Below the pieces are notes generated by a model, which worked only from the letters and a program-made list of their open reading frames with translations, did no database searches and was not told the DNA's origin. The position numbers were made by a program, and so were the translations under genes. Below, in pieces: positions 1-34,329 of a stretch of DNA of 34,329 nucleotides; position 1 is the first letter of the stretch, and the number at the start of each line of letters is the position of its first letter. The stretch lies in assembly GCA_905478895.1 (NCBI GenBank), contig CAJQKK010000066.1:1-34329 (forward strand), given 5' to 3'. Source of the stretch: an uncultured Flavobacteriales bacterium. GTDB taxonomy: Bacteria > Bacteroidota > Bacteroidia > Flavobacteriales_D > Sanyastnellaceae.

Positions 1-880
1 TTTCAAGCTCTGTGACACTGATTTTTCGGATTTCGACTTCAATGCCGAGATCATTTGCAAGCGTAATGACTGAATCGCGCGTCACTCCATTGAGAATGGT
101 GTCACTTGTTTCGGGAGATACTAGCTTACCGTTAATGACAAACATTGCATTCATCGTTCCACTTTCTTCGATGAATTCATGGGTTGAGGCATCTGTCCAG
201 AGCAATTGGTCGTATCCTTCCTGATGGGCCAATTGGGATGGATACAATGAACCCGCATAGTTTCCCGCGGCTTTTGCGAATCCCGTTCCGCCTGGCGTAG
301 CTCGGGTGTAATGTCGCTCCACTTTCACGCGAACTGCCCCCTTGTAATATGCGTCTACAGGGCAAGTGAATATGCTAAAGGTGTATTTGTCACTGGAACG
401 AACCCCAACAAAGGAATCGGTCGCAATCATGAAGGGTCGGATGTAAAGGGAGGCCTCGTCTCCGTCAGGCACCCATGCCTGGTCAATATCTACCAATGCG
501 GCGAGTGCCTCCATGAAGATATCCTCTGGAACTTCCGGCATGCACATGCGCCGCGCTGAGATGTTAAACCGTTCTATGTTTTTGCCGGGACGAAAAAGAG
601 ACACGGATCCGTCTTTGGAGCGATACGCTTTCATCCCTTCAAAAATTGCCTGACCATAATGAAACACCATAGAAGCGGGGCTCATTGTAAAAGGTCCGTA
701 AGGCTCAATCGCTCCGCGTTGCCATCTTCCCTCCTCGAAATCCATCACAAACATGTGATCTGAAAAGACGCGACCAAAATCTAAATTGCTGAAATCAACT
801 TGATCGAGTCGAGAGGTTTCAGTTTGGTGCACATCAAAGGAGCGAGTTGTATCTATCTTCATCTGGCTTACGTCTGTCAT
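1..880 (-). CDS. ilvE: Branched-chain amino acid aminotransferase, 3'-truncated by window edge
   Basis: PLP enzyme that interconverts leucine, isoleucine and valine with their 2-oxo acids in the cytoplasm. Reading leftwards, 293 codons are present without a stop, so only the C-terminus is missing. The PLP lysine is K203 in GFAKAAGNYA, preceded by the TPGGTG loop; further on come EESGTMN and LNGVTRDS, the cofactor phosphate-binding region of fold-type IV aminotransferases. These motifs match the group II (human BCAT-like) enzymes rather than E. coli IlvE. The start at 880 (MTDVSQ) is chosen because it is the first in-frame ATG; a second in-frame ATG lies at 862. A promoter-like box sits 10 bases upstream. 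It follows the response regulator gene with a 67-base gap, so it probably has its own promoter. Family assignment is near certain; which branched-chain substrates dominate cannot be told. Confidence 0.95.
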   Translation of the reverse strand, partial: MTDVSQMKIDTTRSFDVHQTETSRLDQVDFSNLDFGRVFSDHMFVMDFEEGRWQRGAIEPYGPFTMSPASMVFHYGQAIFEGMKAYRSKDGSVSLFRPGKNIERFNISARRMCMPEVPEDIFMEALAALVDIDQAWVPDGDEASLYIRPFMIATDSFVGVRSSDKYTFSIFTCPVDAYYKGAVRVKVERHYTRATPGGTGFAKAAGNYAGSLYPSQLAHQEGYDQLLWTDASTHEFIEESGTMNAMFVINGKLVSPETSDTILNGVTRDSVITLANDLGIEVEIRKISVTELE

Positions 881-890
881 TTAGCGTTTT

Positions 891-899
891 GCAAAAGTC
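891..899 (-). promoter_or_regulatory. Putative -7 promoter box of ilvE
   Basis: The minus strand reads GACTTTTGC here, one mismatch from the Bacteroidota -7 consensus TAnnTTTG and sharing the trailing GC seen at other genes in this window. It ends 10 bases before the ilvE ATG. No clear -33 TTTG is visible at the usual spacing, so this is tentative. Confidence 0.4.
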
Positions 900-947
900 G
901 CTTTTTCCTTGCCAAACTCCAAATATGAAGGCGTTTTTTGGCCGGAA

Positions 948-1631
948 TTAACTGTTCGTGAACAGGAACCGATTTGGGCTGACAAATCCCGATTTCACAG
1001 CATACATCACCATCGATGCAGTGTTATTTACACCTAACTTTTGCATGATGTTTTTGCGATGCGTATTCACCGTGTGACTACTCAGGAATAGCTTTTCGGC
1101 AATTTGGACGTTGGTCTTGCCCTCGGAGATGTGGGTCAAAACTTCTATTTCTCGCTCGGTGAGCAAAATGGGGTCGCATGTATAATTGGCCAATTCGAGA
1201 TCGCTGACATCAATGTTTTCAGCTTGGATGGCCCCGAGAATCTGGCCGCAAAAGAATGTGCCTCCGTTGCTTGTTTCTTCAATCGCTTCGAGCACTTCGT
1301 CCATTGAGCAATCCTTCTTGACATAGCTGGTGATGCCTGCTCTTAATGCATTGACAATGCTTTGACCACTGTGTGAGGAAGTGATAGCCAGGAGCCGAGT
1401 TTTCTTGCTCAATCTCGAGCAAGCTACCACCGTGTCAACCGAAAAACCCGAAGCAAGACAGTCCATTACAATGAGGTCTGGCTTGTTGGATTTTAACCAA
1501 CTTTCTAAATCTTCTCCTGTTTCGATTTCAGCTACGACATTGTATCCGGGCTTTGCGTCAAGGATGCTTTTTAGTCCGTATCTGAAAACGGGACTGCTGT
1601 CGGCGATGGCTATAGAAATCGAGGCGCTCAT
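948..1631 (-). CDS. NarL/LuxR-type response regulator (orphan)
   Basis: Two-component response regulator of 227 residues: receiver domain (about 5-120) followed by a LuxR-type helix-turn-helix (about 155-218, with LLTEREIEVLTHISEGKTN and the recognition-helix region SSHTVNTHRKNIMQKLGV). The phospho-acceptor is D57 in VMDC; T84 and K105 (SYVKKD) occupy the usual switch positions. The acidic pocket normally has two adjacent acidic residues, but here it reads ADSSP, so the second acid is Ser12. This could weaken Mg2+ binding and phosphorylation. No histidine kinase gene lies nearby, so the partner is unknown. The ATG at 1631 lies 7 bases after an exact TAnnTTTG box, implying its own transcript with almost no leader. 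The family call is firm; targets are unknown. Confidence 0.93.
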   Translation of the reverse strand: MSASISIAIADSSPVFRYGLKSILDAKPGYNVVAEIETGEDLESWLKSNKPDLIVMDCLASGFSVDTVVACSRLSKKTRLLAITSSHSGQSIVNALRAGITSYVKKDCSMDEVLEAIEETSNGGTFFCGQILGAIQAENIDVSDLELANYTCDPILLTEREIEVLTHISEGKTNVQIAEKLFLSSHTVNTHRKNIMQKLGVNNTASMVMYAVKSGFVSPNRFLFTNS

Positions 1632-1637
1632 GAAGTT

Positions 1638-1646
1638 GCAAAAGTA
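1638..1646 (-). promoter_or_regulatory. Putative -7 promoter box of the response regulator
   Basis: The minus strand reads TACTTTTGC, an exact TAnnTTTG match, ending 7 bases before the ATG at 1631. Transcription would start within a few bases of the start codon. I do not see a convincing -33 TTTG upstream. Confidence 0.5.
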
Positions 1647-1706
1647 CGGATTTAGTTGAATGCGATTATAGCTGTTTTGACTGATTGATTAAACGTATCC
1701 CGCTTC

Positions 1707-2618
1707 CTAAAGTTGAAATTTCATTCCTTCGTTCGCCAGGACGACATGGTTGAAGACGCTTCTCGCTTCATCAGCTAGCACTTCCTCATCTCGATACCTG
1801 CTTGAGAAATGTCCGATTACCAATTTTTTCACCTGTGCATCAGCCGCAATTTGCGCCGCTTGTTTCGCTGTGCTGTGTCCCGTCTCTTTGGCTTTGCGTC
1901 GCTTGTCATCCAAGAAGGTGGCTTCATGGTAGAGTAAATTAGCATTGCGTGAAGCTGTTCGCACGGCATCACAGGGACGAGTGTCGCCGGAATACACGTA
2001 GCACAAGGGGGCTGCTTTGCTGTGGCATGCCTGAGCGCATGGGATCAGTGTACCATCCAAACGCTGCACATCCTTGCCTTTTTTCAATTGAATGATTTCC
2101 GATCGCTGGAGTTTAAGCGCTTCGATTTGAGCCTTTTTGACGTTGAGCTCTGGAGCTTCAAAATAAAATTGATAGCCATAAGCTTCGATGCGATGTTTCA
2201 CAGGGAAACTAGAGATTCGCGCCCCTTTTTCTTGCATCGAGACATGCATGCCATTGGGATTGGCTGCGACGAAATTCAGCTCAAATTTTAAATGGGTTTC
2301 AGTGAATTTAAGCGCCGTCTTCACATAAGGTTCAAGCGTTGACGGGCCGTGAATGATGAGTGGTCGCTCTCTGCCAAGTAGATTCAGACTTCCGATAAGC
2401 CCGGGCAGCCCAAGAACATGATCACCGTGCATGTGTGAGATGAAAATGCGCTCAATCTTTTGAAAGGGAATCCGATGGAGCCGCAATCCCAGTTGAACTC
2501 CTTCACCTGCATCCAAGAGCATCCATTGCCCGTTCCAGTTAATGGCTTGTGCAGTTGGAAGGTGCCGTAAAGTAGGCGTGGCCGCCCCGCATCCTAATAT
2601 CGTGATTTCGAACTGCAC
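1707..2618 (-). CDS. rnz: Ribonuclease Z (tRNA 3' endonuclease)
   Basis: Metallo-beta-lactamase-fold endonuclease that removes 3' trailers from tRNA precursors. The 303-residue length is normal for the short ElaC-type enzyme. The zinc motif SHMHGDHVLGLPGL is at 61-74; later motifs are YSGDTRPCD, HEATF, the ETGHSTAKQAA helix typical of RNase Z, and the final GHFSSRY histidine. All catalytic residues appear intact. The start codon is GTG at 2618 (reads V/MQFEITILGCGAATP); the glycine-rich beta-strand begins at once, so no upstream extension is expected. A terminator hairpin ends 16 bases upstream, which separates it from the T9SS gene, so its promoter must lie within or beside that hairpin. Family identity is very secure. 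Confidence 0.95.
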   Translation of the reverse strand: MQFEITILGCGAATPTLRHLPTAQAINWNGQWMLLDAGEGVQLGLRLHRIPFQKIERIFISHMHGDHVLGLPGLIGSLNLLGRERPLIIHGPSTLEPYVKTALKFTETHLKFELNFVAANPNGMHVSMQEKGARISSFPVKHRIEAYGYQFYFEAPELNVKKAQIEALKLQRSEIIQLKKGKDVQRLDGTLIPCAQACHSKAAPLCYVYSGDTRPCDAVRTASRNANLLYHEATFLDDKRRKAKETGHSTAKQAAQIAADAQVKKLVIGHFSSRYRDEEVLADEARSVFNHVVLANEGMKFQL

Positions 2619-2633
2619 GGTTCAATTCGGAAT

Positions 2634-2664
2634 GAAAATGGAGCCATTGTTGGCTCCATTTTTC
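2634..2664 (-). terminator. Rho-independent terminator after the T9SS gene
   Basis: A 12-base-pair perfect stem (AAATGGAGCCA paired with TGGCTCCATTT, plus one flanking pair) encloses a 4-base loop, followed on the minus strand by a short T run. It lies 22 bases after the stop of the 2687-3478 gene and just before rnz. Confidence 0.75.
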
Positions 2665-2686
2665 CGTTCATAGCGTCAGCATTAAA

Positions 2687-3478
2687 TCAGTGCTGAATCA
2701 AAAGTCGTTTGGTGGATCTTTTGCCGTCGGACACAACGTGCACGACATACATTCCATTCGACCAATCATATGCGTCAAAAACACCGTTCGCAGGCACGTT
2801 GCGCAATTCATAGTCGCTCATGATTCGGCCGGATAAATCACTGATGATGAGCGTTCCCATAGACGGAAGTCCCGTTATGCTGAATTGATCGGTCGCAGGG
2901 TTGGGATAGACATTCCATTGGGTGGTGTTGACTTCACTAATTCCATCCGGAGTATTTTCACCAATGACATCCAGAATGTATCCAGAGAATTCATACGGCT
3001 GTGCAACAGGCACACCAAACACGGTAACGAAAGCTTCAACTTGAAGGGTCATTTGGTAAACACCGGCTGTAGAAGGTGTTCCTTCAATGGATGCACAGTA
3101 TTGAGCTCCTGAAATCAACGTGCAAGGATCCGGTGAACCGCCCAAGTTGTTGCAAACGATGTCCAAACCTATATCGGTTAGAGAAACGACCTCAAGGGTC
3201 GTAGTGTCTGTTAGAACCGTTGTTAAAAGCACAACAGAATCCAACGGGAGTGCGAACAAGGGATCGATCGCCGACGCGTCGGTGGGAACGAGTACATGGA
3301 AGATGTCTGCGTATGGCGTGTCGACATATGCAGTGTCAAACTGATCACCTACCGACGGGTCAGGCGATGCGCCCCACTCAGCTTCGCCGAAGTCAAAATC
3401 AGGCTCGCATTGGGCATTGCTCGTGATGGCGGAAACCATCATAAGAGAAATGGCTAGAATTTGGTAGAAATACTTCAT
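2687..3478 (-). CDS. Secreted protein with T9SS C-terminal sorting domain
   Basis: Protein of 263 residues of unknown function. Residues 1-22 (MKYFYQILAISLMM... ending SNAQ) form a Sec signal peptide with an AQ|C cleavage site. The mature part is acidic and beta-rich with several Cys (QYCAS, IVCNN, DPCTL), suggesting disulfides in an exported protein. The last about 75 residues, from WNVYPNPATDQF to the final KRLLIQH, are a type A T9SS sorting domain: the YPNP start, a DLSGR turn, and the basic KRL ending. The product should cross the outer membrane by the T9SS and be anchored or released at the surface. It starts 7 bases after the STAS stop, so the two are probably cotranscribed, and it ends at a terminator. 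Export route is well supported; no catalytic domain is recognised. Confidence 0.85.
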   Translation of the reverse strand: MKYFYQILAISLMMVSAITSNAQCEPDFDFGEAEWGASPDPSVGDQFDTAYVDTPYADIFHVLVPTDASAIDPLFALPLDSVVLLTTVLTDTTTLEVVSLTDIGLDIVCNNLGGSPDPCTLISGAQYCASIEGTPSTAGVYQMTLQVEAFVTVFGVPVAQPYEFSGYILDVIGENTPDGISEVNTTQWNVYPNPATDQFSITGLPSMGTLIISDLSGRIMSDYELRNVPANGVFDAYDWSNGMYVVHVVSDGKRSTKRLLIQH

Positions 3479-3485
3479 GGTTGGG

Positions 3486-3869
3486 TTATTCTGATTCTTG
3501 GTTGTCGTCTAATTGTGCTTCTGTCATTTCCATAACCAAGAAGTCAAATCCTTCTGACGCGGTTGGCACAATGGTTAGAACGCGATCAAGTTGGCTAATT
3601 TGAATGAGTTTTTCTACAGAGGCCTGCAGGCCTGTGAGCACGAATTTGCCATTGGAATCACGGCACAGTCGATTCCCGATGAGCACGGCACTGAGGCCTG
3701 AGCTGTCGCAATAGCGCGATTCAGATAGGTCCAGTACAATGTGATTGGTGCCTTCTTTTGCCACTTGCACCAATTCACTTTTTAAGTCTGGCGCATGCAA
3801 TGCATCCAGCTTTTCGACATGGGATTTGACGGTCGCGATATTATCGCGTATTTCGGTGGAGAATTTCAT
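3486..3869 (-). CDS. STAS-domain protein (anti-sigma-factor-antagonist-like)
   Basis: A single STAS domain of 127 residues, with a C-terminal acidic tail (DDNQESE). The hallmark is the loop YCDSSGLSAVLIGN around residues 53-66; a serine of DSSG is the phosphorylation site in SpoIIAA-type proteins. Such proteins act by binding a partner kinase/anti-sigma factor, with phosphorylation blocking the binding. No switch kinase, phosphatase or sigma gene is in this window, so the partner is unknown. It lies 47 bases after pyrB with a TATATTTA box between them, and 7 bases before a T9SS gene. In other Bacteroidota I recall STAS genes near rnz and pyrB, but I cannot verify this here. Confidence 0.88.
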   Translation of the reverse strand: MKFSTEIRDNIATVKSHVEKLDALHAPDLKSELVQVAKEGTNHIVLDLSESRYCDSSGLSAVLIGNRLCRDSNGKFVLTGLQASVEKLIQISQLDRVLTIVPTASEGFDFLVMEMTEAQLDDNQESE

Positions 3870-3886
3870 GAATCGATTGTATGCTG

Positions 3887-3894
3887 TAAATATA
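3887..3894 (-). promoter_or_regulatory. Weak putative -7 box of the STAS gene
   Basis: The minus strand reads TATATTTA, seven of eight positions of TAnnTTTG, 17 bases before the STAS start. It could also be chance AT-rich sequence in a 47-base gap downstream of pyrB. Confidence 0.3.
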
Positions 3895-3916
3895 GGAGAA
3901 TCTTCCTTTCGAATGA

Positions 3917-4849
3917 TTATCGCCTCATAGCCAGTAGATAAAGCACGGCCATGCGGATTGCAACGCCGTTCTCAACTTGCTGCAAAATGATGGAATGCTC
4001 ACTATCGGCGACATCACTGGAAAGTTCAACCCCACGATTTATGGGGCCAGGGTGCATGATTGTAATGGGTTTGTGCAATGAATCGAGTCGATTCTTGTTC
4101 AAACCAAATTCAACGGCATACTCGCGCAAAGTAGCAAAGTAAGGAACCCTATTATCTCCTTGTCGTTCCAATTGAATGCGAAGCATGTTTACCACGTCAC
4201 ACCACTTCAGGGTCTCATCTAAGTTGTGACTAACTTCGACTCCCATGGATGCAATGTGTTTTGGAATGAGGGTCTTAGGCCCGCAAACACGAACGTTCGC
4301 ACCCAGAAGTTTTAAGCACAATATATTGCTGATCGCCACCCTTGAATGTCGAATGTCGCCTACAATGGCGACGTTCACGCCTGCAAGATCACCGAGTTTT
4401 TGCCGCAAGCTAAAGGCATCCAATAGCGCTTGTGTGGGATGCTCGTGCGTTCCATCTCCAGCATTGATTACAGGCGTATTGATTTTATTAGCGAGGTACT
4501 GCGGAGCGCCTGGATGCGGGTGGCGCATGACAACCATGTCCACCTTCATCGCTAAGATGTTATTGACGGTATCGGTGAGTGTCTCCCCTTTCTTTACGGA
4601 AGAATTGCCTGCTGTGAAGTTGACGACATCGGCGCTTAGACGCTTTTCGGCCAGTTCAAATGACAAGCGAGTTCGGGTAGAATTTTCAAAAAAGAGATTC
4701 GCGACAGTGAAATCTCGAAGAGAGGGAACTTTTTTGATAGGACGATTGATGACCTCTTTGAACTCCGTTGCGGACTGAAAAATCAATTCCAAATCATTTT
4801 CCGTCAAACCACGGATGCCGGTTAGGTTGTGAACGGATAAGTGATTCAT
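3917..4849 (-). CDS. pyrB: Aspartate carbamoyltransferase catalytic subunit
   Basis: Catalyses carbamoyl phosphate plus aspartate to carbamoyl aspartate, the committed step of pyrimidine synthesis. The 310-residue length is typical. The carbamoyl phosphate loop FFENSTRTRLSFE spans 53-65, with MRHPHPGAP, the GTHEHPTQALLDAF segment, VGDIRHSRVA and the HPGPINRGVEL loop all intact. No pyrI regulatory-subunit gene follows, so it probably works as an unregulated trimer or with a distant partner. The ATG overlaps the pyrR stop region by four bases (ATGA), so the two genes are translationally coupled and form a pyrimidine operon. Confidence 0.97.
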   Translation of the reverse strand: MNHLSVHNLTGIRGLTENDLELIFQSATEFKEVINRPIKKVPSLRDFTVANLFFENSTRTRLSFELAEKRLSADVVNFTAGNSSVKKGETLTDTVNNILAMKVDMVVMRHPHPGAPQYLANKINTPVINAGDGTHEHPTQALLDAFSLRQKLGDLAGVNVAIVGDIRHSRVAISNILCLKLLGANVRVCGPKTLIPKHIASMGVEVSHNLDETLKWCDVVNMLRIQLERQGDNRVPYFATLREYAVEFGLNKNRLDSLHKPITIMHPGPINRGVELSSDVADSEHSIILQQVENGVAIRMAVLYLLAMRR

Positions 4850-5391
4850 TCGGGCTTTTTATTCAAGAGCATGACACGACAGGTCGATCGTTGTTCACTC
4901 CATATAACTTGCACGTATTGCCAATCGATGCTGTCAATTGATTTGCCAATGAATTGCGGCTCGATAGGCAGTTCTCTCTGAAATCGTCGATCAACTAGGA
5001 CCAGCAGTTTGACGGTTTCCGGTCGGCCATGGGCAAGCAAGGCATCCAATCCCGCACGAATGGTTCTGCCCGTGAATAAAACATCGTCCACCAAAATGAC
5101 ATCCCTTCCTTCGACGAGGAACGGCATGGTGGTGGATTGGGGTGTTATTGGTTTTTCTCTCCGCCTAAAATCATCCCTGTGAAAAGTGCTGTCAAGACCG
5201 CCACAATTGATGGTGAATCCAGGCAGGAGCTGTTCGAGCTTGACTTTCAATATTCTCGCTAGATCGTAACCACGCGGTTGCAATCCAACCAAATCGGTTT
5301 TGTTGAAATCATGATGCTCCAGCAACTGATGGGCCAAGCGGTCTATGACACGCTCGAAAAGCTCCTCATCCATGAGAATTTGTGATTCCAT
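4846..5391 (-). CDS. pyrR: PyrR: pyrimidine regulatory protein / uracil phosphoribosyltransferase
   Basis: PyrR-family type I phosphoribosyltransferase, 181 residues. The PRPP-binding motif DVILVDDVLFTGRT is at 97-110; GLQPRGYDLA (36-45), STFHRDDFR (68-76) and LVDRRFQRELPI match PyrR rather than ordinary Upp. In Bacillus it binds pyr mRNA leaders and attenuates the operon, and also makes UMP from uracil. The start at 5391 (MESQILMDEE) keeps the ILxDE segment conserved in the family; M7 at 5373 is an alternative. A TATCTTTG box ends five bases before the ATG and the rpsA terminator ends 23 bases before it, leaving no room for a classical PyrR-responsive attenuator. The RNA-binding role is therefore doubtful here; the enzyme role is likely. 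Confidence 0.95.
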   Translation of the reverse strand: MESQILMDEELFERVIDRLAHQLLEHHDFNKTDLVGLQPRGYDLARILKVKLEQLLPGFTINCGGLDSTFHRDDFRRREKPITPQSTTMPFLVEGRDVILVDDVLFTGRTIRAGLDALLAHGRPETVKLLVLVDRRFQRELPIEPQFIGKSIDSIDWQYVQVIWSEQRSTCRVMLLNKKPE

Positions 5392-5395
5392 CAGT

Positions 5396-5404
5396 GCAAA
5401 GATA
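5396..5404 (-). promoter_or_regulatory. Putative -7 box of pyrR-pyrB, next to the rpsA terminator
   Basis: The minus strand reads TATCTTTGC, an exact TAnnTTTG match, ending five bases before the pyrR ATG. A -33 element would fall inside the rpsA terminator stem. Transcription from here would be essentially leaderless. Confidence 0.5.
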
Positions 5405-5414
5405 GTTTTGAAAC

Positions 5415-5446
5415 AAAAAAGAGGAGCACTTGGTGCCCCTCTTTTT
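5415..5446 (-). terminator. Rho-independent terminator of rpsA
   Basis: On the minus strand AAAAAGAGG pairs with CCTCTTTTT around an inner GCAC/GTGC stem and a three-base loop, followed by the T run. It begins 21 bases after the rpsA stop. The A and T runs on both sides would let it work in both directions, but only rpsA ends here. Confidence 0.85.
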
Positions 5447-5467
5447 CATAGCATTTAAGATTGGAGC

Positions 5468-7738
5468 TTACGACTCCTCTCCAGCTTCACTGGATTCATC
5501 TTTTTTGGTCGCAGCCTTCTTGGCCGGAGCTTTTTTAGCCGCAGCCTTTTTCGCTGCAGGCTTTTTCGCTGCAGGCTTTTTCGCTGCGGGCTTTTTCGCA
5601 GCCGCTTTCTTCGCTGGCGCTTTCTTCGCCGGAGCTTCTTCTGCCGCCGGAGCTTCTTCAGCCACCGGAGCTTCTTCTGCCGCCGGAGCTTCTTCTGCCG
5701 CCGGAGCTTCTTCTGCCGCAGCAGCCGCTTTTTTCGGAGCTGCTTTCTTTGGAGCGGGCTCTTTTTCTTTCGTTGCCTCTGGTGCGTCATCCATCTGCTC
5801 TTTCAAAGCAGAAAGCACATCCAAATCGCCGAATGTGCTGCGTTCGACGTTGGAATTGACTTCATTCATCATGCGGTTTCCACCACCACCCGTTCGAGGC
5901 TTGCGCTCTTTAGGTGCTGAAGCAACAGGCGCTTCTTCGAATGTTCGCGTATGACTCACAGTGATGCGCTTCGCATTGCGATTGAACTCAAGAACAACAA
6001 AATCTGCACTTTCTTCAAGGGCAATGGCTGTTCCATCTTCTTTGGTTAAATGCTTGGCATTGCATGAACCTTCCAATCCGTAAGGCAGAGCGATTGCAGA
6101 CTGGTTTCCTTCGATTTTAACGACCGTACCTGAATGCTTCGATCCAACGGCAAAGATTGTTTCAAAGACCTCCCACGGATTCTCCTCGAGTTGTTTGTGC
6201 CCCAAACTCATGCGACGATTGTCTTTATCGAGTTCAAGCACGACTACGTCAATGGTGTCGCCAACGCTGCAAAATTCAGATGGATGCTTGATTTTCTTTG
6301 ACCAGCTGAGATCAGAGATGTGCACCAGGCCATCGATTCCCTCCTCCAATTCAACGAACAGGCCGAAGTTGGTGAAGTTTCGGACGGTTCCCGATTGCTT
6401 GGAATTCAACGGGTACCGTTGATCGATCTCCGCCCATGGATCTTGCTTGAGCTGCTTCAGTCCGAGAGACATCTTTCGTTCTTCTCGGTCGATATTGAGG
6501 ATGACACATTCAATGTCATCACCAACGTTGAGGAAGTCCTGCGCGCTTCTTAAGTGCTGTGACCAGCTCATTTCGGAAACGTGGAGCAAACCTTCAACGC
6601 CTGGAGCGATTTCAACAAACGCACCGTAGTCGGCGAGGACCACGACCTTTCCTTTGATCCGTCCACCTTCGACGAGATCCTCTGTCATGGAATCCCAAGG
6701 ATGCGGGGTCAATTGCTTCATTCCAAGAGCAATTCGCTTTTTGTCGTCATCAAAGTCAAGGATAACAACATTGAGCTTCTGATCCAATTCAACCAGCTCC
6801 TCTGGGTGGTTGACTCGGCCCCAAGACATGTCGGTGATGTGAACCAGTCCATCGATGCCTCCGAGATCGACGAATACGCCGTAAGAGGTGATGTTCTTGA
6901 CTGTTCCCTCGAGGACTTGTCCCTTCTCGAGTCCGCCAATGATGATGCGTTTTTGCTCCTCGAGCTCAGCTTCAATTAAGGCCTTGTGGGATACAACGAC
7001 GTTTTTGAATTCTTGGTTGATTTTGACAACCTTGAAATCCATTTGCTTTCCAACGTAAACGTCAAAGTCACGGATTGGCTTGACGTCAACTTGAGAGCCA
7101 GGGAGGAATGCTTCAATTCCAAAGACATCGACGATCAAGCCACCTTTCGTGCGGCACTTCACTTCACCTTGGATAATGATGTCTTGTTCTTTGGCTTCGT
7201 TGATCTTGTCCCAAGCCGAGAAGATCCGCGCTGTGCGGTGTGAAACGACGAGTTGGCCGTTCTTATCTTCTTGTCGCTCAATGAAAATGGGCACGATGTC
7301 CCCCACCTTTAAATCAGGATTGTAACGGAATTCGTTAGCGCTTACAACGCCTTCGGATTTGTAGCCGATGTTCACAACCACTTCCTTTTTAGAGATGGAG
7401 ATGATTGTTCCGTCAACTACTTCCTTCTCGCGAATGAGATTCAGTGAGTTTTCATAAGTGGCTTCGAGCTCCTTGCGATCATCCTTTGAAAAATCATCTG
7501 TATCGGATTCGAATGCTTCCCAATCAAAGTCGCCAGGCTCTGCGAGTGCAGGGCGTTCGGTGAGGATTTCAACGGGCTTTGGAACGGCAGCTTCCTCAGG
7601 GACTTCTTCTGTCGCTTCGGCAGTTGTTTCTTCAGTGGTGGCTTCTGCTGTGTCAGTGGAAGCTTCCGGAGTTTTCTCCGGTTGCTGAGGAGCAGCTTCT
7701 TCGTTGTGCTCTTCAGGCTTCTGGGTTTCTTCGCTCAT
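5468..7738 (-). CDS. rpsA: 30S ribosomal protein S1 with acidic N-terminus and histone H1-like C-terminal tail
   Basis: Ribosomal protein S1 (756 residues), which binds mRNA on the 30S subunit. Six S1 (OB-fold) repeats lie at about 105-170, 187-252, 273-342, 360-428, 445-514 and 532-597; repeats 3 to 5 are canonical (GxVxNxTxxGxFVxL...GLVHISDxSW), while 1, 2 and 6 are diverged, as usual. Before them is a 70-residue Glu/Thr-rich acidic segment. After them a glycine/arginine linker leads to a low-complexity tail: five EEAPxA units (676-705), then a Lys/Ala/Pro run of AAKKP type (704-746), ending DESSEAGEES. The start MSEETQKP at 7738 is preferred; the frame is open to 7798, but the extra residues would lie within the structured leader. 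A promoter box at 7828 and a terminator at 5415 bracket a monocistronic transcript. Confidence 0.96.
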   Translation of the reverse strand: MSEETQKPEEHNEEAAPQQPEKTPEASTDTAEATTEETTAEATEEVPEEAAVPKPVEILTERPALAEPGDFDWEAFESDTDDFSKDDRKELEATYENSLNLIREKEVVDGTIISISKKEVVVNIGYKSEGVVSANEFRYNPDLKVGDIVPIFIERQEDKNGQLVVSHRTARIFSAWDKINEAKEQDIIIQGEVKCRTKGGLIVDVFGIEAFLPGSQVDVKPIRDFDVYVGKQMDFKVVKINQEFKNVVVSHKALIEAELEEQKRIIIGGLEKGQVLEGTVKNITSYGVFVDLGGIDGLVHITDMSWGRVNHPEELVELDQKLNVVILDFDDDKKRIALGMKQLTPHPWDSMTEDLVEGGRIKGKVVVLADYGAFVEIAPGVEGLLHVSEMSWSQHLRSAQDFLNVGDDIECVILNIDREERKMSLGLKQLKQDPWAEIDQRYPLNSKQSGTVRNFTNFGLFVELEEGIDGLVHISDLSWSKKIKHPSEFCSVGDTIDVVVLELDKDNRRMSLGHKQLEENPWEVFETIFAVGSKHSGTVVKIEGNQSAIALPYGLEGSCNAKHLTKEDGTAIALEESADFVVLEFNRNAKRITVSHTRTFEEAPVASAPKERKPRTGGGGNRMMNEVNSNVERSTFGDLDVLSALKEQMDDAPEATKEKEPAPKKAAPKKAAAAAEEAPAAEEAPAAEEAPVAEEAPAAEEAPAKKAPAKKAAAKKPAAKKPAAKKPAAKKAAAKKAPAKKAATKKDESSEAGEES
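5501..5629 (-). repeat. Lys/Ala/Pro-rich 15-base repeats in the rpsA tail
   Basis: In-frame degenerate repeats, clearest as three tandem 15-base units encoding AAKKP at about 5536-5595, flanked by PAKKA variants. All copies keep frame. The encoded peptide resembles the C-terminal tails of H1-type DNA-binding proteins. Confidence 0.85.
5624..5713 (-). repeat. Five tandem 18-base repeats encoding EEAPxA
   Basis: The plus strand shows gccgccggagcttcttct five times with few changes, encoding EEAPAA (one copy EEAPVA). The high nucleotide identity suggests recent slippage or unequal recombination within rpsA. Confidence 0.9.
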
Positions 7739-7759
7739 GGCTTTCCCAGGGGTTTTGTA

Positions 7760-7815
7760 TTTCGCACCAGGACCAATGCGAAAGGATGTAATATGCACTC
7801 CATGTCCTTGTGGAG
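7760..7815 (-). promoter_or_regulatory. Structured 5' leader of rpsA with two hairpins
   Basis: Between the promoter box at 7828 and the rpsA start at 7738 the RNA has room for about 85 bases. Two stems are visible: TTTCGCA paired with TGCGAAA (7760-7783, 10-base loop that can be narrowed by G-U pairs) and CTCCA paired with TGGAG (7798-7815). The first ends 21 bases before the start codon. S1 represses its own translation in E. coli, so an autoregulatory leader is a reasonable but untested inference. Confidence 0.45.
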
Positions 7816-7827
7816 CTTAAATCGAGT

Positions 7828-7836
7828 GCAAAAGTA
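7828..7836 (-). promoter_or_regulatory. Putative -7 promoter box of rpsA
   Basis: The minus strand reads TACTTTTGC, an exact TAnnTTTG match. A TTTC lies about 15-18 bases upstream as a possible -33 element. The predicted leader is about 85 bases. Confidence 0.55.
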
Positions 7837-7871
7837 AGTAAAATTTAGTTGAAACCATGGGCCAGTGATTA

Positions 7872-9548
7872 TTAATCGAGCACGAACAGTTTGGATGGTT
7901 TTCTAGCGTCCGTATGTGCATCCGTCCATTGAATGAAATATATGCCTGCCGGGAGGTTCATTTCAATTCCTTCGCTTCGGATGCTTGACCAATGCATGAC
8001 TTGCTGTCCGTTTGCGTTAAATATGCGGCCTGCGGAAGCGGCCTGCAAAAGCTGACCGTTGCGAATCGGATTCGGATACGGCTCCTTCCAGTTCAGAATA
8101 GGGTTCGTTCCTAAGCCATTTCCGGCTCCGTTGCTAGCGTTGGGTGTCGGCAGATTAAACGCGATCCATGGAAGACCCGCATCATAACTGCGGCCAAACG
8201 ATTTCCCGAGCGAAAGAGCTGGCACATCGATGGCATCAGCGATGGTGAAACCATCTGGCGAGCGGAGTGCAAGTGGCTCACCGTTGGAGCTAATCTTGAA
8301 ATTCGCGTGGTTCCATCCCTGTGATTCGTCTTCGTCTGCAAAAATCATCAGAAAGCCTGATGGAGGAATGATTGTTGAGTCACAATTACACGAAGGAATT
8401 AACCACTTCTGTGGCTGATCCAAACGATCTGTCAAATAATAATTTGCAATATCAATCGGTGTGTTGCCAAAATTATAAATTTCAATCCAGTCGTCGTATT
8501 CTCCTGTATTGTCCGCATACGTAATGAAATTATCGGACTGGACTTCGTTAATGACGAGGCTTCCAGGCTGGATGATTTGCAGGGCATTGGTTGCACGCGC
8601 GGTTGGAAAATCAAAAACGATCCAATTGAGCGAGCCGTCCTGTTCCCTGCCCCAGCTCTGATCCTCTGCCAAATTATCATTCCATTCAGCAGAATCGATG
8701 ATTGCCCCGTCATTGCCAATAAGGTTGAGCGTGCCGCCTTCAGACGGCGAGAGCGATACGTGGTTACTTCCTTGTTCTACTTCATTGTCAAACCAAAAGA
8801 TTTGGAACCCATTGGATGGGATGGTAGTCAGCCAAGGTTCAGTGTTCTCAAAGGTGTGGGAAACTCCGTTGATTTGAAGTGTGTACCCCGCAAGATTCAC
8901 TTGATCGTCATTTGGATTAAAGAGTTCAACCCAGGCATCGAATTCATTCATTTCATCCGCTACCGTAGAAGTGTTCGCAACTTGGATTTCATTGATGTAA
9001 AGCAAAGATGGGCTGAGAATTGTTTCGGCATTCGGCGCATCTGGAGTTGGGCTATTGAAATATTGCCATTCGGCACAACCGTCACACGTGGCGCCAAATG
9101 AGATGTTGTCCTGCTGAATTCCGAATGAAACGCTATCGATAATGGTTATGCCATCCGTACCAACAAAATAGACGGTCTCCCCTTCCCCGCTTAGTTTGAA
9201 ATTCGCATGGTCCGAACCTTGCTGTTCATCCTTGTCACACCAGATGCGAATGTGGCCATTGGGCAGGATGGTTGTTAATCCCGGATCATCCAAAGGAAAA
9301 ATCCATTTGTCCAGACTGTCCGGGTCATCGGTTAAATGATACCCCGCCAAATCCTGAATTCCGCCACCATTGTACAATTCCACCCAATCTTCGTATTGAA
9401 AGAAATCATCATAATCCAATGAAGCATTAGATGCCAATATCTCGTTGATTTGGATATTCTGACCTGTGGAAATCGTTGCAATCGATATGTTAAGCAGCAG
9501 CAATATCAATAGCTTGAGACCGCGGTTTTGGTGTTCGATTCGTTTCAT
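7872..9548 (-). CDS. Secreted protein with three lamin-tail domains and T9SS sorting domain
   Basis: Protein of 558 residues. A signal peptide (1-30, hydrophobic LKLLILLLLNISIATIS, then TGQ) is followed by three tandem lamin-tail-domain modules at 31-173, 181-321 and 329-472. Each begins with (I/V)NEIxxxN, has an ExxDWVELYN-like strand, GYxLTD, a P(N/S)GxxxxxxDxxxxxGxxHxxFxxS segment, and ends with NxPTPxAxNA. The last about 70 residues (YPNPIRNGQL to PSKLFVLD) form a T9SS sorting domain. The start at 9548 (MKRIEH) gives the signal peptide; the frame runs open to 9677 but overlaps the upstream gene. It lies 25 bases after the stop of the TPR/PD40/SPOR gene, so the two are likely cotranscribed. 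Bacterial lamin-tail modules are often attached to surface nucleases and phosphatases, but no enzyme domain is seen here. Confidence 0.9.
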   Translation of the reverse strand: MKRIEHQNRGLKLLILLLLNISIATISTGQNIQINEILASNASLDYDDFFQYEDWVELYNGGGIQDLAGYHLTDDPDSLDKWIFPLDDPGLTTILPNGHIRIWCDKDEQQGSDHANFKLSGEGETVYFVGTDGITIIDSVSFGIQQDNISFGATCDGCAEWQYFNSPTPDAPNAETILSPSLLYINEIQVANTSTVADEMNEFDAWVELFNPNDDQVNLAGYTLQINGVSHTFENTEPWLTTIPSNGFQIFWFDNEVEQGSNHVSLSPSEGGTLNLIGNDGAIIDSAEWNDNLAEDQSWGREQDGSLNWIVFDFPTARATNALQIIQPGSLVINEVQSDNFITYADNTGEYDDWIEIYNFGNTPIDIANYYLTDRLDQPQKWLIPSCNCDSTIIPPSGFLMIFADEDESQGWNHANFKISSNGEPLALRSPDGFTIADAIDVPALSLGKSFGRSYDAGLPWIAFNLPTPNASNGAGNGLGTNPILNWKEPYPNPIRNGQLLQAASAGRIFNANGQQVMHWSSIRSEGIEMNLPAGIYFIQWTDAHTDARKPSKLFVLD

Positions 9549-9573
9549 GAAAATGATAAAGACGTGGCGCCCG

Positions 9574-12500
9574 CTATTCGTTGATGATTTGCAATTCTGT
9601 ATTTCTAAAGCCGCGATCAATGCAAACTTCCATTGCTTTCTTCGCAGCCTCCAAGTTCGGGAAAGTTTTGGAAACATAAACGGTAGAGTTCCCTGAGCGT
9701 ATTGTAGTCAATGGGATCTCGTTTCCGAGTCGGAGCAAACGCGCTACCTGTGCCGGTTCCAGATGCTCTTCAAACTGAACGATTTTCAATCGAAACTGTC
9801 TTCCCCTGCTCTCTTTCTTCTTCTTGGCTTTTGCCTCGGGTTTTTCAGAGGCTGTGACAACCACATTGGGTTTAGCGGCAACTTGGATTGTTTCTTTCGC
9901 TACAGGTTTGATGAAAGCATCAGGGATTTCTCGCTGGATTTCTGTGAGCAATGACTTCGCATCCATTGAAGATTCGAAGGTTCCAAGCATGTATCGATTG
10001 ATGCCATCGGTAGACGTTTCTTTGGTGGATTGTTCGAACCACTTGGATTTATTTTTGGGCGAACCTTTGAAGGCGCCAATCTGAATGGTGAAGTGATTCC
10101 GTTCAAATGCTTCAGGCGAAGTATTGGCTACGCGGTCACTGCTTGGAGTTGGCATCGGATTGATCTCCGCTACAGCAACTTCAACGGATGCACGAGTTAC
10201 AGGCTCGGATTCGTCCTTTGATGTTGATTCAGGAATCGGTTGTCCGATTGACGTGGCAGTTGCAGGAGCAGCAATAGCGATCGATGCAACGTCAACTTTG
10301 TCTTGACGTGGAGTGATTGTCCCGCCAAATAGCGCATGCAATTCTGCTTCTAGGCTTGAACGCATGGCGATTGCGTTAGTCATTGATTCTCTGTAGCCTT
10401 GAGCTTGAGTGCTTTTTGTCCGAATCACATCGAGTTCTTCCAAGTACAATTCTGCCTGTTGCACAATGGGAGCATTGTTTTCAGAGAACATTTCAAATCC
10501 TGAGTAGTCATTCGATTCATTTTCGGTTGAAGCCCCAAACGTTTGCCACCATTGCCCTGCTGTCATTTGAGCTTCTTCCTTCACGACGTCTCTTTTGTCA
10601 GCTCCTTGCCGGAATGTTTCCCATGCCAAGCCAACCGCTGCTTGGCCCCGGGCCATTTGTTCCTTTGGAAGGTTGGCCTCTTTCGCATCTTCAATCAATC
10701 CCCCAGACCGAATAAACCAAGATTGGGCGTTTTCCATTTCCGGCAACGTATATACCCCAAGCTCCTGGACGTTGATGATGCTATCGGTGAGTTGATTCCA
10801 TAAAATCTCTTGAGCTCCAAACCACTTAAAGCTCAGCGAATCTTCCTTTTGAACAGTGCTTGATGCGGCGAGTTGAATGGCTTCTGATAGGTTTTGATTC
10901 TTTCCAGTGTATTCGAGGAATTCTGCACGAAACTCAGAGGACTCCATGGGAAATGCTTCCGTAATCCAACGATCATAGACCAGATGGGCTTCGATTCGCC
11001 GGTGCATGTCTTGGATTTGGACCAATGCCGAAGCGGTTGCCTTCACCTGGGCGTTCACATAATCAGAAATGGTTAGCCAATCTTGCGAAATATTGAGTCT
11101 GCCCGCTAGGTGCTTATCAATGGTGTTTTTCCAGACCTTCCATGCATTTAAATTGTTCGCTGTAACACTGGCAAGACCTTTTGATTTTTCAGAGAGTACT
11201 CCGAGTGCAGGTTCTCCAAATCGTTTGATCGCATTTTGAACCTGCCATTTGTTGCTTCCAGGGGCTTCCCAACAATGAATTGTCTCTATGTTGTTTTGAA
11301 GTTGCATCGCTCTTGAACGAATGTTGCTGACTGTTTCTGGCGTCTCTTTGGGGTTGATTTCTCCGATTTCTTCTAAGGCTTTCACCACCCAACTGGGGAT
11401 CGAATGTTCTCCTAGTTCGTAGCTTCCGGGAGACACGGATTCCTGGGCCATTAAAATGCGTTGGATGTTGGCGGGCTCACTATTCCCGTTTCTCAATTCA
11501 TTTGCTAATCCAGCATTTACATCTTCGAACCAAATCCCCTTGTGTTGATTCGCCTTCATCGCAGCCGTACTCCAACGGAGCGCTGGCTCATCAACATAAT
11601 TTGACGGGCGCCCAACCAGTCCGACTTTGCCTTTTTCAGTTTTGCCTACAACCAGGTCGTTCATTGCCATTTTCGGCGATGTTGCGGACGGTATTTGGAT
11701 CGATTCTTCCCAAAGCGTGACGCCATTTTCATCTTTCCAAATCAATGCAATAGCACTATTGTCTTGAAAAATGAGGTCCATAGGTTCCTGGTTGTTGCCG
11801 TCCATTGTCAGCAATTCAACTCCTGCAGTCATGTTGGTGATGATCAAACGTCCCTTCTTAATGTCCTCGTCAATTTTCACCCGCAGCGCGACAGGCTGGG
11901 ATGTTTTCAGTTCATCGTTGATCTGTAGGATTTCTTTTCCTTCGAAATCTTGGTTTCGGTTCGTGGAAAGCCATTTTGATTCGTTCCTAGGACTGGCATA
12001 GTAAAGAAATTCATCGGATGAACTGTTTATTTCCATTGGCAACTGAACGACAGCACTTAGGTTGTCCTCTAGGGGCTCTGATGCGAAGAAGTCACCGCTC
12101 ACCTGAAAAACATCAAGACCGCCGAATGATTCAGGGCGAGAGCTACTGAAAAAAAGTTGATCAGCGGACCCCATCGCATTATCAAGGGAAACACAGATTG
12201 GCGAACAGTCATCAAATTCACTATTGATTGGTGCTGGCAATCGTTCGGGCTCCCCATAAACTCCCATGCCATTGACCGATACACGGTAAATGTCGAGACC
12301 AGTGTCGCCTTGTCTTCCGTAGCTCGCATAAAAGGCATGTCGTTTGCTAGGCAGCCAATGCATCGTTGAGTGATAGTTGTTTTTCTTATCATAACGGGTC
12401 CGCAGTGCTTCAGGCGTCTTCAGAATGCGTCCGTCTTCGATCGGCATTTCGAAAAGACGGAAATAATCATTGGAATGGGAAATTAGCGTGGAATGTACCT

Positions 12501-13053
12501 CGAAGTTTATCGCATCAATGGGCATTGACTCCTTGGTCAAACATTGACCATAACAAAGCTTAGCGTCGGTTAACCAAGGTTCATTGGTTCTTCCAGAATC
12601 GATGGCCTTCCTGTAGTGCCCTAATGCTCCCTGGAAATTGTAGTTCAAATGCATCAGTCGTCCCTGATAATAATGCCATTCAGATGCGTGCTCAGTTTCT
12701 AAAATCCCCAAATCTTTCGCCCAACGCAGGTGTTCTTCTGCTTCTGATAGCCTGCTTGACGTGTAGGTGCAGATGGAGCCATAACGGAAATGGAGAAAAG
12801 AGCGTTCACTGGCGATGCTTACGAGATGCGCAAACAAGCCGTACGCTTTACTCATTTCTCCTGCTTCGAAGGATTCCTCTGCACGATGAACATTTTTTGC
12901 CAGGTCTTTTTCCGTCCAATCCGCCCCCTGGGCATCCAGACCAGAGGCAGCAAGAAAGTGAAAGATCCCGATCAAAAGAAGAGACTGTAGCTTGGCTCGA
13001 ATGGAGGCAGAGCTAATCAAGGGAGTGCAAACAGGTAAGCGCATTTTCGGCAT
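9574..13053 (-). CDS. Exported TPR / PD40 / tandem SPOR-like envelope protein
   Basis: Protein of 1159 residues of unknown function. A signal peptide with hydrophobic core LQSLLLIGIFHFLAASGLDAQ is followed by a TPR-like helical region (about 58-158), then PD40/WD40-like propeller repeats (about 228-320, with HAFYASYGRQGDTGLDIYRV and DQLFFSSSRPESFGGLDVFQ), a long helical middle, and two SPOR-like modules at the end (about 986-1053, starting FTIQIGAF, and 1085-1159, starting FRLKIVQF), joined by a Lys-rich linker. The TPR-PD40 layout is shared with OmpA-family proteins such as PorE of Bacteroidota, but here SPOR replaces OmpA as a possible peptidoglycan anchor. The start at 13053 (MPKMRLP) has an A-rich upstream sequence and a shorter n-region; the frame is open to an ATG at 13104. 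It precedes the lamin-tail T9SS gene by 25 bases. Confidence 0.8.
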   Translation of the reverse strand: MPKMRLPVCTPLISSASIRAKLQSLLLIGIFHFLAASGLDAQGADWTEKDLAKNVHRAEESFEAGEMSKAYGLFAHLVSIASERSFLHFRYGSICTYTSSRLSEAEEHLRWAKDLGILETEHASEWHYYQGRLMHLNYNFQGALGHYRKAIDSGRTNEPWLTDAKLCYGQCLTKESMPIDAINFEVHSTLISHSNDYFRLFEMPIEDGRILKTPEALRTRYDKKNNYHSTMHWLPSKRHAFYASYGRQGDTGLDIYRVSVNGMGVYGEPERLPAPINSEFDDCSPICVSLDNAMGSADQLFFSSSRPESFGGLDVFQVSGDFFASEPLEDNLSAVVQLPMEINSSSDEFLYYASPRNESKWLSTNRNQDFEGKEILQINDELKTSQPVALRVKIDEDIKKGRLIITNMTAGVELLTMDGNNQEPMDLIFQDNSAIALIWKDENGVTLWEESIQIPSATSPKMAMNDLVVGKTEKGKVGLVGRPSNYVDEPALRWSTAAMKANQHKGIWFEDVNAGLANELRNGNSEPANIQRILMAQESVSPGSYELGEHSIPSWVVKALEEIGEINPKETPETVSNIRSRAMQLQNNIETIHCWEAPGSNKWQVQNAIKRFGEPALGVLSEKSKGLASVTANNLNAWKVWKNTIDKHLAGRLNISQDWLTISDYVNAQVKATASALVQIQDMHRRIEAHLVYDRWITEAFPMESSEFRAEFLEYTGKNQNLSEAIQLAASSTVQKEDSLSFKWFGAQEILWNQLTDSIINVQELGVYTLPEMENAQSWFIRSGGLIEDAKEANLPKEQMARGQAAVGLAWETFRQGADKRDVVKEEAQMTAGQWWQTFGASTENESNDYSGFEMFSENNAPIVQQAELYLEELDVIRTKSTQAQGYRESMTNAIAMRSSLEAELHALFGGTITPRQDKVDVASIAIAAPATATSIGQPIPESTSKDESEPVTRASVEVAVAEINPMPTPSSDRVANTSPEAFERNHFTIQIGAFKGSPKNKSKWFEQSTKETSTDGINRYMLGTFESSMDAKSLLTEIQREIPDAFIKPVAKETIQVAAKPNVVVTASEKPEAKAKKKKESRGRQFRLKIVQFEEHLEPAQVARLLRLGNEIPLTTIRSGNSTVYVSKTFPNLEAAKKAMEVCIDRGFRNTELQIINE

Positions 13054-13108
13054 GTTTATTCGACGACAAGTTATAGGCTGTTTTGAACGATGCTCGGAGC
13101 TCATCCAT

Positions 13109-13117
13109 TAGCTTTGC
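13109..13117 (+). promoter_or_regulatory. Putative -7 promoter box of pruA
   Basis: The plus strand reads TAGCTTTGC, an exact TAnnTTTG match, 27 bases before the pruA ATG. A TTTTG lies about 23 bases upstream, slightly far for a -33 element. An A-rich stretch before the ATG would serve as the ribosome-binding region. Confidence 0.5.
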
Positions 13118-13144
13118 ACAAACAATTGAATAAAAAACAAGCTC

Positions 13145-14776
13145 ATGGCGAACGGTCAATTTCAAGTTCCATACCCGGTCAATGAACCGGTACAGTCATA
13201 TGCGCCAGGCTCTGCAGAGCGCGAGGAGGTGTTGAAAACGTACAGGGACCTTTACAACCAAGTTGCCTTGGATGTCCCAATGTTCATCGGTGGGAAAGAA
13301 GTGCGAACTGCGAAAAAAATGCCAATGACACCTCCGCATGACCACCAACATGTTCTGGGGCATTACAATTATGGGGATGCCTCACATGTCACCGCGGCGA
13401 TTGAAGCGGCCTTGGCGGCACGTTCCAGCTGGTCGGCGCTGCCATGGCATGAGCGCGCAGCTGTATTTTTGAAAGCTGCGGATTTACTGGCGGGCCCTTA
13501 CCGAGCAAAAATCAACGCCGCAACGATGTTGGCCCAGTCCAAGAATATTTATCAAGCAGAGATAGATGCTGCTTGTGAATTCATTGATTTCTTGAGGTTT
13601 AACGCGTATTTCTTGCAAGAGATTCAAGCCGTCCAGCCGGAAAGTGCAGAGGGCATTTGGAATCGAATGGAATACCGGGGCTTAGAAGGATTTGTATTTG
13701 CGATTACGCCTTTCAATTTTACGGCAATCGCAGGCAATCTTTGTGCTGCTCCTGCACTCATGGGCAACACCATCGTCTGGAAGCCTGCAGATTCGCAAGT
13801 TTTTAGCGCCCACGTGATCATGGAAGTGTTTCGTGAAGCGGGGTTGCCGGACGGCGTCATTAATATGGTGACTTGCGATGGGCCGGAAGCTGGAGAAGTC
13901 GTTTTCAAGCATCCCGATTTAGCGGGATTGCACTTTACAGGGTCCACCGGTGTGTTCAGGCATGTGTGGAGGGAGATAGGAAACAACATTGAACGGTATC
14001 GAAATTATCCGCGAATTGTGGGTGAAACGGGTGGAAAAGACTTCGTACTCGCTCATGCGTCTGCCAATTTGGATGAAGTGGTCACAGGACTGATTCGAGG
14101 GGCGTTTGAGTTTCAAGGGCAGAAATGCAGTGCCGCTAGTCGCGCCTACATTCCCAAAAGCATGTGGAAAGAGTTGGAGCCAAAACTGATCGGTTACGTG
14201 AAGGAATTGAGCATGGGCTCACCAGAGGATTTTAAGAACTTCATTACGGCGGTCATTGACGAACGAGCATTCGATAAAATTCAAGCTTACATTGAAGGAG
14301 CAAAGCAGAATCCAGACGCAGAAATCCTCGTTGGTGGCCAATGTGATAAATCATGTGGCTATTTTATTTCACCCACTGTTGTGCTTTCCAAAACCCCTGA
14401 TTCCACCACTATGGTAGAGGAGATTTTCGGACCCGTTCTCACCATATTTATCTATGAAGATAATGATTTCGAAGCAACAATGGACGTGGTGGATTCGACG
14501 AGCGAGTATGCCCTTACTGGAGCAATTTTTGCTCAAGACCGAATCGTTATCGATCGCGCAACGAAACGCCTTGAGCACGCCGCAGGCAACTTCTATGTAA
14601 ACGACAAGCCCACCGGTGCCGCCGTCGGACAACAGCCTTTCGGTGGAGCCAGAGGTTCAGGCACGAACGACAAGGCAGGAAGTGTTTTGAATTTATGGCG
14701 ATGGACGAGTGCGAGAACCATTAAAGAAACGTTGGTTCCTGCGCGTCATTACAGCTATCCATTTATGGAGGAATAG
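13145..14776 (+). CDS. pruA: L-glutamate gamma-semialdehyde (1-pyrroline-5-carboxylate) dehydrogenase
   Basis: NAD-dependent aldehyde dehydrogenase that oxidises glutamate semialdehyde to glutamate, the second step of proline catabolism. At 543 residues it is the long, monofunctional type found in eukaryotes and Bacteroidota. The N-terminal NEPVQSYAPGSAER segment is typical. The catalytic cysteine is C328 in FEFQGQKCSAASR and the general base E294 in VGETGGKD; TPFNFTAIAGN (188-198) and FTGSTGVF (264-271) form the cofactor site, and the C-terminus carries QQPFGGARGSGTNDK. No proline dehydrogenase gene is adjacent, so putA/prodh must be elsewhere. A TAnnTTTG box lies upstream and a strong terminator begins 17 bases after the stop. 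Confidence 0.96.
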   Translation: MANGQFQVPYPVNEPVQSYAPGSAEREEVLKTYRDLYNQVALDVPMFIGGKEVRTAKKMPMTPPHDHQHVLGHYNYGDASHVTAAIEAALAARSSWSALPWHERAAVFLKAADLLAGPYRAKINAATMLAQSKNIYQAEIDAACEFIDFLRFNAYFLQEIQAVQPESAEGIWNRMEYRGLEGFVFAITPFNFTAIAGNLCAAPALMGNTIVWKPADSQVFSAHVIMEVFREAGLPDGVINMVTCDGPEAGEVVFKHPDLAGLHFTGSTGVFRHVWREIGNNIERYRNYPRIVGETGGKDFVLAHASANLDEVVTGLIRGAFEFQGQKCSAASRAYIPKSMWKELEPKLIGYVKELSMGSPEDFKNFITAVIDERAFDKIQAYIEGAKQNPDAEILVGGQCDKSCGYFISPTVVLSKTPDSTTMVEEIFGPVLTIFIYEDNDFEATMDVVDSTSEYALTGAIFAQDRIVIDRATKRLEHAAGNFYVNDKPTGAAVGQQPFGGARGSGTNDKAGSVLNLWRWTSARTIKETLVPARHYSYPFMEE

Positions 14777-14793
14777 GCTGTTTGGTCAAGAGC

Positions 14794-14825
14794 AAAAAAA
14801 AAGGGCTTAGTAGGCCCTTTTTTTT
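14794..14825. terminator. Bidirectional terminator between pruA and the winged-helix gene
   Basis: AAAAAAAAAGGGC and GGCCCTTTTTTTT form a stem around a TTAGTA loop, with A and T runs on both sides. It lies between two convergent genes (pruA ends 14776, the minus-strand gene ends 14844) and can serve both. Confidence 0.9.
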
Positions 14826-14843
14826 CGCGCAGTCCGAAATGGG

Positions 14844-15386
14844 TCAAAGTAAGTCCTCAGCGTATCGCATTTTGGGTATCTCAGTCATGTCAACTCGATT
14901 AGGCGTAAACCCGTGTCTTTCAGAGAGATATTGTAAGTCATTCTTCCGAATGCGGCCATTGTCATCCACCCAATTCCTGGCGACAATAAATTTGTCTTTT
15001 TTTCCATCTTCTCCTACCGTGACGATTTTTCCTTGGATTGCACGCAAACGAAACGCACTGTTCAGAATGCTTGCACGCACTTTGGGGTGGTCATCCGATT
15101 TACGGCCCTTCTTTTCCATGGCAAGTGCGATGAGATCATTGTATCGCAAAGGCATGTCTTTTTCCTCAAGTTGTTCGAGAATGAATTTCCCCCAAACACT
15201 TTTTGGTCCACGTTTACGTGCTTTCGAGCCTGTTTGAGTCAAAAGCACACCTGTAGCCTCGTCTTGGCTCTGTCCTTTCAGTTTTCGTAATATCTGGTCA
15301 ACGTGCTTGATTTCCCCAAGAAGCCGCCTTTTTTGTTCCGAATAGTAGTGGATAATGGATCCGATTTCTTTTGCTGAAAGTTCCAT
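14844..15386 (-). CDS. Uncharacterised coiled-coil plus winged-helix-like protein
   Basis: Protein of 180 residues, not assigned to a named family. Residues about 5-40 form a charged helix or coiled coil (SIIHYYSEQKRRLLGEIKHV). A basic linker with ARKRGPKS (about 55-62) resembles an AT-hook-like patch. Residues about 63-142 look like a HARE-HTH-type winged helix: a first helix FILEQLEEKDMPLRYNDLIA, a second RASILNSAFRLR, then a hairpin IVTVGEDGKKDKFIVARNW. This suggests DNA or RNA binding, or a regulatory subunit; there is no catalytic motif or signal peptide. It stands alone, with rnpB upstream on the same strand and a shared terminator downstream. The ATG at 15386 is the only sensible start. 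The winged-helix call is by eye. Confidence 0.75.
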   Translation of the reverse strand: MELSAKEIGSIIHYYSEQKRRLLGEIKHVDQILRKLKGQSQDEATGVLLTQTGSKARKRGPKSVWGKFILEQLEEKDMPLRYNDLIALAMEKKGRKSDDHPKVRASILNSAFRLRAIQGKIVTVGEDGKKDKFIVARNWVDDNGRIRKNDLQYLSERHGFTPNRVDMTEIPKMRYAEDLL

Positions 15387-15443
15387 GTTTTATCAATTTC
15401 TTCACACAAACTTAATGCTTAATGTCAAAAAAACTGAAAAAAA

Positions 15444-15451
15444 CAAAGGTA
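15444..15451 (-). promoter_or_regulatory. Putative -7 box of the winged-helix gene
   Basis: The minus strand reads TACCTTTG, an exact TAnnTTTG match, between rnpB and the gene starting at 15386. It implies a leader of about 55 bases that is rich in T runs. Confidence 0.4.
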
Positions 15452-15474
15452 TTTGTCATGAGAGTGTCAGGAAG

Positions 15475-15820
15475 TGATTTTTAATGATAAGCCGGATTCT
15501 GTTCACCTCGAAAGGCGCTTCATCATTTATCTATGCAATCAACCCACTGGCTTGGGCGAGCAACCCTTAAAATGCCAGCCTATGCGATCTTGCAACCCGC
15601 AAGGTTTACCAAAGCCGACAAATCTCTTCGTCGCTGGTGAGCTCTTACCTCACCTTTTCATCCTTACCTGTGCTCCGTTATGAAACTGAGCCATCGGCGG
15701 TTTAAATTTCTGCAGCACTATCTGTCATGTTTCACATGCCTTCCTTTTGAGAAGTGCGGTGCCCTGCGTTGTCCGGACTTTCCTCTCCTGTAAAGGAGCG
15801 ATGAAGTCTCATTTCAATCA
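15475..15820 (-). ncRNA. rnpB: RNase P RNA (bacterial type A-like)
   Basis: Catalytic RNA of RNase P, which matures tRNA 5' ends. On the minus strand the 5' conserved region GAGGAAAGTCCGGAC is at 15785-15771 and the 3' conserved region ACAGAATCCGGCTTAT at 15502-15487; GGTAAGAGCTCACCAGCG and the CTGCAGAAAT element lie between. I place the ends by the P1 helix: TGATTGAAATGA (15820-15809) pairs with TCATTAAAAATCA (15487-15475) around a small internal loop, giving about 346 bases. The RNA would begin five bases after the M28 peptidase stop codon, so its promoter must lie in that coding region, or it is processed from a longer transcript. A TACTTTG lies near 15837-15843. I see no clear terminator after it. 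Confidence 0.94.
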
Positions 15821-15825
15821 ATATT

Positions 15826-17106
15826 TCAATCCCAAAGTACAGACATCTGTATTTCTTCACCACCGCGTTCGATGATGACATTTGATTCAGATCCGGCCTC
15901 AAACAAACTCAATGCTGTCATATAACTCATCATGTCCGTCACGAGTACCGTGTCTATTTTTTTTACAACATCACCACGAATTAAACCGGCCGAGGCCGCG
16001 GGTCTGCCTTCGGAGACCCCGTCAATTCGCATGCCAACCCCCGAAAACAAATAGTCGGGAATAACGCCCAAGGTAACCTTGAATCGAGGCGTACTCTCTT
16101 CATCTTGATCTTTTGTGGCTGTGAACGGCCAATCTTCTTGCTCATTCAGTCGCTGTATCAACCGTTCAACGAAATTCACAATGCGCACAATGCCTTGAAT
16201 ATTGATTTTTTCCGCGGTATCGGATGGCTTATGGTAGTCAGGGTGTTGTCCTGTAAAGAAATGAAGGGCAGGAATCCCTTCTAAATAAAATGACGTGTGA
16301 TCACTCGGCCCTACACCGCTTTCGCTTGGAACAAAAATGAATCCTTCGTCGTTGCACTCTTCCAGTAACTCCATCCACCGCGGTGATGTCCCGGTGCCAT
16401 AAACCGCCAAGGTGTCGCCGCGAAGCCTTCCAATCATGTCAAAATTGATCATGTAATCGATGGACTCCAGCGGAATGGTTGGTGACTTGCAGAATTGATT
16501 GGATCCCCACAGCCCCTTTTCTTCGCCAGAAAACGCAGCAAATAAAAGTGATTTGTTTTGTTGCGACTGCGCGAAGCGCTCGCTGAGTTCTAACATGCCA
16601 GCCACACCTGATGCGTTATCATCTGCACCATTATGAATTTCAGGTTGGCCGCGAAATAAAGAATTCTCATCACCATAGCCGAGGTGATCGTAGTGGGCGC
16701 CAATGACCCCCCATCGCTTATCCTCTTGCGGCAATGCGTAAAGCACATTCTTTCCGGTGATTGCTTGCACTAGTGCCATTCCCAATGACGCAGAGTCACC
16801 GTGGCCGTGCATTTGCATTGGAGGATGTGGTTTGTATTCAAAGCGCTGGAACGAGCCGACCTCTCCCCTTGCTGATAGGCCTTTCGACGCAAACACGGAA
16901 TCAATCCAAGCACTTGCAATGGCCTCTCCTTCTTCGCCTGTCTCCCTGCCTTGCATCGCATCCGAAGCAAGCGCTTGAACATAGGCGTTGATTCGCTCCG
17001 AGCCGCGCATGGTTTGGGTTTCACTGTCATTGCAAGAGGTGAAGACTACAGACATTGTGGCGAAAACAACAAAAACATGACAAAAAGGGAAAGGAAGTGC
17101 TTTCAT
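15826..17106 (-). CDS. M28-family zinc aminopeptidase lipoprotein with C-terminal PDZ domain
   Basis: Exported peptidase of 426 residues. The N-terminus is a lipoprotein signal (VVFTSC, lipidated Cys25). The M28 catalytic domain has zinc ligands H138 (GAHYDHLGYG), D162 (GADDNASG), the E195-E196 pair (SGEEKGLW), an Asp in NFDMIGRL and a final His near HFFTGQHPDYHKPSDT. This set is complete, so the enzyme should be active. The last about 85 residues form a PDZ-like domain (LGVIPDYLF, VGMRIDGV, GRPAASAGLIRGDVV), often used to bind peptide termini. The family cleaves N-terminal residues from peptides in the periplasm or at the surface. It is divergent from a PD40 lipoprotein gene, with 35 bases between the start codons and overlapping promoters, and is followed at once by rnpB. 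Confidence 0.93.
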   Translation of the reverse strand: MKALPFPFCHVFVVFATMSVVFTSCNDSETQTMRGSERINAYVQALASDAMQGRETGEEGEAIASAWIDSVFASKGLSARGEVGSFQRFEYKPHPPMQMHGHGDSASLGMALVQAITGKNVLYALPQEDKRWGVIGAHYDHLGYGDENSLFRGQPEIHNGADDNASGVAGMLELSERFAQSQQNKSLLFAAFSGEEKGLWGSNQFCKSPTIPLESIDYMINFDMIGRLRGDTLAVYGTGTSPRWMELLEECNDEGFIFVPSESGVGPSDHTSFYLEGIPALHFFTGQHPDYHKPSDTAEKINIQGIVRIVNFVERLIQRLNEQEDWPFTATKDQDEESTPRFKVTLGVIPDYLFSGVGMRIDGVSEGRPAASAGLIRGDVVKKIDTVLVTDMMSYMTALSLFEAGSESNVIIERGGEEIQMSVLWD

Positions 17107-17113
17107 TCGAGTT

Positions 17114-17131
17114 TACTTTTGCGCAAAATTC
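17114..17131. promoter_or_regulatory. Overlapping face-to-face promoters on a palindrome
   Basis: The plus strand reads TACTTTTGC (17114-17122), an exact TAnnTTTG box for the PD40 lipoprotein gene. The minus strand reads GAATTTTGC (17131-17123), one mismatch, for the M28 gene. Together they form the perfect 12-base palindrome TTTTGCGCAAAA (17117-17128). The two boxes point toward each other, so RNA polymerase could occupy only one at a time. Confidence 0.5.
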
Positions 17132-17141
17132 GACAGAAGTC

Positions 17142-18245
17142 ATGAATAAAGAAGCACGTTGGAGCTTAATTTTAGTTGTTGCTCTCATAAGTTGCGGAGA
17201 ACAAGGTGTGTCCGTGAATTCATCTCAACCAGAGGAGGTTGAGCCGGGGTTGCGTTTGGAAGGGGAAGATCACTTCGCGGCTTTGCGGCAGCTTACGTTT
17301 GGTGGTGATAATGCTGAAGCGTATTGGTCATTTGCCAATGATCAATTGGTGTTTCAAGCCAACAACCCAAGTTGGGGGACGGGTTGTGATCAAATCTTTG
17401 TTTTGCAACTGGATGACGATTTCACGCCATCCTCTACGCCGCCATCACAAATTTCCAATGGCTTAGGCAGAACAACCTGCGCATACTTCATGCCTGGCGA
17501 TACCACAGTGGTCTTTGCATCTACTCACCTCGCCGACACTCTTTGTCCTGCCGTGCCTCCACGAGGACCTAAAGGGGAATATGTCTGGCCAATTTATGAG
17601 GGATATGACATTTTTACATATGACTTGCACGGGGCCTTGATTTCACAATTGACCGATTTGCCTGGTTATGACGCGGAAGCCACCATTAGTCCAACGGGTG
17701 ATCGAATGGTCTTCACAAGCACGCGCAGCGGCGATTTGGAGCTTTTTACATGCAAGCTCGATGGTTCAGACGTTGTCCAGGTAACAGACGAACTTGGTTA
17801 CGACGGAGGAGCATTCTTCTCACCCGATGGAAGCCAATTGATCTGGCGCGCGAGTCGACCCCAAACGTCGGAAGAAGTTGAACATTATACGGACCTCTTG
17901 AGCAAAGGACTTGTGGAGCCAACGGCTATGGAATTATTCATTGCCAACGCTGACGGCTCAAACGCCCGGCAATTGACGGATTTAGGAGGGGCAAATTGGG
18001 CGCCTTTCTTTCATCCAAGTGGAGAAAAAGTGCTTTTTTCTAGCAATCACCACACGGGAGGCTTTCCGTTCAATATTTTCATGATCAATGCAGATGGCAC
18101 GGGTTTGGAGCAGATTTCATTCGACTCGGCGTTTGATTCCTTTCCAATGTTCTCTCCCGACGGTAAGAGATTGGCGTTTTCTTCCAATCGAAACAATGGA
18201 AGAACACGCAACACCAATGTATTTGTGACAGATTGGGTTGAATGA
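17142..18245 (+). CDS. TolB-like PD40 beta-propeller lipoprotein
   Basis: Lipoprotein of 367 residues. The signal ends at LISCGEQ (lipidated Cys18). The rest is a beta-propeller of PD40 repeats: ISPTGDRMVFTSTRSG, FSPDGSQLIWRASR, FHPSGEKVLFSSNHHTG and FSPDGKRLAFSSNRN, each followed by an xLFxxxxDGSxxxQxT strand. Such propellers are binding scaffolds, and in some Bacteroidota proteins they are fused to peptidases. The divergent M28 gene makes a joint role in peptide handling plausible, but this is inference. The start at 17142 is chosen over an open frame from 17055 because it gives the lipoprotein signal and lies 20 bases after the promoter box. The stop overlaps the next start by four bases. 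Confidence 0.88.
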   Translation: MNKEARWSLILVVALISCGEQGVSVNSSQPEEVEPGLRLEGEDHFAALRQLTFGGDNAEAYWSFANDQLVFQANNPSWGTGCDQIFVLQLDDDFTPSSTPPSQISNGLGRTTCAYFMPGDTTVVFASTHLADTLCPAVPPRGPKGEYVWPIYEGYDIFTYDLHGALISQLTDLPGYDAEATISPTGDRMVFTSTRSGDLELFTCKLDGSDVVQVTDELGYDGGAFFSPDGSQLIWRASRPQTSEEVEHYTDLLSKGLVEPTAMELFIANADGSNARQLTDLGGANWAPFFHPSGEKVLFSSNHHTGGFPFNIFMINADGTGLEQISFDSAFDSFPMFSPDGKRLAFSSNRNNGRTRNTNVFVTDWVE

Positions 18246-18847
18246 ATGATGCGCCTCAGTGTTTTGCACTTCACAAGCCTTTTGGGGTGCTGAGTCAGTT
18301 CACTTCAGAAGGCGGACATCCAGGCCTGCATTCTTTGAATTTGGGCTTGCCACCAGATGTTTACCCCATAGGAAGGTTGGACCGTGACTCAGAGGGGCTT
18401 TTGCTTTTGTCCAACAATTCCGCGCTAATTCATGAGTTGTTGGAGCCATCCAAAGGGCATCCGAGAACCTATCGCGTCCAGGTCGAGGGCTTAGCGGCGA
18501 TGAACCAAATCCAAGCGATTCAAAAGCCGATGAATTTGCGGATTAAAAAAAAGGACCATCGAACGAGACCTTGCTTCGCTAGGATGGTCGAAGATCCGAA
18601 GTTGGCCGACCGTGTCCCTCCTATTCGCCAGCGAAAATCAATTCCAACGAGTTGGATTGACATCACCTTAACGGAAGGGAAAAATAGACAAGTGCGAAAA
18701 ATGACAGCACACGTTGGACTGCCTACTCTGCGGCTTGTGCGCATCCAAATTGGTCAATTGACATTGGATGATTTGAATCTGGAACCGGGAAGAGTGGTGA
18801 TGTTGAATGCTCAGCAGACCCAATGTGTACTTGCGATAGGAAAGTGA
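18242..18847 (+). CDS. rluE: RluE/RsuA-family rRNA pseudouridine synthase
   Basis: Pseudouridine synthase of 201 residues without the N-terminal S4 domain, the layout of RluE (E. coli 23S rRNA U2457). The catalytic aspartate is D47 in PIGRLDRDSEGLLLLS; the HKPFGVLSQF opening, TYRVQVEG, and the C-terminal LTEGKNRQVRKMTAHVGLPTLRLVR motif are typical. The target position cannot be proved from sequence, since RsuA, RluB, RluE and RluF are close relatives, but the missing S4 domain favours RluE. The ATG overlaps the PD40 lipoprotein stop (ATGA), so expression is coupled. The plsC-like gene follows after 14 bases. Confidence 0.92.
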   Translation: MNDAPQCFALHKPFGVLSQFTSEGGHPGLHSLNLGLPPDVYPIGRLDRDSEGLLLLSNNSALIHELLEPSKGHPRTYRVQVEGLAAMNQIQAIQKPMNLRIKKKDHRTRPCFARMVEDPKLADRVPPIRQRKSIPTSWIDITLTEGKNRQVRKMTAHVGLPTLRLVRIQIGQLTLDDLNLEPGRVVMLNAQQTQCVLAIGK

Positions 18848-18861
18848 AGCTATCTTGCCCC

Positions 18862-19623
18862 ATGGTTCATTCAGTGTTTTATTTCGCTCGAACAACGATT
18901 GCACTCATTTGGTCTTTTGTCTGCTGCCTTTTTGCGCTCATACTTGCACTTTTAAGCAAACGCTTGATTCCATTTGTCTTAACCGAGATAGGCAGTCGGA
19001 TGTGGAGCGTTAATATGCTGAAAATTGCAGGGGTCAATCGCCCGACGCTCAGTTTCTCTTCCGACGCGGCCAAGTTTCAAAATTGGCCAACGAAGGCCAT
19101 CGTTGTCTCGAATCATGCAAGTCAAATTGACATCAATGTTTGCGCAAGTGTGATTCCACGCCCTATTGTTTACCTGGCGAAAGCAAGCATTCGAAATGTG
19201 CCTGTTTTGGGGTTGCTCAATGCACGTGTTGGAACGGTGTTCATTGACCGCAGCAATCCGAATTCGGCAAAAAAATCCGTTGAAAACCTTCAGGCATCAC
19301 TGAGGAATGGGATCTCAGTGATTGTTTATCCCGAAGGAACGCGAAGTTCAACCGGGGAATTGAATTCGTTCAAAAAAGGAGCATTCTATCTGGCTGCCGG
19401 AGCAAATGTTCCTGTCATCCCCATGCATGTCCATGGAACGCGCAAAGTGTTGCCAAAGGGGGGGTTATTGCTGAGGCCTAATCCAGTGCATGTTAGATTT
19501 GGAGAGCCTATTTATGCGAAGGACGCGTCCAGTGTAGGGGTCGCTGACTTGACCAAGTCTTCGTTCGCGCAGGTGGATGAAATGCGAAGCTGGCACCTGA
19601 GCCATGTGCAGACCCCTGATTGA
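18862..19623 (+). CDS. plsC: 1-acyl-sn-glycerol-3-phosphate acyltransferase
   Basis: Membrane acyltransferase of 253 residues making phosphatidic acid from lysophosphatidic acid. A hydrophobic N-terminal segment (about 10-32) anchors it in the inner membrane. The catalytic HX4D motif is NHASQID (H85, D90); FIDRSN (128-132) and YPEGTRSS (156-163) are the next blocks, and VPVIPMHVHG the last. The start at 18862 (MVHSVFYF) is preferred over an in-frame ATG at 18823, which would overlap rluE. It is the last gene of the PD40 lipoprotein-rluE-plsC unit and ends 15 bases from the convergent flavoenzyme gene, with no evident terminator between them. The acyl acceptor is inferred from family membership. 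Confidence 0.9.
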   Translation: MVHSVFYFARTTIALIWSFVCCLFALILALLSKRLIPFVLTEIGSRMWSVNMLKIAGVNRPTLSFSSDAAKFQNWPTKAIVVSNHASQIDINVCASVIPRPIVYLAKASIRNVPVLGLLNARVGTVFIDRSNPNSAKKSVENLQASLRNGISVIVYPEGTRSSTGELNSFKKGAFYLAAGANVPVIPMHVHGTRKVLPKGGLLLRPNPVHVRFGEPIYAKDASSVGVADLTKSSFAQVDEMRSWHLSHVQTPD

Positions 19624-19638
19624 CCGGGCACAGACTTC

Positions 19639-21663
19639 TTATTTCCAATTCGAAATGGAATAAGCAGCTTCCAAACCTTCGCGAATTGCCCTTTGCGCGT
19701 CTAGTTTGCGGGCATCAAGTGCTCCTCCTATTCGTTCAACGCAAATGCCTTTAGCCCCCAACTGCGTATGCAATGGAGCGAAACTTGTCTGCCCTGCACA
19801 AACCACGACATGATCGAATGACAGGCTGTGCGTCTCTCCCGACTCAATGAATTCCAATTTTCCGTTTTCAAAAGCAAGGTATTGAACACCACTGTGCGTA
19901 ATTACACCTTTGTTTTTTAGCTGAAGGCGATGAATCCAACCGGTGGTCTTGCCAAGTTTGCCTCCTACTTTGCCCGCTGATCTTTGAAAGATATGAATTG
20001 ACCTTGGTGATTGAACAAGCTCTGGGCTGTTTACCCCCCCTCGGCTACTCAGGGATTGGTCAATGCCCCATTCTTCGAAAAAACCGGGTTTTTTCGTGTG
20101 GGTCAAATATTCTGCGACGTCAAAGCCTATTCCACCGGCACCAATGATAGCGACCCGCTTTCCCGGCTCGACCTTTCGTTTGAGTACGTCGAGGTAACTC
20201 AATACTTCAGGAGTTTCTGCCCCTGGAATGTCCCAGGAGCGCGGCTTCACACCGGTGGCGAGAATGACATGATCAAATCTGAGCAGGGAATTGACGTCCG
20301 CCTCCGTATTGAGTTGGAGATTGACATCATAGTGAGTGAGCATAAAACCAAAGTAGCGCAACGTTTCATGAAACTCCTCCTTGCCAGGAATGCGTTTGGC
20401 CATGTTGAATTGCCCCCCAATTTCAGCAGCAGATTCAAACAAAGTGACCTGATGCCCCAAACGAGCCGCTTCAATTGCAGCGCTCAATCCTGCGGGTCCA
20501 GACCCCACTACAGCGACGCTTCGAACTTCCGTGGCTTTGGCTTGCAATGGCCATTTGGATTCATAACTCGCTCTGGGATTCACCAAACACGTTGCAATTT
20601 TATTTTGAAAGATGTGATCGAGGCATGCTTGATTGCAACCGATGCACGTGTTGACAGAATGCGGATTCGTCTTGGATTTGTTGACGATTTCGGGATCGGC
20701 CAAGAAGGGACGCGCCATAGAAACCATGTCAGCGCAACCCGATTGAAGCGCCGTTTCACACGCATCAATGGTGTTGAATCGGTTGGTTGTGATGAGCGGA
20801 ACCCCTACATGTCCCATCAGTTTTTTTGTGACGAATGCAAATCCCCCTCGAGGAACCAAGGTTGCTATCGTAGGGATCCGAGCTTCATGCCATCCAATGC
20901 CCGTATTGATTGCGTCTACGCCTTCTCGTTCCAACGCTTTCGCTAATGATTGGATTTCATCCCAGCTGCTTCCCTCCTCGATTAGGTCCAGCATGCTCAA
21001 ACGAAAAATGATAGCGAATTCAGTCCCAACTTTTTCTCTGATGCTTCGAATGATTTCAATTGGAAATCGCATCCGGTTCTCAAAGGTTCCTCCGTATTGG
21101 TCCTGCCTTTTATTGGTGGCGGAGACCAGAAATTGATTGATGAGATAGCCTTCCGAGCCCATTATTTCAATTCCGTCGTAACCGGCTTCTTTGGCAATGG
21201 CGGCACATTTCGCGTATTGCAGGATCGTTTTCTTGACACCACGAATGGAAAGACTGGCCGGTTTGAAACGATTGATGGCCGCTTTAATGCTGGAAGGGGC
21301 CACATTTAAGGGATGATAGCTGTACCGACCACCATGCAGAATTTGAAGGCAAATTTTACCGCCATTTGCATGCACCGCATCTGTTATGATTTGATGTTTC
21401 TTGATTTGGCGCCGGGCCGTCAATTTGGCTCCGCCGGGCTTCAGCACTCCCCTGCGGTTTGGTGAGATGCCACCGGTAATGATGAGGCCTGCTCCCCCTT
21501 TGGCTCGTTCTCCATAAAATTGTGCCAACGCATTGAAACCATCTTTTGCTTCTTCCAGTCCGGTGTGCATGCTTCCCATTAAAATTCGATTGGGAAGGTG
21601 AAGCGGTCCCAGCTGAATGGGCTGGAACACCTGCAATTCTTTCGTTGAATTCAAATTGGTCAT
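19639..21663 (-). CDS. FadH-like NADH:flavin oxidoreductase (2,4-dienoyl-CoA reductase family)
   Basis: Iron-sulfur flavoprotein of 674 residues with the FadH layout. A TIM-barrel of the old-yellow-enzyme family (1 to about 330) carries Y173 (EGYLINQFL) and H259 (GIGWHEAR), which match the acid/base pair of E. coli FadH. The 4Fe-4S ligands are C340, C343, C347 and C359 in CIGCNQAC and KIATCLVNPRA. Then comes a dinucleotide-binding part with VVGSGPAGLSAA (386-397) and a second IGAGGIGFDVAEYL motif. Residues match 2,4-dienoyl-CoA reductase, used in oxidation of unsaturated fatty acids, but related trimethylamine and enone reductases share this layout. It follows the giant exported-protein gene by 16 bases, so it is probably cotranscribed. 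Confidence 0.9.
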   Translation of the reverse strand: MTNLNSTKELQVFQPIQLGPLHLPNRILMGSMHTGLEEAKDGFNALAQFYGERAKGGAGLIITGGISPNRRGVLKPGGAKLTARRQIKKHQIITDAVHANGGKICLQILHGGRYSYHPLNVAPSSIKAAINRFKPASLSIRGVKKTILQYAKCAAIAKEAGYDGIEIMGSEGYLINQFLVSATNKRQDQYGGTFENRMRFPIEIIRSIREKVGTEFAIIFRLSMLDLIEEGSSWDEIQSLAKALEREGVDAINTGIGWHEARIPTIATLVPRGGFAFVTKKLMGHVGVPLITTNRFNTIDACETALQSGCADMVSMARPFLADPEIVNKSKTNPHSVNTCIGCNQACLDHIFQNKIATCLVNPRASYESKWPLQAKATEVRSVAVVGSGPAGLSAAIEAARLGHQVTLFESAAEIGGQFNMAKRIPGKEEFHETLRYFGFMLTHYDVNLQLNTEADVNSLLRFDHVILATGVKPRSWDIPGAETPEVLSYLDVLKRKVEPGKRVAIIGAGGIGFDVAEYLTHTKKPGFFEEWGIDQSLSSRGGVNSPELVQSPRSIHIFQRSAGKVGGKLGKTTGWIHRLQLKNKGVITHSGVQYLAFENGKLEFIESGETHSLSFDHVVVCAGQTSFAPLHTQLGAKGICVERIGGALDARKLDAQRAIREGLEAAYSISNWK

Positions 21664-21679
21664 GGGAGTTCAAGTTAAT

Positions 21680-24600
21680 TCACTGGAATTCACGGTATTC
21701 ATCTACAAAATCGTTGCGACGGTAATTATTGGTGATTGCCTTGTAAGAATAGGTTCTTCCGTCACCGTCCTTTTTGGTTCTTTTTTTGTCTCCAATCTCA
21801 GCGATCGCACTCAAGAACCCAGCGCGATCAGGTGTTGAACAATTGAGTGTTTCCTTGCGGTAATCGAAATGGTACCAGTTTTCTTCGTCACCGTGCAAAT
21901 AGAGGGTAAAGGAATCATTCGATCGGCTTCTTCGCAGGATTAGTTTTCCCGGAATTGCTTGGAATACGGGCGTACTACCGAGCGAAGCAATGGCGAATTC
22001 GCTGGTGGAGACAAATGCTTCGAGCCTCGGTTCCCATGTCATTTCAAGGCCTGTCAAGACGACTTGAGAGCGCATTGATTTGGGGGTGTTTTTTAATTTC
22101 CCCGTCATCGCCAAATCATTGACGAGCTTCGCACTCTCTTTAGCACCGAGCCAAGCTTGGAGTGCCTGTTCGTAATTGGTCTCGACGATGTTGACCGGTT
22201 CGGCCGGTTCCCATGATGGGATTTGCAAGGCCATCCGATCGTACAGAACTTGGTCAAGGTCAATGTCCAGTCGCATCGATCCTTTGAATACATACTCCCC
22301 TCGCGGGTTGACTTCAAAGGCCCCCACAAACGATTGGTTCACTAAGCCAAAGTTTAAAGGCAACTTCATCAACCCGGTGCCTCTCAAATCACACGTCGAA
22401 GGCCGGATATCGACATGGGCTTCACTCGAATTGGGGTTTTCAAACTTCTCTCGAGTTGAGAATGTGTAGCGTTCATCTTGATACCTCAGTTCACCTGCTG
22501 TGTTTAGGATGTTCAAGTCTGACTCATCGCCCTGGGGGTCCAAAAATGCGCCATAAACCGTGAATGGTGGGCGTGATGACGCCATAAGACCATAGGCAAG
22601 CAAATCACCCTCTGTGTCTCGGGGAGGATCTAAAACGGGAATGGCGATGGCTTTGGGATTGATGTAACCTTCAAATGCAATCCAAGTCCGCTGCATTCGC
22701 TTGCATTCTTTGGTCATTTTCGCCCCCCCGCTAAAATACAAATGCGGCTGAGAGGATACCATTTTTATGTCTCCTGCAAATGCAAAGGCCGGTCCCAGTA
22801 AAAACCCATTGCGGGCCATGATGGAACCTCCACCCGTGGTTCGAAGGCTGTCATCTACCTGGATATCGTCGAATAGAATCCGATTGACTTTTCCATCATT
22901 CGATGTGTAATTGTAAAGTCCAGCGCCTTCAAAAGCATATTTTCCATAAACATTTAGAAAGGCAGAATCAATGAAGTGATAACGGGTGGTGGCATTCGTC
23001 ACTATTTGGGCGAAGCGGAGCTCGTCCATCTTGGCTTTGGCTCGAATGACCAAGCGTCCGCTGTCTGGAATGATACGGGAGTCGGCAATGGCGAGTGATT
23101 CAACGCCTTTGCATGTAAGCATGTCTTCTCCAATTCGATACGTAGCACTTGAACTCAAGAAGTGAAGAGAGTCTTGATCGGGATGGGCTGAAATAAAGTT
23201 GGAGCTTGTGCGGTCGTCGTTAAAATCAAGCGGCATTCCTTCTTGACTGCGGTTGGTCAGCAAATCAATTTCATCCTCGTCCATGTACCACCGGAACCGA
23301 TCCATAAAGCAGATATACTGTTGAATCGGCAGTTCGATTCTTGTTTCGCCGGAATTTGGAGAGAAGACACCGAGCCGTTCTTGAAAATTCAAATCACACG
23401 CTACATCATCTGTTCTAAAGGCCGTGATCTGAGCTCGGTTTCCGTTTAAGGAAAAGGTCGCTGATGGCGACTTCAAGTTTGTCTTGAGGAAGTCAAATTC
23501 ATTGGATGATAGCGAGGCATCTTTCAACTCAATCAGGCCTCTGCCCGCAAATGCACGAGGCGTAACTCGGGCAATACCTGTCAGGCGAGCTTCTTCTTGG
23601 TAAAACTCAAAAGGACTGTTTCCGGAGCTCATATCCAATTGTTTGCGTGAAGGATGAAATGCGAAGGTGCCATTTACCCCCTGCATCGCGGCGGTATTGC
23701 GCACCTCGTCTGCCTCATTGATGAACAACTCAGCCTGCCCTATGATGGAATCAGGCAGCATCGTCATGGACGAACTTTCAATGTGTGCCGTGATGAAATC
23801 AATGCTCCCCTGCCCCTGTAGCCCATTTCCATCCAATTTAATGTCCTTGGTGAATGTAGCCGCGTCTGAATAAACATCGATTCCTTCAGGCGCAGAACTT
23901 GTTTCAAGTCCGAGGTAATAATCGTCCATTACCTTCAGCGGAAGAGGCAAGTCCTTCAGAATGCCTGCCGAAACAAGGGTGCCATCCAATGTGAAGCCTG
24001 ACTTGGTTAAGTTGTCGAGCTGTTTCAATTGAAAGGGTTCTACTGCGAAGTAAAAGTCATCCCGGGCATAAGCACCTTCGAACAGGTCGAAGCGATCATA
24101 ATAAACAAAACTCGTCACTGTGCTTTCAAATACGGGGTAGTCTGGATGCAAGTCGCTCCTTCTTCCAGACCGGTTGGTGGGATAATCAATGGACAATGTG
24201 CCCGAAACCCCTTCGATTTGGCTATTTAAACGACGTTTTCGCGGGGTGCCTCGGTTGTTCAGTTCGTCCTCGTTGTAAACGCTGAGTTGAATCGACTCTA
24301 TGGCGTCAAAGTCTATCGTGAAGTCTGAATAGTCAAAAGAAAATGCGTCACCGGCCATTTGAATATTGCCCGCTTGAATTCGTCCATCGAATAGAAAATC
24401 ACGATCACGCTTGACCACAATCTCGCCATTCGCCGGATACAGGAGAACGTCCTTCGCGGTGCTCAGTCGAATTTGGTCTATCCCATTGATTTGAAAGTAC
24501 CCATTGAGCAAACTCCATTCTGCATTCACGCCATTAATCGGACTGGAATTAAAGCGCATAACGTCATAATCCTTCCGACCTGTTTTGCAGTAAATGTGAT

Positions 24601-26191
24601 CCTTTAATTTCTGGGTGGTTTGAACCCAAAGGGTCTCGGGATTGATTTCGACATAGCCCAAGTTGGCCAATTGCATCAGCATGACACGTGCCTGAACCTC
24701 ACTCAATCGGATATAACGGGCAAAGTCTTCGGTCATGAAACCTGACCGCCCTGACTCTTTTGTAAACCGATACACTTCTATGACTGGATTCACAGGGTCA
24801 ATGCCCTGGATGGCATCGAAGGAACTCTGCTCAAAGTAGTTCGTACTTGAAAATTGGGCAATCGATTGCCCAGCGTCAAGCGCAGAACCCACAAGGACCC
24901 GTGGCTGGTCAATTTCCCAGAGAATGCCGGAAACATCCCACTCCAGGTCGTGGTATCTGTCAAGAAAAGGCTGCTGGCCTAACCCCTGTTCTTGGCGATA
25001 GGCGGCAACTTGCCGTCGACCATTGTTGTACCGACTCTGGACATCGGGATGGCTCAGCGTGTCTCCTGAGAAATGCATGATAAATTCAGCATTGGAGCAT
25101 GACCAGCCGGAAGATGAAAAAAGGAATTGATTCCCATGAAATTCCATGAATGTAGTGTCAGCCTGCATCACATTGATTCTGGCCCGTTGAGACTCATTTC
25201 GAATGCCGAGGATTTGGGAGCCTTTGAACTGAACCCCTCCGATATAATTGGTCTGAGGAAACACTTCCTCTAGTTTTATCTGCTCTTCTTCGCACCGAAA
25301 TCGAGGATACGATTTTTCGGCCGGGCTTTTTGCTGATTCGAGCTTGACAACGAATGATCCCCTTAAAGGTTTTCCAGCGAGTTCTGCATGCATAATGCAA
25401 CTGGGAACCCGAAATCGATCACTTTTCAAGTCAATGGTCGAAGCCGGAAGCTCAGCATAATACATATTAGGGTTGAAGATTGTACCCTCCCATTGAACCT
25501 GAGATGGGGTGATGCTAAGTTCTTCATCTCGAAGGTCCCATTCGCCCGATGTATTTAAAACGGTAAAATGGTCCATTTCACTTCGAGCAGTGAGCTGTGT
25601 GTTTTCAAAGATGAGCATTGGCACATTTTGATGCCATTCGAGCTTCCATCTCATCGAGTCCACTTCCCACCAGTGTTTGTTGGTCGAATAGAGGATGTTA
25701 TTGGCGATCAACTCAGGCGAAATAGCGAGAAGTTCAAAACCAGTTTTGCGGTATTTTTTGTTGGACCACATCCGACTCGCAAAAGAATGCCAGTCGTCCC
25801 AAAGTTCTTGCTTGTCCGGCGCGCTCAAAGCCAATACGGTACGCAGGTAATTTCGAATGTCCTTGCTTCCAGACGCTCGGGCATCTTCCAAGGCTGTCAC
25901 GACCTCTTCTACTGTTTCAATCTTGGCTTCCATATCCAGCGAAGCGCAAAGGGACGGCATGAGTGTTTTTTTTACCCAACGGCCATCTTCCTTTGAAACA
26001 TTGTTCATGAGATTGGTCAAACGGACTTCAAGTGCCTCACAGGCCTCTGACTGTGCATGAATCGTCCCCGTCATTGCAAAGCAACCCAAAACAGCCAGAA
26101 GGAGAAACCTGAGGCCTGTGATTTGACGGTTGATGATGGGAGAGGCGAAAAACTCCATGGTTCGAAAATTACAACGAACCTTTGCCGACAT
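21680..26191 (-). CDS. Giant exported beta-rich protein of unknown function
   Basis: Protein of 1503 residues that I cannot assign to a characterised family. The signal peptide has the core LRFLLLAVLGCFAMTG and a cleavage site after HAQ (about 47). Residues about 50-170 are helical. The rest is mostly short alternating beta-strands rich in F, D and S, reminiscent of beta-taco or jelly-roll bridge proteins (LptD/OstA, AsmA, TamB types), but with no diagnostic motif. Two similar segments near 778-826 and 868-918 share a GxGxI...A.(I/L)SS pattern. Residues about 484-532 look like an inserted winged helix. There is no lipobox, transmembrane helix or T9SS tail, so the protein is probably periplasmic. 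The start at 26191 lies six bases after prmA; ATG 26158 is an alternative. Its operon is tpiA-prmA-this gene-FadH-like. Confidence 0.85.
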   Translation of the reverse strand: MSAKVRCNFRTMEFFASPIINRQITGLRFLLLAVLGCFAMTGTIHAQSEACEALEVRLTNLMNNVSKEDGRWVKKTLMPSLCASLDMEAKIETVEEVVTALEDARASGSKDIRNYLRTVLALSAPDKQELWDDWHSFASRMWSNKKYRKTGFELLAISPELIANNILYSTNKHWWEVDSMRWKLEWHQNVPMLIFENTQLTARSEMDHFTVLNTSGEWDLRDEELSITPSQVQWEGTIFNPNMYYAELPASTIDLKSDRFRVPSCIMHAELAGKPLRGSFVVKLESAKSPAEKSYPRFRCEEEQIKLEEVFPQTNYIGGVQFKGSQILGIRNESQRARINVMQADTTFMEFHGNQFLFSSSGWSCSNAEFIMHFSGDTLSHPDVQSRYNNGRRQVAAYRQEQGLGQQPFLDRYHDLEWDVSGILWEIDQPRVLVGSALDAGQSIAQFSSTNYFEQSSFDAIQGIDPVNPVIEVYRFTKESGRSGFMTEDFARYIRLSEVQARVMLMQLANLGYVEINPETLWVQTTQKLKDHIYCKTGRKDYDVMRFNSSPINGVNAEWSLLNGYFQINGIDQIRLSTAKDVLLYPANGEIVVKRDRDFLFDGRIQAGNIQMAGDAFSFDYSDFTIDFDAIESIQLSVYNEDELNNRGTPRKRRLNSQIEGVSGTLSIDYPTNRSGRRSDLHPDYPVFESTVTSFVYYDRFDLFEGAYARDDFYFAVEPFQLKQLDNLTKSGFTLDGTLVSAGILKDLPLPLKVMDDYYLGLETSSAPEGIDVYSDAATFTKDIKLDGNGLQGQGSIDFITAHIESSSMTMLPDSIIGQAELFINEADEVRNTAAMQGVNGTFAFHPSRKQLDMSSGNSPFEFYQEEARLTGIARVTPRAFAGRGLIELKDASLSSNEFDFLKTNLKSPSATFSLNGNRAQITAFRTDDVACDLNFQERLGVFSPNSGETRIELPIQQYICFMDRFRWYMDEDEIDLLTNRSQEGMPLDFNDDRTSSNFISAHPDQDSLHFLSSSATYRIGEDMLTCKGVESLAIADSRIIPDSGRLVIRAKAKMDELRFAQIVTNATTRYHFIDSAFLNVYGKYAFEGAGLYNYTSNDGKVNRILFDDIQVDDSLRTTGGGSIMARNGFLLGPAFAFAGDIKMVSSQPHLYFSGGAKMTKECKRMQRTWIAFEGYINPKAIAIPVLDPPRDTEGDLLAYGLMASSRPPFTVYGAFLDPQGDESDLNILNTAGELRYQDERYTFSTREKFENPNSSEAHVDIRPSTCDLRGTGLMKLPLNFGLVNQSFVGAFEVNPRGEYVFKGSMRLDIDLDQVLYDRMALQIPSWEPAEPVNIVETNYEQALQAWLGAKESAKLVNDLAMTGKLKNTPKSMRSQVVLTGLEMTWEPRLEAFVSTSEFAIASLGSTPVFQAIPGKLILRRSRSNDSFTLYLHGDEENWYHFDYRKETLNCSTPDRAGFLSAIAEIGDKKRTKKDGDGRTYSYKAITNNYRRNDFVDEYREFQ

Positions 26192-26197
26192 TGGTAT

Positions 26198-27052
26198 TCA
26201 GTTTGCTTTGTTTACCAACAACAGGCAGGCCCAACCATCGCGATCAAATGATTCTGACAATTCAAGGCCTTGTCCTTCTGCCTCGTTCAGGAGAACAGGA
26301 ATGTCAGCGGGAAAGAAACCACTCAGAACAAGGTGGCCGCCCTCATAAAGGTGGCGCACGTAAGTGCGCATATCCGCCAAAAGGATGTTCCGGTTGATGT
26401 TCGCCAATATGGTGTGAAAGGAGCAGTCTGTGGTTGAAAGCGTGTTGGCGTCACCGAGCCGTGCCTCAATTTGACCGTCGAGCCCATTGCGCTGGATGTT
26501 ATCCAGCGTATTCCGATAAGACCATTCGTCGTTGTCTATGGCCACGACGCGGGCTGCGCCTAATTTCCTCGCGGCAATGGCAAGCGCTCCTGTTCCGCAA
26601 CCCATGTCCAAGACATTTTGACCCGCCGGCTGAAGGGCATGCACAGCGTGCATCATTTGCCAAGTGGTTGGGTGATGCCCCGTGCCGAAGGACATTTCAG
26701 GCTGTATGATGATATCCAAACCGGAAACAGGAGGCGCATGGAATGGAGCACGCATCATGATTTTACCGTCGACATCGATGGGGTCGTAATTGGATTCCCA
26801 TTGTGCATTCCAATTTTCTGATTCCACCCAGTTTTCTTCTACACTTATCGCTGCAAGTTCGCGCAATTGCTCAAGCACAAATCGGTATTCTTCTTCATTG
26901 AATGCGACGTCTTTGGCGTAAGCAATAAGTCGATCTCCCTCCTCCTCAAACATGTCAAATCCACAATTACTTAGGTACGCTATTGCTACTTCCTTTGCGG
27001 GCAAGGCAGGCGAGCACATCAACGATGCCTTGAAGTATTTGGACTCTTTCAT
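26198..27052 (-). CDS. prmA: Ribosomal protein L11 methyltransferase
   Basis: SAM-dependent methyltransferase of 284 residues that trimethylates ribosomal protein L11. The N-terminal domain (1 to about 75) binds L11. The family motif EMSFGTGHHPTT is at 119-130, the SAM motif VLDMGCGTGALAIAARKLGA at 147-166, the acidic VVAIDND at about 170, and the catalytic NPPY-like block appears as LANINRNIL, as usual in PrmA. Length and motif order are normal. It starts nine bases after the tpiA stop and ends six bases before the giant exported-protein gene, so it sits within one operon. Confidence 0.95.
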   Translation of the reverse strand: MKESKYFKASLMCSPALPAKEVAIAYLSNCGFDMFEEEGDRLIAYAKDVAFNEEEYRFVLEQLRELAAISVEENWVESENWNAQWESNYDPIDVDGKIMMRAPFHAPPVSGLDIIIQPEMSFGTGHHPTTWQMMHAVHALQPAGQNVLDMGCGTGALAIAARKLGAARVVAIDNDEWSYRNTLDNIQRNGLDGQIEARLGDANTLSTTDCSFHTILANINRNILLADMRTYVRHLYEGGHLVLSGFFPADIPVLLNEAEGQGLELSESFDRDGWACLLLVNKAN

Positions 27053-27061
27053 AACCCTGCC

Positions 27062-27820
27062 TTATGAGGCTTCCGACGCAGCGATCAGGGCCAGGAAGGA
27101 TGATGCTTCCAATGCTGCGCCGCCAATTAAACCACCGTTAACATCCGGTTGCCCGAAAATTTCGGCTGCATTAGAAGGCTTGCAACTTCCGCCGTACAAA
27201 ATGCGTGTAGTTGAGGCCACTTGGGAATTGTACCATTGGCCAAGTTGCTCTCGGATGAAGCGATGCATTTCTTGCGCTTGATCTGCTGAGGCTGTCACGC
27301 CTGTACCAATGGCCCAAACCGGTTCGTACGCTATCGTAATGTTTGCCATTTTAGCAGCATCGATGTCGGCCAAGGCGTCTTTGAGTTGCGTCGAAATCAG
27401 ATCAAAGTGCCCTTCAGACTCACGGACTGCTAACGACTCACCGCAACACAGCAACACATGAAGGCTCGCGCCTACGGCTTGGTTGACCTTTGACCGCACT
27501 GCCTCAAATGATTCACCAAATCGATCCCTCCGCTCAGAATGGCCGACGATGACATGTGTTACGCCCGTTGAGTGAAGCATTTTAGCCGTGTATTCACCCG
27601 TATGCGCTCCGTGGTCATGTTCACTGCATTGCTGAGCGCTCAAATGAACCGAATCAGCTCGGTATTGAGCTGAAAACTGAGCGAGATAAGGAGAGGGCGG
27701 AGCTACAATAACCTCCGTTTTGTGCAATGTTGGAAGCCCTTTTGTGATGGCATCCATCAACTCTATCCCTTCATTCATTAATTTGTTGCTCTTCCAGTTC
27801 CCTGCGACAATGTTCCTCAT
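27062..27820 (-). CDS. tpiA: Triosephosphate isomerase
   Basis: Glycolytic enzyme interconverting dihydroxyacetone phosphate and glyceraldehyde 3-phosphate. The 252-residue length is normal. Catalytic residues are N8 and K10 (AGNWKSNK), H94 (IVGHSERR) and E166 (IAYEPVWAIGTG), with the flexible loop 6 and the phosphate-binding YGGSCKPSNA and GGLIGGAAL blocks present. The start at 27820 (MRNIVAGNWK) is exact for the family, although the frame stays open to 27940. It is the first gene of the tpiA-prmA-giant protein-FadH-like cluster. A GAACTTCGC element lies 21 bases upstream as a possible -7 box. It is divergent from recQ, with 61 bases between. Confidence 0.97.
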   Translation of the reverse strand: MRNIVAGNWKSNKLMNEGIELMDAITKGLPTLHKTEVIVAPPSPYLAQFSAQYRADSVHLSAQQCSEHDHGAHTGEYTAKMLHSTGVTHVIVGHSERRDRFGESFEAVRSKVNQAVGASLHVLLCCGESLAVRESEGHFDLISTQLKDALADIDAAKMANITIAYEPVWAIGTGVTASADQAQEMHRFIREQLGQWYNSQVASTTRILYGGSCKPSNAAEIFGQPDVNGGLIGGAALEASSFLALIAASEAS

Positions 27821-27841
27821 GACCTTTGTTGTAATTGAAAC

Positions 27842-27850
27842 GCGAAGTTC
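27842..27850 (-). promoter_or_regulatory. Weak putative -7 box of the tpiA operon
   Basis: The minus strand reads GAACTTCGC, two mismatches from TAnnTTTG but matching the TTYGC core shared by other boxes in the window. It is 21 bases upstream of tpiA, in the 61-base gap shared with recQ. Confidence 0.25.
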
Positions 27851-27881
27851 GCAATTGGAATTGTTTAAATGAACAGATGTG

Positions 27882-29780
27882 ATGATTGATTCACCCCAAG
27901 TACCCTTGGATGAAAAGCGATTGCTTGAATTGCTCAACAATCATTGGCATTTTGAGTCGTTTCGCGAACAGCAAAAACCCCCAGTTTTTTCTCTTGCTAG
28001 TGGAAAGGATACATTGGCTGTGCTCCCAACAGGAGGTGGCAAATCCTTGTGCTATCAAATTTCCGGTCTGTACCGTGGTGGTATATGCTTGGTCATCTCA
28101 CCCCTTGTAGCCCTTATGCAAGATCAAGTTGAAGGCTTGAAGGAAAAGGGGCTGAACGCAATTTCACTCGCAGGAAACCTTAATTACAGAACGATTGAAC
28201 GCTTATTGGACAATGCCGAGCGCTTGCCCTGTTGCTTCCTTTATTGTTCGCCAGAGCGGCTCCACCATCCGTTGCTCAAATCGCGTCTCCAACGTCTACC
28301 CATTCGAACAATTGTAGTTGATGAAGCGCATTGCATTTCACAATGGGGCCATGATTTCCGGCCCGAATATCGCATGGTTTCTTCCCTTCGCGATCAATGC
28401 CCAGGAGCCGCTTGGGGCGCCTTCACGGCTACGGCTACGCAAAATGTGCTGAAAGATATTGAGGTGCAATTGAAACTGGATGCGGCTGGCGTTTTTGAGT
28501 TTCCCATGCAACGTGCAAATCTGATCTATTCCGTATTTACCTCTGGTGATGCTGAAAAGGAACTTTTATTGGCGTTGAAGCGATCCCGAGGATCCGGCTT
28601 GCTGTATGTTGCAAGCCGGTCAGAAGCGGAGTTCTGGTCAGACAGGATGAGGCAGATTGGAATCCAAAGTTCGGCTTACCATGCGGGGATTCCTGCTCCG
28701 GAACGGCTGAAAATCCAAACGTCTTGGATGACTGGCGACTACCGAGTGTTGGCCTGTACCAGCGCTTTTGGAATGGGAATTGACAAGCCGGATGTGCGGT
28801 TTGTTTTTCATGCATCACCCCCTCAAGATTTGGAAAGCTATGTACAAGAAGCTGGTCGTGCGGGACGTGATGGAGAACCCAGCCTTTGCATGCTATTCAT
28901 GAACCGGAATTCCTTGGACTTGAGTCGAAAAAAGCTCGAACAGAAAGCCCCTGATTTACGAGCCATTCAAAAAGTATACCAAGGCTTGGCCAATCAGGGT
29001 TCAGTTCCTGTTGGCGCTCGGCCTGAAGAGCCAACCATTTTCGATGCAGACCTCTGGCTGAAAGGCAGTGAAATGCGTCATTTCGATTGGAATTTGAGCA
29101 TGAATTATTTGAATCGATCCGGCTACATTTCCAGTGATCGATTAGATGATGGTGAGCGTTTTGAAATAGCGTTACGGGAATCTTTGACTGAAAGCTCACT
29201 TGAAGGGAATCCAACTGCCATCCGAATGCGAAGCGCTCTATCCGATTGGTTTCGCACCCATGAGTCAAATGCGATTGTTCCAATTCAGTCATTGAAACAA
29301 TCGTCCGGGATGACAGCTCATCAATGCAGGATTGAGTTGGATCGGCTTAAGAAATGGGGTTTTATTGAAAGCCGACGATTGCCACCATTGTATCAGATTG
29401 AATGGATACGTCCGCGTGAAGAGGCAAAAAACGTCATTCTCCCCCAATCCCTAATGGTTGATTGGGTGCAGTCCTTGGAAGCAAAATGGGAAGCATTCTC
29501 AGCGTATGCAGCCTCAACAAATTGCAGGCAGCAGATCATACAACGTTATTTTTCGGGAGACGAGGTCCAGGCGTGTGAGAATTGCGATAATTGCATGAAA
29601 GCCAATGAATCATGGGCCAGAGAAAAATGGCTTATCGCTATTCCCGAGCAAGGCCTCGAAATTGTACAATTGGCGAATCGTGTTCCGGTTCGTTACAAAT
29701 CGGTGCTGTTCCATTTCCTTGATCTCTGGGCAGAGTCCAATGAGATCGAGGTGGTCAATCGCACCATCTATCGGAATTGA
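27882..29780 (+). CDS. recQ: RecQ-family ATP-dependent DNA helicase (short form)
   Basis: Superfamily 2 3'-5' DNA helicase of 632 residues used in recombination and repair. Walker A is LPTGGGKSLCYQ (48-59), the DEAH box VVDEAHCISQWGHDFRPEY starts at 145, and the arginine-finger motif VQEAGRAGRDGEPS follows the IDKPDVRFVFH block. The zinc cysteines are C548, C565, C568 and C571 (CENCDNC). In E. coli RecQ this cluster follows the helicase core directly; here about 165 residues lie between them. Only about 60 residues follow, and no HRDC domain is seen. This is a short RecQ, probably a paralogue of a full-length one. The frame begins at a GTG (27879); the adjacent ATG at 27882 is preferred. It is divergent from tpiA. 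Confidence 0.92.
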   Translation: MIDSPQVPLDEKRLLELLNNHWHFESFREQQKPPVFSLASGKDTLAVLPTGGGKSLCYQISGLYRGGICLVISPLVALMQDQVEGLKEKGLNAISLAGNLNYRTIERLLDNAERLPCCFLYCSPERLHHPLLKSRLQRLPIRTIVVDEAHCISQWGHDFRPEYRMVSSLRDQCPGAAWGAFTATATQNVLKDIEVQLKLDAAGVFEFPMQRANLIYSVFTSGDAEKELLLALKRSRGSGLLYVASRSEAEFWSDRMRQIGIQSSAYHAGIPAPERLKIQTSWMTGDYRVLACTSAFGMGIDKPDVRFVFHASPPQDLESYVQEAGRAGRDGEPSLCMLFMNRNSLDLSRKKLEQKAPDLRAIQKVYQGLANQGSVPVGARPEEPTIFDADLWLKGSEMRHFDWNLSMNYLNRSGYISSDRLDDGERFEIALRESLTESSLEGNPTAIRMRSALSDWFRTHESNAIVPIQSLKQSSGMTAHQCRIELDRLKKWGFIESRRLPPLYQIEWIRPREEAKNVILPQSLMVDWVQSLEAKWEAFSAYAASTNCRQQIIQRYFSGDEVQACENCDNCMKANESWAREKWLIAIPEQGLEIVQLANRVPVRYKSVLFHFLDLWAESNEIEVVNRTIYRN

Positions 29781-29817
29781 AAGTTTTTCTATTCTGAATA
29801 AATGACGGGAAGGCGAT

Positions 29818-29826
29818 TATCTTCGC
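29818..29826 (+). promoter_or_regulatory. Putative -7 promoter box of rlmI
   Basis: TATCTTCGC, seven of eight positions of TAnnTTTG plus the trailing C, ends three bases before the rlmI ATG. Transcription from it would be essentially leaderless. Confidence 0.4.
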
Positions 29827-29829
29827 TCC

Positions 29830-31023
29830 ATGACGGTTGAGAAAGCGATTTATTTAAAACCCAAAAAGGAGGTCAGTATTTTGCGTAGGCACCCCTGGGT
29901 CTTCAGTGGTGCAATCCGTGCGATTGAAGGAGCTGTGCAGGCGGGAGACTTGGTAGCTGTGCACGCCAACAAGGGGCGGCTCCTTGGACGTGGCCATTAT
30001 TCGCCAGGCGCATCCATTGCAGTTCGTATGCTCACCTTTAATGATGAAGAAGTCATCAGCCAAGACTGGTGGAATTCGAAAGTGCGGTCCGCTGTCGATA
30101 TGAGAAAACAGCTGGGACTGTTGGGGGGTTCAGACAATTCCATCTGCAGGCTTCTTCACGCTGAAGGCGACGGCACTTCTGGACTGATTGTTGATTATTA
30201 TGATCGCGTGGCGGTTATCCAAACGCATTCGGCTGGCATGCGCAAAGCATTGGATTCCATTCAAGAAGCATTGATTCACGCTCTTGGCAAAGATCTCGTT
30301 GGAATCTACAACAAATCCGCAAAGCTTTTGCGAAAGTTAAAGATTGAAGCCGAGGACGGCTGGGTCTTTGGCGCTGCACCAGACGACTGGAAACCCTTGG
30401 AATATGGAGGGGCCTTTGAAATTGATATCTTATTAGGGCAAAAGACTGGGTTCTTTGTCGATCAGCGCGAGAACAGGGCTTTATTAGGTCGGCTTTCTGA
30501 AGGAAAGAGTGTTCTGAATGTATTCAGTTATACGGGAGGGTTCTCTGTAGCGGCCTTGCTTGGCGGTGCCACCAAGGTTGACAGCCTTGATAGCTCGTCG
30601 AGAGCTCTAGAATTGGCGCATATCAATGCTGCAGCCAACGGCTTTGGAAAAGATGTTCATGGCTGCATCGAAGCAGATGCGATGGAATATTTGAAATCAG
30701 GGGTTGCGGGTTATGATATTGTAGTATTGGACCCCCCTGCCTTCGCCAAGAGTGTCTCCGCTCGCCATAAAGCCGTCCAAGGATATAAGCGGATAAATGC
30801 GCGAGCGTTGGAGTCGATGAAGCCTGGAAGCCTATTGTTTACATTTTCGTGCTCTCAAGCGGTGGATGATCGCCTGTTTACCCATACCATAATATCAGCA
30901 GCGATTCAAGCGGAGCGTGAAGTTCAAATTTTGCATCGACTTCACCAGCCACCAGACCATCCTGTAAGTGCTTTTCACCCTGAGGGCTCTTACCTCAAAG
31001 GACTGGTTATTCGCGTCAACTAG
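29830..31023 (+). CDS. rlmI: PUA-containing rRNA cytosine-C5 methyltransferase (RlmI family)
   Basis: SAM-dependent methyltransferase of 397 residues matching RlmI, which makes m5C1962 in E. coli 23S rRNA. The N-terminal PUA domain (about 5-80) contains HPWVFSGAI and GRGHYSPGASIAVR. A middle domain has GLIVDYY (118-124), then GQKTGFFVDQRENR (203-216), the SAM motif VLNVFSYTGGFSVAALLGGA (228-247), VVLDPPAFAKS (298-308) and the catalytic-type Cys in FSCSQ (C341). Length and order are standard. It follows recQ by 49 bases with a putative promoter right at the start codon. It converges with pdxH, 18 bases away. The exact rRNA position is inferred from family membership. Confidence 0.93.
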   Translation: MTVEKAIYLKPKKEVSILRRHPWVFSGAIRAIEGAVQAGDLVAVHANKGRLLGRGHYSPGASIAVRMLTFNDEEVISQDWWNSKVRSAVDMRKQLGLLGGSDNSICRLLHAEGDGTSGLIVDYYDRVAVIQTHSAGMRKALDSIQEALIHALGKDLVGIYNKSAKLLRKLKIEAEDGWVFGAAPDDWKPLEYGGAFEIDILLGQKTGFFVDQRENRALLGRLSEGKSVLNVFSYTGGFSVAALLGGATKVDSLDSSSRALELAHINAAANGFGKDVHGCIEADAMEYLKSGVAGYDIVVLDPPAFAKSVSARHKAVQGYKRINARALESMKPGSLLFTFSCSQAVDDRLFTHTIISAAIQAEREVQILHRLHQPPDHPVSAFHPEGSYLKGLVIRVN

Positions 31024-31041
31024 GAACCTTATCCTAGATCT

Positions 31042-31692
31042 TCAGGGGTCGAGCAAATCGATGTCCCAAGCCCCACCTGCTTCGCTCTTGATTCGGTATC
31101 GCCATCGATTGTGCAGTCGACTCGGACGACCTTGCCAAAATTCAATGGTGTCAATCGAAATGTCATAGCCACCCCAAAATTCGGGGCGGGGAATCGCTCC
31201 GGCGTCTTTGAAGGATTCAATGGCATTTTCTATTCTGAGCTGAATGTTCGGCTCCACGTTCGACTTGCTCTGATGAGAAGTCCACGCGCCTATTTGACTG
31301 GCCCGTGGACGCGATGCGAAATAGGCGTCACTTTCCATTGACGCGCATTTCGAAGCAATACCTGTAATCCGAACTTGCCGTTCCCAATCCCTCCAAAAAA
31401 AGTTCACGGACACGCTATTATTGACTGCTATGTCCTTCCCCTTTTTCGATTCGTAATTGGTGAAAAACCGAATGCCCTGGTCCGTTATGGACCGCAAAAG
31501 AACAATCCTCGAGCTGGGTTTTCCTGCCCCATCAACACTGGACAAGCACATTGCATTGTAGTCTTCTGGATCTGTGCTTTCTGCTGCCGACAGCCAATCC
31601 TCGAGAAGTTCGATAGGGTTATCTGGCAAGTTTTCGCGTGTAAGTTCTCGCTTTGTGTAGTCCTTCCGGACTTTTTGCACGTTTGAATCCAT
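31042..31692 (-). CDS. pdxH: Pyridoxamine 5'-phosphate oxidase
   Basis: FMN-dependent oxidase of 216 residues that makes pyridoxal 5'-phosphate from pyridoxine or pyridoxamine phosphate. The FMN-binding blocks are SRIVLLR (61-67), FFTNYESKKG (76-85) and NFFWRDWERQVRITG (97-111). SRPRASQIGAWTSHQS (about 130-145) and the C-terminal EFWQGRPSRLHNRWRY block complete the active site, and the sequence ends in LDP as usual. All known residues are present. It converges with rlmI and is divergent from a 74-residue gene, with a TATTTTTG box about 60 bases upstream of its ATG. Confidence 0.97.
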   Translation of the reverse strand: MDSNVQKVRKDYTKRELTRENLPDNPIELLEDWLSAAESTDPEDYNAMCLSSVDGAGKPSSRIVLLRSITDQGIRFFTNYESKKGKDIAVNNSVSVNFFWRDWERQVRITGIASKCASMESDAYFASRPRASQIGAWTSHQSKSNVEPNIQLRIENAIESFKDAGAIPRPEFWGGYDISIDTIEFWQGRPSRLHNRWRYRIKSEAGGAWDIDLLDP

Positions 31693-31751
31693 GGCGATGG
31701 AGAGGGTTGTCCGTTAAATGTAACCTTTTGTGGTCTGAGGCAGTAAAGACT

Positions 31752-31759
31752 CAAAAATA
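31752..31759 (-). promoter_or_regulatory. Putative -7 promoter box of pdxH
   Basis: The minus strand reads TATTTTTG, an exact TAnnTTTG match, about 60 bases before the pdxH ATG and only 8 bases from the start of the divergent 74-residue gene. A chance match in an AT-rich region is possible. Confidence 0.35.
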
Positions 31760-31766
31760 ATGCAAG

Positions 31767-31991
31767 ATGAGAAACCTTATCGTGAGTTATCGAAAGTTGC
31801 CTCAGCAAATTCTGAGCAGCTTATCTGAGCAGTACCCGGATGGCTTTGACCATGACACCTTTGAATTCGAAATGCCTGGAAAGCAAATGATTTGCAGGGC
31901 CATTCGGTTGACGGTAGATGGCGTCAATTATTTGATCAAAATTGATCAGCGCCCCAAGCGACAGGATTTTCTCTTAGACGAGGACTGGTAA
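31767..31991 (+). CDS. Small uncharacterised protein (74 residues)
   Basis: Small cytoplasmic protein with no signal peptide or membrane segment. The sequence mixes a helical N-terminus (SYRKLPQQILSSLSEQY), an acidic FDHDTFEFEMPGK segment and strands that look like a small alpha/beta fold (CRAIRLTVDGVNYLIKI), ending in an acidic DFLLDEDW. Amino acid composition is that of a real protein, the start has an A-rich upstream, and the gene fills the gap between pdxH and the convergent PhoD gene with 12 bases to spare. I recall short proteins of this type elsewhere in Bacteroidota but cannot name a family. No function is assigned. Confidence 0.7.
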   Translation: MRNLIVSYRKLPQQILSSLSEQYPDGFDHDTFEFEMPGKQMICRAIRLTVDGVNYLIKIDQRPKRQDFLLDEDW

Positions 31992-32003
31992 TCGTCTAGA
32001 GTA

Positions 32004-33350
32004 TCAGGGAGCGAGGATGTAATCATCCTCAGCTGAAATAGACCGTTCCCAGATAAGCGCTCCTTGAGCCGATTTAATTTGCATGCGCAGCGTGCGCTCT
32101 TTTCGGGGTCCCGTAATCTCGAGCATCCCATAGTTCCTTTCGCCGACCATTGTACCGGGTTCTCGCAGTTTATTGGGCTCTTGGCTGTGGTCGTAACTGC
32201 CGCTTGTCAATGGGCTGACGGTAAGGTCATAAACCCAATTTCCATTGGCCAATTGTAGCTTAGAAAGTTCACTGCTGTGACGATCCCCAGATAGGAACAC
32301 AACCCCCTTGATGTTCAAACGGTTCAGCTCAGAGAGCAACCACTGTCGTTCCTCTGGGAATTGAGCGAAGTTCTCATAAATTGCTGCATTGCTTACCACT
32401 TGTCCTCCCACCGCGATCAATTTGAACGGCGCTCTGCTGTTTTTTAAATTGTTCAGGAGCCACTCCAATTGGATTTCCCCGAACATCTGCCGTTTCCCCT
32501 CTCCCATGACGTCATTCACACGGTGCGTTCTGTTATCAAGTAAGAACACTTCGGCATCTGCAAACGCAAAAGAAGTAGCGTTGAGTTCTGGCGCAGCAGC
32601 CACTTCTCCCGTTGGATTGGGCCAATAGGCATCAAAAGCTTTTTTTGCCAACGACTTATTCGCATAGGAGCCATCACAGTTGTTGGGGCCGTAATCATGG
32701 TCGTCCCATACCGCATAATGAGCGCCACGACTCAATAAGGTTTGCAGTTCTGGTGTGCTGCGTGTGTGATTATAACGATGGACGTAGCCACTGTAGCTCC
32801 CAAAGTCGGCTTCTCTTAGGTATATATTATCTCCGAGCCAGAACATCGCATCAAAACCGTCGTTGGCTATCGTCTCGAAAATTTCATAACCACCACCGTA
32901 TGGCTTTCCTGGCCGATCATACACGGGTTCATTGATATAGGCGCAGCTTCCGAGGGCGATACGAACGGAAGGTGGATCGGTCCTGTATTGCCATAATGTT
33001 TGGGTAGTCATGCGTAAGGTGTCCGATAGGGTTTGCTTTCCCGACTGGACGATGTAAGAGTACGTTGCACCAGGCTCAAGCCCATGAATACGGCTCAAGC
33101 AATTGTTGGATGTTCCCAAGTCTTCAACTTCATAGGCCCCAACGAAGTTGAGTGCCGAATCCAATACTGCGACACGGACAGATTCATAGTTTGAATTGGA
33201 TAGCTGCATCCAAACAGTGGCACTTCGCATATTCACGCTGCCAACGATTGGTGTTCCCACGAGTTCTGCCCCCTTATCCGTCTCAGGGCCACAAGCTGCC
33301 AGGATGAGCGTGCCCAAGATGATCGCTGCACTTTTGTTGTTCATTCGCAT
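32004..33350 (-). CDS. PhoD-like alkaline phosphatase / metallophosphatase lipoprotein
   Basis: Exported metallophosphatase of 448 residues. The signal ends in the lipobox LAAC (lipidated Cys20). A fibronectin-III-like N-terminal domain (about 30-120) precedes the calcineurin-like catalytic domain, with GSCAYIN (134-140), WLGDNIYLRE (171-180), VWDDHDYGPNN (214-224) and LSGDRHSSEL near 355. This motif set matches the PhoD family of phosphodiester and phosphomonoester hydrolases, which use Fe3+ and Ca2+ in Bacillus. The conserved Cys in GSC is present. It may scavenge phosphate from organic phosphate outside the cytoplasm. A TACTTTCGC box ends four bases before the ATG at 33350; M3 at 33344 is an alternative. 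No Pho box or phosphate-transport gene is seen nearby. Confidence 0.9.
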   Translation of the reverse strand: MRMNNKSAAIILGTLILAACGPETDKGAELVGTPIVGSVNMRSATVWMQLSNSNYESVRVAVLDSALNFVGAYEVEDLGTSNNCLSRIHGLEPGATYSYIVQSGKQTLSDTLRMTTQTLWQYRTDPPSVRIALGSCAYINEPVYDRPGKPYGGGYEIFETIANDGFDAMFWLGDNIYLREADFGSYSGYVHRYNHTRSTPELQTLLSRGAHYAVWDDHDYGPNNCDGSYANKSLAKKAFDAYWPNPTGEVAAAPELNATSFAFADAEVFLLDNRTHRVNDVMGEGKRQMFGEIQLEWLLNNLKNSRAPFKLIAVGGQVVSNAAIYENFAQFPEERQWLLSELNRLNIKGVVFLSGDRHSSELSKLQLANGNWVYDLTVSPLTSGSYDHSQEPNKLREPGTMVGERNYGMLEITGPRKERTLRMQIKSAQGALIWERSISAEDDYILAP

Positions 33351-33353
33351 ACA

Positions 33354-33362
33354 GCGAAAGTA
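33354..33362 (-). promoter_or_regulatory. Putative -7 promoter box of the PhoD-like gene
   Basis: The minus strand reads TACTTTCGC, seven of eight positions of TAnnTTTG, ending three bases before the ATG at 33350. Transcription would begin at or near the start codon. Confidence 0.4.
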
Positions 33363-33397
33363 CTAATTAGCTGAGCCTCATTCGAAAATGTTAATGC

Positions 33398-33427
33398 AAA
33401 AAAAAGGGACCCCTGAGGGTCCCTTTC
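33398..33427 (-). terminator. Rho-independent terminator of the right-edge T9SS gene
   Basis: On the minus strand AAAGGGACCC pairs with GGGTCCCTTT around a short loop and is followed by a run of eight T. It lies 21 bases after the stop of the 33449 gene and upstream of the PhoD-like gene. Confidence 0.9.
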
Positions 33428-33448
33428 AAATTTGTGTTGATCGCAGAA

Positions 33449-34329
33449 TTAGTGCGCTACAACAATGTTTTGTGCGTCGCTGAAGTTCTCATGCTTCACG
33501 GCAACAGTGTAGTTACCCGCAGCCAAGTCGTGCTTCACAACGATTCGGTTACCACCGATGATGTTTTCTTGAGCAACTTCTTGAGAGATGATCGACTTTC
33601 CTGACATGTCAGTTACTTCGAGGATGATGTTCTCACCGCCCAAATTCAACTCACGGTCAAACTTTACGCTGAACGTGCTTTCGAATACTGGGTTAGGGAA
33701 AATGTTCCACTCAGTAGTGCTGTCAATGTTCGACAAGCCGTGTGAAGGACCGTTGTTTTCGCCGTAACAAGAACCGTCGTCATAAGAAGCGTCAGAGTTG
33801 AAGTTTGTTGCATTCGCATTGGTGCAACCGAAAACTTCTGCATCAGTAGAAGAGAATGTCAAATCATAAGCTCTCCAAGCAGCGCCTTCAGCGTCCCAGC
33901 CTTGCAAGTTCAAAATGCCTGTAGCTGTTCCGTCTGTTGTCAATTGCATCAACAACACACGATCACCAGCAGCAGTAGCCGCTTGAACGTCCGTAGGTAC
34001 TACGAACCACGCTCCGTCTGTTACAGTGAGTTCTGAACCGCTCAAAAACGTGTTGTAATCTACACCTACAGTCCAAAGGTTATTATTCGTGCTATTCGAA
34101 GCACCGATTGTCACCCAGCTATCATATTCAAGAGAGCCATCGAGAGCAACAATTTGCTCATTCACGTCCAAGGACGAGAAGCTTCCGTATTGATGCTGGT
34201 AGAAGCTACCAGTAGTACTTAGGTTCAACAAGTGCTCTCCGTCAGCGAAGACAGCGTGCAATGAATGCTCGGCTGATGGCAATACAGCGTACACTCGGTA
34301 CGTGTTTCCTTCAACCTGGCCGCCATTGT
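33449..34329 (-). CDS. Surface protein with T9SS sorting domain, 5'-truncated by window edge
   Basis: C-terminal 292 residues of a larger exported protein; the frame stays open to the window edge, and the GTG at 34294 is internal, not a start, because coding character continues upstream (GQVEGNTYRVYAVLP). The visible part has a beta-sandwich-like region with repeated short strands, then a FGCTNANATNFN...DDGSCYG segment, the small Cys-bounded motif (GCT...A.N[YF]N..A..DDGSC) that is common in Bacteroidota surface proteins and may bind calcium. The last about 85 residues, from WNIFPNPVFEST to the final AQNIVVAH, form a T9SS sorting domain. A strong terminator follows. Function is unknown; adhesion or a structural surface role is a guess. 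Confidence 0.85.
   Translation of the reverse strand, partial: NGGQVEGNTYRVYAVLPSAEHSLHAVFADGEHLLNLSTTGSFYQHQYGSFSSLDVNEQIVALDGSLEYDSWVTIGASNSTNNNLWTVGVDYNTFLSGSELTVTDGAWFVVPTDVQAATAAGDRVLLMQLTTDGTATGILNLQGWDAEGAAWRAYDLTFSSTDAEVFGCTNANATNFNSDASYDDGSCYGENNGPSHGLSNIDSTTEWNIFPNPVFESTFSVKFDRELNLGGENIILEVTDMSGKSIISQEVAQENIIGGNRIVVKHDLAAGNYTVAVKHENFSDAQNIVVAH

Follow-up and report, generated by a model that had tools for sequence, protein, structure and literature searches.

A large exported protein of Bacteroidia with a predicted Lpt-type beta-taco as a candidate periplasmic bridge or scaffold

The window (the whole stretch of 34,329 nucleotides analysed here) carries on its minus strand a gene for a giant exported protein, set among housekeeping genes. 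A single open reading frame of 1503 aa with an ATG start is confirmed. Its start (26191) lies 6 bases from the prmA stop (26198) and its stop (21680) 16 bases from the next start (21663), so that the prmA and FadH-like flanks of the original prediction, with these gaps, are confirmed by reading-frame coordinates and Pfam. The genes at the locus are:

19639 to 21663, minus strand: old-yellow-enzyme/FadH-like reductase, downstream neighbour at a 16-base gap (Pfam Oxidored_FMN, E 3.2e-79)
21680 to 26191, minus strand: gene of the giant exported protein, 1503 aa (open reading frame and homologues)
26198 to 27052, minus strand: prmA, upstream neighbour at a 6-base gap (Pfam PrmA, E 3.7e-43)
27062 to 27940, minus strand: tpiA, upstream of prmA (Pfam TIM, E 3.3e-84)

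The reductase combines the Pfam domains Oxidored_FMN and Pyr_redox_2. The tpiA frame as listed opens with a TTG about 40 codons before the likely ATG, and the real start is probably this inner ATG, MRNIVAGNWKSNK. Elsewhere in the window, positions 7872-9677 (minus) encode a protein of 601 aa that contains three Lamin Tail Domains (PF00932); its frame overlaps by about 100 bases a frame of 1176 aa (9574-13104, minus) without any Pfam match.

The housekeeping-operon setting is true of the window but lineage-specific. Of 71 loci, 35 have prmA as the immediate upstream gene in the same orientation, at gaps of -68 to 175 bases, the negative values reflecting the earliest possible starts. The downstream neighbour is the reductase in 17 loci and plsY in 16; in other lineages a thiolase, enolase or nucleotide-sugar dehydratase-like gene (named from the sequences) adjoins the giant gene. 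Because the context changes between lineages, a functional reading of the prmA operon was rejected, and the context offers no functional clue. In lineages with the order prmA-giant-plsY, a second large protein of about 1838 aa, with only a weak PD40 match, is encoded downstream of the giant gene or of plsY (L082:6602-12115 and cluster c2, 35 loci).

The protein opens with a type I signal peptide that reads ...FLLLAVLGCFAMTGTIHA/QSEACE... (the slash marks the cut), with a hydrophobic N-terminus and a cleavage site of the A-x-A/Q type before Q47 (...TIHA/QSEACE). The true start may be an inner ATG at codon 12. Judged by simple scoring rather than SignalP, a cleavage-like site is present in 65 of 69 homologues (about 95%). 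The lipobox pattern occurs in only one of these 69; the window protein is without it, its LGC sitting within the hydrophobic core and off the pattern. Beyond the N-terminus the window protein has no further strong transmembrane window. A T9SS C-terminal sorting domain is matched neither in Pfam nor, at E 10, in NCBIfam, and the C-terminus is conserved and helical. The signal peptide and the lack of a lipobox, a T9SS tail and a further transmembrane helix, all claimed originally, are thus borne out.

By sequence, the protein has no match in Pfam, NCBIfam or PDB; profile searches against Pfam and PDB return weak winged-helix matches and otherwise chance-level ones, and no description was found in the literature searched. 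Homologues are present in 56 of 61 genomes of the source family (38 of 41 good genomes), in 228 of 238 good genomes of the order and, by profile search, in 309 of 394 genomes of the class, that is, in roughly four out of every five Bacteroidia sampled. Searching the phylum with a single sequence recovers only 10 of 295 genomes, so a profile is needed. Carriers almost invariably have one full-length copy (about 1470-1860 aa); identities across the class are about 23-47% along most of the protein or its entire length, and an alignment of 29 sequences contains 44 invariant columns, in which G, P, D, W and Y predominate. Judged from these sequences, class-wide conservation is far beyond chance, and the claim of a large, conserved, exported protein holds. 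Named homologue records are MAGs labelled Flavobacteriales, Cryomorphaceae, Crocinitomicaceae and Bacteroidales.

Non-carriers cluster in a few families (f3, f4, f5, f6, f11 and f97, labels of the search tool and not taxon names), with scattered others. The SprA of one non-carrier (G081, group f6/g27) matches PDB 6h3i, which we take to be F. johnsoniae SprA, over its whole length (4521 bits, few differences per line), and the group is very probably Flavobacterium. This best-studied gliding genus seems to be without the giant protein, which would explain why the protein is still unnamed and, Flavobacterium being the usual model, seems to have escaped study. In a family where 64 of 65 genomes carry the giant protein, the remaining genome (G648) has two TamB loci instead, one of them a short frame; this apparent natural switch may be an assembly gap.

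The architecture was predicted with AlphaFold in two overlapping halves, each from 59 sequences: residues 47-1000 (mean pLDDT 89.6, pTM 0.70) and 560-1503 (mean pLDDT 89.6, pTM 0.62). The predicted parts, all on the minus strand, are:

26054 to 26191, minus strand: signal peptide, residues 1-46 (sequence; cleavage-like site in homologues)
25700 to 26047, minus strand: six-helix N-terminal bundle, residues 49-164 (model, pLDDT mostly 84-93)
24845 to 25696, minus strand: first beta region, residues 166-449 (model)
24575 to 24832, minus strand: predicted winged-helix domain, residues 454-539 (Z scores and weak profile matches)
22256 to 24556, minus strand: main beta region, residues 546-1312 (both models)
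23258 to 23800, minus strand: predicted Lpt-type beta-jellyroll (beta-taco), residues about 798-978 (structural alignments, both models)
22103 to 22252, minus strand: helical insert, residues 1314-1363 (model)
21836 to 22063, minus strand: last beta region, residues 1377-1452 (model)
21683 to 21826, minus strand: conserved, mostly helical C-terminus, residues 1456-1503, ...DFVDxFRxF (alignment and model)

Together the two models predict 89 strands comprising about 636 residues. Amphipathic strands number 27 of 48, against 17.6 expected from shuffling (maximum 29 in 1000). Weak internal repeats appear at offsets of 90 residues (781-823 with 871-913, probability 78%) and about 464 residues (approximately 539-596 with 1003-1052, probability 76%). 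As a rough estimate, 89 strands would make up some five or six units of LptA size, which could be long enough to reach across a periplasm. The protein is therefore beta-rich as first described, but the strands do not fill all of the roughly 1450 residues: 49-164, 1314-1363 and much of 1456-1503 are helical, and a winged helix intervenes.

This winged-helix fold, predicted for residues 454-539, aligns with MepR-like 4xrf and Rio2 1tqi (VIA Z 9.2) and with LexA 3k2z (VIA Z 7.0), alongside weak profile matches to 3cta and 3jw4 (E 0.13-0.29). The statement that no motif could be named thus stands for Pfam and NCBIfam but gives way here. Such a module in an exported protein is unusual in itself. 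Its consensus helix, SExQxxxxLIxLANxG, has no basic DNA-reading face, so that binding to protein rather than to DNA appears the more likely role.

The beta-taco is the segment with the clearest structural relatives. The first half aligns with the LptD N-domain (VIA Z 12.5, 3.6 A, 159 residues), LptC 6mjp (Z 11.5, rmsd 2.6 A, 120 residues) and LptH 4uu4 (Z 10.5), and the second half with LptD (Z 10.8), LptC (Z 9.4) and LptA (Z 8.6). Lpt proteins rank top in the second-look alignments of both halves; since top Z scores of 7-8 are typical when nothing clearly matches, and unrelated rows reach about 7.5 here, the match stands out. Foldseek likewise places LptD chains among its best matches, with the ApoB100 lipid belt ranked lower, at low TM-scores over the whole model (0.05-0.18). 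The match is one segment, with about 180 of 1450 residues well matched. Profile comparison tells of no kinship: hhalign gives 0.1-2.4% probability for regions of the giant protein against Bacteroidota OstA_2, LptC and TamB profiles, at most 0.6% against TamB (PF04357), which has no Pfam match either, whereas the positive control, OstA against LptC, reaches 81-92%. With all values below 3% and a working control, membership in OstA_2, LptC or TamB was rejected. The Lpt resemblance, as modelled, is one of fold without detectable sequence kinship, and the fold may be convergent because of the missing profile link. What survives of the suggested LptD/OstA and AsmA/TamB texture is an Lpt fold in one segment; the profile relationship to OstA_2 and TamB, and an anchor of the AsmA/TamB type, do not.

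We tentatively favour, at somewhat less than an even chance, a soluble periplasmic protein with a long beta-rich body that includes at least one Lpt-type beta-taco and acts as a beta-groove bridge or scaffold. Starting from the gene, conservation, export signal and predicted fold, which are obtained directly by computation, we infer residence in the periplasm, continuity of the groove, cargo, partners and transport. Sec would export the protein and signal peptidase I would release it. Acyl chains or other amphipathic cargo would sit against the hydrophobic inner face of the taco, while the helical bundle, the winged helix and the C-terminal helices might dock the protein to partners at the inner and outer membranes. 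It could then shelter its cargo or serve as a long scaffold, and a part in a lipid- or polysaccharide-transport system, as originally suggested, is plausible. This bridge or scaffold is supported by the confident models, the top ranks of Lpt proteins, the amphipathic strands, the weak repeats and the signal peptide without a lipobox, as well as by the single copy and near-universal presence in the lineages that hold it. Against it count the missing profile link, the small matched segment, the low whole-model TM-scores, the lack of a membrane anchor at either end and the absence of a functional hint from gene neighbours.

A further point against this bridge or scaffold comes from co-occurrence in 30 genomes (14 carriers and 16 non-carriers). 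Regardless of the giant protein, OstA_2 and LptD_2 are found in 30/30, LptC in 29/30 and TamB in 30/30, so that no missing transport step is explained. A role as replacement for missing Lpt parts was rejected for these genomes, Lpt genes occurring in carriers and non-carriers alike; the giant protein thus adds to the known systems here and replaces none of their core.

A somewhat unlikely alternative is that the protein serves outer-membrane or T9SS/gliding machinery as a scaffold or chaperone in the periplasm; the taco would then be a rigid structural or protein-binding module rather than a lipid holder, and the winged helix would bind protein. That an exported protein contains winged-helix and helical modules does suggest protein contacts, and the T9SS translocon gene sprA is present in all 14 sampled carriers. 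However, it is also present in 13 of the 16 non-carriers, so T9SS does not predict the giant protein; with sprA in 27 of 30 genomes, co-occurrence is uninformative on a T9SS-specific role, and the compared loci show no conserved neighbourhood with T9SS or outer-membrane-protein assembly genes. The sprA matches are single frames of about 2350-2570 aa, apart from one split into two frames of 1519 and 952 aa (G043:C2:2716693-2723858).

That the giant protein is its lineage's counterpart of TamB2, filling the same accessory role between the membranes wherever TamB2 is missing, is improbable. In F. johnsoniae, TamB is essential, whereas TamB2 is dispensable and of unknown function (PMC12045153). 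Among 102 Bacteroidia genomes, with loci counted by hand and part of the non-carriers inferred (drawn in the class sample and not listed as positive), a second TamB locus of about 1550-1700 aa occurs in 5 of 50 carriers and 36 of 52 non-carriers (Fisher p 5e-10 by genome, 8e-4 by family). The raw skew is strong, yet not independent of phylogeny: on a tree of OstA and LptC from the 30 genomes the giant protein changes state only about four times, which makes the skew inseparable from shared ancestry, and the three independent pairs on supported branches are too few for any significance. Moreover, five carriers have both proteins, and there is no profile similarity to TamB.

Still less probable is a structural role at the outer membrane or the cell surface, with some strands forming a membrane barrel as in LptD. 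LptD does head the structural matches, and one alignment passes beyond the N-domain and, in the second model, extends as far as residue 624, but at 9.6 A it fits poorly. The model ends in helices and lacks a terminal barrel strand; no Pfam match to LptD or to the LptD_2 barrel (PF19838) is found, and a separate LptD_2 gene exists in every genome sampled. An exported enzyme or adhesin of a fold not recognised here is very improbable, there being no sequence match to any enzyme family in Pfam, NCBIfam or PDB and no catalytic motif that stands out among the invariant residues, although the fold search barely covers the N-terminal half and the bundle, so that a missing match means little.

The bridge or scaffold favoured above also admits a stronger form, which we regard as rather unlikely: a class-wide, unrecognised intermembrane bridge for lipid or LPS-like molecules, made of a single secreted, unanchored chain equipped with docking parts of its own (helices and a winged helix), working beside Lpt and TAM in most Bacteroidia and lost in lineages that hold Flavobacterium. 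How phospholipid and LPS cross the Bacteroidota periplasm is largely open, and this unannotated protein, single-copy and near-universal, offers a candidate that can be tested directly, given the lipid-holding fold predicted for it. It may have been overlooked as one of the components by which Bacteroidia build or connect their two membranes.

Compared with known systems, the giant protein shares with LptA, LptC and the N-terminal domain of LptD the predicted fold at about 798-978, export and amphipathic strands. It differs from them in its helical bundle and winged helix and in the absence of profile homology; it is many times longer than LptA and is without the barrel domain of LptD. The AsmA-like TamB and TamB2 of F. 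johnsoniae, described as containing repeated beta-taco units (PMC12045153), are similar in length (about 1500-1700 aa) and likewise periplasmic and beta-rich, the periplasmic location of the giant protein being predicted. In contrast to the N-terminal inner-membrane anchor of AsmA/TamB proteins, it has a cleavable signal peptide, and the TamB domain is detected by neither Pfam nor hhalign. Residues 454-539 share their predicted fold with winged helices of the MarR/MepR/LexA type but, unlike these, sit inside an exported protein.
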